The position numbers and the translations under genes are program-made. DNA of 64,000 bases, taken from assembly GCF_903645355.1 (NCBI RefSeq), contig NZ_CAHJXR010000005.1, positions 186,001 to 250,000 on the forward strand. The letters run 5' to 3'. Source of the DNA: Schaalia sp. Marseille-Q2122. GTDB lineage: Bacteria > Actinomycetota > Actinomycetes > Actinomycetales > Actinomycetaceae. The notes beneath the pieces are model-generated. The model was not told where the DNA came from. It was given only the letters and a program-made list of their open reading frames with translations, and did not search any database. Positions 1 to 64,000 of this stretch are shown one piece after another (positions within the stretch are counted from its first letter, which is position 1; the number at the start of each line of letters is the position of its first letter).

Positions 1-1
1 G

Positions 2-73
2 CGCATTGACCTCGCCGAGATGCTGTCGGGTGTACAAGATAGCAGTCCTGTGCCCCCTTTGTTTCGTGTGTGA
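2..73 (+). CDS. Possible 3' end of a coding region entering from the left
   Basis: One frame is open from the window edge and ends at a TGA, giving a 23-residue tail that contains LAEMLSG and ends in FRV. No start is visible and a second frame is also open here, so coding status is uncertain. The LAEMLSG string faintly recalls RecN C-termini, but this is too short to name. Confidence 0.25.
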   Translation, partial: RIDLAEMLSGVQDSSPVPPLFRV

Positions 74-163
74 GGCGAGGTTTCGACCGATGAAGGGCGA
101 GGGTGCACCCCACGAACGAATACCTGGAATCACGGCCGCGGTCTGATCTTGCTTGTTGATGAC

Positions 164-258
164 GTGACACTTGTTGCGCTGGGTGACACTTGTTGCGCTG
201 GGTGACACTTGTTGCGCTGGGTGACACTTGTTGCGCTGGGTGACACTTGTTGCGCTGG
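164..258 (+). repeat. Five perfect tandem copies of a 19-bp unit
   Basis: The unit GTGACACTTGTTGCGCTGG occurs at 164-182, 183-201, 202-220, 221-239 and 240-258 without a mismatch. A degenerate sixth copy begins at 259 (GTGACAGTTGCG). There are no spacers, so this is not a CRISPR array. The arrangement resembles iterons or a multi-site protein binding region; function unknown. Confidence 0.9.
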
Positions 259-321
259 GTGACAGTTGCGACTTTTTGTGACATCTCTACCTGTCACGCA
301 AGGACACACATGCTCCTTCAT

Positions 322-335
322 GCAACAAGTGTCAC
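322..335 (-). repeat. Inverted copy of the 19-bp repeat core
   Basis: GCAACAAGTGTCAC is the exact reverse complement of the first 14 bases of the tandem unit and lies 64 bp beyond the array. A related shorter motif, CTGTCACGCAA, lies near 291-301. Together they put the same core in both orientations. Confidence 0.8.
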
Positions 336-501
336 GCAACTCCCCTCGCGCAAAGCAAGCTCTGAGCAGGCCGACATGCACTGGGCGGCCAACCACGCAA
401 CTGCCTTCGCGCATGGCAAGCCCTCTGGACATCCGGCCCGGAGTCTCCCCTCGACAAGCGCTCCTGCCCTTCACTCGGATGCTCGCCCCTAGCAGCGTCG
501 C

Positions 502-1386
502 CTAGCCCTGCGCGTCTACAACCTGCCCATGCACGACGTGCCCTTCAATCACGCCAACCCCCTTAGCGGGCGGCAAAGTCCGCAGATAGGCTTGCAGGCG
601 CTTTGCCGAAGGCTTAAAGGTTGCATAGGTCATGCCACCGGAGATCACGCCACCCACGAGGGGCATCATCTTCCCTACGGCCTTCGACGCGGCCTCTTCG
701 GTGAGCTTGATGCCCAGGACACGCAGGATCAAGCGCCGGACCGGTGACTCAGCGGTCGCCATCAGGGCCTTACGCTTGGCAGCCTTTGCCATAGAGTGCT
801 GGGCGACCGTTGTCGCCAGGGAGGTCACGGCCTTCTCAGCTGCCTCCACTCCCAGCATGACGCCCATGAGGAGCATGAGCTGGTTCATGGTGTTGTCGTC
901 GACCTCGCCGTCCTCATTGAGCATGGACCGCCAACCGTAGAGGTAGGCAAGCTTTTGCTCAACGCGCATGACGTGCGCAAAATACTGGGCAACATCGGCG
1001 GGCACAGCAACAGCCAGGCCAATACCGCCCGGCAAACCGGTCAGGAAGGACAGGCCTGCGGTCTGCTTCGTTTCGGCTTGAATGACCCTGCGGGCAATCT
1101 TGTCGATCTGAGCGAGGGTCAAGCCTGCAGCGGTGGGAGAGAGCGCAACAGCACGCTCAATATCGACACCCGGGTAGTGGCGTGCGATCTCCTTACGCAA
1201 GAATGCCTCACGATTGACCTTCACCATCGGAAGAGAAGCTGCCCTGCGCAGAACAGAGGCGGCGAATTCTTCGGTTTCTCCGTCCACAAAAGAGGCCATT
1301 TCAGGGCTGAGGGCCTTCGCGCCAGGGATCAGGCTGCTCACACCCTCACCTGCGGGCATGATCTCTTTCTTTGAGCGTCCAAACAT
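502..1386 (-). CDS. EcsC-like protein of unknown function
   Basis: The 294-residue product has an amphipathic, Ala/Val-rich core around residues 105-260 with the segment GLPGGIGLAVAVPADVAQYF, followed by an aromatic-rich helix (YLYGW). This layout resembles EcsC-family proteins, which are poorly understood and often membrane-associated. A GGGGGAG stretch upstream of the ATG is a plausible ribosome binding site. The gene starts just past the end of the SMR transporter gene in the same direction, with only a few bases between, so the two are probably cotranscribed. No catalytic motif can be identified; the family call is by resemblance. Confidence 0.6.
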   Translation of the reverse strand: MFGRSKKEIMPAGEGVSSLIPGAKALSPEMASFVDGETEEFAASVLRRAASLPMVKVNREAFLRKEIARHYPGVDIERAVALSPTAAGLTLAQIDKIARRVIQAETKQTAGLSFLTGLPGGIGLAVAVPADVAQYFAHVMRVEQKLAYLYGWRSMLNEDGEVDDNTMNQLMLLMGVMLGVEAAEKAVTSLATTVAQHSMAKAAKRKALMATAESPVRRLILRVLGIKLTEEAASKAVGKMMPLVGGVISGGMTYATFKPSAKRLQAYLRTLPPAKGVGVIEGHVVHGQVVDAQG

Positions 1387-1390
1387 TGGG

Positions 1391-1708
1391 CTACTCCCCC
1401 ACTACTTTCAGACCAGCAATACAGGCAATTAAACCGATTAACAGTGCGACGCGCACGACAGAAACGGTTTCCGCGCCGGTGACCATTGCCCACGCGACGG
1501 TGGCACCAGCACCTACACCCACCCACACCGCGTAGCCCGTCCCAACGGGGATCTCGCGCAGCGCCCAGGCCAGGCCCGCCATTGAGATGATCAGACCGAC
1601 GAGGAACACCAACGAGGGAACCAGGCGGGTAAATCCTTCACTTTTACTCAGAGCCGTCGCCCACACTGCCTCAAACAGGCCTGAACCAATCAGTACCACC
1701 CACGCCAC
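1391..1708 (-). CDS. Small multidrug resistance (SMR) family transporter
   Basis: The product is 105 residues with four predicted membrane helices, the normal SMR size. The N-terminal helix has the conserved Glu in LFEAVWATALSKSEGFTRL, and a later VGTGYAVWVGVGA loop is typical of SugE/Gdx and EmrE-like proteins. The start is the GTG at 1708, because GGAG sits eight bases upstream and the protein then begins as SMR proteins do; the longer open frame reaching 1852 would add an unrelated head. It probably exports guanidinium or cationic drugs by proton exchange, as a homodimer since no second SMR gene is adjacent. The subfamily cannot be fixed by eye. Confidence 0.85.
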   Translation of the reverse strand: MAWVVLIGSGLFEAVWATALSKSEGFTRLVPSLVFLVGLIISMAGLAWALREIPVGTGYAVWVGVGAGATVAWAMVTGAETVSVVRVALLIGLIACIAGLKVVGE

Positions 1709-1743
1709 GTTGATTCTCCACACTCTCACGCCCGCAGCGTCGA

Positions 1744-1776
1744 CCTCGTTGATCAATGAGCCATTGACCAACGAGG
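1744..1776 (-). terminator. Near-perfect 14-bp inverted repeat between bcp and the SMR gene
   Basis: The arms at 1744-1757 and 1763-1776 match over 14 bp with one G-T type mismatch around a 5-base loop. It lies 35 bases past the bcp stop and 36 bases before the SMR start. No T-run follows, so it may be a terminator, a leader hairpin or an operator. Confidence 0.45.
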
Positions 1777-1811
1777 CAAACGCCGATGGGCTGTTTCGTG
1801 ACAAACGACCG

Positions 1812-2288
1812 TCAGTCGTCGATTCCGAGTTCCTTACGCAGACGCGCGACATGCCCGGTGGCCTTGACGTTGTACTTGGCCAGGACGATCACACCGTCCT
1901 TGTCGATGACGATGGTGGAGCGCTTAATTCCCTGGAAGATCTTGCCGTAGTTCTTCTTGTCGCCCCACACTCCCCATTCGGTGAGCATCCCCTTGGAGGG
2001 GTCGGTGGCTAGAGGAAAGTTGAGGGATTGCTTCTCGGTGAAGCGCTGCAGGGCCTCCATGGAGTCGGCCGAAACGCCCACCACTGTGTAGCCAGCGCCC
2101 AGCAGGGAATTGAGGCTATCGCGGAAGTCGCAGGCCTGAGTCGTGCAGCCGGGGGTGGAAGCCTTGGGGTAGAAGTAGATGATGACACCCTTGTCGGCCT
2201 GCTCGCACAGGGCGGAGAGGGTCAGGGGGCCAACGGTGGATTCAAGGGTGAATTCTGGGGCTTTTTGCCCAGCAACAAGTTCAGTCAT
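1812..2288 (-). CDS. bcp: Thioredoxin-dependent peroxiredoxin (Bcp/PrxQ)
   Basis: This 158-residue thiol peroxidase reduces hydrogen peroxide and organic peroxides in the cytosol. The peroxidatic cysteine is Cys48 in PKASTPGCT, and the likely resolving cysteine is Cys53 five residues later, the classic Bcp spacing. The WGVWGDKKNYGK segment and the C-terminal beta strands are also typical. The ATG at 2288 gives the standard N-terminus (MTELVAGQKAPEF); the open frame extends upstream to 2558 but that part has no family resemblance. The gene is divergent from the AI-2E permease, with only 81 bp between the two starts. Confidence 0.93.
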   Translation of the reverse strand: MTELVAGQKAPEFTLESTVGPLTLSALCEQADKGVIIYFYPKASTPGCTTQACDFRDSLNSLLGAGYTVVGVSADSMEALQRFTEKQSLNFPLATDPSKGMLTEWGVWGDKKNYGKIFQGIKRSTIVIDKDGVIVLAKYNVKATGHVARLRKELGIDD

Positions 2289-2369
2289 TGGTCCATGTTC
2301 GCACGCTCTCGCGCGCAACGCGATATCTACCGCTAGGCTATTCTCCGTTAAAAAGGAAGGAAAGCCCCT

Positions 2370-3524
2370 GTGAACCCTGAGAAACCTCAAGGTCGGACGC
2401 TTCAGAACATCACCTATGCGACGATCTTCACTGTGCTCATCGGGTGGCTGCTCGTTATCGGGCAGTCTCTGCTGTTGCCAATTATTCTGGCACTGATTTT
2501 CGTCTACATTGTTGCGGCCTTCGATAAGTTCCTCGGACGAGTTCCTCTGCTCCGTCACCTGCCAACATGGCTGCGTAAAATCAGCCTATACCTAGTGTTT
2601 ATCGCCCTCGTTGCGGGTTTGGCCACGCTGATTTCCAGCACGGTGCAGCAGCTGATCTTCCAAGCGCCTCTCTATCAGGAAAACCTTACGAAGCTCTTTG
2701 GCGAGCTCACCTCGGCACTGCCCATTGAACGCCTCCCTGACTGGGAGACTGCGCGCGCAGCGATCGTTAAGCGTATCGATATTCAGGCATGGTTATCTGC
2801 GACTGCCTCGCAGTTGTCCTCTGCTGGCGGCATGTTCTTCCTCATCCTGATCTACGTGTTCTTCCTGGCTGGTGAGCGCGCAGGTTTTGCGACGAAGTTG
2901 CGGGAGGCATTCCCCAATCCGGAGCAGGCAGAGCGCACGCAAAACATCATTACGGCGATCAATGAGTCGGTGGGTCAGTACCTGGGTGCGAAGACCTTGA
3001 TTAATATCATCGTCGGCATCGTCTCTTACCTGGTGATGCTGCCTTTCGGCTTGGATTACGCGGCTTTTTGGGCGTTGTTGATTGGCCTGCTCAACTACAT
3101 TCCCTACATTGGTTCGATCATTGCGGTGCTCTTGCCCACGCTGTTGAGCCTTGTTCAATTTGGGTCCTGGACGCAGACCTTGATCCTCTTTATTGCTTTG
3201 CAGGTTGTGCAGCTCATTACCGGTAATGTGCTTGAACCGAAGATGCTGGGCCGCAAGGTCAACCTCTCCCCCTTTGTGGTGCTGGTGGCTTTGTCCTTCT
3301 GGTCGGCGATTTGGGGCATTGCGGGTGCGATCCTTGCTGTGCCGTTGACGTCCATTCTGACGATCATCTTCAAGGAGATTCCGGCGACCCGCCCCTTGGC
3401 GATCCTCATGTCGGATGATACGGAGCCGGTGCTGCGTTCCTTTAATCGCCCGAAGATTTTGCGTCGTCGCCGTAAGTTGATGACTGTCGAGGTTGACCCA
3501 CCTGCAGAAAAAACAGCTGATTAG
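2370..3524 (+). CDS. AI-2E family (PerM/YdiK-like) transporter
   Basis: The 384-residue integral membrane protein has about seven or eight hydrophobic helices. A central amphipathic section separates an N-terminal set (residues about 10-80) from a C-terminal set. The motif PFGLDYAAFWALLIGLLNYIPYIGS and the NVLEPKMLGRKVNLSPF segment are hallmarks of the AI-2E transporter family. Members have been linked to autoinducer-2 export or sodium/proton antiport; the substrate here is unknown. Translation starts at GTG 2370 behind a strong AAGGAAGG. The C-terminus is a basic cytoplasmic tail. A perfect inverted repeat follows the stop. Confidence 0.9.
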   Translation: MNPEKPQGRTLQNITYATIFTVLIGWLLVIGQSLLLPIILALIFVYIVAAFDKFLGRVPLLRHLPTWLRKISLYLVFIALVAGLATLISSTVQQLIFQAPLYQENLTKLFGELTSALPIERLPDWETARAAIVKRIDIQAWLSATASQLSSAGGMFFLILIYVFFLAGERAGFATKLREAFPNPEQAERTQNIITAINESVGQYLGAKTLINIIVGIVSYLVMLPFGLDYAAFWALLIGLLNYIPYIGSIIAVLLPTLLSLVQFGSWTQTLILFIALQVVQLITGNVLEPKMLGRKVNLSPFVVLVALSFWSAIWGIAGAILAVPLTSILTIIFKEIPATRPLAILMSDDTEPVLRSFNRPKILRRRRKLMTVEVDPPAEKTAD

Positions 3525-3551
3525 AGTAGCTTCGGGCACTGCTTCGATTCT

Positions 3552-3599
3552 GAGGCGCCCCTGTGAGTCGCGTGTGTACGGTGCTCACAGGGGCGCCTC
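3552..3599. terminator. Bidirectional terminator between convergent genes
   Basis: Perfect 16-bp arms (3552-3567 and 3584-3599) surround a 16-base loop. The hairpin sits between the AI-2E permease and the convergent NAD-kinase-like gene, so it can end transcription from both sides. Confidence 0.75.
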
Positions 3600-3624
3600 G
3601 TATGTGGGGCGCGTCTGTGGTGTC

Positions 3625-4530
3625 CTAGCGCCGTGGGGGCTGGACAAGATGCAGGTGTTCCTTGGCGACGCCCACTGTCAGGGTTTGGCCCCATTGGGCT
3701 CTCAGGCGGTCGTCTTCGAGTCCGTCGCCGAAGGCGACAAGGCTTTCGGATTGGACGGTGAGGGTGAGCTGGTCGGACTCGGTCACTGTGCCACAGATGA
3801 GGCTTGTTCCTGTGGTGGGTGAGGGCCAGGCTTCCCGGACGAACCAGGCAATGGCACGATCTGTTTGGCCTGGTAGTGACGGGTTTCCGTAGGCGGGTGC
3901 GAGGGAGGCTGCCCAGCCGGTAGCGCCTGCTCCTGTGCTGGCGATGATGCCTGAGGAGGATTGCCGTTCTTGGCGACCGTCGGCATTGAGGAGGTAGCGG
4001 GCGGATTGGTGGGAGGTGTGCCCGATGAAAATGTCGTTGAGTGCGTTGAGTTCTTGGCCGTCGTCGAGTTCGCAGCGAACCATGGTGAGTGGTGTGGTTG
4101 TGGGGGTGCGGCCTGCGGCGTAGTGACCGAGAAGTTGCGCTCCTGCTTGGACGGAGAGAGGGACGAGGACTCCGGCGTTGACGCCTGGCATGGGGTTGAT
4201 GCCGAAGACGGGTTGTCCTTTGAGGTATTTCGCGACGTTGGCGACCAGCCCATCGGGGCCGACGACGGCAATGACGTCCTGTGGGAGGAAGAGGAAGCGT
4301 GAGAGGTCGTTGCGTTCAACCTCAGCGACGTTCCATTCAGTGGGGACGGCTGCGCGTATGGCGCCGAGGGCGGCTTCGGTGGTGGCGTGGGCTTTGTCGA
4401 CGTCGTCGAGGCTGCGCCCGCGCGAGCGGAGGAAGAATTCCGCTTGTCCTCGCGTGGAGTGTCGGGCGAGGAGTTCGGTCAGTTCGCTGTTGCGATAGAC
4501 GAGGACGAGGCGCGGGCGCAGGATGCTCAT
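3625..4530 (-). CDS. NAD kinase-like protein with altered nucleotide motif
   Basis: The 301-residue product has the layout of the ATP-NAD kinase superfamily: a glycine-rich nucleotide motif, then LNDIFIG (residues 164-170, where kinases have LNE) and SSGIIASTGAGATGW (about 192-206, the substrate-binding turn). The usual GGDGT motif reads GPDGL at 91-95, so phosphorylation activity is doubtful and it may bind NAD(P) or another nucleotide without being a housekeeping kinase. It starts three bases after the SPFH gene stop, and that gene's last codons supply the AAGGAG ribosome binding site, so the two are coupled. The divergent NrtR-type regulator suggests NAD-related control. Confidence 0.75.
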   Translation of the reverse strand: MSILRPRLVLVYRNSELTELLARHSTRGQAEFFLRSRGRSLDDVDKAHATTEAALGAIRAAVPTEWNVAEVERNDLSRFLFLPQDVIAVVGPDGLVANVAKYLKGQPVFGINPMPGVNAGVLVPLSVQAGAQLLGHYAAGRTPTTTPLTMVRCELDDGQELNALNDIFIGHTSHQSARYLLNADGRQERQSSSGIIASTGAGATGWAASLAPAYGNPSLPGQTDRAIAWFVREAWPSPTTGTSLICGTVTESDQLTLTVQSESLVAFGDGLEDDRLRAQWGQTLTVGVAKEHLHLVQPPRR

Positions 4531-4533
4531 GGG

Positions 4534-5538
4534 TTACTCCTTCGAGGTTGCGACGAGTTGTCCGAGTGCTGTGCTGAGCATGTCGGGGGTGAGGTTGAGT
4601 TGCCCGATGGCAGGGAGGTTGGCGGCGAGCTCGCGCAGGGCGAGGGAGCGGAGGATCTCGGGCGAGATGGCGTTGTAGGCGGCGAGGCGTTCGCGTTCAT
4701 TGTCTGCTTCTGCCTGGCCGATGAGTCGCAGTGCGGCAGCGCGAGCGTTTTCGCTCACTTCCGTGGCTTCGGCGGCGCCGCGTGCGGCGATGAGGGAGGA
4801 GGCGGCTTTTTCTTCGGCCTGGAGGCGTTCGTTGGCGGCTTCTTGGGCGATGATTTCTTTGCGTCGGCGTGCAAGTTCTAGTTTGGCGGCGGCTTCGTTT
4901 TCTGAGATGCGCTGTTCTTGTTCGACGGCTTGAGCGCGGCGAGTGTAGAGGGCGCGGTCGGCTTCAGCTTGGAGGCGTTCGCGCAGGGGCGTTTGGAGGG
5001 CTTTTTCTACCTCGGGGGTTGGGCGTAGGGAGAGGACGCGCACGTCGTAGATGCTGATTCCAGCGTCGCTGAGGCGCGTTTGTTGGGAGAGTTGTTCGAC
5101 GAGGGCGGTGTGGACGCGAGAGATGCCACTGTGGAGAGCTTCTGCGAGAGGCAGGTTCGCGATGACGTGGGTCGTGATGGATTGTGCGAGTTGTTCGATG
5201 AGTTTGGCGACTTGGCGCGGGCCATTGGGTTGGTGGTCTTTGGCAACGGGGTAGATATTGAAGTCGAAGTGCTGGGAGACCAGTGCGGGGTTGGAGAATC
5301 GGTAGGTGACGACGGCCTGCACGGCGAGGTCTTGGCGGTCTTGGGTGACGGCATGGAAGAGGGCGGAGTGCTCGTGGTCGATGGCGGGCACTTCGGCCAG
5401 GGCGCTGGTGGTGGGGCGGAACCAGAAGGTGCGTCCGACGCCTTCGTGGCGGGGGGTGCCGTTGATGAGGTGGACGATGTGGTCGGTGGGGGCGCCTTGG
5501 TAGTGGGCGATGAAGGGGTAGCGGCTGATGTGTCCCAT
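4534..5538 (-). CDS. SPFH/band-7 domain protein
   Basis: The product is 334 residues. The N-terminal half (about 15-180) is a band-7/SPFH-like beta-alpha domain with FRPTTSALAEVPAIDHEHSA and YDVRVLSLRPTPEVEKALQ. A long Ala/Glu/Arg coiled coil (about 185-275) and a short hydrophobic C-terminal part follow. SPFH proteins oligomerise on membranes as scaffolds; no N-terminal membrane helix is seen here. The ATG at 5538 is preferred because AAGGAGG stands just upstream; the ATG 24 bases earlier has none. It forms a two-gene unit with the NAD-kinase-like gene and is probably repressed from the operator repeats at 5557-5608. Confidence 0.85.
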   Translation of the reverse strand: MGHISRYPFIAHYQGAPTDHIVHLINGTPRHEGVGRTFWFRPTTSALAEVPAIDHEHSALFHAVTQDRQDLAVQAVVTYRFSNPALVSQHFDFNIYPVAKDHQPNGPRQVAKLIEQLAQSITTHVIANLPLAEALHSGISRVHTALVEQLSQQTRLSDAGISIYDVRVLSLRPTPEVEKALQTPLRERLQAEADRALYTRRAQAVEQEQRISENEAAAKLELARRRKEIIAQEAANERLQAEEKAASSLIAARGAAEATEVSENARAAALRLIGQAEADNERERLAAYNAISPEILRSLALRELAANLPAIGQLNLTPDMLSTALGQLVATSKE

Positions 5539-5556
5539 GATGACCTCCTTAATTAA

Positions 5557-5608
5557 TGTCACTATGACGATAATCGACGACCCCCTTTTCTGTCAACTTG
5601 ACGATAAG
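5557..5608. promoter_or_regulatory. Paired operator-like repeats in the NrtR/SPFH divergent region
   Basis: Two related 18-bp elements, TGTCACTATGACGATAAT (5557-5574) and TGTCAACTTGACGATAAG (5591-5608), lie 34 bp apart in the 83-bp divergent region. Each contains TGTCA-N3-TGAC, an imperfect inverted repeat. Their position suggests autoregulated NrtR binding sites covering both promoters; this is inferred. Confidence 0.6.
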
Positions 5609-5621
5609 ATAGGGTGGTCTC

Positions 5622-6377
5622 ATGATCGACACGGACCCCCACCCACCCTTTCCCGAAACCGCCAAACACTTCCCCGCCACCGTTGACGTGGTCCTGTTAA
5701 CCATTCAGGAGGGAAAACTATGCACCCTCCTCATTGAGCGCGCCTTTCCGCCCTTCGAAGGCGCGCTCGCCCTTCCCGGAGGTTTCATACTGGAGGGCGA
5801 GAGCCTTGACGAGGCTGCTCGCCGGGAACTTACCGAAGAGACAGGCATCTCCCCCACCGGACACCTCGAACAGCTGCGCACCTACGGCCCCCTTGACCGT
5901 GACCCCCGCGGCCCAGTCTTGTCAGTGGCTTACCTCGTCATCGCGCCGACCTTTAACCTCCCCACCGCCGGAGGCGACGCCCGCGCAGCCCAGTGGGCAC
6001 CCATTGACGCAATCCTCAGCAACGAGGTCACCCTCGCCTTTGATCATGTCCAGATTGTGCGCGATGGAGTGGAGCGCGCACGCGCAAAACTTGAATACTC
6101 CGGGCTCGCCACTGCCTTTTGCCCCAAAGAGTTCACCATCGAACAGCTCAGGCGAGTGTATGAGACAGTCTGGGGAACCTCTCTTGACCCGCGCAATTTC
6201 CACCGCAAGGCCACAGGCGCCAAGGATTTCATTGAGGTCACGGGGAACACCTCAAGCGGCGTCGGACGACCGGCAGCACTCTATCGCGCATCCAGCACCA
6301 GCGCACCCGATGCGACGGTTCTCCACCCTCCCATCCTCCGGCCCACAGCCCCACAACCCCCACAGCCTAAGAGATGA
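5622..6377 (+). CDS. nrtR: NrtR-type Nudix transcriptional regulator
   Basis: The 251-residue protein has an N-terminal Nudix domain and a C-terminal winged-helix region (about residues 150-225), the NrtR architecture. NrtR proteins sense ADP-ribose or related metabolites and repress NAD metabolism genes. The Nudix box (residues 54-76, GGFILEGE then ARRELTEETGI) is intact with all catalytic glutamates, so hydrolase activity may persist; many NrtR regulators have lost it. The tail after about 225 is Pro-rich and low-complexity. It is divergent from the SPFH/NAD-kinase-like pair and shares the operator repeats. Whether it controls that pair or NAD genes elsewhere is inference. Confidence 0.82.
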   Translation: MIDTDPHPPFPETAKHFPATVDVVLLTIQEGKLCTLLIERAFPPFEGALALPGGFILEGESLDEAARRELTEETGISPTGHLEQLRTYGPLDRDPRGPVLSVAYLVIAPTFNLPTAGGDARAAQWAPIDAILSNEVTLAFDHVQIVRDGVERARAKLEYSGLATAFCPKEFTIEQLRRVYETVWGTSLDPRNFHRKATGAKDFIEVTGNTSSGVGRPAALYRASSTSAPDATVLHPPILRPTAPQPPQPKR

Positions 6378-6387
6378 GCTCCACGCA

Positions 6388-6421
6388 ATATGCCGCGACA
6401 TCAGAAGATGTCGCGGCATAT
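6388..6421. terminator. Bidirectional terminator after nrtR and tRNA-Leu
   Basis: Perfect 15-bp arms (6388-6402 and 6407-6421) around an AGAA loop form a strong hairpin 10 bases after the nrtR stop and 7 bases beyond the 3' end of the opposing tRNA gene. Confidence 0.8.
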
Positions 6422-6428
6422 CATTTCG

Positions 6429-6510
<82 letters not shown>

Positions 6511-6521
6511 GTACCGTGGCT

Positions 6522-6527
6522 ATTCTA
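6522..6527 (-). promoter_or_regulatory. Possible -10 element of tRNA-Leu
   Basis: On the minus strand TAGAAT lies 11 bases upstream of the mature tRNA 5' end. No clear -35 hexamer is seen, so only the -10 call is offered. Confidence 0.35.
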
Positions 6528-6613
6528 CAGGGTTTTTCTTCCCTGCTGATCAGCCTTGGTGGTGCTCTCACCCACTGTTAATGAGGGGTCCCCCACGGGC
6601 GAGAGCCAGGATT

Positions 6614-7402
6614 TTAGTGGACGAGCTTACGGTCAGCCTGCGCGGCAAACCACATGGTGGCGCCCACAAAGAGCGCCCCGCCGACGATATTGCCTGCCAG
6701 CACCACAGAGAGATTACGGGCAGCCTCAGCCCAGGTGCCACCGTCAACACCATGCATGATACCCAGGGCGAAGGTCGTCATATTGGCGACGACGTGCTCC
6801 ATGCCAGAGGCAACGAAGGTAGCCATGCACCAGGCCATGAGGATCATCTTGGCGACCTCGTGTTGAGCGCGTGAGACTGACCAGATCGCCAGGCAGACGA
6901 GGATGTTACACAGGATGGCGCGGAAGAAGAGTTCCACGGTGGTCTTATGGGCCTTGGCGGCGACGACAGAGGCCAGGGCCGCCCCAGGCACGGTGTCGTC
7001 AGCCATAATGCCGCCACCCCACACGAGGGCGGCCACCAGGATAGAGCCGAGCAGGTTGCCCACGATCATAATGATGAAGGCGCGCGCCGCCCCGGAAGAG
7101 GAAATACCTTTTTCCTTCAGGCCAATGGGCAGGATCATCATGGCGGAGGTGGCGAGCTCGCCACCAGCAAAGACGACGAGGATCAGGCCGATACCGAAGA
7201 CGCCGCCTTCAACGAGGGATGCCCAGGGAGAGCCTGCCAGGCGGAGAGGACCTCCGCCGGTCATCATGAAGATATCGGCAAGGCCGATGAAGAGGCCGGC
7301 CATGATGGCGCCGACGAGGTAGTGACCGATATTGGCCGAGGCGTTGACTTTATGTCGCGCCGCACCCACTTGGGCTTGGATGTTTTCTGGCAAGGTCAGC
7401 AT
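6614..7402 (-). CDS. Formate/nitrite transporter (FNT) family channel
   Basis: The 262-residue protein has six hydrophobic helices and FNT signatures: FAGGELATSAMM in the first half, then AILCNILVCLAIW and FVASGMEHVVANM in the second. FNT proteins are pentameric channels for formate, nitrite or hydrosulfide. The nearby pflB at the right end of the window makes formate a reasonable substrate, but NirC-like nitrite transport cannot be excluded. The ATG start has only a weak GAGGG upstream. It stands alone between tRNA-Leu and mnmA, all on the minus strand. Confidence 0.88.
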   Translation of the reverse strand: MLTLPENIQAQVGAARHKVNASANIGHYLVGAIMAGLFIGLADIFMMTGGGPLRLAGSPWASLVEGGVFGIGLILVVFAGGELATSAMMILPIGLKEKGISSSGAARAFIIMIVGNLLGSILVAALVWGGGIMADDTVPGAALASVVAAKAHKTTVELFFRAILCNILVCLAIWSVSRAQHEVAKMILMAWCMATFVASGMEHVVANMTTFALGIMHGVDGGTWAEAARNLSVVLAGNIVGGALFVGATMWFAAQADRKLVH

Positions 7403-7499
7403 GGCGTCACGCCCTCACTCAATCTTTCAGACTTTTCATTAGTTGCCAGGACTCAATGCTACAGGCTGCCGGAGACATCCCGCAGAGTGTGCCCACGTG

Positions 7500-8591
7500 T
7501 CACTCCCGCCGCGAAGCCTTGAGAATGGTTCCTTCGCCCAGCACACGGCTTCCACGGTAGACCACCAGGGATTGCCCGGCAGCCACGCCCCGCAGGGATT
7601 GTTCCAGATCAACGCGCAATCCTGGCCCCTCATGGCGAAGAGCAGCAACCGGCACCGGCGTACCATGAGCGCGCACCTGGACGAACAGGTCGTGAGGATC
7701 CTCACCCTGGTCATCCCCTGCCAGCCAGATGACGTCCTCACACTCAATCCGGTCCACACTCAGCAGTTCAGCAGCACCAACGATCACCTGGTTACTCTCT
7801 GGCCGCGTCTCAATGACGTAGCGTGGGCGCCCATCTGCTGCGGGGTTCCCCAGGTGCAGGCCTCGGCGCTGGCCGACGGTGAAGTTCCAGTAGCCGTCAT
7901 GCTCACCCACGACCTGTCCCTGTGCATCAACGATCTGCCCCGGCGTGGAACCTAAGCGGGCTCGCAGAAAGCCTTGCGTATCGCCATCAGGAATAAAGCA
8001 GATGTCGTAGGAGTCGGGCTTATCAGCCACACCCAGGCCCATACGGTCGGCCTCGGCACGCACCCACGCCTTATTAGGGGCCTCCCCTAGGGGCAGAAGG
8101 ACTCGCTCAAGCTCGTCTTCGCCCATGACAGCCAGCACATAGGACTGGTCCTTGAGGGTGTCATATCCGCGGTGCAATTCCTTGCCTGTCGGGCCGTCGA
8201 CAATGCGGGCGTAGTGGCCGGTGCAGACGGCGTCGAATCCGAGTGCACGGGCGCGTTCGGCGAGCTCACGGAATTTGACGAACTCATTGCAGCGCACGCA
8301 GGGGTTGGGAGTGTGGCCCTTTTGGTATTGCTCAACAAAGTCCGCAATGACGGTTTCTTCGAACTCTTCGGCCAGGTCCCACACGTAGAAGGGGATGCCA
8401 AGGATTTCGGCAGCGCGGGCGGCATCTCCAGCATCCTCCACCGAGCAGCAGCCTCGCGAGCCGATACGACATTCTTGGGGGTTAGTAGACAGAGCCATAT
8501 GTACGCCGACGACGTCATGTCCGGCTTCGACGACCTTTGCGGCGGCGACTGCGGAGTCAACGCCACCCGATAGTGCGGCAAGGACTCTCAT
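7500..8591 (-). CDS. mnmA: tRNA-specific 2-thiouridylase MnmA
   Basis: MnmA adds sulfur to C2 of the wobble uridine in tRNA-Lys, -Glu and -Gln. The 363-residue protein has the PP-loop SGGVDS at residues 8-13, and the catalytic pair Cys98 ([11 protein letters not shown]) and Cys198 ([11 protein letters not shown]). GHYARI and the C-terminal [10 protein letters not shown] segment are also family features. The ATG overlaps the end of the cysteine desulfurase gene by four bases (ATGA), so the sulfur donor and the tRNA thiolase are translationally coupled. Confidence 0.96.
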
Positions 8592-9892
8592 TGTGCGCCC
8601 CTTTCATCAGTAGCGTGTGAGCGGTTTTTTCGTGCGTCGCGGGCGTCAAGGGCCTGCCCGGCTCGGATGGCGGTCGGCAGGGCCGCCAGGAATCTGTCGA
8701 GGTCGGCGCGAGTGGTGGCCTCTCCCATAGAGACACGCAGGACGCCGAGGGCTTGGTCGGCGCTGCGCCCTATGGCCATGACCATCGCAGAGGGGCGCGT
8801 CACCCCCGCGTGGCAGGCCGATCCTGCTGACACCATGACCCCAGCCATGTCCATGGCCATAAGGACGGCTTCGGGGTGGGTGGTGGGGATGGACAGGTGA
8901 ATAATGGCCGGCGAGGCCACCCCCGCAGGAACCGTCAGGGCAACCTCGTCCAGCCGGGAGGCGCCTTCAGCCTCGGCAAGGCTTCGGCGCAGCTCCATCA
9001 CGAGGTAATCGCGCAACTCACTCAGGTGGGCATGGTGTGCCTCGCGCTTTTTCACCGCATATTCGAGGGCGACCGCGAGCGCCACGGCTCCGGCAACGTC
9101 GGGCGTGCCTGAGCGTAGGCCTCGTTCATGGCCGCCACCGGGGCGGTCGGTCATCAGGGGCGTGCCGCGTTTGGCCAGCAGGGCACCGACCCCGACAGGC
9201 GCGCCAATCTTGTGCCCGCCAAAACTCAGTAGGTCCACGCCCATGGAGGCAAAGTCAATGGGATGGGTGCGCAGGGCTTGGGCGGCGTCGGTGTGGATGA
9301 GGGCGCGCCCCTCCCCTGCCGGGCCGTGGCCACCTTCCTGCGGACTGTGCCCATCAGCGGCGCGTACGCGCGCAACAAGCTCACCCAGGGGCTGCACGCT
9401 GCCCAGCTCAGAGCAGACCATTGGGAGGGTGAGCAGCGCCGTGCGGGGCAGCTCTTCTTCCAGGTTCTCGGGTAGGACACTCACGCCCTGCTCGTCCAAA
9501 GCAAAAGCACGCACATCCAAGCCTGCTGCTGTCAGGACGCCCTCTTGGTGGGCGACGGCATCGTGGTCGGCGAGGGAGTAGTACACGACGTTGCGCTGAG
9601 GGTGGCGGGCACGCACCCCGCGGGCTGCGCCGCTCACCCCCAGTGCGCAGGATTCTGTGGCTCCGGAGGTGAAAACCACCTCTGCCCGCTCCGCGCCTAG
9701 GGCGGCGCCCACGCGTTCGCGGGCATCTTCCAACATGCACTTCGCGGTGCGCCCGCCGCCATGAAGGGCAGCGGGATTGCCCGGGTTGGCGCGCAGGGTG
9801 CGCACAGCAGCAACCCATGCTTCCTCAACCTCAGGAAGCATGGGTGTTGTTGCTGCGTAGTCCAGGTAGGCCGTTGTGGCGGCTGCGGTCAC
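8588..9892 (-). CDS. Cysteine desulfurase (IscS/NifS family)
   Basis: This 434-residue PLP enzyme converts cysteine to alanine and enzyme-bound persulfide. The cofactor lysine is Lys228 in [10 protein letters not shown], the PLP-facing Asp and Gln are in IHTDAAQAL, and the active cysteine is Cys360 in SAGSACHAG. It starts with GTG overlapping the etfA stop (GTGA) and ends overlapping mnmA. This context suggests that it serves tRNA thiolation by MnmA and perhaps Fe-S assembly. The length is slightly above the usual 380-400, due to a Gly/His/Pro-rich insertion near residues 180-195. Confidence 0.93.
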
Positions 9893-10863
9893 GCTTGCCC
9901 GTAGCCCTCACGACGCAGGACCTCGATGGCCTGGGGGATGACCTCAAAAAGGTCGCCCACCACGCCGAAGTCTGCGATCTCAAAGATCGGCGCGTCAGGA
10001 TCATCGCAGACGGCCACAATGTGGCGGGAGGACTGCATGCCCACGGTGTGGTGGATAGCGCCCGAGACGCCCAGGCCGATGTAGAGGTTGGGTGAGATCG
10101 ACACACCGGTCTGCCCCACCTGCAGGCTACGCGAGACCCAGCCTTCGTCGGTGGCGACGCGTGTGGCACCCACGGCTGCATCGAGCAGATCGGCGAGTTC
10201 TTCAGCGGGGCCAAAGTCGCCTTCCAGACCGCGACCGCCCACAACGACGGTGCGCGCCTCGGTCAGTGGCACGCGTCCGGTGCGTTCCTGCGGGGTGGAG
10301 GAGACGACGCTGATTGCGTCAGCTGCGGCGGTGAAGTCCACAGGTAGAGCTTCAACGGCGGCCTCAGCAGGGGCTTCGACCTCGTCAATAGCCGAGGGGC
10401 GGATGGCGAGGATCGCGGGTACGTCCTCGACGTGGATCGAGGTCTCCCACGCTCCAGCGAGAGCGGGCTTGGAGGCGTGGATATTGCCGTTTTCTTCCCA
10501 CGTGCGGGTGACGTCCACGATGGGGGCGCCGCCAACGGCGACGGCCAGGCGGGCGGCAACCTCGCGACCCAGGTAGTGGGAGACGCACAGGACAGCTTCT
10601 GCGCCAACGGCCTGCATGGCGGCCTGCGCGGCTTCGGCGACGACGGCACTCAGACGCGGGCTGCGCCCACCCAGGTCGGCAACGAGGACGCGGGCGGCAC
10701 CGTAGCGCGCGAGGGCCTCAGCGTCGGGCGCCTGCAGGGTGAGGGCAACAACGGGGCCACTGCTCAGGGCGCGGGCGGCGGTGAGCACCTGAGCGGAGGG
10801 GGCGGTGAGGGCGCCGGCCTCGTCGTGGTCAACGATGGCGAGGATAGGGCTGGTCAGAGTCAT
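9889..10863 (-). CDS. etfA: Electron transfer flavoprotein subunit alpha
   Basis: The 324-residue subunit has an N-terminal Rossmann-like domain and the C-terminal FAD-binding domain, seen in VVVGGRGL, QVGQTGVSISPNLYIGLGVSGAIHH and VAVCDDPDAPIFEIADFGVVGD. It pairs with EtfB to carry electrons from dehydrogenases to a quinone reductase or, in bifurcating systems, to ferredoxin. It begins one base after the etfB stop and its stop overlaps the cysteine desulfurase start, indicating one coupled operon. Confidence 0.95.
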   Translation of the reverse strand: MTLTSPILAIVDHDEAGALTAPSAQVLTAARALSSGPVVALTLQAPDAEALARYGAARVLVADLGGRSPRLSAVVAEAAQAAMQAVGAEAVLCVSHYLGREVAARLAVAVGGAPIVDVTRTWEENGNIHASKPALAGAWETSIHVEDVPAILAIRPSAIDEVEAPAEAAVEALPVDFTAAADAISVVSSTPQERTGRVPLTEARTVVVGGRGLEGDFGPAEELADLLDAAVGATRVATDEGWVSRSLQVGQTGVSISPNLYIGLGVSGAIHHTVGMQSSRHIVAVCDDPDAPIFEIADFGVVGDLFEVIPQAIEVLRREGYGQA

Positions 10864-10864
10864 G

Positions 10865-11641
10865 TCACTTCACCTCGTTAATCAGGTAGAGGGCGAGGCG
10901 CTCGCCGGCGTCACCGGAGTCGGTGACGATCGTGCCCGAGCCGTCACGTTGGTGTTCCACCGTCTGGTTGACGATGGTGGCACAACGGGGGGCTTCGCAC
11001 CCCAGGTCGTCGAGGCTGAGCTCGTCGAGGGGCTTGGAGCGGGCGGCCTTCATAGTCTTGAAGGAGGGGTAGCGCGGCTCGTTGATCTGGTCGGTGACCG
11101 ACAAGACCAGTGGGGTAGAAGCGGAGAGGACCTCGTCCATGCCATCAACGCTGCGGGTAATGGTAGCCGTCCAGGGGCCCTCACCGGAGATGTCCAGGGC
11201 GTGGGCGAGGGACAGCAGAGGGCGGCCCAAGTGGGCGGCCAGGGCTGCGGGCACCAGGGAGGTCATGGCATCAAGGGAAGCCATGCCGGTGACGACCATA
11301 TCAACCGGGCCGTGTTCGTCTTCAATGCGGGCAACCCCCGCTGCCAGGACTGCGGCGGTTCCGACGGCGTCGGTGCCTTCCAGGGCATCGTCGGAGATCA
11401 GTAGTGCCCGGTCGGCCCCCATTTGCAGGGTGCGCATGAGCGCGTCTTCAGCGTCGGCGGGACCCATGGTCAGCGCGATCACTTCACCGCCGTGTTCTTC
11501 GACGAGGCTCACGGCTGCTTCTACGGCGTTTTCGTCAAGTTCGTTGAGGACATCGTCCTCGCCGCGCACCAGACGACCGTCTTCAAAGCGACGTTCGGAT
11601 TGCACATCAGGAACGTGCTTGACACACACTACGATTCTCAT
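10865..11641 (-). CDS. etfB: Electron transfer flavoprotein subunit beta
   Basis: The 258-residue protein starts MRIVVCVKHVPDVQ, the standard EtfB N-terminus. It contains NELDENAVEAAVSL and the AMP-binding region ending in VTGMASLDAMTSLVPAALA. The ATG at 11641 is chosen over the open frame reaching 11707 because the extra residues do not match the family. It is the first gene of etfB-etfA-desulfurase-mnmA and is divergent from glgX across 194 bp. The same gene association is known to me from mycobacteria. Confidence 0.95.
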   Translation of the reverse strand: MRIVVCVKHVPDVQSERRFEDGRLVRGEDDVLNELDENAVEAAVSLVEEHGGEVIALTMGPADAEDALMRTLQMGADRALLISDDALEGTDAVGTAAVLAAGVARIEDEHGPVDMVVTGMASLDAMTSLVPAALAAHLGRPLLSLAHALDISGEGPWTATITRSVDGMDEVLSASTPLVLSVTDQINEPRYPSFKTMKAARSKPLDELSLDDLGCEAPRCATIVNQTVEHQRDGSGTIVTDSGDAGERLALYLINEVK

Positions 11642-11788
11642 GCCATTAAGGGTGCCACAAAATGACGAAAAAACCTGCCCCTGACAGCCCGTCCCGTAAC
11701 ATGTCACATATTCAGTGTTTCCCAGGAAAAGGCCATCACATGGGCGTAGTTCACAGCGGCCTAGATCCTCTTCTTCAGCCTCCGGTAT

Positions 11789-11794
11789 TAGGAT
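11789..11794 (+). promoter_or_regulatory. Possible -10 element for glgX
   Basis: TAGGAT lies about 40 bases before the glgX ATG in the divergent region. A good -35 is not seen. The call is tentative. Confidence 0.3.
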
Positions 11795-11835
11795 AGAGCG
11801 TCATTAAATCCCTTTCGCCCCATCCCAGGAGCCCT

Positions 11836-14082
11836 ATGTTTACCGCCCACCCCTTGACTGTGCCTAATCCCCTGCCGGAAAAGCTGGGCGTGCACTACCA
11901 AGATGGCGCGCTCAACATTGCTGTGGTTGCCTCGCAGGCAAGCGCAGTGGACTTTTGTGTGTTCCCTGGCGGGGACCTTGCCCACGAGGAACGCTACACG
12001 CTGCTCGGCCCTGATAATGGCGTGTGGCATGGGCGCCTGGAAGGCTACGGCGTGGGCACACGCTACGGCTTCCGCGTCCACGGCGAGTGGGACCCAGAAG
12101 GCGGCCTTTTCCACAATCCCGCCAAGCTCCTCATCGACCCCTACGCTCGCGGTCTTGATGGTGCGGTTGATCTCTCCCCTGAGGTCTACGCCCATGTCGT
12201 GAACTCTGATCTGGCGCCCACCTCCACTCCCGCGTCGCGCTCCGACTTGGATTCAGCGGGGCATATGCCCTTCTCTGTCGTGGTCGACTCTTCCTTCCCG
12301 ATTGCTCCCAAGCCTCGCACTCCCTGGGAGAACACCGTCGTCTACGAGATCCATGTCAAGGGTTTCACCAAGCTCATGACGGCCATCCCTGAGGGACTGC
12401 GCGGCACCTACGCTGGTTTAGCTCACCCGGCTGCAATTGAGCACCTCAAGCGCTTGGGAGTGACCGCCGTTGAGCTGCTGCCCATCCACGCCAAGTACGA
12501 GGAAACCTTCCTCACCCAGCGTGGTTTGACGAACTATTGGGGCTACTCGACCCTCAACTACTTCACTCCAGAGCCCTCCTACGCCACGGAGATCTCCCGC
12601 CAACGCGGCCCTCAGGCAGTTGTGGATGAGTTCCGCGGCATGGTGTCGATCCTGCATGACGCTGGCATCGAAGTCATTATTGACGTCGTCTACAACCACA
12701 CCTGCGAAGGCAACCATGAAGGCCCCTCACTGTCGTGGCGCGGCCTGGATTCCCTCACCTACTACCGCCACAGCGCCGAACGCCCTCGCCATATTGTCGA
12801 CGTCACGGGCTGCGGCAACACCTTAGCGGTCGAGAATGTCCGCACCATGCAGATGATCATGGACTCTTTGCGATACTGGTCCGAGGACATGGGCGTGGAC
12901 GGCTTCCGTTTCGACCTGGCGGCAACCCTTGGCCGCTTCGCCACCGGCTTCACCCCCACCCACCCGCTGCTCATGGCGATCACCACTGACGCGAGCCTCA
13001 GCCTCGATAAGATCATCGCCGAACCCTGGGATGTCGGTATGGGTGGCTGGCAGACCGGTAACTTCCCCGGCACCTTCTCGGAATGGAATGACCGCTTCCG
13101 TGACTCCGTGCGTAACTTCTGGCTGGTCGATATGCGTGAGCTTGCCGCTGGCCGCGGCGCCCCCGGCCCCAATGACCTGGCCACCCGCTTGCAGGGCTCT
13201 GAGGACCTCTTCGGCAACGGCGTGGGCTACCTGCGTGGCCCGCGCGCGTCGCTGAACTTTGTGACCGCTCACGATGGTTTCACCCTGGCTGACCTGACCT
13301 GCTTTGATCACAAGCACAATATGGCCAACCTTGAGGAGAACCGTGACGGCACGAACGATAATCGTTCGTGGAATCACGGCATTGAGGGCACCACTGCCCG
13401 CGGCTTGGTTGATGGCGTCCCCAACGCTGACATTGCCGAACTTGTTGAGGACCTCATGCCCTCACGGCTGCGCACGCGCCGTAATATCTTGGCCACGATG
13501 CTGGTCGCGGCCGGCACGCCCATGATCGTTGGCGGCGATGAAATGTGTCGCACTCAGTTTGGGAATAACAACGCCTACTGCCAGGATAATGAGATTTCCT
13601 GGGTGAATTGGGATCTTGCCCAGGCCCCGCGTGACCTCTTTGATACGACCCGTTGGCTGCTGTATTTGCGCCGCCAGTTCCCTGCGCTGCGCCCCTGCGA
13701 TTTTGGTGAGGGCAAGGCCATCAATGGGGACTCTATTCCCGATGTGTCTTGGTGGACAGCCGAGGGCGAGCCGATGCCTGACCACGGGTGGGGTGATCAG
13801 CGTAATCGCGTCTTCCAGCTCATGCGTTCGGGGCAGCGTTGGGGCGGCGAGGATGCCCTCATTGTTATCAATGGCACCCTGGAACCTCACACCGTGCACT
13901 TCCCTGTAGGCCACAAGCAGGGGTGGAGCATCGCGTTTGACTCTGCATGGACCACTCCCCGTGATGGCGAAATTGATCTCGATGCCCTTGATAGTGGCGC
14001 TACCCCAGAGTTCAAGATGCTCAAGAGTGATAAGACGAGCATTGGTTTGGAGCCGCAGTCGGTGGTAATTCTGCTCTCGTGA
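11836..14082 (+). CDS. glgX: Glycogen debranching enzyme GlgX
   Basis: GlgX is a GH13 isoamylase-type enzyme that hydrolyses alpha-1,6 branches of glycogen already trimmed by phosphorylase. The 748-residue protein has an N-terminal CBM48-like domain (about 15-110), the catalytic barrel and a C-terminal beta domain. Catalytic residues by motif are Asp360 (GFRFDLA), Glu396 (IIAEPWD) and Asp480 (TAHDGF). EENRDGTNDNRSWNHG is a GlgX hallmark. AGGAG seven bases upstream supports the ATG. It is separated from glgE and glgB by trpS, the restriction-modification pair and two other genes. Confidence 0.95.
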   Translation: MFTAHPLTVPNPLPEKLGVHYQDGALNIAVVASQASAVDFCVFPGGDLAHEERYTLLGPDNGVWHGRLEGYGVGTRYGFRVHGEWDPEGGLFHNPAKLLIDPYARGLDGAVDLSPEVYAHVVNSDLAPTSTPASRSDLDSAGHMPFSVVVDSSFPIAPKPRTPWENTVVYEIHVKGFTKLMTAIPEGLRGTYAGLAHPAAIEHLKRLGVTAVELLPIHAKYEETFLTQRGLTNYWGYSTLNYFTPEPSYATEISRQRGPQAVVDEFRGMVSILHDAGIEVIIDVVYNHTCEGNHEGPSLSWRGLDSLTYYRHSAERPRHIVDVTGCGNTLAVENVRTMQMIMDSLRYWSEDMGVDGFRFDLAATLGRFATGFTPTHPLLMAITTDASLSLDKIIAEPWDVGMGGWQTGNFPGTFSEWNDRFRDSVRNFWLVDMRELAAGRGAPGPNDLATRLQGSEDLFGNGVGYLRGPRASLNFVTAHDGFTLADLTCFDHKHNMANLEENRDGTNDNRSWNHGIEGTTARGLVDGVPNADIAELVEDLMPSRLRTRRNILATMLVAAGTPMIVGGDEMCRTQFGNNNAYCQDNEISWVNWDLAQAPRDLFDTTRWLLYLRRQFPALRPCDFGEGKAINGDSIPDVSWWTAEGEPMPDHGWGDQRNRVFQLMRSGQRWGGEDALIVINGTLEPHTVHFPVGHKQGWSIAFDSAWTTPRDGEIDLDALDSGATPEFKMLKSDKTSIGLEPQSVVILLS

Positions 14083-14092
14083 GTTCGGCGTT

Positions 14093-14107
14093 TAGACTTG
14101 TCGGGTG
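14093..14107 (+). promoter_or_regulatory. Leaderless promoter of trpS
   Basis: TAGACT (14093-14098) is followed by six bases and then the GTG start at 14105. No ribosome binding site is present. The spacing puts transcription start at or next to the start codon. Confidence 0.5.
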
Positions 14108-15205
14108 ACTACTTCCGAAGACATCCTGGCTAATTCCACGAACGAGGCTTCCCTGGCGCGTTCTCGCGCTCGCAGCGCGGAGATTGATGCTGCGATCGAC
14201 ACTGATCCTTCGCGTTTCCGTATGCTCACCGGTGACCGTCCAACGGGCCGCCTGCACTTGGGCCACTACTTTGGCACCCTGCAAAACCGTGTGATTTTGC
14301 AAAATCGCGGCGTGGATACCTGGGTGTTGGTCGCCGACTATCAGGTGATTACCGACCGCGATGGCGTGGGTCCTATCCGCGAGCGCGTCATGGGTTTGGT
14401 GGCGGACTACCTGGCGGTGGGTCTTGATCCGGAGCGCACGACGATCTTTAACCATTCGGCGATTCCGGCCCTCAACCAGCTGATGCTGCCTTTCCTCTCG
14501 CTGGTCACTGAGTCGGAGCTGCACCGTAATCCCACGGTGAAGGCCGAGTTGGAGGCTACCGATGGGCGTGCGATGTCGGGACTGATGTTGACCTACCCGG
14601 TGCATCAGGCTGCCGATATTTTGTTCTGCAAGGCCAATATTGTGCCCGTCGGCCAGGATCAGCTGCCCCACCTGGAGCAGTCGCGTCTCATTGCTCAACG
14701 TTTCGACAAGCGCTATGGCCGCGTTGATCCTGAGCGTCCTGTCTTCCCGCGTCCTGATGCTTTGCTGTCGGAGGTGCCCCTGCTGCTGGGCACCGATGGT
14801 ACGAAGATGTCGAAGTCGCGTGGCAACACCATTGAGCTAGCCATGACCGCTGATGAGACGGCGAAGATCTTGCGAAAGGCGAAGACTGATGCCGATCGCG
14901 TCATTACCTTTGATCCGGTGAATCGTCCTGAGGTGTCGAATCTGCTGATGATGGCGTCGATGGCCTCTGGCGAGGCTCCCGAGGCGATCGCCGAGCGTAT
15001 TGGTGATGGTGGTGGTGGCGTCCTCAAGGCCACCGTGACTGAGGCCCTCAACGACATGCTGGCTCCCATCCGTGCCCGCCGTGAGGAGCTGGTGGCGAAC
15101 GAGGATTACCTGCGTTCCGTGCTGGCTGCCGGTAACGAGAAGGCCACCGCTCAGGCTGAGGCCACCTTGCAGGAGGTCCGCCAGGCCATGCAGATGGTGT
15201 ACTAA
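14105..15205 (+). CDS. trpS: Tryptophanyl-tRNA synthetase
   Basis: This class I synthetase charges tRNA-Trp. The 366-residue protein has the HIGH-like motif in TGRLHLGHYFG (about residues 48-58) and KMSKS in GTDGTKMSKSRGN (about 230-242). VPVGQDQLPHLEQSR and the DGRAMSGLMLTYPVHQAADIL region are typical of bacterial TrpRS. The N-terminal 35 residues form an extra polar segment before the Rossmann fold. The GTG start appears leaderless. A strong hairpin follows the stop, separating it from the methyltransferase. Confidence 0.95.
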   Translation: MTTSEDILANSTNEASLARSRARSAEIDAAIDTDPSRFRMLTGDRPTGRLHLGHYFGTLQNRVILQNRGVDTWVLVADYQVITDRDGVGPIRERVMGLVADYLAVGLDPERTTIFNHSAIPALNQLMLPFLSLVTESELHRNPTVKAELEATDGRAMSGLMLTYPVHQAADILFCKANIVPVGQDQLPHLEQSRLIAQRFDKRYGRVDPERPVFPRPDALLSEVPLLLGTDGTKMSKSRGNTIELAMTADETAKILRKAKTDADRVITFDPVNRPEVSNLLMMASMASGEAPEAIAERIGDGGGGVLKATVTEALNDMLAPIRARREELVANEDYLRSVLAAGNEKATAQAEATLQEVRQAMQMVY

Positions 15206-15223
15206 TCCATTACCTGTCGTGGC

Positions 15224-15264
15224 GCGCCCGTGATTCTCAAACGAGTATTGAGAATCACGGGCGC
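15224..15264 (+). terminator. Terminator after trpS
   Basis: Perfect 16-bp arms (15224-15239 and 15249-15264), a 9-base loop and a following TTTC form a rho-independent terminator 19 bases after the trpS stop. Confidence 0.8.
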
Positions 15265-15313
15265 TTTCATGTGCCCCATTGGAATGCTGCACTCAAATCC
15301 GGGGTGCTCTGGA

Positions 15314-15328
15314 TACGATACTGGCATG
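15314..15328 (+). promoter_or_regulatory. Leaderless promoter of the methyltransferase
   Basis: TACGAT (15314-15319), six bases, then ATG at 15326, with no ribosome binding site. The geometry is the same as for trpS. Confidence 0.45.
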
Positions 15329-16546
15329 CAATCAGTTGAGCTTTTCGGCGGGGCAGGAGGCCTTGCACTCGGAGCAGAACTAGCGGGCTTTACCCCCTCG
15401 ATTTTTGTCGAGTGGGATCGTTGGGCCTGCGATACTGTCCGCGAGAACCAAGCTGCTGGATTCCCGCTCGTGTCGGGATGGACTGTTCATGAGAGTGACG
15501 TCCGAGATGTTGACTGGACTTCCATCAACGGCCCCGTTGATCTTGTCACTGGAGGACCACCGTGCCAGCCCTTCAGCATGGGTGGGAAAGCACAAGCTGC
15601 CGACGACAGGCGCGACATGTTCCCAGCTGCTGCCGAAGTGATCCGGCAGTTGCAACCCCGAGCCTTCTTGATTGAAAACGTTAAAGGATTGACTCGGTCT
15701 GCCTTTGCAAACTACTACCAACTCATCCAGCTCAGACTTCAGTACCCTGAAGTAGTTGCACGAAACGGCGAAAGCTGGTTCGACCATCTTCGACGCTTAC
15801 AGTCCGAAGCAACAACCGAGTGCTACACAGGACTTCATTACAACGTCTTCCCAACCGTTGTCGACGCGGCTGACTACGGAGTGCCTCAACGGAGACACCG
15901 CGTTTTTCTGGTAGGTTTTCGCAGCGATATTGGGGCTGAGTGGTCTTTTCCTTCTCCTACACACTCAGCAGATGCCCTTTTCTATTCGCAGTGGGTGAGC
16001 GGCGAGTACTGGGAACGTCACCGCGTTCCTCTCAAGAAACGTCCTGAGGCACCTGCAAATGTGGACACTAAACGCAAGCAACTGCTCAATACCGATCCCC
16101 AAGCCCTCGGCGATCCATGGAGTACTGTACGAGACGCGCTTAGCGGCCTTCCCGCCCCAACTTCACCGAGCGCTCAACGCTTCCTCAATCACACTTTCCA
16201 GCCTGGTGCCAAGATCTATCCAGGGCATACGGGAAGTCCTCTGGATCAGCCCGCTAAAACTCTCAAAGCTGGAGCGCATGGTGTGCCTGGTGGTGAGAAC
16301 ATGTTGCGCGACATTGACGGTTCGGTCCGATATTTCACTGTCCGCGAGAGCGCCCGTCTCCAGACCTTCCCCGACACTTATGAGCTACACGGTTCATGGT
16401 CAGAAGCGATGAGACAGCTTGGCAATGCCGTACCGGTTCGACTCGCGGAGATTGTCGCTCAGAGCATTGCAACGCAACTCAAGAGAGTAGACCAGCAGGG
16501 TAATGCAGGACTCAATATTTCCCAGCAGCTCACGGAGGTCTCATGA
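15326..16546 (+). CDS. DNA (cytosine-5) methyltransferase, type II
   Basis: The 406-residue enzyme has the ordered C5 methyltransferase motifs: I (LFGGAGGLALGAELAGF), IV with catalytic Cys (GGPPCQPFSMGG), VI (LIENVKG), VIII (QRRHRVFLVGF), IX (RESARLQTFPD) and X (LGNAVPVRLAEIVA). The start at 15326 places motif I at the N-terminus as usual; the frame is open back to 15230 but that crosses the trpS terminator. It overlaps the endonuclease gene by four bases (ATGA). It should protect the host against that enzyme, by homology probably at CCGCGG. Base composition is visibly lower in GC than the neighbours, consistent with horizontal transfer. Confidence 0.92.
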   Translation: MQSVELFGGAGGLALGAELAGFTPSIFVEWDRWACDTVRENQAAGFPLVSGWTVHESDVRDVDWTSINGPVDLVTGGPPCQPFSMGGKAQAADDRRDMFPAAAEVIRQLQPRAFLIENVKGLTRSAFANYYQLIQLRLQYPEVVARNGESWFDHLRRLQSEATTECYTGLHYNVFPTVVDAADYGVPQRRHRVFLVGFRSDIGAEWSFPSPTHSADALFYSQWVSGEYWERHRVPLKKRPEAPANVDTKRKQLLNTDPQALGDPWSTVRDALSGLPAPTSPSAQRFLNHTFQPGAKIYPGHTGSPLDQPAKTLKAGAHGVPGGENMLRDIDGSVRYFTVRESARLQTFPDTYELHGSWSEAMRQLGNAVPVRLAEIVAQSIATQLKRVDQQGNAGLNISQQLTEVS

Positions 16547-17268
16547 CAACTCCATACAACCCTCTTGACATGATGAATCTTGCCAAGAGTGTGGGGCATG
16601 CGCTCCTTGAGCAGGCTGTCGTCCCCCTAGGAAACATTCCCAAGTTCACTGGTGCGGGGATCTACGCTATCTACTACAGCGGAAACTTCCCCGCTTACAC
16701 CCTTTTGTCGGCTCGTAACCACAATGGAGCGTTTGATGCGCCGATCTATATCGGCAAGGCGGTACCTCCAGGAGCCCGCAAGGGAGGGCTTCCTACCTCA
16801 GCAGATCAGACGACAACTGCTTTGTGGAATCGACTCGCTTCTGACCATGCAAAGAGCATTGAGCAAGTCTCAAACCTTGATATCGCCGACTTCCACGTCC
16901 GTTGGTTAGTGATTGAACCAATTTGGATTCCTCTAGGTGAGAGCATCCTCATTCACTGGTTTGCTCCACTGTGGAATCGACTCGTTGATGGCTTTGGAAA
17001 CCACGATCCTGGCAAAGGCCGATACAACGGCTTGAATACTGTATGGGACACCCTCCACCCTGGCAGACCGTGGGCAGCACGGCTCCGCACTCGACCCGAG
17101 TCGCACACCGACATTGCAGCACGAATAGAATCCACCCTCGACCAGCTATTTGCTCCCGAGATGGAGAGTCCGTTCAAAGTCAGCTCAGCATTGCCTTCAT
17201 TCTCAGCACCTCAGGTTCAGGAGGAACACCCCATCAGGACAAGCGACGCAGACCACATGAGCCTGTAG
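16543..17268 (+). CDS. Eco29kI-like GIY-YIG type II restriction endonuclease
   Basis: The 241-residue protein carries GIY at 39-41 and YIG at 69-71 within one nuclease domain. Arg97, His102, Glu133 and Asn145 follow at spacings close to those I recall for the active site of Eco29kI (Tyr49, Tyr76, Arg104, His108, Glu142, Asn154); Glu to Asn is exactly 12 residues in both. The motifs GAGIYAIYYSG, PIYIGKAVPPGARKG and LWNRLVDGFGNHDPG support the family. Eco29kI cuts CCGC^GG, so the same site is predicted here. The translational overlap behind the methyltransferase ensures that protection is made first. Confidence 0.85.
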   Translation: MTTPYNPLDMMNLAKSVGHALLEQAVVPLGNIPKFTGAGIYAIYYSGNFPAYTLLSARNHNGAFDAPIYIGKAVPPGARKGGLPTSADQTTTALWNRLASDHAKSIEQVSNLDIADFHVRWLVIEPIWIPLGESILIHWFAPLWNRLVDGFGNHDPGKGRYNGLNTVWDTLHPGRPWAARLRTRPESHTDIAARIESTLDQLFAPEMESPFKVSSALPSFSAPQVQEEHPIRTSDADHMSL

Positions 17269-17342
17269 CTTTCGCTCCACCGGGCGTCACACTTGCTCAA
17301 TGAATACGGACGAGAACCAGACCTTAAGGGAAGAAGTACAGG

Positions 17343-18386
17343 ATGGACGCGCAGGGTTTTCATGCGCGCTTGACGCGCCACTTTGACCGTTCCGCCCACA
17401 GCTGGCAGCCTCAAGTCGCCATTTCGTCACCGCATCTGGGTATTGACTTCCACTATGGGCCGCCTGACCTTCCCTTTCATGGGGCGAGCGTGGGTAAGCT
17501 CGTCACGGCGGCCTGCATCATGCAGCAGGTAGAAAGTGGTTCTTTCACTCTTAACACCCCCGTCACCACTATCCTCTCTTCCGCAGACCTTCACGGCCTC
17601 TTTGCAGAGGGGCACCACCAGGAGGTCACCGTTGAACACCTCCTGACCCATACCTCGGGCGTGAATGACTATTTCGAGGGGCGGGCTACGGGCGGCAAAC
17701 TGAGCAAGCGCGCCCTTGATGATCTGGACCGAGCCTGGTCACCGCAGGATCTGCTCGACCACACTCGTATCAATCAACGCCCCGTTGGCAAGCCCGGAGA
17801 GCGCTTTTTCTACAGCGATACCGGTTTTGTTCTGCTCGGGCGCATCCTGGAAGAGACTAGCGGCGTGTCCTTTGAGGCCCTCGTCCACGAGCGGGTGTTT
17901 TCTCCTGCGGGGATGACGAGTGCTTTCATGCCCTACCGCTCGGCCCCTCAGCAGGGCACAAGCAGCATTGCTCCCATGTGGCTGGGAAGAACGCGAGTCG
18001 ACACTTCCCCGGCTGTGACGGTGGACTGGGCAGGGGGCGCCATTGCAGCCACTCCACGTGACTATCTTCGACTCATCCGCAGCCTCCGCAGTGGCACGCT
18101 GATGTCACGCGACTCCTGGGAGCAGATGGGAACGGTGAGGCATCGTTTCCGCATGGGTCTTGACTACGGGATGGGCGCAATGATCGTTGATTTCGCCAAA
18201 CTCTCTCCCTGGGCCAGACGCTGGCCGCGTCTGACTGGGCACTTGGGAATAAGTGCCGCACACCTCTGGCACGATCCCGTTCATGATGCTGATATCGTCA
18301 TCAACTTCGGCTCAACCGCCGCTATGCGACCGAGTTTTCGCGCCCTGTACGAGGTGGTCGGAGCCCTGCGCTCCCTCAATTCATAG
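17343..18386 (+). CDS. Serine hydrolase of the beta-lactamase/esterase (class C-like) family
   Basis: The 347-residue product has the serine beta-lactamase fold motifs: SVGK (SxxK, residues 50-53 with nucleophile Ser50), YSD (the YxN position, in FYSDTGF) and HLG in TGHLGIS (the KTG-like position). HLLTHTSGVNDYF is typical of beta-lactamase-related esterases and D-aminopeptidases. No signal peptide is seen, so it is likely cytoplasmic and not a secreted resistance enzyme. Substrate unknown. It lies 74 bp after the restriction endonuclease, but its composition resembles the core genome. Confidence 0.8.
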   Translation: MDAQGFHARLTRHFDRSAHSWQPQVAISSPHLGIDFHYGPPDLPFHGASVGKLVTAACIMQQVESGSFTLNTPVTTILSSADLHGLFAEGHHQEVTVEHLLTHTSGVNDYFEGRATGGKLSKRALDDLDRAWSPQDLLDHTRINQRPVGKPGERFFYSDTGFVLLGRILEETSGVSFEALVHERVFSPAGMTSAFMPYRSAPQQGTSSIAPMWLGRTRVDTSPAVTVDWAGGAIAATPRDYLRLIRSLRSGTLMSRDSWEQMGTVRHRFRMGLDYGMGAMIVDFAKLSPWARRWPRLTGHLGISAAHLWHDPVHDADIVINFGSTAAMRPSFRALYEVVGALRSLNS

Positions 18387-18390
18387 GGTT

Positions 18391-18415
18391 AAGGCCAGGC
18401 TTGCCTGGGGGCCTT
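18391..18415 (+). terminator. Possible terminator after the serine hydrolase
   Basis: AAGGC-CAGGC and GCCTG-GGG-GCCTT can form a 10-bp stem with a three-base bulge and a TT loop, right after the stop codon. No clear T-run follows. Confidence 0.4.
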
Positions 18416-18457
18416 CAGGAGCGGCTTTCCTTCGTAGACAGGCCATTTTCCGAGGCA

Positions 18458-18472
18458 TAGGGTGCTGGTATG
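18458..18472 (+). promoter_or_regulatory. Leaderless promoter of the VIT1/CCC1-like gene
   Basis: TAGGGT (18458-18463), six bases, then ATG at 18470; no ribosome binding site upstream. Confidence 0.45.
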
Positions 18473-19255
18473 AGTGCAGCACTTTCACCTTCGCAGCTGG
18501 CCTCGATGTCACCGGCTCAAGGTCAGCGCGCTGACCTGAGCACGAGCGCCGAGCGCGCGACCTCTGGCGAGAAGCGACGCTCTGTTGCCTCGCGCTTGAA
18601 TTGGCTACGCGCTGGCGTGTTGGGCGCCAATGACGGCATTGTGTCGATCTCTGGCTTGCTGGTGGGTGTGGCCGCCGTTGACCCCGCAAACACCACGGCG
18701 ATTGCTCTGGCAGGCGTGGCCGGTATTGTTGCTGCTTCCCTGTCGATGTCGGTGGGTGAATACGTGTCGGTGTCGACGCAGTTGGATACCGAGCAGGAGC
18801 TGGTACGCAAGCAGTGGTTAGCGCTGGCTGATAACCCTGCAGCGGAGGAAGCTCGTTTGGCCAAGCTCTGGGTCGATCGGGGCTTGAGCGAGACGACAGC
18901 GAAGGCTGTGGCCGCCGAACTTTCTGCCCATGATGCCATTGATGCGCATTTGACGACGGAACACAATATTGACCCCGACGATCTGACCAGTCCGTGGGCT
19001 GCAGCGATCTCGTCCTTTATTGCCTTCGTCATTGGCTCCCTCCTGCCTTTTATCACGATGCTTGTATCGCCGGTGGCGTGGCGTATCGGAGCGACCTTCG
19101 TTGCGGTGACGGTGGCTCTGGCACTGACCGGCTGGCTCTCGGCCTGGTTGGGGCAGGCTCCGCGCCTTAAAGCAACGGCACGCTTGGTTATTGGTGGCGG
19201 TGTGGCAATGGGCTTGACCTACTGGGTGGGCCACCTCTTTGGAGTAAATATCTAG
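18470..19255 (+). CDS. VIT1/CCC1-family metal transporter
   Basis: The 261-residue membrane protein matches the vacuolar iron transporter family: LRAGVLGANDGIVSISGLLVGVAA in the first helix, MSVGEYVSVSTQLDTEQ before the cytoplasmic metal-binding helical segment (about 105-165), then three further hydrophobic helices. Homologues move Fe2+ or Mn2+ out of the cytosol. A polar 40-residue N-terminal extension precedes helix one. The gene appears to have its own leaderless promoter and stands between the serine hydrolase and glgE. Confidence 0.88.
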   Translation: MSAALSPSQLASMSPAQGQRADLSTSAERATSGEKRRSVASRLNWLRAGVLGANDGIVSISGLLVGVAAVDPANTTAIALAGVAGIVAASLSMSVGEYVSVSTQLDTEQELVRKQWLALADNPAAEEARLAKLWVDRGLSETTAKAVAAELSAHDAIDAHLTTEHNIDPDDLTSPWAAAISSFIAFVIGSLLPFITMLVSPVAWRIGATFVAVTVALALTGWLSAWLGQAPRLKATARLVIGGGVAMGLTYWVGHLFGVNI

Positions 19256-19307
19256 CACCCTGCACACAACCGTGTGCTCTGCCCCACACCTTTGCCTCGG
19301 TCAGTAG

Positions 19308-19322
19308 TAGGCTAGTGGGGTG
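19308..19322 (+). promoter_or_regulatory. Leaderless promoter of glgE
   Basis: TAGGCT (19308-19313), six bases, then GTG at 19320; no ribosome binding site. Confidence 0.5.
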
Positions 19323-21374
19323 AGCACATTCCATATGACACGCATTCCCGCAGTTGAGCTCTTCCCCGTCGTTGAGGGAGGCCGCCTGCCCGCTAAGGCC
19401 ACTGAAGGAGAACCCTTCCCCATCCGCGCCACCGTCTTCAGGGAAGGACACGACGCCCTCGCCGCTGAGGCCGTCCTCCTCACCCCCAGCGGCGCTGTCC
19501 ACTCCCGCACGCTCATGCGTGACATTGCCAAGGGGCTGGACCGCTACGAGGCGTGGGTAATGGCGCCCACGCCCGGAGACTGGTCCTTCCGCGTGGATAC
19601 TTGGGCTGACCCCTATGCCACTTGGCGCCACGATGCGACGATCAAGATCAAGGCGGGCATCGATGTTGAGCTCATGTGCGAAGAGGGCGCGCGCCTCATG
19701 GAACGCTGCATTGCCGGGAGGGCGATTGCAAACCCCACCCAGGCTCCTGCTCCCGCCGCCCTGCGTGAGGTGCTGACGGCGGCGGCCTCGTCCTTACGCG
19801 ACCGCACCCTGACCCCCCAGCAACGCCTTTCAGCGGGCCTAGCTTCGCAGGTGAAGGCCGCCTTTGCGGCCCACCCCGTGCGTGATCTCCTGGACTCAAC
19901 CGAGGCCTACCCCCTGGACGTGGCACGCTCACGCGCACTGGCAGGCGCCTGGTATGAGATCTTCCCTCGCTCAGCCGGAGCCTTCCAAAAGCCTGACGGA
20001 ACCTGGGTGTCGGGCACCCTGCGCGGCGCAGCAGAGGACCTGCCGCGTATCGCTTCGATGGGCTTTGACGTCATTTACCTCACCCCCATCCACCCCATTG
20101 GTACCACCCACCGCAAGGGGAAAAACAATACCCTCACAGCCCGTGAAGGCGACCCAGGTTCCCCCTACGGCATTGGTTCCGCCGAGGGCGGTCATGACGC
20201 TATCCACCCTGATCTGGGCACCTTCGACGATTTTGACGCTTTTGTCGCTCGCGCGAAGGCCAATGGTATGGAGGTCGCCCTTGATCTGGCCCTCCAATGC
20301 TCCCCCGACCACCCCTGGGTCACCCAACACCCCGAATGGTTCAATGTCCGAGCCGATGGAACCATTGCCTATGCGGAAAACCCTCCCAAGAAGTATCAAG
20401 ACATTTACCCCCTGAACTTCGACAAAGACCCTGAAGGCTTAGGCGATGCTATTCGTGATGTGATCCAGGTGTGGATCGATCACGGGGTGACGATCTTCCG
20501 CGTCGATAACCCCCACACAAAGCCGCTGAATTTCTGGAAGGACACCCTCGATCACTTCCACGCCGCCCACCCCGAGGTCATCTTCCTGGCGGAGGCCTTC
20601 ACCCGTCCAGCCATGATGCGCACGCTGGGGGCAATTGGTTTTGACCAGTCCTACACCTATTTCACCTGGCGGGTCGACAAGGACGAGATCATCGACTACC
20701 TCACCGAGGTTTCCACCCAGACCGCCCACCTTATGCGCCCGGCTTTCTGGCCGACCACGCACGACATTTTGACCCCTCAGATGTGGACGGGTGGAACGGC
20801 GATCTTTGCGCTGCGAGCAATCCTGGCGGCCACGTCCTCACCCACCTGGGGTATCTATTCTGGCTATGAGTTTGTCGAGAATGAGCCTCGCCCCGGCTTT
20901 GAAGAGCAGAACAATAACGAAAAGTACGAGTACCGCCCACGCGTATGGGAAGAAGCCGAGGCGACGGGTATTCCTCAGCTCTTCACCCTGCTCAATGCCG
21001 CGCGGGCGAAGCACCCGGCCCTGCGGCAGTTGCATCAGATTCGTTTCCACCACACCGACCACCCTGAAATTTTGTGCTTCTCCCGCCAAGTTGATGGACG
21101 TTTTACCACCTCGGGTGAGACAGATACGGTCATCACCGTCTTGTCGTTGAATCCTCACGACACCGTCGAGGGCACGATTGAACTTGATTTGAGTGAAATG
21201 GGCGTCGGAGAATCCGGCGGTCACGGGGATCACCTTGTTGACCTGGTTGATGAACTGGACGGACGCCACTACACCTGGGGCACAAAGAACTGGGTCCGTT
21301 TGTCGCCCTGGACTCGCCTGGGGCATATCATGGCAGTAGTGCCGTCCCGCACGCATTCCACCTGGGAGGATTAA
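19320..21374 (+). CDS. glgE: Alpha-1,4-glucan:maltose-1-phosphate maltosyltransferase GlgE
   Basis: GlgE extends alpha-1,4-glucans using maltose-1-phosphate, the key step of the actinobacterial GlgE route. The 684-residue GH13_3 protein has a helical and beta-sandwich N-terminal part (about 1-200), then the barrel with Asp396 as nucleophile (IFRVDNPHTKP) and Glu425 as acid/base (FLAEAFTRP), plus WPTTHDIL. These positions lie within two residues of those I recall for Streptomyces GlgE. The start is an apparently leaderless GTG. glgB follows three bases after the stop. No trehalose synthase or maltokinase gene is in the window to supply maltose-1-phosphate. Confidence 0.95.
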   Translation: MSTFHMTRIPAVELFPVVEGGRLPAKATEGEPFPIRATVFREGHDALAAEAVLLTPSGAVHSRTLMRDIAKGLDRYEAWVMAPTPGDWSFRVDTWADPYATWRHDATIKIKAGIDVELMCEEGARLMERCIAGRAIANPTQAPAPAALREVLTAAASSLRDRTLTPQQRLSAGLASQVKAAFAAHPVRDLLDSTEAYPLDVARSRALAGAWYEIFPRSAGAFQKPDGTWVSGTLRGAAEDLPRIASMGFDVIYLTPIHPIGTTHRKGKNNTLTAREGDPGSPYGIGSAEGGHDAIHPDLGTFDDFDAFVARAKANGMEVALDLALQCSPDHPWVTQHPEWFNVRADGTIAYAENPPKKYQDIYPLNFDKDPEGLGDAIRDVIQVWIDHGVTIFRVDNPHTKPLNFWKDTLDHFHAAHPEVIFLAEAFTRPAMMRTLGAIGFDQSYTYFTWRVDKDEIIDYLTEVSTQTAHLMRPAFWPTTHDILTPQMWTGGTAIFALRAILAATSSPTWGIYSGYEFVENEPRPGFEEQNNNEKYEYRPRVWEEAEATGIPQLFTLLNAARAKHPALRQLHQIRFHHTDHPEILCFSRQVDGRFTTSGETDTVITVLSLNPHDTVEGTIELDLSEMGVGESGGHGDHLVDLVDELDGRHYTWGTKNWVRLSPWTRLGHIMAVVPSRTHSTWED

Positions 21375-21377
21375 CCG

Positions 21378-23561
21378 ATGGAGCTGACACCAATTACCGT
21401 GGATACGTCCCTGCTTGACGCCGTTGCCGCAGGCCACCACTACATGCCGCATGCCGTGCTGGGCGCCCATCTGGGCGAAGACAGCGTCACGATCCGCAGC
21501 GTTCATCATCTGGCTGATGCCGTCGAGATCGTCACCACTGAGGGTTCCTTCCCTGCCGTTCACGAGCGCTCGGGTGTGTGGGTGGCGGTACTGCCCCTGA
21601 CAGTCATCCCCGACTATCGCGTGCGCGTCACCTACGGGGATCACACCACCGAGGTGGACGACCCTTATCGTTTCCTGCCCACCCTGGGTGAGATGGACAC
21701 CTACCTCATTTCTGAGGGCCGCCACGAGGACCTGTGGAAGGTCCTGGGTGCGCGCATCATGCGTTTCGAGGGTGAGCTTGGGCCTGTCGAGGGCGTCGCC
21801 TTCGCCGTGTGGGCCCCCAACGCGCGGGCTGTGCGCGTGGTGGGTGACTTTAACTTCTGGGATGGCACCGCGACCGCCATGCGTTCCCTGGGTGCTTCGG
21901 GCGTGTGGGAGTTGTTCGTGCCGGGCGTGAAGGTGGGTGCCCGCTATAAGTTCGAGATCCAGGGGCCTGGCGGTAACTGGTTCCAAAAGGCTGACCCGAT
22001 GGCTCGCGCCACGGAGATTCCCCCGGCGACGGCCTCGGTGGTCACTGATCGTTTCCATGAGTGGGAAGACGATGAGTGGATGGCCAAGCGCGCAGCCACC
22101 AACCCCCACGAGGGCCCGATGTCGATCTACGAGGTTCACGTGGGCTCGTGGCGTCAGGGGCTGGGATACCGCGAACTCGCTGACGAGCTGGTGCCCTATG
22201 TGACGAAGATGGGCTTTACGCACGTGGAGTTCATGCCCGTTGCCGAGCACCCCTTCGGTGGTTCCTGGGGCTACCAGGTGACCTCCTACTATGCGCCAAC
22301 CTCACGCTATGGCACCCCTGATGACTTCCGCTACCTGGTGGATCGCCTGCACCAGGCGGGCATTGGCGTCATCTTGGACTGGGTGCCCGCTCACTTCCCC
22401 AAGGACGATTGGGCGCTGGCTCGTTTTGATGGCACTGCCCTGTATGAGGATCCGGACCCGCTGCGCGGCGAGCACCCTGACTGGGGCACCTATGTCTTTA
22501 ACTTCGGTCGGCGCGAGGTGCGTAACTTCCTGGTGGCCAATGCCCTGTACTGGCTGGAAGAGTTCCACATTGATGGCCTACGTGTGGATGCGGTGGCCTC
22601 AATGCTCTACCTCGACTACTCGCGTAATGACGGCCAGTGGCGCCCCAACCAATTTGGTGGACGCGAGAATCTGGAAGCCATTGAGTTCATCCAGGAAGCC
22701 AACGCGACCGCCTACCGCGCCCACCCTGGCATCATGATGATCGCGGAGGAATCCACCGCATGGCCGGGCGTCACGGCACCAACCTCGGGTGGCGGCCTGG
22801 GCTTTGGGATGAAGTGGAATATGGGGTGGATGAATGACACCCTGCGCTACATGCAAGAAGACCCGGTGAATCGTCGCTGGCATCATGGAGAGCTGACCTT
22901 CTCGCTGGTCTACGCTTTCTCGGAGAACTTCGTCCTGCCCTTGTCTCATGACGAGGTTGTGCACGGCAAGGGCTCGCTGATCAATAAGATGCCGGGCGAT
23001 AAGTGGCAGCGCATGGCTGGCTTGCGCGCCCTCTTTGCCTACCAGTGGTCCCACCCTGGCAAGCAGCTACTCTTCATGGGTCAGGAGATCGCTCAGGAGG
23101 TGGAGTGGCAGGAGGCCTACGGCCTGGACTGGTGGCTGCTTGACCAGCCCGATCACGCGGGCCTGAACCGCCTGGTGGCTGCGTTGAATAAGGTCTACAC
23201 CTCCTCTCCTGCCCTGTGGGATGACGACTACACGGGCTTTGAGTGGATTGATGCCTCTGACGGGGACCACAATGTCATCTCTTACCTGCGTAAGGGCGCA
23301 GTGGAGGGTGGCGAGCAGGATGTGCTCGTGTGCGTGGCAAACTTTGCGGGCAACCCCCACGAGGGCTACCGCGTGGGCCTGCCCTTTGGGGGCGAGTGGG
23401 AGGAAGTCCTCAACACCGACGATGTGGCCTTTGGTGGTTCGGGTGTGACCAATGTGGGCACCATCTACGCCGAGCATATCGGCTGGAATGGGCGCGCTCA
23501 CTCGGTGGAGTTGCGCGTACCGCCGCTGGGCGCCGTGTGGCTGCGTCCCAAGCGAGGCTAA
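21378..23561 (+). CDS. glgB: 1,4-alpha-glucan branching enzyme GlgB
   Basis: GlgB introduces alpha-1,6 branches in the glucan made by GlgE. The 727-residue protein has two N-terminal beta domains (about 1-100 and 105-210, CBM48-like), the GH13 barrel and a C-terminal beta domain. Asp404 ([10 protein letters not shown]) is the nucleophile, Glu457 (MIAEEST) the acid/base, and [15 protein letters not shown] holds the third catalytic Asp; the first two are one residue from E. coli numbering as I recall it. GGAGGATTAACCG precedes the ATG. It is cotranscribed with glgE and followed by a hairpin. Confidence 0.96.
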
Positions 23562-23597
23562 TGTTCCTCGCTCTTTTGGCGGGTGACTGATCGTCGT

Positions 23598-23631
23598 GGG
23601 CGGGTGCGATTCTGAGCGGACGTACCCGCCC
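23598..23631 (+). terminator. Terminator after glgB
   Basis: Eight-bp GC-rich arms (GGGCGGGT and ACCCGCCC) with an 18-base loop are followed by a T-rich stretch. That T-rich stretch also contains the TATTCT -10 of the next gene. Confidence 0.5.
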
Positions 23632-23636
23632 TCGCT

Positions 23637-23652
23637 TATTCTTGGGGCTATG
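23637..23652 (+). promoter_or_regulatory. Leaderless promoter of the DUF1877 gene
   Basis: TATTCT (23637-23642), seven bases, then ATG at 23650, with no ribosome binding site. Confidence 0.45.
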
Positions 23653-24156
23653 GGTTTACGAGCAAATTATTGCCTGGTCACTGATGATGAGGCGCGCGCC
23701 CTGGTCAAAGCCGCTGGAGAAGGCGAGGAAGCCTTTGGCGAGCTTGCTGAACAGCTGCTTGAAGCATCTGAACTGGGCCTCGACATTGACAAGATGTGGG
23801 ACATCCTGCACTTTATTCTGACGGGCGTTGCCTCTGATGAACCACCAGAGGATGACGCGCTGAGTGAGTCGATCGTCGGCGTTGATGCCTTCGATATTGA
23901 CGATTATGCCGCCTTGACCGAGGCCGTCCGCGTGCCCGATATTGCGGCTGCACTTGAAGCGCTCGATTGTGAGGCCGCGATGGCGGGCTTTTCGATGCGG
24001 GCGGGCGCAGAGGCTGAACTCTACCCCGATGTGTGGGATGACGAGGACGAGTGGGATGACCTCCAAGAGGAGATCAGGAGTTGCCTTGCTGCCATGCGGG
24101 CGTTCTACACGGCTGCGGTGGCCTCGGGACAGCATGTCCTCGTGACCATCTGGTAG
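23650..24156 (+). CDS. DUF1877 (YfbM-like) family protein
   Basis: The 168-residue protein matches YfbM-like DUF1877 proteins in order and motif: MGLRANYCLV at the start, LDIDKMWDILHFILTG in the middle, then DPLS-like and ELYPDVWDD segments. It is strongly acidic and lacks membrane helices. The function of this family is unknown. The open frame reaches 23596, but the ATG at 23650 gives the family N-terminus and sits at leaderless distance from TATTCT. Confidence 0.85.
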   Translation: MGLRANYCLVTDDEARALVKAAGEGEEAFGELAEQLLEASELGLDIDKMWDILHFILTGVASDEPPEDDALSESIVGVDAFDIDDYAALTEAVRVPDIAAALEALDCEAAMAGFSMRAGAEAELYPDVWDDEDEWDDLQEEIRSCLAAMRAFYTAAVASGQHVLVTIW

Positions 24157-24237
24157 GTGCCATCTGCTAAGCACTGGCTGGTAAGCGCTGGCTGCTAGGC
24201 GTCAGGTCCAAGCAGAGCCTCAGACCTTTTCAGTGCG

Positions 24238-24269
24238 CCCCAGCCTCGCTGTCCGATGAGGGGCTGGGG
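24238..24269 (+). terminator. Terminator after the DUF1877 gene
   Basis: Eight-bp arms CCCCAGCC and GGCTGGGG with a 16-base loop, then TTGCGTTT. Upstream, 24170-24200 holds two copies of a 14-bp repeat ending in CTGGCTG. Confidence 0.6.
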
Positions 24270-24320
24270 TTGCGTTTACTGTGAACGCTCTTCGCTGCCT
24301 ATCAACGCTGGTCAGGGCTT

Positions 24321-24331
24321 CCCCCCCCCCC
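24321..24331. repeat. Homopolymer tract of eleven C
   Basis: Eleven consecutive C lie in the promoter region of the ABC-transporter operon, about 10-25 bases upstream of an AT-rich -10-like stretch (TATGTAATAT near 24341-24350). Length changes by slippage could alter promoter spacing; this is inference. Confidence 0.8.
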
Positions 24332-24398
24332 ACGGAAAAGTATGTAATATTTGAATATCCGCTTACTGTGACACATCGGGACGCGAAGGAGCACCCCC

Positions 24399-25433
24399 AT
24401 GGCACTATCTCTTCGGCATATTGGTCTTGGCCTGACAGGGGTCCTCATTGTTGGCGCTCTGGGCGCCACGCTCGGAGCCCTCACCTTTGCTCCCCCAGTT
24501 CCCAGTTCCTTGAGCACGCCCCCTTCCATTACCTCAGCAGCTGTGAGCAGTCGCTCCTTCGTTGATGAACGCACCGTGACTATCACTCTCAAGATCAAAG
24601 AAGCCGATGCTGCCGTTACTCCACGAGCCGGACGTGTCACAGCGCTGAATGTTACCCCTGGTAGCGAGCTCACCTCCGGCTCTCCTATGCTCAGCCTTGA
24701 CGGTCATCGCATTATCGCTCTTCATACTGCAACGCCTCTCTATCGCGAAATCAATGACGAGGCAGTCGGCACCGATATTGAAGCTCTTCAAAACGAACTC
24801 GTTAACCTTGGTTACGACATTGCTGTCACCGGCCGCGGCAGTTGGGGCACACGTTATGCTCTAGCTGACCTGCTCGACATTGATGACGGTAATGGCGGTG
24901 TGCCCGCCTCGATCCCCCACGACCTTATCTTCTGGCTGCCTGCCCAGAAGGTCAACGTTAAGGCTGTCAACGCACACCTGGGCGACGTGCTAGAACCCAA
25001 CGCTGAGCTGGTGACGCTCACAGGCGGGGCGAGTAGCGGCTTCATTACCCTGCCACCGGGAGCTGTTGACGGCTCGCGCGTCCTTAAAGTCAGCGGCAAG
25101 GACTACCCCGTTCCTGACACCGGCATTATCGAAGATCAAGCTCTCCTCCAGGCCATCGTTGCTTCTGAGGCCTACACCTTTGGCCAGATGCAACAGCAAG
25201 GCAAGGAGGACGCGGTGCTGTCTTTACCGTGGAAGCTCGCTGAGCCCATTGACGTGCAGGCTGTGCCTGCTGCGGCTCTCTTTGATGTCACGCCTGAGAC
25301 GGCATGTGTCTCCAGTGGGGGAAAGATCCTACCTGTGACGATCATTGCCTCTGAACTGGGACAAAGTTTCATCACCACCGCCGAGCCTCTGACCGAGGTT
25401 GACCTGCAGGTGGAGGGCCTGAAATGTCCGTGA
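24399..25433 (+). CDS. Membrane-fusion-like protein with peptidoglycan-binding-type segment
   Basis: The 344-residue product has one N-terminal hydrophobic helix (about 9-30) followed by an outer-facing region. Residues about 65-110 look like the lipoyl/hairpin part of membrane fusion proteins (PRAGRVTALNVTPGSELTSG), and about 115-145 resemble a peptidoglycan-binding-1 helix set (VGTDIEALQNELVNLGYD). AAGGAG precedes the ATG. It overlaps the ATPase gene by ten bases. With the ATPase and permease it forms a MacAB-like export unit adapted to a Gram-positive wall. The substrate is unknown. Confidence 0.72.
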   Translation: MALSLRHIGLGLTGVLIVGALGATLGALTFAPPVPSSLSTPPSITSAAVSSRSFVDERTVTITLKIKEADAAVTPRAGRVTALNVTPGSELTSGSPMLSLDGHRIIALHTATPLYREINDEAVGTDIEALQNELVNLGYDIAVTGRGSWGTRYALADLLDIDDGNGGVPASIPHDLIFWLPAQKVNVKAVNAHLGDVLEPNAELVTLTGGASSGFITLPPGAVDGSRVLKVSGKDYPVPDTGIIEDQALLQAIVASEAYTFGQMQQQGKEDAVLSLPWKLAEPIDVQAVPAAALFDVTPETACVSSGGKILPVTIIASELGQSFITTAEPLTEVDLQVEGLKCP

Positions 25434-26086
25434 TTCTGCGCGATCTTGGACACCGTTTCCCCGGTGGCCCGTGGCTGTTTCGCACGGTGAACGCCCAGGT
25501 CGTGCCAGGTGACGTGACAGCGTTGATTGGCCCGTCGGGTTCGGGGAAGTCAACGATGCTGGCCATTATTGCTGGGTGGATTGGCGCTGCCGAGGGCGCA
25601 GTGGAGATTGCCCCGCGCGCGGATGGCTCTCCGGCAAGACTCAACTGGGTGTTCCAGAATCCTCATGGCGTGCCGCGCCGCAGCGCCATCGATCATGTGA
25701 TGGTTCCTCTCTTTGCGCGCGGTTTTACTATTCCCCAAGCGCAGGAGGCCGCGCAGGCCCTCATGGAAGACTTTGCGCTCAGCCATGTCGCAGACAGACC
25801 TTTTGCTACCCTCTCAGGCGGTGAGGGCCAGCGTCTCATGCTTGCTCGCGCTCTTGCTGCAGCTCCTGATGTGCTCCTCGTTGATGAGCCCACTGCCCAG
25901 CTTGACCAGCGCACCGCACACCAGGTCGCAGGAACCTTGACTGCCCTGCAAAGCCGTGGCGTGGCGGTCATTATTGCCACTCACGACCCCTCGGTGCGCG
26001 ATCAGTGTTCCTCGGTCATTGATTTGGCCGACTTCGTCTCCTTCGATGATGACGAGGGCATTACAGCAGCGGAGGTGGGAGCGTGA
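25424..26086 (+). CDS. ABC transporter ATP-binding protein
   Basis: The 220-residue ATPase shows Walker A (GPSGSGKST, about residues 36-44), the Q-loop region, the signature LSGGEGQRLMLARAL, Walker B (VLLVDEPTAQLD) and the H-loop (IIATHDPSV). It belongs to the LolD/MacB-type group used with FtsX-like permeases. Its start lies inside the preceding gene, and its stop overlaps the permease start (GTGA), so the three are coupled. Confidence 0.92.
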   Translation: MSVILRDLGHRFPGGPWLFRTVNAQVVPGDVTALIGPSGSGKSTMLAIIAGWIGAAEGAVEIAPRADGSPARLNWVFQNPHGVPRRSAIDHVMVPLFARGFTIPQAQEAAQALMEDFALSHVADRPFATLSGGEGQRLMLARALAAAPDVLLVDEPTAQLDQRTAHQVAGTLTALQSRGVAVIIATHDPSVRDQCSSVIDLADFVSFDDDEGITAAEVGA

Positions 26087-27186
26087 AGTCCTCCGCATTG
26101 CGCCGCGAAATCTGGCGCGATATCTCGACCGGCACTGCGTGGAGTGTCATATTCACGCTCGTTGCCTCTGTGCTCTTGACGGGGCTGGCCGCTGCCGACG
26201 TGCTCTTGGTGAGCAGGATTAATGCTCAGGCCGAGCACTACCGCTCCTCGATGGCCTCGATTATGGTGATGGAGGCCAAGGGGAAGATCAATGCTCACGC
26301 CTGCCTTGCGCTCTCACGCCAGCCGGGCGTTCATGCCGTCGTTGCCGTGCGTTCCCCCGAGAAGCAGGTGAGCGCTGACGCACTGCCCTCCTCCTCGATC
26401 CGTACCTACGAGTCCACCCCCGGTGTGGAGCGCATCCTTCGTATCCCCGTGACGGAGCGCGCGGGTACTGACATTGCGCCCGAGCAGGTGGGAGCCTACG
26501 TGTCCCAAAGTGTGGCCGAAACCTTAGCGCTCAGCCCTGGCGAGCGCTTCAGCCTCGGCGGCCAGCAGACGATGACAATGGGGATCTTTCCGTGGGACGA
26601 GGCCGACGGGCGCCGCCCCGGTTTTGCCTACTCCCTCTTTTTGCCGGTGCCGCCCCGGGGGAGCTTCGATGAGTGCTGGGTGGAGACTTGGCCGATGAAC
26701 CCTGCGCTCGATTCCATGATCCGTGGAAGCGTTGAGGCGGGCGAGAATCTTCCGCATCTGAGCCCCAAGCTCTACCCCTTCAATTCTTCTTTGGGCGCTA
26801 CCTTTGACGGTAATGGTCTCTTTCACGATCGTCTGAGTGCTTATGCGCCGTGGCTTGTAGCGGTGCTTGGTGTGCTCATTGGTGCTGCCAGCGTGTGGCG
26901 CAGGCGCTTGGAGATCTCCTCAGATCTGCATGCTGGTGTGGCGCGCGCGGATATCCTCGTGAAGTTCATGTGGGAGAGCGCCATCTGGGTGACGGCCACA
27001 CAGATTCTGGCCCTGCCTGTCATGACCTGGATGGTTTTGCGCAATCCTGCCGCTGACCAAGGTCAGATGTGGATGATGGTGCTTCTCTACCTGTTTCTCA
27101 GCGCGGCCTCGTGCCTGATCGGCGCTTTCCTTGCCACCCTTGGCGTGCGCGAGAAGCACCTCCTGTCCTTCTTCAAGAATAGGTGA
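26083..27186 (+). CDS. ABC transporter permease (FtsX/MacB-like)
   Basis: The 367-residue membrane protein has one helix near residues 17-40, a large outer-facing region (about 41-250), then a group of three helices (about 255-275, 305-325 and 330-350). This is the MacB/LolC pattern, associated with mechanotransmission and not with classic channel transport. The start is GTG overlapping the ATPase stop. The last helix ends near a basic tail. The outer domain is likely to contact the fusion protein and the two lipoproteins encoded next. Confidence 0.82.
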   Translation: MKSSALRREIWRDISTGTAWSVIFTLVASVLLTGLAAADVLLVSRINAQAEHYRSSMASIMVMEAKGKINAHACLALSRQPGVHAVVAVRSPEKQVSADALPSSSIRTYESTPGVERILRIPVTERAGTDIAPEQVGAYVSQSVAETLALSPGERFSLGGQQTMTMGIFPWDEADGRRPGFAYSLFLPVPPRGSFDECWVETWPMNPALDSMIRGSVEAGENLPHLSPKLYPFNSSLGATFDGNGLFHDRLSAYAPWLVAVLGVLIGAASVWRRRLEISSDLHAGVARADILVKFMWESAIWVTATQILALPVMTWMVLRNPAADQGQMWMMVLLYLFLSAASCLIGAFLATLGVREKHLLSFFKNR

Positions 27187-27191
27187 GCCCT

Positions 27192-27986
27192 ATGACACAC
27201 ACAGCGCATTCATCATCGTTGTCTCCTTCCCTCCAGGCTGACCGACGCTCTTGGAAGCGTTGGGGCGCCTGCGCCGCCCTCATCCCCCTCATATCTTTCA
27301 GTGCGGGGTGTGCGGCCATGAGCGGCGGGGATGAGGACGCTTCAGCCGCTCGCAGCGCCGAGCTCTACGCCGCCGAATTTGAAGAAGCGCGCCAACGCAC
27401 AGCGAACGCTCCCCTCGCACAAGAGATCCTCGCTGACAATCGCATCACTGAAGCCGAGATGATCGGTATGTTGGACCTGTGGTCGACCTGCATGCAGGAC
27501 AATGGCGTGACAGGCTACCAAGAGGGGCTGGACCCGGATTCACTGAAGTGGGATGATTCGGTGCCGTGGGAGGTCTATGAACGCGCTCAAGAGAATTGCA
27601 TCGCAAAAACTGGTTATTTCGAGGTGAGCATCCTCTATCGGAGCATCACCGTTAATCCTGAGAACTACAATTGGAGTGCGCTCACCGTTCAGTGCCTCAC
27701 GCGCAATCAGGTGCTTGAACCTGGATTCACCGCAGAACAGTACGACAAGGTCGCTGAGGACTTCGGTCGGGCGATCACCGAAGATAGTGTTGTTGCTGGA
27801 GGTCCGTCATTCCCCTTCCTGGGTGATCCAGCCACAGCCGAATGGATCCACGGCGAGTGTTCTCGCGATCATCGTTTCGACCGCCAGGCGGTCAGCGAAC
27901 CCGCATGGGTCGATATGATGCGCCGTGAACGCAATGGGGAAACGACGGAAAACACCGGCAGAACAGGACAGTCCTCCGCGTCATAG
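27192..27986 (+). CDS. Lipoprotein with four conserved cysteines, paralogue 1
   Basis: The 264-residue product has a lipobox SAGC (Cys40) after a basic n-region and hydrophobic helix. The mature part has an acidic helix (YAAEFEEARQRT), then LWSTCMQDNGV, NCIAKTGYFE, VQCLTRN and HGECSRD. The same four cysteines occur in the next gene, suggesting two disulfides. The ATG at 27192 is favoured because AGGTGA lies just upstream; a GTG at 27183 overlaps the permease stop and is the alternative. No family is recognised. Linkage to the ABC unit suggests a substrate-binding or wall-sensing role. Confidence 0.75.
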   Translation: MTHTAHSSSLSPSLQADRRSWKRWGACAALIPLISFSAGCAAMSGGDEDASAARSAELYAAEFEEARQRTANAPLAQEILADNRITEAEMIGMLDLWSTCMQDNGVTGYQEGLDPDSLKWDDSVPWEVYERAQENCIAKTGYFEVSILYRSITVNPENYNWSALTVQCLTRNQVLEPGFTAEQYDKVAEDFGRAITEDSVVAGGPSFPFLGDPATAEWIHGECSRDHRFDRQAVSEPAWVDMMRRERNGETTENTGRTGQSSAS

Positions 27987-28015
27987 GCGCGCAATGGCGA
28001 AAGGACAGCGGGGAC

Positions 28016-28819
28016 ATGCAGCGGGTTCATGCGGGGCGTTCAGGCCAGTACCTGCGCGCTGGCACGCCCATTCGTTGGCTAGCCAGCGGCTGCCTGGGTA
28101 GCATCCTCCTGACAGGCTGCACGATAGGCCCACAGGACACCGGCGTCACGGCGGAGGTCTCAGGCCAGGCGTATGCCACCGAGTTTGACCAGGCGCGCCG
28201 TGATTCTGCCTCCTCACCCCTAGCCCAGCAAATTCTTGAGGACAACATTATTAGCGAGCAGGAGATGCTCGAACTGCTCGATGCCTATTCAGCCTGCATG
28301 ATCGGCAATGGTGTCAGCGGTTTCACCGCAAGTCTCACTGGGGACGGTGGGAACGATGCCACTGTCACTCGGGCCGTGTACGATGCCGCAGAGAGCAACT
28401 GCCAGAAGCAAACCGGCTACCACGCCATCGAGTTCCTCTACAGAGACATCAGAGAAAATCCTTCGAACTACAACCGTTTCGAGATCCTTGTTGCCTGTTT
28501 TGTGCGCAACCGAATCGTTGAACCAGGGTATTCGCCAGAGCAGTATCACCGAGAGACAGAAACCTTTTTCCACCAGGTCAAAGAGCAGACCGAGATCCTG
28601 GGTGCAAGGCCGTATTCCTTCGTCGGTGATCCAGTCACGGCCGAGTGGATTTTTTCGGAATGTAGCCGCAATTCGAGCTTCAATCGCGAAGACGTGCCCG
28701 AACCCGACTACCTCGAAGAGATTCGCCGCAGCGAGGAAGGACTACCCCCTATCGGCGCTCCCTCGGAGGCCGAAGAGAGCACCTTCGAAGATGCCGGACA
28801 ATCCGATCCGCTGAACTGA
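28016..28819 (+). CDS. Lipoprotein with four conserved cysteines, paralogue 2
   Basis: The 267-residue product has lipobox LLTGC (Cys35). It aligns along its length with the preceding gene: YATEFDQARRDS, PLAQQILEDN, AYSACMIGNGV, SNCQKQTGY, VACFVRNRIVEPGYSPEQY, FVGDPVTAEWIFSECSRN. Conserved features include EPG(F/Y) and GDP-TAEWI, beyond the four cysteines. It arose by tandem duplication and diverged. It is the last gene of the unit and converges on the thioredoxin-like gene with four bases between the stops. Function unknown. Confidence 0.75.
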   Translation: MQRVHAGRSGQYLRAGTPIRWLASGCLGSILLTGCTIGPQDTGVTAEVSGQAYATEFDQARRDSASSPLAQQILEDNIISEQEMLELLDAYSACMIGNGVSGFTASLTGDGGNDATVTRAVYDAAESNCQKQTGYHAIEFLYRDIRENPSNYNRFEILVACFVRNRIVEPGYSPEQYHRETETFFHQVKEQTEILGARPYSFVGDPVTAEWIFSECSRNSSFNREDVPEPDYLEEIRRSEEGLPPIGAPSEAEESTFEDAGQSDPLN

Positions 28820-28823
28820 TCCC

Positions 28824-29807
28824 TCAGATCATCAGCAGCGTGGCAAGCTTCTGCCGGGCAGCGCGCACCTCGTCAGTAGCCCCAGCAATACGGAACAAGT
28901 CCAAGAGACGCAGTCGTGCAGCGTCACGCTCCTCCCCCGCTGTTGAGGCAATCGCAGCCAGGAGCACCTCAAAAGCCTGGGCATGCTGCCCATCGGCAAA
29001 AAGGGCGTCCGCCTGAGCGGCAGCTTCCTCTGCTCCGGCTTCGCCGACGGCTCCGGCCTCGTCAGACAAGCCCTGCTGGCGCGCCAGCAGACGCACGCGA
29101 GCCACAGCCGCCTTCGCTGCCTCATCCTTCGGGTGGTGCTCAATGACCTTCTCCCAGGCGGCAATCGCGCCCAGCAGGTCCCCGGCCTCCTCTGCGGCAA
29201 GAGCAGGCAGGTGTTCCTCAGGGATCGGGGCAGCGGTGTCGGCTTCGGACACCTTCACCCCGCCCGTCACACCCATCTGCGCGGCAGCAGCCAGAAGGTC
29301 CTCAATCACCGGCACAACCTGCTCAGCCGCAGCAGACCCCTGGAAAAGGGGCACAGGACGACCGCCAATAACAGCAACCACCGTCGGCAGAGCCTGAATC
29401 TGGAAAGCCTGAGCAATCGCAGGCGATGCGGCAGCGTCAATCTCCACAAGCTGGAAGCGACCCGCGAACCGGCGGGCAACATCTTCCATCATCGTGACAG
29501 TGCTGCGTGACTCCAAAGAGGCCTGCGCCCACAGCACAATGACCACCGGCACTGCCCGCGAGGTCGACATGACCAGCTCAAAAGTGGACTCATCAGCTTG
29601 GGTAATGAGCGGCACGTCCAGACGAACACTCACCACATCCTCGCGTTGAGTGGCATCACCCACCGGCGCCTGCCCCTCAGAAGGAACTCCCACAGGGCTT
29701 CCCTGGGCAGCATGCGCCGCCAAATCAATCGCCCCGTGAGAATCTGCCGGGGCTGAGGGCGTCTGAGGCTCAGAGGCTCCCATTGGCTGCGTCATCGTCA
29801 GGGTCAC
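28824..29807 (-). CDS. Thioredoxin/TPR co-chaperone of the CnoX (YbbN) type, without CXXC
   Basis: The 327-residue protein has a polar N-terminus (1-60), a thioredoxin fold (about 65-175) and a helical TPR-like C-terminus (about 200-327), the YbbN/CnoX order. The redox motif reads WAQASLES where thioredoxins have WCxxC, so no disulfide chemistry is expected. The cis-Pro is kept in ALPTVV. Such proteins act as holdases linked to chaperonins. The GTG start overlaps the stop of the upstream lipoprotein gene; an in-frame ATG four codons later is the alternative. Confidence 0.82.
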   Translation of the reverse strand: MTLTMTQPMGASEPQTPSAPADSHGAIDLAAHAAQGSPVGVPSEGQAPVGDATQREDVVSVRLDVPLITQADESTFELVMSTSRAVPVVIVLWAQASLESRSTVTMMEDVARRFAGRFQLVEIDAAASPAIAQAFQIQALPTVVAVIGGRPVPLFQGSAAAEQVVPVIEDLLAAAAQMGVTGGVKVSEADTAAPIPEEHLPALAAEEAGDLLGAIAAWEKVIEHHPKDEAAKAAVARVRLLARQQGLSDEAGAVGEAGAEEAAAQADALFADGQHAQAFEVLLAAIASTAGEERDAARLRLLDLFRIAGATDEVRAARQKLATLLMI

Positions 29808-30817
29808 TCTCCTTCAGGCTTCGCGGCGTCATCACGGGTCACGGATTCAATGGCCCGCTCTACGCCAATAACACTGGCCTTATCGTTCGATCCCTCCACA
29901 GGAACACGGATCAACACATTCAGCAAGTAGTTGACCGTTACCTTACCCACGACATTGGCATCCCCTGCCAAAGCTGCAGGAGAACCACCCAACTGCATCT
30001 TTGAACGGGCAATCGTGCGATCGTACGTGTGAGAGTAGGTCACAGTACCCGATACAAGCGCTGACCCATCCTGCAGGAGAACACCGGTCACAGGGAAATC
30101 ACCTGTCTGAGCCTTCGCTGTTACCGTACCAGCAGAGGACACTGCCTCATTAAGGTCCTTCACTGTTTTGAGGTAGCTGTTTTGAGTGAACTCATCAGCA
30201 GTGAACAGATCCGAGCCAGCCGTACCCGAGTTCAACACCTCGGCGTACTTGGCAATCGCATCCTTCGGAGTCACAACAAACCCCGCTGCATCGGGAGCAA
30301 GATAAGGGGAGCCCTCTTGGACAGACAGTGTTGAAATCTTCGTGCCGCCAAGCAGTCGCGTCCAGTTCTGGAGCTTGTAGCCAGAACGCGCATCCTCTTG
30401 AACGAAAACATAGGCTGCCGGAAGGGCACCACTTTCTGCCTTCGAAATATCGACAACGACACGCGGCCATTCAGCCGAATTTGTCACCGTCAAAAGCTGC
30501 GGAGTCAGATCCAGATGAGGAACAGCAGCACCCGTCTTGGAGGCCAGGGTGTACTGAGCTGCGCGCATCTTCAGCGCAGGATCGCTCACGCGTTCGGTCA
30601 GAAGCTCGGCCTTGCCCGCCTTATCCGCCTCATCAATGGTTTCTTGAGCCTCGCGCAACATCGCATCGATGCGTTCCGCATCAAGGTTAGGCGTGCCGCT
30701 CTGGCTCTCGGATTGGGTGGGGGAATCAACCACCACGTCGCCCGAGCAGGCTGCCAATGATCCCGAGGCGAGGAGCGCCAGAGCAAGCAGGGCGCTCAGA
30801 GGTCGTGCGTTCGTCAT
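29804..30817 (-). CDS. Predicted lipoprotein of unknown function
   Basis: The 337-residue product has a signal peptide with lipobox LAAC (Cys24), a Ser/Gln-rich linker, and an alpha/beta outer domain from about residue 50 with LTVTNSAEWPRVVVDIS and YKLQNWTRLLGG. No known family is recognised. The ATG at 30817 follows GAAGGAGG and overlaps the stop of the acidic membrane protein gene (ATGA). The frame is open upstream to 30874, but that part lies within the other gene. It sits between that gene and the CnoX-like gene in one coupled operon. Confidence 0.78.
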   Translation of the reverse strand: MTNARPLSALLALALLASGSLAACSGDVVVDSPTQSESQSGTPNLDAERIDAMLREAQETIDEADKAGKAELLTERVSDPALKMRAAQYTLASKTGAAVPHLDLTPQLLTVTNSAEWPRVVVDISKAESGALPAAYVFVQEDARSGYKLQNWTRLLGGTKISTLSVQEGSPYLAPDAAGFVVTPKDAIAKYAEVLNSGTAGSDLFTADEFTQNSYLKTVKDLNEAVSSAGTVTAKAQTGDFPVTGVLLQDGSALVSGTVTYSHTYDRTIARSKMQLGGSPAALAGDANVVGKVTVNYLLNVLIRVPVEGSNDKASVIGVERAIESVTRDDAAKPEGE

Positions 30818-32625
30818 TGGTCCTCCTTCGAGGTGGTACCACGCTTCATCCACGAGGACATCAAGGAGCTCCATCCCCCACCGTGGGAGGAGGAATCGTC
30901 TTCATGTTCCTTCGAGGAATCCTCTTCCGCCGCCGGGGCGGCGCTGTCAGTGCGAGGACTATCCTCCTGGCGGGTCACCACGGGCAACAGGCCCGTGTCG
31001 AATTCGCGGCCATCGATGACCAGGCGTTCCAAGCCTCGCTCGCGTGCTTCGCGCAGGGCCCGACGCGAGGGAAGGATTGCTGCCCCCGGTCGGATCGACG
31101 ACAGGTCGATAGTTCCCGTATCCGTGGGGACAGTCTCGGGCGGGTCGATCTCAATGGGCCCGCCATTGGCGGCATGACGGCCAATGGTCAATACTCGAGG
31201 CTCAGGTTCAGCTGGCGCCTTCGGAGCGTCCTGCGGCGACATGACCGGCACGTCGGCAGTATCGTCACTGACCTCCATCTCACCGTCATACTCGGATTCG
31301 TGAAGGTCGTGAGCATCCTCCACCTGGGAATCCACCATCTGCGCGTATCCCTGCAGGTAGCTCGCCTCGTCGTGAGCGGTGGTATGCTCCGGGGCGTGCT
31401 CATCGGAGGTCTCAGGGTGAGCCCACCCTTCATCGGGGGCAGTGGAGAAGACCCCAATGGTGTGCTCTACCGGTGAAGGCAGATCCTCGTTCCGAACCTC
31501 CTCACCGGGGGACGCTGCAGGTGCCTCCTCAAGGGAAGCGAAATCCCCAGCGTCAGTATGCCCAGCGTCTCCGCTAGCAGCCCCCTCATCGGACATAAGG
31601 GGCTGTGCAGGGGCCTCCACCTCGGGCGTTGCCTCACTAGAGAACGCGCCCTGGTCTGCCTTCTCCACATCCGCTTCTGCCAATTCAGCCTCGTCAGGTG
31701 CGGTTTCTTCAGCAGCATCGCCTGGCGTTTCCTCCACATCTGTGGAGGAAACGCCACTCTCAGCGTCCTGGCCCTCCACAGAAGCCGCATAGTCAGCGAT
31801 CTCTTCCAAAGAGATCGCCTGAGTGTCCGTAATATCGGCACTCTCACGAGCAGCAATGCGTTCTGCGCGCTCAAGGCGAGCATTCTGCAGACGCCACTGG
31901 CGGTAGGCCAAGAACACAGCAGCAGCTGCGAAAAGGATCGCCATCCCCCATGCAAAGAGGGCAACAACGTTTGCCTTCTTCACACCCCAGGTGAGGGTAA
32001 TCGTCGGAGCGACAGTACCCGACTCGGTAGCTGCCATAATCGCCTGCCCCGATGCGACATCCCTCAGATCCAAGGATACTGAGCCCTTACCGCTAACTTC
32101 CCGCAGCCACATGTCATTGGAGACGAGCTCACGGACCACGCTCTGGCCAGACTGCGCTGCATCAGCTGCAGCAGGGGCAGTCGTCGCGCCGCTCTGCACC
32201 TGAGCGCCGCTCTGGGCCTGCGTGCCGCTCTGCGCTTGTGTGCCACTTTGGGTCCCCTGCGCGCTTTGAGCAGCCTGGGCACTCGCGGAATCATGCTCAG
32301 TGGTCTTGAGCATCGTCAAGCCGCCCTCCACACCAATAATCTCGGTGTATGCAGAGGTACCAATCCAGCCCATAATGTCTGCCGGAGTACCCACCACGAG
32401 GGCGACATCCTCGTCCTGCGCAGCAGAAGCAGTGACCCTGACGTTCTCGCCAAACAGCGGCAGGACGCCATCACGCGTCATGACGAAAGGCTGCGAGGGA
32501 GTCACCGAAGCGACCACTTCCTGTGCAGGCTTCCACACTGTCAGTCCCAAAATGCCCACAATCATGCTGAGGACAGCCAGCGCTGCAGCAACCAGCGCTG
32601 CAGCAAATTGTTGAAGGCGTTCCAT
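30814..32625 (-). CDS. Large acidic two-helix membrane protein, unknown function
   Basis: The 603-residue product has a membrane helix near residues 8-30, an outer region to about 215 with a Gln/Ser/Gly/Ala repeat (units of TQAQSG around 118-140), a second helix (about 218-240) and a long cytoplasmic tail. The tail (about 260-490) is very rich in Glu, Asp and Ala, followed by a more ordered part (IEIDPPETVPTDTGTIDL, RRALREARERGLERLVIDGREFDTG). AAGGAG precedes the ATG. Together with the lipoprotein and co-chaperone it forms an envelope operon. No family is recognised; the acidic disordered tail suggests protein binding. Confidence 0.75.
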   Translation of the reverse strand: MERLQQFAAALVAAALAVLSMIVGILGLTVWKPAQEVVASVTPSQPFVMTRDGVLPLFGENVRVTASAAQDEDVALVVGTPADIMGWIGTSAYTEIIGVEGGLTMLKTTEHDSASAQAAQSAQGTQSGTQAQSGTQAQSGAQVQSGATTAPAAADAAQSGQSVVRELVSNDMWLREVSGKGSVSLDLRDVASGQAIMAATESGTVAPTITLTWGVKKANVVALFAWGMAILFAAAAVFLAYRQWRLQNARLERAERIAARESADITDTQAISLEEIADYAASVEGQDAESGVSSTDVEETPGDAAEETAPDEAELAEADVEKADQGAFSSEATPEVEAPAQPLMSDEGAASGDAGHTDAGDFASLEEAPAASPGEEVRNEDLPSPVEHTIGVFSTAPDEGWAHPETSDEHAPEHTTAHDEASYLQGYAQMVDSQVEDAHDLHESEYDGEMEVSDDTADVPVMSPQDAPKAPAEPEPRVLTIGRHAANGGPIEIDPPETVPTDTGTIDLSSIRPGAAILPSRRALREARERGLERLVIDGREFDTGLLPVVTRQEDSPRTDSAAPAAEEDSSKEHEDDSSSHGGGWSSLMSSWMKRGTTSKEDQ

Positions 32626-32659
32626 AAGTCATGCTCCTTGTGACGGCTGTTGCTAGCGA

Positions 32660-32688
32660 TCCTTACAACGATACGGTAAATGTGGCAA
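32660..32688 (-). promoter_or_regulatory. Possible promoter of the acidic membrane protein operon
   Basis: On the minus strand TTGCCA and TAAGGA are separated by 17 bases and lie 35-60 bases before the ATG at 32625. The hexamers match the consensus only partly. Confidence 0.4.
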
Positions 32689-32768
32689 TGCTGTCAGAAT
32701 GAGAGCGCCCTATTAGAAAAAACTCACCGAAAACGCAGTATTACTCATGTAATTCTAGTGTTTCAGGG

Positions 32769-33065
32769 CTAACGGGGCCTCAATCTTCTGTCCCAACAAT
32801 CTGAATGCCAGTGTCGACGCCCCTCCAAACCCTGAGGCATCCCAAAAGGAGCCTCCTCAGGCCAGGCAACGACATGCGCCACCCCGGCCGCCACCGTATG
32901 CAAACAGCCTGGACACACGTAATCCTTCGTTCCTCCACGCACCCGGCGCACCTGGTAGGGCTCACCTCCAGGACCGCTCTCTGTCCGCGGAACAGAAGCC
33001 AAGCGCCCCATATCAAGAGGGCGATGCTCCTGTCCCCACGGACGTTTCGAGGAACGACGCCCCAT
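32769..33065 (-). CDS. Small zinc-binding-type protein conserved in actinobacteria
   Basis: The 98-residue protein contains CPGCLHTV and a later HWHSDCW, a CxxC...H...C arrangement suitable for zinc. The N-terminus is basic (MGRRSSKRPWG). Similar small proteins with a CPGC-(variable)-HVVAW-HWH-CW layout are familiar from actinobacterial genomes, but their role is unknown. The ATG shares a base with the nagA stop (TGATG), so it is translated after nagA. Confidence 0.7.
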   Translation of the reverse strand: MGRRSSKRPWGQEHRPLDMGRLASVPRTESGPGGEPYQVRRVRGGTKDYVCPGCLHTVAAGVAHVVAWPEEAPFGMPQGLEGRRHWHSDCWDRRLRPR

Positions 33066-34288
33066 CAGCGCACCTGTTCACCGCGACGCCACACCGACAC
33101 CACAGCCAGATCCTCATCAACAGCAACAACATCAGCCGAGCAGCCAGCCTCAAGACGCCCCACAGTGGAGTCACCCAGGATCGCCGCACCCGTCGCAGTC
33201 GCCATATATACCGCATCGACCAGGGGAATCTGCGCCTGCGTCACAGCAACACGCACACAATCCATCAGGTGCGCGGTTCCGCCAGCAATCGAGTCGCCTT
33301 CAGCCAGCCGCGCAACGCCTGCTTCCACGCGCACCTTCTGCGGGCCCAACTGGTACTCACCATCGGCCATACCCGCAGCAGCCATCGCATCGGTGACAAA
33401 GACACACTGCTCACGCCCAAGAATCGTGTACACCTCACGCACGATCGCAGGATCCAGGTGAATACCATCGCAGATCATCTCCACCACGGCACCCCCCTGG
33501 GAAGAATCAGCAAGGAACTCCGCAATCGGACCGGGATCACGATGATGTAAGGGACGCATCCCGTTAAAGAGGTGCGTCACAGTCGCGCGATCCGAGCGAC
33601 GCTGCGCAGTGCGATCCAGGACCTCACGGGAATACTCCAAAGCGAGCTTCGCAGCCGCCGGATCAGCGTCCGTGTGCCCCCAGGAAGGCAGTGCGCCACC
33701 TTCAATGAGCACTTCTACCACGGACCCCTCACCAATCATGCCCGGCTTTTCGGGCGCGAGAGTCATCGTCACCGTATTGCCATTACTCGCTTCAATGAGG
33801 CGCGCAGTGAGCTGCGGATCAGGATCAATAATGTAGGTGCCATCCTGAGCGCCCTTACGCTCATGCGACACGAAGGGGCCCTCAAAGTGGATGCCCGCCA
33901 GTTCGCCCTCGTCAGTCAGGGCGCCCAGCAGGGTCGCGCGCTCAATGAGCACCTCGGGGGCTGCCGTCACCGTCGATGCCACAAGAGTCGTCGTCCCATG
34001 AGCGCGATGCTCCTCAATAGCGACCATGGCCTGTTCACGGGTAGTGGCATTGGGGAAGGATTCGCCACCGCCGCCGTGACAATGCACGTCAACAAGGCCC
34101 GGCATATACGTCAGGCCAGTGTGGGGAGCATCCTTGAGGAGGTCGGCGTATTCGGGATGCTCAGCCATGACGATGTCACGATCACCCACGGCGGTGATGG
34201 TGTCGCCAGCACAGAGGATCACTCCGTCATCGCAGACGGTTTCGGGCAGGATCACACGTCCTCGAAGGACCAGCATGTTGTCTGACAT
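33065..34288 (-). CDS. nagA: N-acetylglucosamine-6-phosphate deacetylase
   Basis: NagA removes acetate from GlcNAc-6-phosphate in amino sugar use and wall recycling. The 407-residue amidohydrolase shows the metal site HCHGGGG (about residues 67-73), GIHFEGPF, SWGHTDA, THLFNGMRPLHHRDPG, DGIHLDP and the catalytic Asp in VTDAMAAAGM. The ATG at 34288 is chosen because MSDNMLVLRGRVILPE is the natural N-terminal beta strand; 17 more codons are open upstream. No nagB is adjacent. The small zinc-type gene follows with coupled translation. Confidence 0.93.
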   Translation of the reverse strand: MSDNMLVLRGRVILPETVCDDGVILCAGDTITAVGDRDIVMAEHPEYADLLKDAPHTGLTYMPGLVDVHCHGGGGESFPNATTREQAMVAIEEHRAHGTTTLVASTVTAAPEVLIERATLLGALTDEGELAGIHFEGPFVSHERKGAQDGTYIIDPDPQLTARLIEASNGNTVTMTLAPEKPGMIGEGSVVEVLIEGGALPSWGHTDADPAAAKLALEYSREVLDRTAQRRSDRATVTHLFNGMRPLHHRDPGPIAEFLADSSQGGAVVEMICDGIHLDPAIVREVYTILGREQCVFVTDAMAAAGMADGEYQLGPQKVRVEAGVARLAEGDSIAGGTAHLMDCVRVAVTQAQIPLVDAVYMATATGAAILGDSTVGRLEAGCSADVVAVDEDLAVVSVWRRGEQVR

Positions 34289-34347
34289 GTTCCCATCTTC
34301 CCACTTTTGGCCCCGTATCCCAAGGCGCCCTGCCCGCATACTTGTCG

Positions 34348-35547
34348 CTACTCGGCCACGCGCAGGCGAGCAACCTCAATCGCCTCACGCACTCGCGCCT
34401 CCAGCGCCTCCGTCACCCGCACTCCATCAGCCCACAACAACCCCTTATTCACCGGGTTGACGGCGATGACACGCCCTCCCTCAACGCACAGGGGACGGAA
34501 AAGGCCATTATTCGTCGGGCAGATAAGCTTCTCCCCAGCCGCGTCCGTCAAACTCAGACGATTCTTGAATCCCACATGGAGTTCATCAAAAGACGGCAGG
34601 TAGTGCAATGCCTCCGCCTCCTGCCGATTCGCGCTGAGGATATCGAGCAGGTCAGCGCGCATCACATAGTAGCCCGGCATACTCACGCCCCCAGGACGCG
34701 CTAAAAGAGGCTCGCAGACCTCAACGCCCACTTCGGCCTCGCCCTCGTACAACGCGCGCACCCACACCAGCGGGCCGGGCACAAACGTCGGTGCGCTCCC
34801 ACCGCCCGACGAGGCCGAGGCCTCCACCGCCGCCAGCAGGGCACGCGCACTCACGCTCAAGCTCAGTCCCGTCCACCGTGCCAGGTCCGCAACGCTCACA
34901 GGCCCATGCCCCCAGGCATAACGCGCAGCAATCTGCGCAAGAGCCACTTCATGATTGGGCTGACCAAAAGCCACGCCCACGCCTGCAGGACTCGAATCGG
35001 CATCCGGCAAGCCCGAGGCGTCAACAATGAGGTGCTCTCCCCCAACCTGCTGGGCGCCCACAGCACGGCCTTCGATATGCAGGCGCAGGAGGAAAGCTCG
35101 CCTGCGAGCCTGAGCCTCCTCAGAGTCAGGATCAATCAACCCATCCTCTTCCCAGGCTCGACGCAGTTGCGCGCGTGTTGCCCCACCGGTGCGCGCGATC
35201 ACCTCGCCGGCGACCTCGGCACTGCGCGCCAACTCAGCGTCAGTGAAGCGGGATGGGCCGTAGCGGTGCGCGAGGGCGGCACGCAGCCAGTGGTGATCCT
35301 CCCGGGTGGAAATATGCACCGTGCCGCGCATCGGCCACGAACGCAGGATCTGCTGCTCGGCAAAAGCCTGCCACACGCTGGCCCCTCCCCCGCTGCGCAG
35401 ACGCGCGGTGATTGCGTGAGGGAGGGCCGAAACCTGCTGGCCCTGCATCGCTAGCGTGGCCTGGACAACCTGGGCGGGCGTGTCACCTCGCGTGGCCTCA
35501 ACCAGGCCCAGCGAGCACATGCGCAGCAAGGAAAAATCATTAGGCAT
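34348..35547 (-). CDS. Winged-helix protein of the HTH_42/AlkZ type (possible DNA glycosylase)
   Basis: The 399-residue protein shows the features of the HTH_42 family: an N-terminal LAMQGQQVSALPHAI segment holding the paired glutamines, WPMRGTVHIS, ARYAWGHGPVSVADLARWTGLS (winged-helix part), and a C-terminal LPSFDELHVGFKNR and NGLFRPLCVEGGRV. AlkZ members unhook interstrand crosslinks, while many others are uncharacterised. The ATG at 35547 gives the family start; the frame is open to 35718 but overlaps nucS. It lies directly downstream of nucS, suggesting a small repair cluster. Confidence 0.8.
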   Translation of the reverse strand: MPNDFSLLRMCSLGLVEATRGDTPAQVVQATLAMQGQQVSALPHAITARLRSGGGASVWQAFAEQQILRSWPMRGTVHISTREDHHWLRAALAHRYGPSRFTDAELARSAEVAGEVIARTGGATRAQLRRAWEEDGLIDPDSEEAQARRRAFLLRLHIEGRAVGAQQVGGEHLIVDASGLPDADSSPAGVGVAFGQPNHEVALAQIAARYAWGHGPVSVADLARWTGLSLSVSARALLAAVEASASSGGGSAPTFVPGPLVWVRALYEGEAEVGVEVCEPLLARPGGVSMPGYYVMRADLLDILSANRQEAEALHYLPSFDELHVGFKNRLSLTDAAGEKLICPTNNGLFRPLCVEGGRVIAVNPVNKGLLWADGVRVTEALEARVREAIEVARLRVAE

Positions 35548-35563
35548 ACTGGCCCCCAAGGAC

Positions 35564-36265
35564 TTAGAAGAGGCGCGACTCAACGTCGTCCACGCCTCGC
35601 ATGGCGTCATAGTCCAACACCAGGCATTCAATGCCGCGATCCTCAGCCAAGGTTCGCGCCTGCTTCGTAATCTCCTGAGCTGCGAAGATACCACGAACCC
35701 CCTCAAGGAGAGGGTCACGTGAGAGAAGGGCCAGGTAGCGGGTCAGCTGCTCGACGCCATCAATACCGCCGCGTCGCTTGACCTCAATGGCCACATGCAC
35801 GCCCTCGGCGTCCCGCACGAGCAGATCAACAGGGCCAATCGCGGTCGGGTACTCGCGTCGCACCAGCTCCCAGCCCCGCCCGAGCAGGGTGGCAACCTGC
35901 TCGGAGAGCAGGTGCTGCAAGTGTGCCTCCACGCCGTCCTTGACCAGGCCCGGGTCAATGCCCAGATCCTCAGTGACGTCGTGGAGGATCTCATGAATAC
36001 GAATAATGAGCTTGTCATCGCTCTTGGCCGCCTGAACAGTCCACACTTCATGGGTATCTTCACCCAGGTGGTCCTCGTCCGAGGGCTCAGAAACAGTGAC
36101 GGTACAGGGAGCAGTCATCCAGTTCAGGGGCTTGTAGGAGCCGCCCTCAGAGTGGATGAGCACTGAGCCGTCACCCTTGAGCATGATGACGCGCAGGGCG
36201 GGATCAAGATGAGCTGTGAGGCGACCGGAATAATCAACGGTGCACCGAGTAAAGACAACACGCAC
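35564..36265 (-). CDS. nucS: Mismatch-specific endonuclease NucS (EndoMS)
   Basis: NucS cuts both strands at mismatches and replaces MutS/MutL in most actinobacteria. The 233-residue protein has the N-terminal domain with [14 protein letters not shown] and [10 protein letters not shown], and the C-terminal nuclease domain with GPVDLLVRD and [10 protein letters not shown], giving the Asp and Glu-x-Lys catalytic residues. The C-terminal ESRLF resembles the clamp-binding tail of NucS. The start is the GTG at 36265: TAGGCT lies seven bases upstream, suggesting a leaderless transcript, and the longer open frame to 36364 adds residues foreign to the family. Confidence 0.93.
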
Positions 36266-36293
36266 GCAGGTGAGCCTACCGTATGAGCGGCAC

Positions 36294-36704
36294 TTAGAAG
36301 GCAGTGTGGTGAGGCGCGCCGGACTCCACCCAGGAGACCAAACCGTTGAAAGTCTGCGGATCAACGGCTAAATCCCACTGCTCATCGCCAGAGGTGATTG
36401 TGACCTCAAGCATGCCCTCCACCGTGCCATGAGGGCGAGCAGGAGAGAGCTCAAGCGTGCGACGGGCCAGCCTCAAATAGGGACGATTCGACATAGACAC
36501 CAGGCGATACCACGTCAGATGATCGGCCCCGTAATGCCCAACGCCCGCATACCATTTACCTTCCTCACCCACCTGCAGGGCACAAGAAAATGAGCCCACC
36601 GTGCGGTTGAGGCGCTGGGCACGCACATTAATAAACACCAAAGCCAGGACTGCCAGCACACCCAGTACCGCGAGTACCCACCCAATAATGCCCATAGGTG
36701 TCAT
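36294..36704 (-). CDS. DUF2550 family membrane protein
   Basis: The 136-residue protein has one N-terminal helix (about 4-25) and a compact soluble domain with [28 protein letters not shown] and a C-terminal WVESGAPH. This matches the DUF2550 proteins encoded after atpC in mycobacteria, as I recall the order. Function unknown. AAAGGA precedes the ATG at 36704. It lies downstream of the atp terminator. Confidence 0.85.
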
Positions 36705-36768
36705 GACAGTTCCTTTCGTATCGGGCCCCGCCTTTGGGGGAGGCCAAAAAATATCGTGATGCGAGTAT

Positions 36769-36816
36769 AAATGAAGGGTGGTTGGCCCTTTCGTCAGGAC
36801 CAACCACCCTTCATTT
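36769..36816 (-). terminator. Strong terminator of the atp operon
   Basis: Perfect 17-bp arms (36769-36785 and 36800-36816) with a 14-base loop start two bases after the atpC stop. On the minus strand TTTATA follows, giving a short U-run. Confidence 0.85.
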
Positions 36817-36817
36817 T

Positions 36818-37080
36818 TCAGGATTCGGAACCGCTGTTCGCCACCACGGTGACGAAGTCAGAGTCCACGGAGACAAAGCCTCCGTCGACAGTGAAATAGC
36901 GCTTCTCACCGTCAGTGGTGCTCAGGGTAATCTGTCCGGTGCCCAGAGCAGCCAGCAGGGGCTGACGGCGCGGCAAGATACCCAAGGAGCCATCGAGAAT
37001 CGGCACCTGGACTTGCGAGCATGTGCCCGTCCACAGACGCCCCTCGGCGGAGACGACCTCGACCTGAAGAACCCCAGCCA

Positions 37081-37081
<1 letters not shown>
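36818..37081 (-). CDS. atpC: ATP synthase epsilon subunit
   Basis: The 87-residue subunit holds the N-terminal beta-sandwich (VEVVSAEGRLWTG, LGILPRRQPLLAALG) and ends in VVANSGSES without the long C-terminal helical hairpin found in many bacteria. Short epsilon forms are frequent in actinobacteria. The loss suggests weak or absent epsilon-type inhibition of ATP hydrolysis. The ATG overlaps the atpD stop (TGATG). Confidence 0.92.
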
Positions 37082-38556
<1,475 letters not shown>

Positions 38557-39486
38557 TCAGCCCTGAACCAGTGCGTCGGCCCCGCCAACGATCTCGCTAA
38601 TTTCTTGCGTGATCTCCGCCTGACGGGCCGAGTTGGCCAGGCGCGTGTACTTAGTGATGAGCTCTTCGGCATTGTCGACGGCGGTGCGCATTGCGCGCTG
38701 ACGCGAAGCCAGCTCGGAGGCTGCCGCCTGCAAAAGGACGTTATGGATGCGGCTCTCCATGTAGAGGGGAAGCAAACCATCCAGAACGGCCTCCGCCGAA
38801 GGAATGAACTCGTATTCGGGGAAGGTCAGGTCGGGGTTGTCAGTCCACCCCATCTCACCTCCGCGTTCCTCATCCGAGATAGGAGTGTCAACGATGGTCA
38901 AGGGCATCATCTGACGCACGTCAGGGACCTGACTCATCATCGACTTGAAGCGCGTGTAGACGAGGTGTACCTCAGACACTGCCGTCGCTGGATCCTTATC
39001 CAGGAAGCGTTCGAGTAGTTCTGCGGCGATCTCTCGACTGGTTGTGACCGTCGGCGAATCCGACTCCCCTTCCCAGGCGCGCTCAATGGGCACGCCACGG
39101 AAACGGAAGTAGCTCTGGGCGCGTCGGCCGCAGGCGTAGAGCACGGGCTCCTTGCCTTCTGTGCGCAGGCGGGAGATCAAACGCTCCGTTTCGCGCAGGA
39201 TTGTTGCCGAATAGGCACCCGCCATGCCGCGGTCTGCGGCCACAACAAGCACAGCCACGCGCGAGGTGTCCTCGCGATGAACAGTGAGCGGATGATCCAA
39301 GTCCGTGTGGACGGCCACCGCCGCCACTGCTTGGGTCAAAGCCTTTTCGTAGGGTCCAAGCTCTGCCGCCGCGCGGCGAGCCGAGCCAATACGAGAGGCT
39401 GCGATCATCTCCATCGCGCGGAAGACCTTGCTCAGCGTTCGCGTGGACGCGATCCGCTGCTTATAGATCCTCTGCTGACCACCCAT
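38557..39486 (-). CDS. atpG: ATP synthase gamma subunit
   Basis: The 309-residue central stalk subunit has the N-terminal helix RIASTRTLSKVFRAMEMIAASRI and the C-terminal helix RQRAMRTAVDNAEELITKY, with DRGMAGAYSATILR in the globular part. It follows the atpA stop by three bases. Confidence 0.96.
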   Translation of the reverse strand: MGGQQRIYKQRIASTRTLSKVFRAMEMIAASRIGSARRAAAELGPYEKALTQAVAAVAVHTDLDHPLTVHREDTSRVAVLVVAADRGMAGAYSATILRETERLISRLRTEGKEPVLYACGRRAQSYFRFRGVPIERAWEGESDSPTVTTSREIAAELLERFLDKDPATAVSEVHLVYTRFKSMMSQVPDVRQMMPLTIVDTPISDEERGGEMGWTDNPDLTFPEYEFIPSAEAVLDGLLPLYMESRIHNVLLQAAASELASRQRAMRTAVDNAEELITKYTRLANSARQAEITQEISEIVGGADALVQG

Positions 39487-39489
39487 GCG

Positions 39490-41124
39490 TCAGGCCTTTC
39501 CGCCAGCGCGACGAACGGTGATCTCTTCGCGGGACTGCTCGGCCTCGACCTCGGCATCATCCAGTTCCATGGTGCCGCGGGCGCTGACCCACTGAGTGTG
39601 GAACTCTTCAACAGCAGCCTTGAGTTCAGCTTCGGTTTCATCGCTGAGCAGGCCGGTCTCGGTGATGGTGGTCAGGACCGAGGAGTTCTGACGCAGGTGG
39701 TCCAGGAGACGCTCTTCGAAGGGCAGCACGTCGGCAACCTCAAGATCATCAAGGTAACCGTTGGTGCCCGCCCAGATGGAAGCGACCTGGTCGGCCACAG
39801 CGTAGGGGGAGTTCTGAGGCTGCTTGAGCAGCTCCATCAGACGCTCACCACGGATGAGCTGCCTACGGGTCACAGCATCAAGGTCAGAGGCAAACATGGC
39901 AAAGGCTGCCATTGAGCGGTACTGAGCCAGGGTGAGCTTGAGGGTACCAGCAACCTTCTTCATAGCCTTGATCTGGGCGTCGCCACCAACGCGGGACACC
40001 GAGATACCGACGTCCACAGCAGGACGCTGGTTGGAGTTGAAGAGGTCGGACTGGAGGAAGATCTGACCATCGGTAATGGAAATCACGTTGGTCGGAATGT
40101 AGGCCGACACGTCATTTGCCTTGGTTTCAATGATGGGAAGGCCCGTCATCGAACCTGCCCCGAGGTCATCGGAGAGCTTTGCGCAACGCTCCAGCAGGCG
40201 CGAGTGCAGGTAGAAGACGTCGCCGGGGTAGGCTTCACGGCCCGGGGGACGACGCAGCAGCAGGGACACCGCACGGTAGGCTTCTGCCTGCTTGGACAGG
40301 TCATCAAAAACAATGAGGACGTGCTTGCCCTGGTACATCCAGTGCTGGCCGATGGCCGAACCGGTGTAGGGGGCCATGTACTTGTAGCCTGCGGGGTCCG
40401 ATGCCGGGGAGGCAACGATGGTCGTGTACTCCATCGCACCGGCATCTTCCAGGGTGGAACGTACCGAAGCGATGGTCGAACCCTTCTGACCGACAGCGAC
40501 GTAGATGCAGCGCACCTGCTTGCTGGGGTCGCCCGACTTCCAATTCTCACGCTGGTTGAGGATGGTGTCGATTGCGATGGCAGTCTTGCCGGTCTGGCGG
40601 TCACCGATGATGAGCTGACGCTGGCCACGGCCAATCGGGATCATCGAGTCGATAGCCTTCAGGCCGGTCTGGAGGGGCTCGTGCACCGACTTACGCATCA
40701 TGACGCCGGGGGCCTGGAGTTCCAGAGCGCGACGGCCATCAAGGTCAGCGATCTCGCCCAGGCCGTCAATGGGACGACCCAGGGGATCCACGGTGCGGCC
40801 GAGGTAGCCATCGCCGACGGGCACGGAGAGGACCTCACCCGTGCGATGAACGATCTGACCTTCTTCGATGTTGGAGAAGTCGCCCAGGACCACAGCGCCG
40901 ATCTCACGCTGATCGAGGTTCATGGCCACGCCCAGCGTGCCATCCTCGAATCGCAGGAGCTCATTGGCCATAGTGCCGGGAAGTCCCTCAACGCGGGCGA
41001 TACCGTCGGCGGTCTCGGTGACGTAGCCGACCTCTTCGGTGGCAACCTCAGAGGGACGGTAGGAGTCCACGAAGGAGTCCAGCGCCGCCCGGATCTCCTC
41101 GGGACTGATGGAAAGATCAGCCAT
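39490..41124 (-). CDS. atpA: ATP synthase alpha subunit
   Basis: The 544-residue regulatory F1 subunit has the Walker [28 protein letters not shown], and the arginine-finger region [22 protein letters not shown] lies upstream of the ATG. The C-terminus has an extra polar tail (about residues 515-544), as often in actinobacteria. Confidence 0.97.
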
Positions 41125-41166
41125 TGAGCATTCCTTCTGTGAGCAGTGTGTGTACGTGTGGGGTGG

Positions 41167-41990
41167 TCAGCGCGAGCCAACCAGTGCGCGACGCAGATCA
41201 TTGAGCTGCGTCTGGATGGAGGAATCGAGTGCCGTATTGCCGACCTCGAAGCGGAAGCCGCCTACGAGAGCCGGATTAATCGACACGGTCAGGGTGACAT
41301 CGCGACCAAGCTTGCGGGTCAGCACGCCCCGCAGTCGCTCAATCTGAGCGTCTGTCATGGGGGCCGCCGCCTGCACCGAGACGAGCACGCTATTCATCAT
41401 GGAAGCAGCGCGCTCAGCGAATCGACGCAGGGTGGAGAGCAGGCGTCCGTGTGAGGTGCGGCCAACGCCGCGACGCACCAGACGCATGGTCCACTTGGTC
41501 AGCTGGTCCTTGAAGATCGACTGCGCCAGGTCACCACGCTCATGGCGGTTCCCGTGGCCCATATCGGACAGCTCAAGACGCAGGTCACGGTAGTTGGCAA
41601 GGAAGTCAGCGACTGCAAAGAGTTCCTGTCCGACGGTTTCCAAAGCGCCATTGCGGCGAGCGTCTTCCATGGTGGCGATGATGCCCAGGACCTCGCAGGC
41701 GTCGTGTAGATCCATGGGATCTGACCAGTGCGAGCCCACGAGGTCGTCAAGGACGGTGGCGGTGGTAGGGGTCACCACGGAACCGACAGCGCCTCGGGAC
41801 AGAGCGCGCTTGTCCTCAACGGAACGAGCAGGGTCAGTCATGCCGCGACGCAGGCGGGCATCTTCACGGACGAGGTCGGATAGACCGAAGAAATCCTCAG
41901 CGACGCGCATCGCGTCCACCCCGGGCTGAGCCAGGGCGGCGTTCAATGTGCGAGTAGCGCTTGCGAGCGCCACTTCTCCCGAGGTTCTCA

Positions 41991-41991
<1 letters not shown>
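41167..41991 (-). CDS. atpH: ATP synthase delta subunit
   Basis: The 274-residue peripheral stalk subunit shows the C-terminal delta signature (RLRGVLTRKLGRDVTLTVSINPALVGGFRFEVGN). It is longer than the about 180-residue E. coli form because of a longer N-terminal helical domain. The ATG overlaps the atpF stop by one base. Confidence 0.93.
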
Positions 41992-42820
<829 letters not shown>

Positions 42821-43702
42821 TCAGTGACTTTCGACGGACAGCTTGATGTAGACGGCAGAGAGGATCGTGAAGATGTAGGCCTGCAGGAAGGCCACAAAGA
42901 TCTCAAAGACCGTCATGACAACCATGGCCAGGCCGGTCAGGGCCGCAACCGAGGTCATCGCATTGATTTCAGACAGGAGGACGGCCGTGCCGAAGTAGGA
43001 CATACCCAGCAGGATGTGGCCGACGAGCATATTGCTCAAAAGACGCAGGGTGAGCGTCACGGGACGCACCACGAAGTTCGAGAGGAACTCAATGGGCGTG
43101 ATAATGAGGTACATCAACGCTGGCAGGCCCGAGGGCATGAGCTGGGACTTGAAGAAGTGCCCTGCGCCCTGGGCGCGGATACCCGCACCGATGAAGGTCA
43201 CGTAGGTGAAGAGGGCGAACATCATCGGCACTGCGACCACGGAGGTAGCGGCGATATTGATACCGGGGAGAATGCCCGAGATGTTCATGAAGAAGATCGC
43301 CATGAAGGCCATGGCCAGGTAGGGAGCATAGCGGCGGCCCATCTTGGGGCCGAGCATTTCTACGGCGATATTGCCGCGAATAAACTCAGCGACGAGTTCC
43401 ATCGACGCCTGGCCGCGCCCGGGAACAAGGCTCACCTTACGCACAGCCAGGAGGGCAACCACGCACAGCAGGCCACCCATGATGAAGCGGGCCATGGTCA
43501 GGCGGTTGAACTCAAAGAGGGTACCTTCGCCGAAGATCGCTGCGGGAAAGAAGTCCCCGATGCCAGGAGCGTGCGGCGCCTGCGTGAAAGCGGGGACGGC
43601 GGTGAGAGCCAGAACAGCCAGAATGAGGGCCATCACCACCCAGTACCAGACGGGGGTGCGGTAGGCGCGGGTTGACTCAGCCTCGGTCGTGGTGATCGTC
43701 AA
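42821..43702 (-). CDS. atpB: ATP synthase a subunit
   Basis: The 293-residue membrane subunit forms the ion half-channels with the c ring. The essential Arg is in RPVTLTLRLLSNMLVGH. Other markers are MGRRYAPYLAMAFMAIFFMNISGILPG near the middle and FLQAYIFTILSAVYI at the end. The start is a TTG at 43702, supported by GGAAGGAT seven bases upstream; no ATG or GTG occurs before the first helix. Confidence 0.95.
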   Translation of the reverse strand: MTITTTEAESTRAYRTPVWYWVVMALILAVLALTAVPAFTQAPHAPGIGDFFPAAIFGEGTLFEFNRLTMARFIMGGLLCVVALLAVRKVSLVPGRGQASMELVAEFIRGNIAVEMLGPKMGRRYAPYLAMAFMAIFFMNISGILPGINIAATSVVAVPMMFALFTYVTFIGAGIRAQGAGHFFKSQLMPSGLPALMYLIITPIEFLSNFVVRPVTLTLRLLSNMLVGHILLGMSYFGTAVLLSEINAMTSVAALTGLAMVVMTVFEIFVAFLQAYIFTILSAVYIKLSVESH

Positions 43703-43823
43703 CAGGGTATCCTTCCGGACTCTCAGGCGTCGATGACTGACGGCGTAACTACTGGGCGCAAATAACAGCCAGAGACAACTGTACCAGTCCCGTCAAGGGA
43801 TATGGACGCCATCTCATTGAGTT

Positions 43824-44321
43824 TTACACAGACGTGTCCAATGGCACGACATTGAGGATTCGCGCCCTGCTGAGCAGCCATACTTCAGCCAGGGTCGATA
43901 GCAGGATCATGACAATGAGGGCCACCCCAATAATGCGCACCTCAGCCCCTGCAAAACGCCCCCCAATGAGGGAAAACGCCACGATGAGAATGCGACCAAG
44001 GTAGCCCAGACCCAACCATCCGGGCAGGGAGGCCTGAGCAGCACTAAACACACGCTTGACGATGAGGACGGAAAAGAGGGCCATCGCTGCCACAGCACCC
44101 ATCGCCCACAGGCCAGTAAGCACCCTCAGATCCGAGGTGGTGGCCGCCATCCACGCCCCCACGCCGATCATCACCAGCGCCCCCAGGGCAAGGGTGACGA
44201 GGCGGATCTTCTCACCCGCACGCGCGAGGGCAGGATTCCCCTGAGTCACTGGCCTCCCCTGCTGTTCGGAAGCGACGGTGATTGAAGGGCTTTGAGCCTC
44301 ATTCGCAGGAGTGTCGGTCAT
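43824..44321 (-). CDS. AtpI-like membrane protein
   Basis: The 165-residue protein has a polar 35-residue N-terminus and four hydrophobic helices, with GLGYLGRILIVAFSLIGG in the third region. Its position between the MraY/WecA-type gene and atpB is that of the poorly conserved AtpI-like protein in other actinobacteria, which may help c-ring assembly or magnesium uptake. The ATG at 44321 has GGAAAGG upstream at good spacing and overlaps the preceding gene by 23 bases. Confidence 0.7.
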   Translation of the reverse strand: MTDTPANEAQSPSITVASEQQGRPVTQGNPALARAGEKIRLVTLALGALVMIGVGAWMAATTSDLRVLTGLWAMGAVAAMALFSVLIVKRVFSAAQASLPGWLGLGYLGRILIVAFSLIGGRFAGAEVRIIGVALIVMILLSTLAEVWLLSRARILNVVPLDTSV

Positions 44322-45441
44322 CTTCATCCTTTCCATGCGTAGCTGCCTTGCGAGCAGCTTCACGCATCCAGGGAAACTCCGCCACGGTGAAGATCAACAC
44401 CAGGACGAGGGTTGGCACCGACACCAAAGCGACGTAATGCCAGGGGAAATTCAAGAGGGAGACGGCAGACAGTGACACCTGCGCCGTCCACAACCACAGG
44501 ATTGTCACCACGCCGCGGTGGGTGTGGCCGCGGGCAAGCAGACGGTCGTGGAAGTGCGACCGGTCTGCATGGAAGGGACTCTTCCCGTTTTTCATACGAA
44601 TCAGGGAGGTAGCGACCAGATCCCCCATGGGCACAACAATGACTGACAGGGGCAAGAGAACGGGAAGTAAGCCCACGAGGACACGCTGCTCCCCCAAGAC
44701 GGAGGGGTCAATCTGTCCGGTGACAATGATCGCTGCTGAAGCAAGGATCAGACCCAGGGTTTCCGCTCCGCCACCCATCATGATCGACGAGGGGTGGAAG
44801 TTAAACCACAAGAATCCAGCGCACACCCCCACCAGCGCGATAACGACAAGGGAGGCCGTGGTGGCGTAGGTGGCGGCATCGGAAATGACCGACACCGAAT
44901 ACGAGTATATGAAGAAGGACATGGCCCCAATGCCGACGGTACCGGCGGCCAAACCATCCAAGCCGTCAATGAAGTTCACCGCGTTAATAATGGCGACGAC
45001 CACCAGCAGGGTCAGGATGAGCGACAGGCGAGAGGAGCCGATGGTAATGCCAAAAATGGGGAAGCTGACCAATTGCACACCCGACAGGGCCATCAGGCCA
45101 GTAATGAGGATCTGGCCGGAGAGTTTCGTCATCCAGTCCAATTCGATGACGTCATCAATGACGCCAAGCAGGGACATCGCCGCGGCACCGCCCATTACCG
45201 CCCAGGGAACGGAGGTGGAAAACACGGGAGCCATGTAGGGGATGGTGGAGGCGATGAGCATGGCAATGACGAAGCCGGTGGTCATGGCGATGCCGCCCAG
45301 ACGCGGGATGGGGATGCTTTGAATATCGCGTGAGCGGAGCTTCGGGACGATTCTCCAGTGCAGGCATGCGAAACGGACAATGGGCGTCACCAGTACGGTG
45401 ATTCCCATTGCCAGCAGCATGAGCAGCAGGTAGACCTTCAC
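44299..45441 (-). CDS. MraY/WecA-type polyprenyl-phosphate sugar-1-phosphate transferase
   Basis: The 380-residue membrane enzyme has about ten helices and the family motifs: IPRLGGIAM, LLGVIDDVIELDWMTKLSGQ (the DDx catalytic site), NFIDGLDGLAAG, FNFHPSSIMMGGGAETLG, and a final HADRSHFHDRLLARG histidine cluster. It starts lipid-linked glycan synthesis, probably with GlcNAc-1-phosphate as in WecA/Rfe. GTG 45441 with AGAGGA upstream is chosen; the open frame extends to 45546 with unrelated residues. Confidence 0.88.
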   Translation of the reverse strand: MKVYLLLMLLAMGITVLVTPIVRFACLHWRIVPKLRSRDIQSIPIPRLGGIAMTTGFVIAMLIASTIPYMAPVFSTSVPWAVMGGAAAMSLLGVIDDVIELDWMTKLSGQILITGLMALSGVQLVSFPIFGITIGSSRLSLILTLLVVVAIINAVNFIDGLDGLAAGTVGIGAMSFFIYSYSVSVISDAATYATTASLVVIALVGVCAGFLWFNFHPSSIMMGGGAETLGLILASAAIIVTGQIDPSVLGEQRVLVGLLPVLLPLSVIVVPMGDLVATSLIRMKNGKSPFHADRSHFHDRLLARGHTHRGVVTILWLWTAQVSLSAVSLLNFPWHYVALVSVPTLVLVLIFTVAEFPWMREAARKAATHGKDEDDRHSCE

Positions 45442-45481
45442 GTCCTGTGGATCCTCTCGACCGTGGTCTTCGGGGCGGGGC

Positions 45482-46156
45482 TCAAGCGCGTGCTGGTGGC
45501 CCGCTGGGTGAGGGCGGCGGCGCGATGGTGGTGCCTGCCGCTTCACTGAGTTCTTCTAAGGATAGAGCCCCCACGCGCACAGCACGCGCCTGCCCATGGG
45601 CGAGGTCAATGATTGACGAGGCCCTCCCCACGGCAGAAGGGCCGCCGTCGACGTAGGCGTCCACCCTGTCTGCGAAGTAATCACGGGCCTCCTCAATGCT
45701 CAGGGCAGGCGGGTTGCCCGTGGTATTTGCCGAGGTGACGGCCATGGGTCCGGTAGCTTCGAGGAGGGCGAGGGTCGCCTCGTGGTCGGGCATACGCACC
45801 GCGAGCGTCCCCTTCGTATCTCCCAGATCCCAGCCCAGGTCAGGGCGGGCTTCGAGAATGAGGGTGAGTCCACCCGGCCAGTACGCCTGGGCGAGACGGT
45901 AGGCGGCTTCAGGGACGTTCACGCAAAGCTCGTCGATACTTGCCGTGGAGGGCACCAGCACCGGCGGGGGCATCTGACGGTCGCGGCCCTTGGCGGCCAG
46001 CAGGCGAGTGATGGACTCCGGTTTGGTGGCAATCGTGCCGATGCCGTAGACCGTGTCGGTGGGCACAACGATTACTCCCCCGCCCCGCACGAGGGCGGCG
46101 AGGGCCTGGCAGTCCTCGGAAGCGAGGGAGCTCAGCGCAGAGAAGCTGCGGGTCAT
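45482..46156 (-). CDS. tsaC: L-threonylcarbamoyladenylate synthase (Sua5/YrdC/TsaC)
   Basis: The enzyme makes threonylcarbamoyl-AMP from threonine, bicarbonate and ATP for t6A37 in tRNA. The 224-residue protein shows GGVIVVPTDTVYGIG, KGRDRQMPPPVLV, YWPGGLTLIL, VRMPDHE and TSANTTGNPP. It overlaps the prmC stop by four bases. The C-terminus is a short Pro-rich tail, without the Sua5 domain. Confidence 0.94.
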   Translation of the reverse strand: MTRSFSALSSLASEDCQALAALVRGGGVIVVPTDTVYGIGTIATKPESITRLLAAKGRDRQMPPPVLVPSTASIDELCVNVPEAAYRLAQAYWPGGLTLILEARPDLGWDLGDTKGTLAVRMPDHEATLALLEATGPMAVTSANTTGNPPALSIEEARDYFADRVDAYVDGGPSAVGRASSIIDLAHGQARAVRVGALSLEELSEAAGTTIAPPPSPSGPPARA

Positions 46157-47208
46157 GTGTTCTCCTCAAGGGCATGGGTAGCGCTGGCCATGGTAGTGAC
46201 GGCCAAAGGAGGGTTGCTTGGGGCAGCGAAAGGAGCTCGGGCGAGGAGCATCCGCTCAGCACCCGCAAGATCCTCAGCTGTACGAATGTCATGGAATCCG
46301 GCGGCGAGGGCGACCTCGCGAAGTTGAGCGGATTGTTTCTCCGCATGCTCCATAACAAGCAGGCCGCCGGGAGTATCGACGGTGGAGGGGCGCAGAAGAT
46401 GAGCGGCCCGGTGGATAATCCCACGGGGGATGACCATGCCGTCCTCTCCCCCACCGTAGAGGGCTTCAGGGGGGTCAGCAAGAGCCTCAGGTTGAGTGAC
46501 GTCAGCCAGGGGCACGTAGGGCGGGTTGGAGACCACCACGTCAACCTGCCCGTCGCACTCGGGCAGCGCGGTCGTGGCGTCCCCTTTGACGAGGTGGACG
46601 CGGCCAGGAGCGATGCGCTCAATATTGGCTTGGGCGAGGGCGTGAGCCTCGTCCATCAATTCGACGGCGTAGACGCAGCTCGTGGGCACTTCCGTTGCAA
46701 GGGCGAGGGCGATGGCCCCTGACCCGGTGCACAGGTCAACGACGATGGGCCCCTGCGGACACAAGCCCACTTCAAGGCCAGGGGGCGCCGAGGGCGCGAA
46801 GGTGCGGGCGGGAGCCTCGCCGCTTGCGATGGCCGTGGCGATGGCTGCGGCCTCGTCGATGGCGTACTGGGCGACCATCTCTGTCTCCGGGCGGGTAATG
46901 AACACGCCCGGCCGCGACTCCAAGGTCAGGAAGCGGAACCACATGCGCCCCACAATATGCTGAAGGGGCTCGTGGTGGCGCCGACGCGCAACCGCACTGC
47001 GGTAGCGTTCCGCAGCATGAGCGCCAATGACCGCAGGAACCTGCACGAAGGAGTCAACACCACACACCCACTCCATAAGGGTGCGCGCATCCGTCACAGG
47101 ATTGGCACCTTCGCAGCCGCGCAGGCGCTCACTGCCCCAGGCCACCAGCTCAGCGACAGTGAACTCATGACTAGCGGGCAGTGATGCTCCCACGAGCGTC
47201 ACCGTCAC
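46153..47208 (-). CDS. prmC: Peptide chain release factor N5-glutamine methyltransferase
   Basis: PrmC methylates the Gln of the GGQ motif in release factors. The 351-residue protein has the N-terminal helical domain with [14 protein letters not shown], the SAM motif [16 protein letters not shown] and the catalytic NPPY in [10 protein letters not shown]. It starts with GTG overlapping the prfA stop (GTGA), so the factor and its modifying enzyme are coupled. It is longer than E. coli PrmC owing to an Ala/Pro-rich insertion around residues 125-150. Confidence 0.94.
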
Positions 47209-48320
47209 GCCCCACCTGCCTGAGCGAGGCGGGCAGCCTCGTCAGCCTCAATCGCCGACGCAATCACCGGCCCCAGCGCACCATCAAGCACCTGATCGAG
47301 GTTATGCGCCTTAAAGCCCGTGCGATGATCCGCAATGCGATTCTCTGGGAAGTTATAGGTGCGGATACGCTCAGAACGATCCACGGTACGCACCTGGGAG
47401 AGACGCTGGGCGCTGGCCTCAGCCTCGCGCTTAGCCTTCGCTTCAGCGGCTAGGCGGGAGGCGAGGACACGCAGAGCAGCTTCCTTGTTCTGCAACTGCG
47501 ACTTCTCATTCTGCATGGACACAACAATGCCGGTGGGCATGTGGGTAATGCGCACGGCAGAGTCGGTGGTGTTCACCGACTGGCCACCCGGACCAGAGGA
47601 ACGGTAGACATCAATACGCAGATCGTTGGGGTCAATGACGATCGTGTCATCAGCTTCGATCTCAGGCATGACAAAGACACCCGCTGCGGAGGTGTGAATA
47701 CGCCCAGAGGATTCGGTGACGGGAATACGCTGGACGCGGTGGACGCCGCCCTCGTACTTCAGATGCGCCCACACGCCTTCTTCTGGCGAGGGCGTGCCCT
47801 TCGCCCGGATAGCCAAGGTGATGTCCTTATAGCCACCCAGTTCCGTGTGGGTTGCCGACAACTCCGTAACGCTCCACCCCTTGGATTCGGCGTAGCGGGT
47901 GTACATGCGGGCCAGATCAGAGGCAAAGAGCGCTGATTCGTCTCCACCTTCACCGGCCTTGACTTCCACAATGGCGTCGCAAGCATCATCCGGGTCGCGG
48001 GGAATGAGGATGGTGCGCAGAGCCGAGTGAGCTTCAGCAAGCTCATCTTCCAAGGAGGGGATCTCCTCAGCGAAGGACGGATCCTCCTGGGCGAGTTCGC
48101 GTGCAGCTTCGAGGTCTTCAGCGGCGGCGGTATAGCGTTGGTAGGCGGCATTAATGCGCCCCAGCTCAGCAAAACGTCGCCCAACCGAACGGGCTTGGCT
48201 TGGATCAGCATGCAGGGCAGGGTCAGCCATCTGGGCTTCAACCTGGGCGTACTCCTCAAGCAGGGGCTCAAGGGCAGAGAATTCAGATCCGACGGTGGAC
48301 AACGCAGGCTCCTTGGTCAT
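47205..48320 (-). CDS. prfA: Peptide chain release factor 1
   Basis: RF1 ends translation at UAA and UAG. The 371-residue protein carries GGQ in [31 protein letters not shown], and the codon-reading region around [21 protein letters not shown] (PVT motif near HRVQRIP). The ATG at 48320 follows a hairpin behind rpmE. Confidence 0.96.
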
Positions 48321-48366
48321 GAAGGCGGGGCGGACAGCAGGCAGCGTGGCTCTGCGCGTGACACAA

Positions 48367-48399
48367 CGGCGCCGGTGGTCGCAGGGACCACCGGCGCCG
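48367..48399 (-). terminator. Hairpin between rpmE and prfA
   Basis: Perfect 14-bp GC-rich arms (48367-48380, 48386-48399) with a 5-base loop lie 10 bases after the rpmE stop on the minus strand. Only a weak U-run (TTGTGT) follows, so partial readthrough into prfA is possible. Confidence 0.7.
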
Positions 48400-48409
48400 A
48401 AGGAAAGCG

Positions 48410-48622
48410 TTACTTAACGCGCTTGCCGTAGCGAGCCTCGAAGCGGGCGACGCGGCCGCCGGTGTCGAGGATCTTCTGCTTGCCGGTGTAGAAGGGATGG
48501 CAAGCGGAGCACACGTCAACGCGCATCTCACCGGAGGTAATGGTGGAGCGGGTCTGGAAAGCGTTACCGCAGGTGCAGGTGACGTTGGTGTCAACGTACT
48601 CGGGGTGGATACCCTGCTTCAT
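48410..48622 (-). CDS. rpmE: 50S ribosomal protein L31
   Basis: The 70-residue protein is the zinc-binding (C+) form with CTCG near residue 16 and CSAC near 38, and the usual HPEYVDTNV start and [17 protein letters not shown] end. AAGGAGAAAACC precedes the ATG. In other actinobacteria rho lies directly upstream; here the five-gene membrane protein array intervenes. Confidence 0.97.
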
Positions 48623-48781
48623 GGTTTTCTCCTTAGGAATTCGAGGGCGCTGGGTCCACTGAGCATGATCCTCAGAGGTGAACCAGAACCGAGAAGTAAT
48701 TTTGCCACTAAAGGGCCGTGGCGTCTATGCGGCACCCCTCCCCACACCGTGACATCCCCGACATCGCTACGTCCGGCCCCC

Positions 48782-49636
48782 TCACAGTTGAGCAGCCAGA
48801 GAGCGCCCCTGTTCAGCAACCTCCAATGAACGTCGCAGCAGATCTCGCACTGTCTGCCCCGTCACGGGAGAATAGGCCCTAATCCCTTCCAAGGACACTG
48901 CTGACGCTTCAGTGGCCAGAGCATCAGTATTGTGCCGATGGGCGTTCACGTGCGCGACCAATCGCGCATACTCAGCCGGATCTTCCCTGTAGGAATCAAG
49001 CGCCGCAACGAGTGCGTTGTAGCTGCGCTGAGCATCACCAATATTGTTCTGAATGCGTTGCAATGCAGCCTGGTTGGACGACTTGCGCCGCAGGATCACC
49101 ATCCATAACGTGCCTGTCAGCACGAGCAGAGCAAAGCCCAGCACATCCCAGCTGTAGCCACCGCGCCGTCCGCCACTATAGTCAACAGTCGAGGAGAGCT
49201 TGCGAGCTACTTTCACCAGGTTCTCGCTCACGGAATCACTCGAAGAATCCATGAAGAACTCTTCCTGTGACTCCCCGGCGAAGAAGCCCAATCTCAGCCT
49301 GTCACCCACAAGATAGGCGTACTCACCCGTGCTGGGGCGCGCACTCAACACAAGCGAACGGTCACGAGGGACACCCACGTAGGACCCACCAAGGAAGGAT
49401 TCTTCTGGTGGCAGCTGCCTGCCAAAATCCAAGGTTGCTTCGGTCAGTGATCTGGAGGTGTCCTCATGAAGGAGGACGACATGAAGCTCCACCCCGTTGG
49501 TCTTAAAGCCGACATTCTCAAGAGCATCACGCAAAGCATGTGCGTCCACACTGGCCGTCGTGTCATGGATCGCAACGCTGCGCGCAGAAAAGCCTAGAAC
49601 GTGACGTGTGAGAAGGATGCTGCCACCTGCTCCCAC
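48782..49636 (-). CDS. Array member 5: TPM/DUF5129-like membrane protein, N-terminus disrupted
   Basis: The open frame from GTG 49636 gives 284 residues: an outer-domain remnant (SARSVAIHDTTASV, matching the VYD motif of the other members), a central helix (about 150-170, WDVLGFALLVLTGTLWMVIL) and a helical cytoplasmic tail. The frame continues upstream without a usable start and encodes the rest of a first membrane helix (WLAAVIVLSLIAVGAGG), back to a TGA. The only good ATG, at 49748 behind GGAAGAAAG, is in a different frame. A single-base indel near 49690-49748 would join them. It may be a pseudogene or a sequence error. Length and tail are shorter than in the neighbours. Confidence 0.6.
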   Translation of the reverse strand: MGAGGSILLTRHVLGFSARSVAIHDTTASVDAHALRDALENVGFKTNGVELHVVLLHEDTSRSLTEATLDFGRQLPPEESFLGGSYVGVPRDRSLVLSARPSTGEYAYLVGDRLRLGFFAGESQEEFFMDSSSDSVSENLVKVARKLSSTVDYSGGRRGGYSWDVLGFALLVLTGTLWMVILRRKSSNQAALQRIQNNIGDAQRSYNALVAALDSYREDPAEYARLVAHVNAHRHNTDALATEASAVSLEGIRAYSPVTGQTVRDLLRRSLEVAEQGRSLAAQL

Positions 49637-49865
49637 AGCAATAAGGCTGAGTACGATAACCGCAGCAAGCCAAGCGTGAGCAGACTTGTGGGCTAAGAAT
49701 CCCAGCAGAGATGCGGAGGGCCTCTGTGACTTCCTCGGTCTCAGTCATATGCATCTTTCTTCCGTCGACCCCTTGTCCTGATACGGCTCCGGGGCAGTCA
49801 ACACCTCGAGAATACTCCCCCATCGCTCTCAGTAGAGCACTTTGGGCGGTCCCCGTGATCCTCTT

Positions 49866-51482
49866 TTAGTAGGACGAGGACGACCCCGAGCCGGAAAACC
49901 CCCCCCCCCCACCGCCGTAACTCGACGAACTTGATGAACTTGACGAACTCGTCGAGCCAGAACCTCCAGAGCTTGAAGAGCTCGACAGTGATGCGGTGTA
50001 GTCAGGATTAATCCGTGATGACGCATATCCAACGACCACTCCAGCCAAAGCAGAATTGGACACCGAGGAAGAACTACTCGAACCGCCAATCGCGGTGCCT
50101 GCACGGCGACCACGATTCGCGCGAATGGTACTCCCTGGCCGGTAGGTCTGGACCTGCCCTTGCTCTCTCCAGCTCCCCCGGTAGGGGGTGCCATTGCCGG
50201 TGAAGAGGTCATCAACGTCAGAGGTGCCCACGTTTTCACCCCGTTGACGGGCAGCACGCATGGCCGCTTCCAAGATCTCACGTGACAGATTCCAGAGCAT
50301 GCTGCTCATCCGGTCCAGCTCACTGAGCGCATCCGAGGGGCTCAGTGTCCTTGCCTCAAGCTCCCCCGCCATCGCCCACAGTCGATGGCGAGCCTTCAGA
50401 GCTTCAGCGCGCACACTCGTACGAAGCCCCTCAGAGATGCCACGCGCATCACTAATGAGCTCCTCTAAAGAATCAATGTCCTCATAGAGGGGACCGGTTT
50501 CATTCCTCCAGACCTCGGGCCAGCGCGGGGCCATTGACAAGAAAGCGGCCGTATTCGAAATACCATCATCGACAGCATTCAGAGCCAAGGCCTTATCGCG
50601 TAGGATCCGCGTATTCTTCACGCCCCGAGGATAGAGTGATTCGATGAAACCCAGCGAGCCGAAGTCTTGGAACATGCGCGTGAGCTCGTGATAGTCACTG
50701 AGGTACTGCTCATACCGTTCGTAGACTCGTCTGCCGTGAATATCTGTCTGATCAAGGACTCCCGCATCAATGCTCGTCGCCTCAAAATCCTGAGTGACCT
50801 GCGCATAGTTTGTCCGCGCCTCCTCAAAAAGACGCTTACTGCGCGCCCGATGGGTATAGCGGCTGACGAACCACGACACTCCAATAATGCTGGCAACAGA
50901 GGAGGCCACCCACCCAAGGATGCTATTTGCCCACGAGGTATCAATAGCGTCCGCCACTGACTGAGCCCCCGTGTAGAAGGCTTCATTGAACTCCATGGCA
51001 CGAAGGTTGTCCTTCATGCTCTCTTGAATAGCAAGCTGAGCGTTGATATCCAGACCGAAATCCTCACCAAAGAAGGTGCCGATATTGCGTTCATGGGGGG
51101 CCAAGGACAAAATCACGGTCTGGTCGGCCCAAAAACGAGGATCCTCCGCAGAAATCCACGGTTCCTTCAATTCGGCGGTGCGCCCATATTCCAGGGTTCG
51201 ATAATTCAGGCTCTCTCCATCCAATGACGGCAAGGTCAAGATGGAAATCTTCACCGGTCGGACAAACTCAATCCCCGAAATGGCGTCAATCACCTGCCGA
51301 TCAGACAGGATCCCGGCCTCGTCGTAGACGTGCACGCTCACAGGCGGCTGGGTAGCGGGTTTGCCAAACAATTGGAGAGCGGGGAAAGCCGCCAGTGCGG
51401 CCAGCGCAACCAGAAGGCCGATCAGCAGGCGGAGTCCCCCCAATGCCCCAGCATGGCGGATCCCTTCATTTGTCCGGGTCAT
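49866..51482 (-). CDS. Array member 4: TPM/DUF5129-like membrane protein with Ser/Gly-rich tail
   Basis: The 538-residue protein has a first helix (about 14-34), then VSVHVYDEAGILSD opening a TPM-like outer domain (about 45-180), a second helix (about 185-205) and a long helical region with FQDFGSLGFIESLYPRG, a motif shared with members 1 and 2. From about residue 440 it becomes extremely Ser/Gly-rich, resembling the low-complexity ends of TPM-domain proteins. The final residues are encoded across a 12-G tract. The ATG at 51482 follows GGGAGG. The outer domain could bind metal or act as a phosphatase-like module, but no catalytic site can be confirmed. Confidence 0.8.
   Translation of the reverse strand: MTRTNEGIRHAGALGGLRLLIGLLVALAALAAFPALQLFGKPATQPPVSVHVYDEAGILSDRQVIDAISGIEFVRPVKISILTLPSLDGESLNYRTLEYGRTAELKEPWISAEDPRFWADQTVILSLAPHERNIGTFFGEDFGLDINAQLAIQESMKDNLRAMEFNEAFYTGAQSVADAIDTSWANSILGWVASSVASIIGVSWFVSRYTHRARSKRLFEEARTNYAQVTQDFEATSIDAGVLDQTDIHGRRVYERYEQYLSDYHELTRMFQDFGSLGFIESLYPRGVKNTRILRDKALALNAVDDGISNTAAFLSMAPRWPEVWRNETGPLYEDIDSLEELISDARGISEGLRTSVRAEALKARHRLWAMAGELEARTLSPSDALSELDRMSSMLWNLSREILEAAMRAARQRGENVGTSDVDDLFTGNGTPYRGSWREQGQVQTYRPGSTIRANRGRRAGTAIGGSSSSSSVSNSALAGVVVGYASSRINPDYTASLSSSSSSGGSGSTSSSSSSSSSSYGGGGGGFSGSGSSSSY
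49899..49910 (-). repeat. Poly-G tract (12 G on the minus strand) inside a coding end
   Basis: Twelve consecutive C on the plus strand encode four glycines near residue 525 of array member 4. With 11 G the frame would continue to 49829 and give a 23-residue Arg/Lys/Pro-rich tail. With 13 G it would run to about 49798 with a hydrophobic stretch (VVLVLL). The present length gives a Ser-rich end at 49866. Confidence 0.85.
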
Positions 51483-51502
51483 CGGAACCTCCCTTTTCAG
51501 CC

Positions 51503-53008
51503 TCAAGGCCTAGAATACTGTTCCCACGGATCAGGGCGGCGAACCCACTCCTGGAGTGCCCGAACCAAGGCCCTCACAGACACGTAGTGGGCAACGCTGC
51601 ACCCCGCTACCGCACGAGGGGGCTCTTCAGCCAGCCGGTAGCGCATGAGATTCTCACGCAAATCCTCATCCTGCGGATCAGGCTCCCTCTCCTCCATCTC
51701 TATGACCTTGTCATCGAATCTGTCATTAAAGGGAGGAACCGTATACCCCTGCAGTGCCATCTCGTCAGGGATCTCCACCAGCACTAAACGGCGCAAACGC
51801 TCATCGCAACGGCGCAGCGCTTCCAAAGCCTCAGCGCCCTCAATCTCCCCCACTGCGAATGCGGCGCCAACTCTCTCACACTCAGCGACGACCTCGTCAG
51901 GTATCGCAGCCACGCGGGATCCAACCGGGCTCTCCACGAGGGGATCACCCCAGGCGTTATCAAGGAACGCCTGCGCGGCCTGACAATCCTCGTAAATGCT
52001 CGCAACTTCCTCAGCCCAGAGCCTTTCCCAGCCCTCAACACGAGAGAAGGAGGAAACACTCGCCGTCCTCGTCCAATCCGAACTCTCCAAGGCCACCACT
52101 CGACGCTGGACCTCCTCGAGCCTCTCCGTAGCAGCCTCTGACGACATCTGCGCCACACTCAAGGACTGAAGAGCAAGCACCTCACGCAGGCACGCCTCAA
52201 TCTCATGCTCATCACGCTCAACCCGGCGCAGCATGGCCGAGACTTCCGAAGAGGAGGATGCATGCAGGAGAGCACTTTGTCGATCCTCAGCATTAGCCTG
52301 TTCAAGGGCACGCAAACGCCGGACAAGGGCGGTGCGTCCCCTGAGATTGTCACGCAGATTCAAGATTGCCCCCAGCGCAGCAATCAAGCCCACGATCGCG
52401 GCGCCCCCCAGGAAGAGCGGAAGCAGTTTCTGCCACCACGGCCGATCGGGCAGCAAGGAGGAAGGCTGAGCCTGCGACACCTTAGCAACAATGCGCGAAC
52501 CCAAAACGTCGGCAGGAAGATCAGGGGAAAGACGGCTCTCCTGCAGGCTCTCCGGGGAGAGATGAAGGTCAATGAAAGCACCATGAGACATCAATGCCGC
52601 ATTCTGATTCGGAACAAGGACAAGCATGATGAGACCGTCTGCCCACTCCCACTGCGAGCCTGTCGTGTCCTCATAGACCCACGGTTTTTCTGTGGAGTGA
52701 CTCAGTGCGTAATTCTTTACCTCTTCCTTGGCTTCCTCTTCGCTCGTGGCTTCCATGTCCATTGTCAGAACGGCAATGTGGACAAAGCGTGAGAGGGGAA
52801 GAGCCTCAAGCTCCGCTTCAAGCTCCTGGGCGTTGAGGATCCCCGCCATGTCGTGCACCTCTGCGGTAGGCAACTGATGGAGGCGCCACACCCACAATGC
52901 CCCAAAGATCAGTGCAGCAATGGTCGCAATCCCCAGAACCCAGGCAAGGACAAAGCGAAAGGCTGCCACAGGCCGAGACGGGATCGGAGCTGGAGACATG
53001 GTCGACAT
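51503..53008 (-). CDS. Array member 3: TPM/DUF5129-like membrane protein
   Basis: The 501-residue protein has a first helix (about 18-40), TAEVHDMAGILNAQELEAEL at the outer domain start (about 45-180), a second helix (about 187-212) and a long, mostly charged helical cytoplasmic region. The LGFxES motif of the other members is not obvious here, so this is the most diverged full-length copy. AAAGGATG precedes the ATG. The gene ends 20 bases before member 4 begins. Function unknown. Confidence 0.78.
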   Translation of the reverse strand: MSTMSPAPIPSRPVAAFRFVLAWVLGIATIAALIFGALWVWRLHQLPTAEVHDMAGILNAQELEAELEALPLSRFVHIAVLTMDMEATSEEEAKEEVKNYALSHSTEKPWVYEDTTGSQWEWADGLIMLVLVPNQNAALMSHGAFIDLHLSPESLQESRLSPDLPADVLGSRIVAKVSQAQPSSLLPDRPWWQKLLPLFLGGAAIVGLIAALGAILNLRDNLRGRTALVRRLRALEQANAEDRQSALLHASSSSEVSAMLRRVERDEHEIEACLREVLALQSLSVAQMSSEAATERLEEVQRRVVALESSDWTRTASVSSFSRVEGWERLWAEEVASIYEDCQAAQAFLDNAWGDPLVESPVGSRVAAIPDEVVAECERVGAAFAVGEIEGAEALEALRRCDERLRRLVLVEIPDEMALQGYTVPPFNDRFDDKVIEMEEREPDPQDEDLRENLMRYRLAEEPPRAVAGCSVAHYVSVRALVRALQEWVRRPDPWEQYSRP

Positions 53009-53097
53009 CAGTCATCCTTTGGCGGTAGAGCACTGTCACTGCCTCCAAGTTTGCCACGCCAACGGTGAGTTCACGCGCTCATCGGCTCAGGAGCGCT

Positions 53098-54099
53098 TCA
53101 ATGCTGGTATTTTCGCGCTGCCATTTGCCCCAAGCGTGCCCTTCGGCGTCTCATACGCAGACCAAAGCCTGGTGGCAATCGAAGCTCACGCTGTGCATCG
53201 CGCTCAACATCTATAAGGACAATGCCTTGCCACCACAGAGCCTCGGCCTGGTCACCGGCCAAAGCCGTGAAGGACTCCCAAAACCCTAGTTGCCCAAAGT
53301 CGTTCAAGGCTGCCCGGAAAGCGTCATAGCTCGCCATATACTCGTGCAATTCTTGCTTCATTCGCTCCGTTTCATCGCCCGTGGCTTCGGCATAGGCATA
53401 CTGAGCTTTCCATTCATCAACGAGAGCATGGGAGCGGCTAAAACACTCCTGAGCCTGCCTGAAAGCCACGGTAGCGAAGCGGCGCCGATAGAAAAGCACG
53501 ACAAACCAGCTCACCCCCGCTGCAGAAAGGACGAAGGTGAAGAATCGGAGGGTGTAGCTACCCCAAAGAGTTTCATCCACTTCACTCACATAGGCCTTCA
53601 GCGCACGTTCAACACCTTCATCGAAATGGCTCGTTTCATGCGCATTCTCAATGGCCCTGACGACTAACAGTCGCTCGCCCGGGGTGTTGCGAAGGTCATC
53701 GGCCTCAACGATGCTCACCTGCCCAAAGTCATGGGACAGCACGAGTGCAGCCAGTCCTTCCTGCCATCGGCTGGGAGTGCCTTCATCGACCCACTCCAGC
53801 TCCGGGTGCTTAGCCGCATGCCCTCGAAGCAGTATCTCTGGATCGCTGGGCACAAACCCATCGGAGACGAAGACGACGAGGTGCAGGACGCGGTGTGTCC
53901 GCTGTCTGGCGAGGCGATTACTCAACTCCGTTTCGTTGAGTTGTTTCGTCGCATCGTAAATGTACACGGAGTCAATCGGGTGCTCCTCCTCGCCACCGAA
54001 AACATAGAGAGTGGGAAGGGCAAACACTGCAAATAAAGCGAAGACACTGACCAATGCGTAGGTGAATAACGCTCCTGACGGCCGAAAGTTGGATGTCAT
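53098..54099 (-). CDS. Array member 2: short TPM/DUF5129-like membrane protein
   Basis: The 333-residue protein keeps the plan: helix one (about 10-32), SVYIYDATKQLNETEL starting the outer domain, helix two (about 188-210), then LNDFGQLGFWESF in the cytoplasmic part. It ends early with a basic MRRRRARLGQMAARK tail and lacks the long C-terminal region of members 1, 3 and 4. The ATG overlaps the stop of member 1 (ATGA) with GAGGCAGG just upstream, so the two are coupled. Confidence 0.78.
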   Translation of the reverse strand: MTSNFRPSGALFTYALVSVFALFAVFALPTLYVFGGEEEHPIDSVYIYDATKQLNETELSNRLARQRTHRVLHLVVFVSDGFVPSDPEILLRGHAAKHPELEWVDEGTPSRWQEGLAALVLSHDFGQVSIVEADDLRNTPGERLLVVRAIENAHETSHFDEGVERALKAYVSEVDETLWGSYTLRFFTFVLSAAGVSWFVVLFYRRRFATVAFRQAQECFSRSHALVDEWKAQYAYAEATGDETERMKQELHEYMASYDAFRAALNDFGQLGFWESFTALAGDQAEALWWQGIVLIDVERDAQRELRLPPGFGLRMRRRRARLGQMAARKYQH

Positions 54100-55655
54100 T
54101 CCTGCCTCACATTCTCGATGTTGAGCATCTTCAGCCGTTGCTCGTAGACACAGCGCAAAGCCCCCATAGAGCCGAGGAATGCCTCCGTGTCGTCCTCGTC
54201 CTCCTCCCCCGCGTCGGCTTTCCTCTTGCGGGCCACGGCGAGGAAGTATTCCTCCTCACGCCCGGACACATCAGGAAGACTTCGCCAGTCGACGTCAAGC
54301 AGATCGCGGTGAAACTCCTCCTCAAGCTGTGCACGCACCTTCTCGTAAAGCTGTGCCTCCACATTAAGCGTGCCTTCTTCGATCAGAAGGATCTCCTGCG
54401 CGCAATGACGCACCGCAATCTTCCAGGCCTGACGCTTCAGATCACGCCGCAGCGCCGCCAATCGACGAAAGGCTTCGACGATGTCAATACGCCCCTCCCT
54501 GTAATCCCAGGTGATCGCACTCAACTGAGACTTGAAGGTCTCCGACGTAACATCTCCCGCGCTCAGGGCGCTTCCCGATGGCGCTTCATAGGCTCTCATC
54601 CACAGCAATCCGTAGTGACGGATACTTTCGTGGACGCGTTCGACATGCGTCTTCCAGCGCTGAGCTCCGGCCGCATTGCCGGTAATCAGATCGGCGATTC
54701 CCTCGCGCTCAGCACTCAAGGTCCTGAGTCCCTCAAGGGCCGATTCAAAGCGTCCTATGCTCTTTTCGGCCGTTGGCGTGCAGGACTCAAGGAACCCTAG
54801 TGGCAGGTAGGAGGCCATTGATGTCTCCCACGCTTCGATACTATCCACATACCGCTGGTAATGCGTGAGGGCATCAAGGGCGTGCATATCGGCAGCCAGG
54901 ATCCTCTCTACCTCTCTGAAGCGCTCCAATGCCTGGCTCTCAAGCTCACGATACTGCGTGAGAATCCACGCAAGACTCTTCCGGTTTCGCACCCCCACAC
55001 TGTCAATCTCCACAATGACAAAGGCGGCGACCACAGCAACGAACATAGCAAAGAAAAACCCAAGCAGGTGCGGGTAGAGCCCAGAGTCAAGGCGATCGAT
55101 CTGACGGCTCACCACCGCCTCCAGTGCATCACTTGGAGTCTGGGCCTGCGAGTTCCAATACACCGCTGCAAATAGGGCATCACAGGTTGCTTCATCGCTG
55201 CATAAATCTGGCGACACCGCAGCCCACATCTCATTATCCGCGCTCATGGCCATCACGATGACGCGCCCCCTCAGGCGTGGATCTGGCAAGAACGGTGAGG
55301 CTGGCCCCTCCTTCGCCCCTGGGACAAGCCATCTGTCCACATGCGGGTTACTCTGCAAGAAACTCCACAGCTCTGCGTCGGGCCGCACCCCGTGGCCACT
55401 GTCAACGCTGACGACAATGACAGCAAGGTCTTCGTCCAAGACGTGAGCTTTCAGGCTGCGATACAGGCTGTCGCCGTCAAGGATCTGCGCCCTGTCATAG
55501 ACCCGCACTGTCTCAAGGGGATGTTTAGTGTTGATGAACAGAGCCACAAGTGCCAGAAACGAGGCAATGAACAGGAGAAAACTCAGCACAAGGATGACAG
55601 CGACCCGAGCTCTCTCCCGTGGAGGTGAGTGTAGTTGCGGGATCGTGGTGTTCAC
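54096..55655 (-). CDS. Array member 1: TPM/DUF5129-like membrane protein
   Basis: The 519-residue protein begins with a basic N-terminus, helix one (about 20-42), VRVYDRAQILDGDSL opening the outer domain (about 45-190), helix two (about 200-222) and a long helical cytoplasmic region containing YLPLGFLESCTPT. It ends near an acidic stretch (GEEDEDDTEAF). The GTG at 55655 is preferred because AAGGA lies seven bases upstream; an ATG at 55676 is in frame without such support. It is the first gene after rho, behind a strong terminator, so the array probably has its own promoter near 55680-55800. Confidence 0.78.
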   Translation of the reverse strand: MNTTIPQLHSPPRERARVAVILVLSFLLFIASFLALVALFINTKHPLETVRVYDRAQILDGDSLYRSLKAHVLDEDLAVIVVSVDSGHGVRPDAELWSFLQSNPHVDRWLVPGAKEGPASPFLPDPRLRGRVIVMAMSADNEMWAAVSPDLCSDEATCDALFAAVYWNSQAQTPSDALEAVVSRQIDRLDSGLYPHLLGFFFAMFVAVVAAFVIVEIDSVGVRNRKSLAWILTQYRELESQALERFREVERILAADMHALDALTHYQRYVDSIEAWETSMASYLPLGFLESCTPTAEKSIGRFESALEGLRTLSAEREGIADLITGNAAGAQRWKTHVERVHESIRHYGLLWMRAYEAPSGSALSAGDVTSETFKSQLSAITWDYREGRIDIVEAFRRLAALRRDLKRQAWKIAVRHCAQEILLIEEGTLNVEAQLYEKVRAQLEEEFHRDLLDVDWRSLPDVSGREEEYFLAVARKRKADAGEEDEDDTEAFLGSMGALRCVYEQRLKMLNIENVRQE

Positions 55656-55818
55656 ACATGCGTCCTTGTGTCTCATGGAGGAGCGGTTTTACTTTTATTC
55701 ATTATGGCGAGAAAAGTCTCATGCGTCTGCACTTTCGCGCCGACGGAAGAGACAGCCCTTCGCAAGCATCTCTTTGACTGACGCACGATCACCGGTCCAG
55801 CCACTTGGGCACAGTAAT

Positions 55819-55854
55819 GGCCGGGGGCGGAAGGTTTCCCTTCCGCCCCCGGCC
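55819..55854 (-). terminator. Strong terminator after rho
   Basis: Perfect 16-bp GC-rich arms (55819-55834, 55839-55854) close a GAAA tetraloop on the minus strand, 38 bases past the rho stop. It insulates rho from the membrane protein array. Confidence 0.85.
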
Positions 55855-55892
55855 GTGACACTCAGGTGCCTGACACCTCAGGTGAACAAGTC

Positions 55893-57728
55893 TTAGTCAG
55901 CGCTTGGCGTCGTCTTTTGAACGAGCATGAGGAACTCAGCGTTGGACTGCGTTTCCTTGAGCTTGTCGAGGACGATTTCCAGGGCGCTTTGCTGCTCAAG
56001 GGTGCCAAGGACGCGACGCAGCTTCCACATGATGCGCAGCTCTTCGGGAGCGAAAAGGGTCTCTTCACGGCGAGTGCCCGACGCATTGACGTCGATCGCG
56101 GGGAAGATACGGCGGTCAGCAAGCTGGCGCGACAGGCGCAATTCCATATTGCCCGTGCCCTTGAACTCTTCGAAGATGACCTCATCCATCTTCGAACCAG
56201 TCTCCACCAGGGCAGAAGCAACGATGGTGAGGGAGCCGCCCTCCTTGAGGTTACGGGCAGCACCGAAGAACTTCTTGGGCGGGTAAAGTGCCGAAGCGTC
56301 CACACCACCAGAGAGGATACGACCCGAAGCCGGGGCAGCCAGGTTGTAGGCGCGCGACAGGCGGGTGATGGAGTCAAGCAACACCACAACATCCTGGCCG
56401 AGTTCCACCAGGCGCTTAGCACGCTCAATGGCGAGCTCAGCAACGATGGTGTGATCCGACGCGGGCCGATCGAAGGTGGAGGCAATGACCTCGCCCTTCA
56501 CGATCGAACGCATGTCGGTCACTTCCTCTGGACGCTCATCAACGAGGACAACCATGAGGTGAACCTCAGGGTTGTTGATCTCAATAGCCTTGGCGATCTG
56601 CTGGATCACCATGGTCTTACCCGCCTTAGGCGGGGAGACAATCAGACCACGCTGTCCCTTACCGATGGGAGCAACCAGGTCGATGACGCGCGGCGTGTAA
56701 GCCTTGGGCGTCGTCTCCAGACGCAGTTGCTCGGTGGGGTAAATGGGGGTGAGCTTACCGAATTCGCGGCGACGCTGGGCATCCTCAACGCTCATGCCGT
56801 TCACCGAATCGACACGCACGAGAGCGTTGTACTTCTGACGCTGACGCTCACCCTCACGAGGAGGCTTCACAGCACCGGCAACAGCGTCGCCAGCACGCAG
56901 GCCCCAACGGCGCACATTACCCAGGGTGACATAGACGTCATTAGGGCCGGGCAGGTAACCCGAGGTGCGCACAAAGGCATGGTTGTCTTGAATATCGAGG
57001 ATGCCGGCAATGGGAGCCAAAGGTTCCTCTTCACGAACCTGGGGCTCGCCCTGACGGTCGCGGCGGCTCTTGAAGCCTTCCTGCTGGCGCTCCCCGTTCT
57101 GGCCGTTCTGTCGCTCACCATTGTCACGGCGGTCACGGTCGCGTCCACGTCGGCGAGCGTTGCGATCACGGCGGCCTCGGCGGCCCTCCGTGCCATCACC
57201 TTCAGGCAATTCAATCTCAGCCAGCTCAATGGCGGGCTCAACGGCAGCAGCGGGGGCTTCGGGCTCGGCCTCGTCCTTCTTTGCGACGGGGGCAGGCAGG
57301 TCAAGCTGGATAGTGGAGGTGTCGACGGCACCGTCGGTGGAGACGCGGCGGCGACGTCCACGGCCGCGACGCTCGGTAGCGTCCGGCGTTACCCCTTCGG
57401 GCGCCGCCTGAGCGGCAGGAAGGTCGAGGACGGGGGCGGCCTTCTCAGCTGCAGGCTCCTGCTCGGAGGCGCGCTCAGCCGGGGCTGGCTTCTCAACCTT
57501 GGCAGACCTGGCAGCGCGGCCGCGTGCGGGAGCCTCGGCGCGCGCCTTGGGCGCAGCTTCGGCGGGCGCAGCGGAACCAGCCGCTGCAGCAATAGCCTCA
57601 ACCAGCTGAGACTTACGCATCTTCGAGATGCCCTTCAGTCCCATCTGGGAAGCAAGAGATTGGAGTTCAGCCAGCTTCATGCTGGGCAGAGAAGCGGCGG
57701 AAACGCCTGCGGGGAGTTCGTTACTCAC
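55893..57728 (-). CDS. rho: Transcription termination factor Rho
   Basis: The 611-residue hexameric RNA helicase has a Rho_N helical domain at the start ([20 protein letters not shown]), a large charged insertion (about 60-240) rich in Glu/Pro then Arg/Asn/Gly ([20 protein letters not shown]), the RNA-binding OLD-type domain, and the ATPase with [19 protein letters not shown] and [11 protein letters not shown]. The insertion is typical of actinobacterial Rho and improves termination on structured GC-rich RNA. It starts at GTG with GAGGA upstream and has a long leader. Confidence 0.97.
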
Positions 57729-58035
57729 GAAGTGATCCTCACTATGAGGGCCGTTAAAGGCATGGTGACATCCCTTTGGAAATCCGCAGGGAAGTTAAAG
57801 GACGCAGCCCCACCGATCAGATGGTCCGACGGAGGCGGCTAGGAAACCTAGCGACACGTGGCAAACAATCTGCGAGAAGAGCAACGTCGTTTGATGACGA
57901 AAACTCAGGGCACACCTGAGGCTGGAAACATGTCCAACACCCCAAGCATAGCAAGATTTTTCGCCTCTGGGCACACTTCGTCCCCCCCAGAATGTGCCGT
58001 TTATCGCACACACGAGGCGCTCTCGCCCTCGTCCC
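57729..58035 (-). promoter_or_regulatory. rho leader and thrB-rho intergenic region
   Basis: No gene is seen in these 307 bases. On the minus strand an extended -10 (TGCTATGCT, core 57945-57950) would give a leader of about 210 bases. The leader contains a six-bp hairpin GCTAGG-AAA-CCTAGC at 57838-57852 and a CTCAGG/CCTGAG pair near 57905-57921. Autogenous control of rho through its leader is known in other bacteria; here it is inferred. Confidence 0.45.
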
Positions 58036-59001
58036 TCAGATCGGCTCCTTCGACAAACGCCCCCGTGTCACCGACACCCCCGCCTGCGACACGGGCACAT
58101 TCATCACCGTCCAACCGGCAGCGCGAGCCTGCTCGCGCACATCCGAGGGTACCGGCTCCAGGCTCAATACCGTCGGCCCGGCCCCCGAAATGACCGCAGC
58201 AAAACCAGCCTCACGCAACCAATCCACCAGCGCGAGAGAAGGCTCCATAGCACCGCGACGATACTCCTGATGCAGACGATCCTCCGTACCGGCCATCAGC
58301 AGCTCATGGACTCCCCCACTGCCAGCGTCGGCCTCGCCACGCACGTAGCGTGACTGCCCCCCGGCCAACACCGCCGCCAAAAGCGCCGCCCTACCCGCAT
58401 TTGCCGCCGCATCCGAGTGGGGCACCTGCGCGGGCAAAGCCGCGCGTGCCTTCGAGGTCGACAACTCAAAGGCCGGGATAAAGGCAACGGGGGCGATCCC
58501 CTCCGGCGGCGTCACCGACAATGCGCCAGCCACGCCATGATCCATCCACGCGACGGTGGCCCCACCCAAGATCGCGGGAGCCACGTTATCGGGGTGCCCC
58601 TCCATATCCGTGCTCAGCTGCAGCAAGTCACCGGCGGCAAGCACCTCAGGATCGCCCACGAGGGCGCGAGCCAGCGTCAAACCCGCAACAATCGCCGCCG
58701 CTGAGGAACCAAGACCGCGCCCATGGGGGATCCGATTCGTGCAATGCATGCGGATCCCCACCTGGGGTGCGCCAACGTGATCGAGTCCAATACGCAAGGC
58801 CCTCACAACGAGGTTATTCTCCCCCGTATCGACACTGCCTGCCCCCTCGCCCTCAATGACCACCGAGGTCGCGCCGGTCACAGCATGAACGGCAATCTCA
58901 TCAAAAAGATTGAGGGCAAGGCCCAGGCTGTCGAATCCCGGTCCAAGATTGGCCGAGGTAGCAGGTACCTTCACCGCAACGAAATCATCACGCAGGCGCA
59001 T
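58036..59001 (-). CDS. thrB: Homoserine kinase
   Basis: ThrB phosphorylates homoserine for threonine synthesis. The 321-residue GHMP kinase shows VKVPATSANLGPGFDSLGLALNLFD, the ATP loop IPHGRGLGSSAAAIVAGL, and VISGAGPTVLSL at the C-terminal motif. It follows the thrC stop by 11 bases. Confidence 0.95.
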   Translation of the reverse strand: MRLRDDFVAVKVPATSANLGPGFDSLGLALNLFDEIAVHAVTGATSVVIEGEGAGSVDTGENNLVVRALRIGLDHVGAPQVGIRMHCTNRIPHGRGLGSSAAAIVAGLTLARALVGDPEVLAAGDLLQLSTDMEGHPDNVAPAILGGATVAWMDHGVAGALSVTPPEGIAPVAFIPAFELSTSKARAALPAQVPHSDAAANAGRAALLAAVLAGGQSRYVRGEADAGSGGVHELLMAGTEDRLHQEYRRGAMEPSLALVDWLREAGFAAVISGAGPTVLSLEPVPSDVREQARAAGWTVMNVPVSQAGVSVTRGRLSKEPI

Positions 59002-59012
59002 GGCGCATACCC

Positions 59013-60125
59013 TCAGAAGCCCAACACGGCGGCGACAGCGTCAACGTCGGCGCGAACGACCTCAGTTTCCACATCGTCGCCGGCACCAAGGCCAGCCAAA
59101 GCGGTCTTCGTGTCCTTAAGGCCATTGCCCGTCACCGTGCACACGATGCGCGCACCCTCAGGCACCTGATGGGCGTCAGCAGCCTGAAGCAGCCCAGCAA
59201 CGGAGGCAGCCGAAGCGGGCTCGACAAAGATCCCCACCTCCGCAGCGAGAATCTGCTGGGCCTGGAGAATCTGTTCGTCGGTGACCGAAGTGATCTGACC
59301 TGCAGAGTCATCGCGGGCCGCCACAGCGTAGTCCCACGAGGCAGGCGCGCCAATGCGGATAGCGGTGGCCAGCGTCTCGGGGTTGGTAATGGGAGCACCG
59401 GCCACGAAAGGCGCAGCGCCTGCAGCCTGCACGCCCCACATCTTTGGCACCTTCGTCGCGACAGGCTCAAGGCGCTGGAAGGAGTCCTCCATTGTCGAGG
59501 CAACAGCACGCCCGGCGTACTCGTTAAAGCCCATCCAGTAGGCCGAGATATTGCCCGCGTTCCCCACGGGCAGGACGTGAATATCGGGGGCGTCACCCAG
59601 GGCATCCACGATCTCGAAGGCAGCAGTCTTCTGGCCCTGCAGGCGGTAGGGGTTCACGGAGTTCACCAGGGCCACGGGGTAGGCCTCGGTCAGGGCGCGC
59701 ACAATACGCAAAGAATCATCAAAGTTGCCATCCACCTGGATAAGCTGAGCGCCATGCATGACCGCCTGAGCGATCTTGCCAGCGGCGATCTTGCCCGCAG
59801 GCAAGACCACCACCGAACGCAGGCCAGCAGCAACAGCGTAGGCGGCGGCTGAGGCTGAAGTGTTACCGGTGGAGGCGCAGGCGATCATTTCGGTGTCGGT
59901 GGCCGCAATCTTGGATACGGCCATCGTCATGCCGCGATCCTTAAAGGAGCCGGTGGGGTTTGCGCCCTCGACCTTGATCCACACCTCTGCGCCGACACGC
60001 TCGGAGACGGCGCGAGCGTACACCAGCGGGGTACCACCTTCACGCAGGGTGACAACGGGGTCTCCCTCGACAAGGGGAAGACGGTCAGCGTATTCGTTGA
60101 GGAGGCCACGCCATTGATGGGCCAT
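59013..60125 (-). CDS. thrC: Threonine synthase
   Basis: This 370-residue PLP enzyme converts O-phosphohomoserine to threonine. The PLP lysine is in [11 protein letters not shown] (about residue 60), the phosphate loop is [11 protein letters not shown], and [16 protein letters not shown] is characteristic. It is the short class II-like form of actinobacteria. The ATG at 60125 follows GGAAGGGG at the end of hom, whose stop is nearby; the frame is open to 60164 inside hom. Confidence 0.95.
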
Positions 60126-60126
60126 T

Positions 60127-61434
60127 TCATTCCCCTTCCATGCGGATGGTTGAAGCGATTTCACGGACGGCCGAAGCCTGGGTCAAAGCCTCAATGACGG
60201 CAGCCATATCTGCCTCGGAGGCTTCGTGGGTGGTGACGGTGAGGACGGCTTCGCCCTCCCCAGCGCTTGGACGCTGATTCACCGAATCCAAAGACACGCC
60301 GTGGGCTGCGAAGATTCCAGCAACCTCAGCAAGGACGCCCAGAGTATCAGCCACATGCAAGCGTACGCGGTAACGGGTGCAGACCGTGCCATGATCGAGG
60401 ATCGGCAAGTCGGCGTAGACCGATTCACGAGGTGCATGCCCGCCGTAGGCACGGTGATGAGCGGCAGCGACAACGTCGGACAGGACCGCTGAGGCCGTCG
60501 GGGCACCGCCTGCACCCTGCCCGTAGAACATCAGCCGGCCGGCGGACTGGCCTTCAATGACGATGGCATTGAAGGCACCATCAACAGCGGCCAGGGGGTG
60601 AGAATTGGGGACGAGGGCGGGGTGGACACGCACGGAGACACCCTCGGCGCCCTCATCATCCACGCGGCGCTCAGCAATAGCCAGGAGCTTAATGGTGTGG
60701 CCTGACTCGGCGGCCTCAGCCATGTCCTCGGCAGAGAGGGAGGTAATGCCTTCAACCTTGACGTCATCAATGCTTACACGGGTGTGGAAGGCCAGGGAAG
60801 CCAGGATGGCACACTTTGCGGCGGCATCCAGACCCTCAACATCGGCAGTCGGATCGGCTTCAGCAAATCCCAGCGCCTGCGCCTGGGCGAGGGCATCCGC
60901 ATAGGACATCCCCTTTGAGGCCATAGAGTCAAGAATGAAGTTCGTCGTGCCGTTGACAATGCCCTGAACGCGCATCATCTTGTCACCAATGAGGGATTCA
61001 CGCAGGCCATAGACTACCGGGACTGCGCCGGCGACGGCGGCCTCGTAGTAGAGGTCTGCACCATTGGCAGCGGCAGCCTCGTACAACTCGGGACCGTGGG
61101 CGGCGAGGAGGGCCTTATTGCCGGTGACGACGGTCACACCCTGGGTCAAGGCCTGCATGACGAAGGTGCGGGCGGGTTCAATGCCGCCAATGAGTTCAAT
61201 GACCAGGTCTTTGCCGTTAATCGCCTCATTGGGATCGGTTGTCAGCAGCGACGGGTCAATCTCCACGTCACGCTGAGCGTCAAGGGAACGCACGAGGACG
61301 GAGGTGACCTGAATGCGGGCTCCTGAGCGGGCGCTGAGGTCACTGGCATGCTCACCAATGAGCCGAATGACCTGCGAGCCCACGGTGCCAGCGCCAAGGA
61401 CGCCAACTGAAACGAGCGGCAAATGCTCGGACAT
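60127..61434 (-). CDS. hom: Homoserine dehydrogenase
   Basis: The enzyme reduces aspartate semialdehyde to homoserine. The 435-residue protein has the NAD(P) motif [42 protein letters not shown], the catalytic [11 protein letters not shown] region with [16 protein letters not shown], and a C-terminal ACT domain ([22 protein letters not shown]), which mediates threonine feedback in relatives. GGAGAATCT precedes the ATG at 61434. It heads the hom-thrC-thrB operon. Confidence 0.96.
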
Positions 61435-61461
61435 AGATTCTCCTGTCCATGATGAAAACGT

Positions 61462-61514
61462 CTCCCAGGTCGCTGCAGCCTTGACCATAACGGAACGCGG
61501 ACTCGATCTGGGAG
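61462..61514 (-). promoter_or_regulatory. Possible hairpin in the hom leader
   Basis: CTCCCAG (61462-61468 on the plus strand) and CTGGGAG (61508-61514) can pair, extended by three more pairs after a mismatch, just upstream of the hom ribosome binding site. No Thr-rich leader peptide is seen. Function unproven. Confidence 0.25.
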
Positions 61515-61683
61515 TATCCCGGCCAATAGCAGGGAGTCTATGCAACCTTCGCCCGAGCACGCCCTTTGCGTCCACAACGTGGCAGCGATCTTCATGCCCA
61601 CTCCCCTACACCCCAGCGCCGAGGCACAGCACGCTTCACCCCTCTGAAGGACAGTCAAGATCGCGCGCATAGACTCGGCACGT

Positions 61684-62724
61684 TCACAGTGACAGTGCAT
61701 TCAGGAGCAGCATAATCAGCGGCATCAGCATCAGCCCCAAAACGCTGATGTTCAGCCACTTATGATCGCGTAAAATCGCGACATATTCGCGCAATAGCGC
61801 GCTGGGCATGTAGTAGCGGGCGGTTGGTGCTCCCAGGGCGTAGCCGCGCACGCCCACTGTGCGCATGAGCAGTGCTGCCCGGAAGGCGTGATAGGAACTG
61901 GTGACCACCGCGCATCGACCCAACGGTCCGTAAGCGGATAAAAGCTTCGCCGAGTACGCCAGGTTTTCTTCCGTCGTTGTCGACATGCGTTCTTGGAAAA
62001 GACGCCCCGAGTCAGCTCCTCGCTCCTGCGCCCACTTCGCCATGGCTTCGGCCTCGGAAAGAGGTTCGTCAGGACCCTGCCCTCCCGACATGAGCAAGAG
62101 GGGGCGTCGGCCTCGTAAATCCTCCCGCTCGACCCACTCCATACCGCGCTGAATACGCGAGGCTAGCAGCGGGCGAACCTTGCCCTCGGGTACGCCAGCA
62201 CCCAGCACGATGACGGCGTACACCGGCCCTCCGAAATAGCGCACGCACGCACCGTACACAACGGAGTACAGCAGGTAGGCCAGCAGCCCATAGCCCACCC
62301 ACCCCAATGGGAAGGTGAGGAAGAGCAGCACAGCCACGACATCAAAAAGATTTAACACAGCCGCGCCAAAACCGGTGATGATGTAACCCAAAATGCCCAC
62401 ACCCAAGAAAAGGGAGAGCATGTGGGCGAGTGCTCGACCTTCATTGCGGATCATGGTGATGCCATTGGCAATGAGCATGATCGACAGGACAATGATGCCC
62501 AGGAGAGTCATTGCGAGGAAGAAAAGGAGCACCCACGCAGCCAGCTCCGAATCCTCCCAGCCAGGGATGGAGGCGATGGAACCCATCAGCCCGCCAAAAA
62601 CCCCCGCGCCGAGCATGAGAAGCACGCTCAGCAGGGCCACTCCGATGCGGAGTTTCCGAGGATCGTGTGCAGCGTCAAGACCCGCGCAGAGCAGGATAAA
62701 AAGAGGCAGGGAGAGCAATTCCAT
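61684..62724 (-). CDS. YdcF/SanA-like DUF218 membrane protein
   Basis: The 346-residue protein has four or five N-terminal helices (about 5-160), then a DUF218 domain (VYAVIVLGAGVPEGK, LLLMSGGQGPDEPLSEAEAM, MSTTTEENLAYSAKLL, AVVTSSYHAFRAALLMR) and a final helix (about 323-343). DUF218 proteins such as ElyC and SanA act in envelope integrity; the biochemical role is unsettled. TACGAT lies eight bases before the ATG, so the mRNA may be nearly leaderless. It lies between hom and the divergent pflB. Confidence 0.85.
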   Translation of the reverse strand: MELLSLPLFILLCAGLDAAHDPRKLRIGVALLSVLLMLGAGVFGGLMGSIASIPGWEDSELAAWVLLFFLAMTLLGIIVLSIMLIANGITMIRNEGRALAHMLSLFLGVGILGYIITGFGAAVLNLFDVVAVLLFLTFPLGWVGYGLLAYLLYSVVYGACVRYFGGPVYAVIVLGAGVPEGKVRPLLASRIQRGMEWVEREDLRGRRPLLLMSGGQGPDEPLSEAEAMAKWAQERGADSGRLFQERMSTTTEENLAYSAKLLSAYGPLGRCAVVTSSYHAFRAALLMRTVGVRGYALGAPTARYYMPSALLREYVAILRDHKWLNISVLGLMLMPLIMLLLNALSL

Positions 62725-62996
62725 AAGGGCCTATCGTAGGAGAAAAAACTCCCCTCTCAGCGATCGATGAACACCGCCACAGAAGTAGGGACTTTTGACC
62801 CAAAATGGATGTGACCGGCCTAGCAATTCCCATGCTTTGAGAGGTAGGCCATAGGTCCATTTCCACTGTTGAGATATGCCCGCCATCTCGAAAAGCGGAC
62901 AATAGAGATACGCCCAACCGGCGACACTCGGAGGCCACCCGCCTCTCACCCCGGCGGCCCCACCCACGGGACCCGGAACAGCTGAAACGAGGGATC

Positions 62997-64000
62997 ATGA
63001 CGACACAGATGAGCGCAACGATCGACACTACCGAAGCATGGGCTGGTTTCACGCCCGGAAATTGGTCGGAAACCATCGACGTCCGTGACTTCATCCAGCT
63101 CAACTACACCCCCTACGAGGGCGACGCCGCCTTCCTAGAGGGCCCCACCGACAAGACCCTGCGTGTCTGGCAAACCCTCGAGGAGAACTACCTGCGTGAA
63201 GAACGCAAGGTCCGCATCCTTGACGTCGACACCCACACCCCCGCCGACATTGACGCCTTCGCACCCGGCTTCATCTCCGAAGACGATGACGTCTGCGTGG
63301 GCCTACAGACCGACTCCCCCCTCAAGCGCGCCATGATGCCCAACGGCGGCTGGCGTATGGTCGAAACCGCCATCAAGGAAGCGGGCAAGGAGATCGACCC
63401 CGAGGTCAAGAAGATCTTCACCCAGTACCGCAAGACCCACAATGACGCGGTCTTCGACATCTACACCCCCCGCATCCGCGCCGCCCGCTCCTCGCACATC
63501 ATCACCGGCCTGCCCGACGCCTACGGACGCGGCCGCATCATTGGCGACTACCGCCGCGTCGCCCTCTACGGCGTTGACATCCTCATCGCCCAGAAGGAAG
63601 CCGACAAGGACGCCGTTGCTGACCAGCCCTTCTCCGAGCACTGGGCCCGCTACCGCGAAGAACACTCCGAACAGATCAAGGCCCTCAAGAAGCTCAAGAA
63701 GATGGCCGCCGACTACGGCTACGACATCTCTGGTCCCGCAAAGACTGCCAAGGAAGCCGTCCAGTGGACCTACTTCGCCTACCTCGCATCGGTGAAGTCC
63801 CAAGATGGCGCCGCCATGTCGATTGGCCGCCTGTCGGGCTTCTTCGACATCTACTTCGAGCGCGACCTGGCCAATGGCACCATCACCGAGCGCGACGCTC
63901 AGGAAATCATTGACGCCCTAGTCATTAAGCTGCGTATCGTGCGTTTCCTACGCACCATTGACTACGATCAAATCTTCTCCGGCGACCCCTACTGGGCAAC
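62997..64000 (+). CDS. pflB: Formate acetyltransferase (pyruvate formate-lyase), 5' part
   Basis: PFL cleaves pyruvate with CoA to acetyl-CoA and formate by a glycyl radical. The visible 334 residues start AWAGFTPGNWSETIDVRDFI and continue with NYTPYEGD, VGLQTDSPLKRAMMPNGG, KTHNDAVFDIYTPRIRAAR, TGLPDAYGRGRIIGDYRRVALYG and the GRLSGFFDIYFERD segment. The active cysteines and the glycyl radical loop lie beyond the window, so the gene is cut by the edge and not truncated biologically. GAGGG precedes the ATG. The FNT channel at 6614-7402 could export the formate. Confidence 0.96.
   Translation, partial: MTTQMSATIDTTEAWAGFTPGNWSETIDVRDFIQLNYTPYEGDAAFLEGPTDKTLRVWQTLEENYLREERKVRILDVDTHTPADIDAFAPGFISEDDDVCVGLQTDSPLKRAMMPNGGWRMVETAIKEAGKEIDPEVKKIFTQYRKTHNDAVFDIYTPRIRAARSSHIITGLPDAYGRGRIIGDYRRVALYGVDILIAQKEADKDAVADQPFSEHWARYREEHSEQIKALKKLKKMAADYGYDISGPAKTAKEAVQWTYFAYLASVKSQDGAAMSIGRLSGFFDIYFERDLANGTITERDAQEIIDALVIKLRIVRFLRTIDYDQIFSGDPYWA

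What the first reader, a model, noticed from the sequence alone, without database searches (positions are those of the whole stretch)
48782..55655. Five-gene tandem array of TPM/DUF5129-like membrane proteins inserted between rho and rpmE
Five consecutive same-strand genes share one plan: first helix, an outer domain opening with a VYD-like motif (VRVYDRAQIL, SVYIYDATKQL, AEVHDMAGIL, VHVYDEAGIL, VAIHDTTASV), a second helix near residue 200, and a charged helical cytoplasmic part. Members 1, 2 and 4 share an LGFxES motif. The sequences are otherwise very diverged and lengths run from 284 to 538 residues. They interrupt the conserved rho-rpmE neighbourhood, and a strong terminator isolates them from rho. 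A diverged paralogue set of this kind suggests a hetero-oligomeric envelope complex or variable surface module. No function is known to me.
Basis: partly seen in the sequence, partly recalled or inferred. Interest (0 to 1): 0.8.

Follow-up and report, generated by a model that had tools for sequence, protein, structure and literature searches.

The report
Membrane-protein gene array with one archetype
Five neighbouring genes in a Schaalia genome are diverged copies of one membrane protein family with a TPM-type outer domain; only one copy keeps the full family design, which would fit a mixed-subunit membrane-maintenance complex, but no function has been tested.

Summary
Between rho and rpmE lie five same-strand genes of one family: a profile without window or S. 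canis rows finds each at E 4e-15 or better. Gene 4 is a full-length DUF5129 protein whose outer domain is predicted to have the TPM fold (closest solved: BA41, TLP18.3, Psb32). Genes 1, 2, 3 and 5 are degenerate paralogues.

New points. Only gene 4 keeps the family's cytoplasmic tail (FSG[SA]GSS[SR]F). Arrays in other lineages, which look separately formed, are often similarly asymmetric, and some members there lack the outer domain. The site is occupied in 15 of 33 Schaalia genomes and in 0 of 25 fetched loci of other genera. Window and S. canis arrays look mosaic: synonymous divergence of genes 1-2 is below core genes, of genes 4-5 above. Gene 5 seems frame-shifted at its start. A 12-G tract precedes gene 4's tail.

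Best reading: a lineage-specific hetero-oligomeric TPM membrane anchor of the kind that serves PspA/SPFH membrane repair (YdjH-like). This is inferred, not shown. An exchanged surface module is the main rival.

The parts
54096..55676 (-). g1, 526 aa (519 from the GTG at 55655): TM1, diverged outer domain, TM2, helical cytoplasmic part, no tail
   Evidence: model; fold
53098..54099 (-). g2, 333 aa, outer domain kept, short cytoplasmic part, no tail; start overlaps the end of g1 by 4 bases
51503..53008 (-). g3, 501 aa, DUF5129 above the Pfam cut-off (53.9 vs 27.3 bits), no tail; 47% identical to its S. canis orthologue
49866..51482 (-). g4, 538 aa, the only canonical member here: TPM outer domain, cytoplasmic helical domain, Gly/Ser-rich tail ending FSGSGSSSSY
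48782..49744 (-). g5 reading frame (320 codons), outer domain kept, short cytoplasmic part; no standard start ahead of TM1, apparent frame shift beside the S. canis orthologue
49899..49910 (-). G12 tract in g4, directly before the conserved tail; the longest G/C run in the 2.7-Mb genome
55814..55859 (-). strong hairpin after rho (21-nt arms, 4-nt loop), no T-run
48623..48709 (-). leader upstream of rpmE, similar to that of several species that lack the array; so the array sits between rho's hairpin and rpmE's own upstream region
   Evidence: blastn; promoter function inferred

Best explanation
The locus is a lineage-specific array of DUF5129/TPM membrane proteins. Gene 4 is the archetype: TM1, outer TPM domain, TM2, cytoplasmic helical domain and conserved tail. 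Genes 1, 2, 3 and 5 are degenerate paralogues that I take to be accessory subunits. Most likely they form a mixed membrane complex whose outer domains hold or sense envelope components, while the cytoplasmic parts recruit membrane-repair or assembly factors, as the TPM protein YdjH anchors PspA and the SPFH protein YdjI in B. subtilis. Shown here: common ancestry, two-helix topology by hydropathy, a TPM fold model for gene 4, asymmetric composition, turnover and mosaic divergence. Inferred: complex formation, partners and function.
Against: The array is not next to pspA, which in this genome is on another contig. The cytoplasmic part of DUF5129 is not detectably related to that of the PspA-linked TPM proteins (hhalign 1%), and the TPM-only profile gave 0.2% against them; the 96% match of the whole profile includes TM1. 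No complex was predicted. The missing TPM domain beside pspA and the five-gene array coincide in two sister species, so that is one event at most. 18 of 33 Schaalia genomes lack DUF5129 at this site, so it is dispensable for the genus, and some arrays are broken (L013, L066). Arrays that do not fit one-tail-per-array: G134 2 of 2, G112 0 of 4, G121 0 of 2.
Confidence: 0.4

Rival explanations
1. A variable surface module: the outer domains are recognised by phages, epibionts or a host, and the array evolves by duplication, loss and exchange between species.
For: Between window and S. canis dS is 0.38 (g1) and 0.48 (g2), below rho 0.88, prmC 1.23 and prfA 1.33, while g4 and g5 are at 1.9 and 2.4 and g3 is beyond the method; nucleotide identity falls from about 86% to under 60% near 53200. 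Presence across Schaalia needs at least 5 changes. A tract that could vary gene 4's tail. 'TPM domain' is listed as enriched in TM7x-resistant and nonpermissive Actinomyces, 10/10 and 3/3 against 4/10 permissive (PMC7784981, section 16 read).
Against: Outer domains are at most slightly more diverged than cytoplasmic parts: g1 82.9% vs 84.3%, g2 79.5 vs 79.9, g3 51.4 vs 44.5, g4 74.7 vs 79.9, g5 42.9 vs 44.3 identity. Members that lost the outer domain and kept the cytoplasmic part suggest the inside matters. The TPM entry of the TM7x paper cannot be tied to this array. PADLOC has no match.
Confidence: 0.25
2. Mostly neutral tandem duplicates of one DUF5129 gene that decay in a permissive gap between rho and rpmE.
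For: Broken copies in L013 and L066, a decayed tail remnant in L063, no genes but kept flanks in L068 and L073; g5 apparently frame-shifted at its start.
Against: g1-g4 are intact ORFs in both window and S. canis, with gene order kept at 47-83% identity (g5 46%) and dN/dS 0.09-0.25 where measurable.
Confidence: 0.18
3. A membrane-bound phosphatase/ATPase family, as the Pfam name TPM_phosphatase suggests.
For: TPM fold of gene 4.
Against: A published analysis considers phosphatase activity unlikely (PMC12419801, passage). Of 35 columns conserved in canonical outer domains g4 keeps 25, g3 14, g5 12, g2 10 and g1 7.
Confidence: 0.06

Closest known systems
DUF5129 (PF17173), e.g. C. glutamicum cg3192
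   Same: g4 and g3 pass the curated cut-off; canonical members share TM1-TPM-TM2-helical part-tail
   Different: Mostly one copy per genome elsewhere in the order; here five diverged copies, three of them below the Pfam cut-off
TPM domain proteins (PF04536): TLP18.3, Psb32, BA41, cg2496
   Same: Predicted fold of the gene 4 outer domain
   Different: Long extra cytoplasmic helical domain; degenerate tandem partners
PspA-linked TPM proteins (B. subtilis YdjH; Schaalia pspA-side TPM genes)
   Same: TM1-TPM-TM2-helical part, tandem copies with a tail on one member in G009 and G042
   Different: Not beside pspA; cytoplasmic part not detectably homologous
TPM-like chain of the mycobacterial bc1-aa3 supercomplex (6adq_J, 8hcr_J)
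   Different: One subunit of a respiratory complex, no array known to me

Membership tests
DUF5129 (PF17173) | Match above the curated score cut-off: g3, g4 | tested here: met
   53.9 and 186.1 bits against 27.3
DUF5129 (PF17173) | Match above the curated score cut-off: g1, g2, g5 | tested here: not met
   none, 16.9 and 14.0 bits; homologues by the session's own profile but not filed as Pfam members
   g4 alone of the five; 34 of 82 family ORFs overall
TPM domain (PF04536) | Sequence profile above cut-off | tested here: inconclusive
   g4 21.8 bits and 25.2, cut-off 22.1; the other four not reported at E up to 1
TPM domain (PF04536) | TPM fold, gene 4 | tested here: met
TPM domain (PF04536) | TPM fold, gene 1 | tested here: inconclusive
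TPM domain (PF04536) | TPM fold, genes 2, 3 and 5 | not tested
PspA-linked TPM (YdjH-like) | Adjacent to pspA | tested here: not met
   pspA at G000:C4:8880, array on C5
PspA-linked TPM (YdjH-like) | Homologous cytoplasmic coiled coil | tested here: inconclusive
   hhalign 1% for the cytoplasmic profile; no detectable kinship, which does not exclude it
PspA-linked TPM (YdjH-like) | Binds PspA/SPFH and recruits them to the membrane | not testable with these tools
   needs experiment

The most novel reading that the evidence does not exclude
In this Schaalia lineage the envelope-stress anchor was rewired: the pspA-side TPM protein lost its outer domain, and a horizontally exchanged five-subunit DUF5129 complex supplies the outer domains instead. 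Its only tail-bearing subunit is phase-variable through a G12 tract, because a single-base slip would replace the conserved tail, so cells would switch the link between the complex and its cytoplasmic partners on and off.
Probability: 0.08. Interest if true: 0.78.

Novelty: new variant of a known kind. Interest (0 to 1): 0.5.

Why it matters
TPM proteins are widespread and their role is disputed (phosphatase, or assembly factor for membrane complexes). Gene arrays that keep one full member and strip domains from its partners give a natural dissection: they suggest that outer domain, cytoplasmic part and tail are separable functions. One Schaalia genus offers genomes with zero to five copies at one site, which makes the role of these proteins testable.

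Tried and rejected
Anti-phage defence: no PADLOC match for the five proteins at E up to 0.1. NCBIfam: one match far below its cut-off. Solved relatives by sequence: phmmer with g4 gave only E 0.11 and 0.87. Neighbours as a clue: nine neighbour proteins from four other DUF5129 loci gave mixed, mostly housekeeping families (clusters); no common partner seen. A single origin of the Schaalia rho-locus members was neither shown nor rejected (p-AU 0.66 and 0.59). Much faster evolution of outer domains: not seen. TM7x link: the paper's TPM entry cannot be tied to this array; 34 of 35 Schaalia genomes have some TPM match. Length of the G tract as evidence in itself: rejected; base composition alone would give about 1.6 runs of 12.

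Papers: DUF5129 is in 1 paper of the library. 'TPM domain' + tandem + Actinomyces and 'poly-G tract' + phase variation + Actinomyces gave no paper. Searches gave listings. Seen beyond listings: passages (PMC7775120; PMC11237479; PMC12419801; PMC11189923; PMC7719681; PMC8581546), and for PMC7784981 a passage, the outline with abstract and section 16.

Dropped rows: 16 of 82 family ORFs (broken, fragmentary, or the short g5 start) were left out of the trees and g5 put back in its longer frame (67 rows; recount); 7 long-branched or short rows were left out of the clade test (60 rows). L049 repeats L008 and was left out.

Full report
WHAT IS THERE. The window lies in a genome whose held genus also contains G122; G122's contig has the length (144,935) and the interval of the named S. 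canis record L008, so I call the genus Schaalia. Between rho and rpmE on the minus strand are five genes: g1 55676-54096, g2 54099-53098, g3 53008-51503, g4 51482-49866 and g5 in the frame 49744-48782. g1 and g2 overlap by four bases; g3 and g4 are 20 bases apart. Rho ends in a strong hairpin without a T-run (not listed by the scan), and the leader before rpmE resembles that of several species that lack the array. A transcription unit of its own is likely, but inferred.

GENE 5 IS DOUBTFUL. No standard start lies in frame ahead of its first helix. The ATG in the expected place is in another frame, and alignment with S. canis shows a one-base length difference there. Either the gene is disrupted in this strain, the assembly has an error, or an unusual start is used. 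The rest of the frame has evolved under constraint (dN/dS 0.21).

ANATOMY OF THE FAMILY. Canonical members have TM1, a TPM outer domain, TM2, a helical cytoplasmic part and a Gly/Ser-rich tail that ends FSG[SA]GSS[SR]F (the strict pattern fits 34 of 82 family ORFs). In the array only g4 has all of this. g2 and g5 keep the outer domain but little of the cytoplasmic part. In the three-gene Schaalia arrays (L010, L011, L012, L067; in L014 the third gene is cut short; L013 and L066 are broken) the middle gene is canonical (in L066 without tail) and both neighbours lack outer domain and tail but keep the cytoplasmic part. In G100, another genus of the family, two of six have the tail and one lacks the outer domain. 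Arrays that do not fit one tail per array: G134 two of two, G112 none of four, G121 none of two. The cytoplasmic-part tree puts the genes of the three-gene arrays in one clade (16 rows, SH-aLRT 100) apart from the G100/G112 arrays, so mixed arrays look to have formed more than once; the place of the window's own deeply diverged members is unresolved.

DISTRIBUTION. In Schaalia 16 of 35 genomes have a DUF5129 match. Of 33 whose rho locus was fetched, 15 have family ORFs after rho; in G042 rpmE was not found in the fetched stretch and in G145 the contig ends before rpmE. G124 has its copy elsewhere. None of 25 fetched rho loci of other genera (25 of the 114 other-genus genomes with rho; rpmE placed in 22 of the 25) holds a family ORF, and none of the nine other-genus genomes with a DUF5129 match has it near rho. 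On a rho+prfA tree presence needs at least 5 changes. L063 holds a decayed tail remnant, and L068 and L073 lack the genes but keep flanking sequence. In the wider family 16 of 121 and in the order 26 of 198 genomes have a match at E 0.001.

MOSAIC. Between window and S. canis, synonymous divergence (NG86) is 0.38 (g1) and 0.48 (g2) but 0.88 for rho, 1.23 for prmC and 1.33 for prfA; g4 and g5 are 1.9 and 2.4, and g3 could not be computed. Identity drops sharply near position 53200; upstream of that the nucleotide identity of g1-g2 is much like that of rho, so the case for recent exchange of g1-g2 rests on dS. The simplest reading is exchange between lineages of one block or the other; different codon constraint is possible but would have to change abruptly. 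Outer domains are at most slightly more diverged than cytoplasmic parts.

THE G12 TRACT. The tail of g4 is preceded by 12 G. The genome has runs of exactly 8 (10), 9 (1), 10 (2), 11 (3) and 12 (1). By base composition alone one would expect about 187, 57, 17, 5 and 1.6: long runs are not in excess of chance, but short ones are strongly avoided, so the ladder is oddly shaped. In 1.2 Mb of loci fetched by then the only runs of 9 or more are the window's own site seen twice. One run of 10 lies in the first codons of a DNA methylase gene (L099, PF01555), a setting known from phase-variable methylases elsewhere (recalled). Other runs lie in ORFs that look like housekeeping genes (recalled names) or in no clear gene. 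A slip of one base would replace the tail. The S. canis site is interrupted. Variation itself is untested.

A FUNCTIONAL LEAD. In 24 of 29 PspA-bearing Schaalia genomes a TPM match lies within 8 kb of pspA. In G009 and G042 this is again a tandem set (three TPM matches each) with a tail on the first member only, directly before pspA. In window genome and S. canis the protein at that place matches the cytoplasmic part (39%) but has no TPM domain; loss is the likelier direction but was not tested. A third TPM protein in the window genome lies next to a membrane protein with CxxC motifs (zinc-ribbon-like by eye) and, on the other strand, an SPFH/Band 7 protein. In B. subtilis YdjG and YdjH are needed to bring PspA and the SPFH protein YdjI to the membrane, and YdjH interacts with itself, YdjG, PspA and YdjI (PMC8581546, passages; that YdjH is a TPM protein, PMC11237479). 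TPM proteins have been proposed to help assemble membrane complexes. The DUF5129 kinship to the PspA-linked proteins is only through the TPM part: hhalign gives 96% for the whole profile (TM1 included), 0.2% for the TPM part alone and 1% for the cytoplasmic part. C. glutamicum cg3192, a DUF5129 protein, lies at the edge of its envelope gene cluster; a transposon hit beside it may act on glfT2 instead.

CONCLUSION. I take the array for a lineage-specific, hetero-oligomeric TPM membrane anchor with g4 as its core. Kinship, anatomy, turnover and mosaic divergence are shown; complex, partners and function are inferred. It is a new variant of a known kind of protein. I found no description of such arrays in the searches named under Tried and rejected.

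Noticed in passing
L099:3-1535 (G000:C1 near 178080): DNA methylase gene (PF01555, 3.6e-34) with a run of 10 C in its first codons; a candidate phase-variable methylase, in frame in this assembly.
   Followed up: partly
window 24321-24331: Run of 11 C, 67 bases before the start of a 344-aa ORF (24399-25433) with an N-terminal hydrophobic stretch; possible length-variable upstream region.
   Followed up: partly
L122:9695-11182 and L123:8261-9763: pspA-side relative of TPM proteins without a TPM domain: membrane hairpin plus cytoplasmic part.
   Followed up: partly
L117:6519-12466, L118:5699-13195: Second kind of TPM tandem array, directly upstream of pspA, with a Gly/Ser-rich tail on the first member only; L118 holds a fourth, shorter ORF of the same look.
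   Followed up: partly
L024, L039, L051, L056, L058, L062 (stretch after rho): Other ORFs after rho in other species (by recalled resemblance: transpeptidase-like, alanine-dehydrogenase-like, inositol-phosphatase-like, repeat protein); the interval looks like a general insertion site.
   Followed up: no
L014, about 4.6-6.6 kb past rho: In G042 the third array gene is cut short and followed by a 639-aa ORF that resembles ribosomal-protection tetracycline-resistance proteins (recalled, not searched); rpmE was not found in the fetched stretch.
   Followed up: no
PMC7784981 Table 1: TPM domain listed among functions enriched in TM7x-nonpermissive and resistant Actinomyces; not tied to this locus.
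   Followed up: partly
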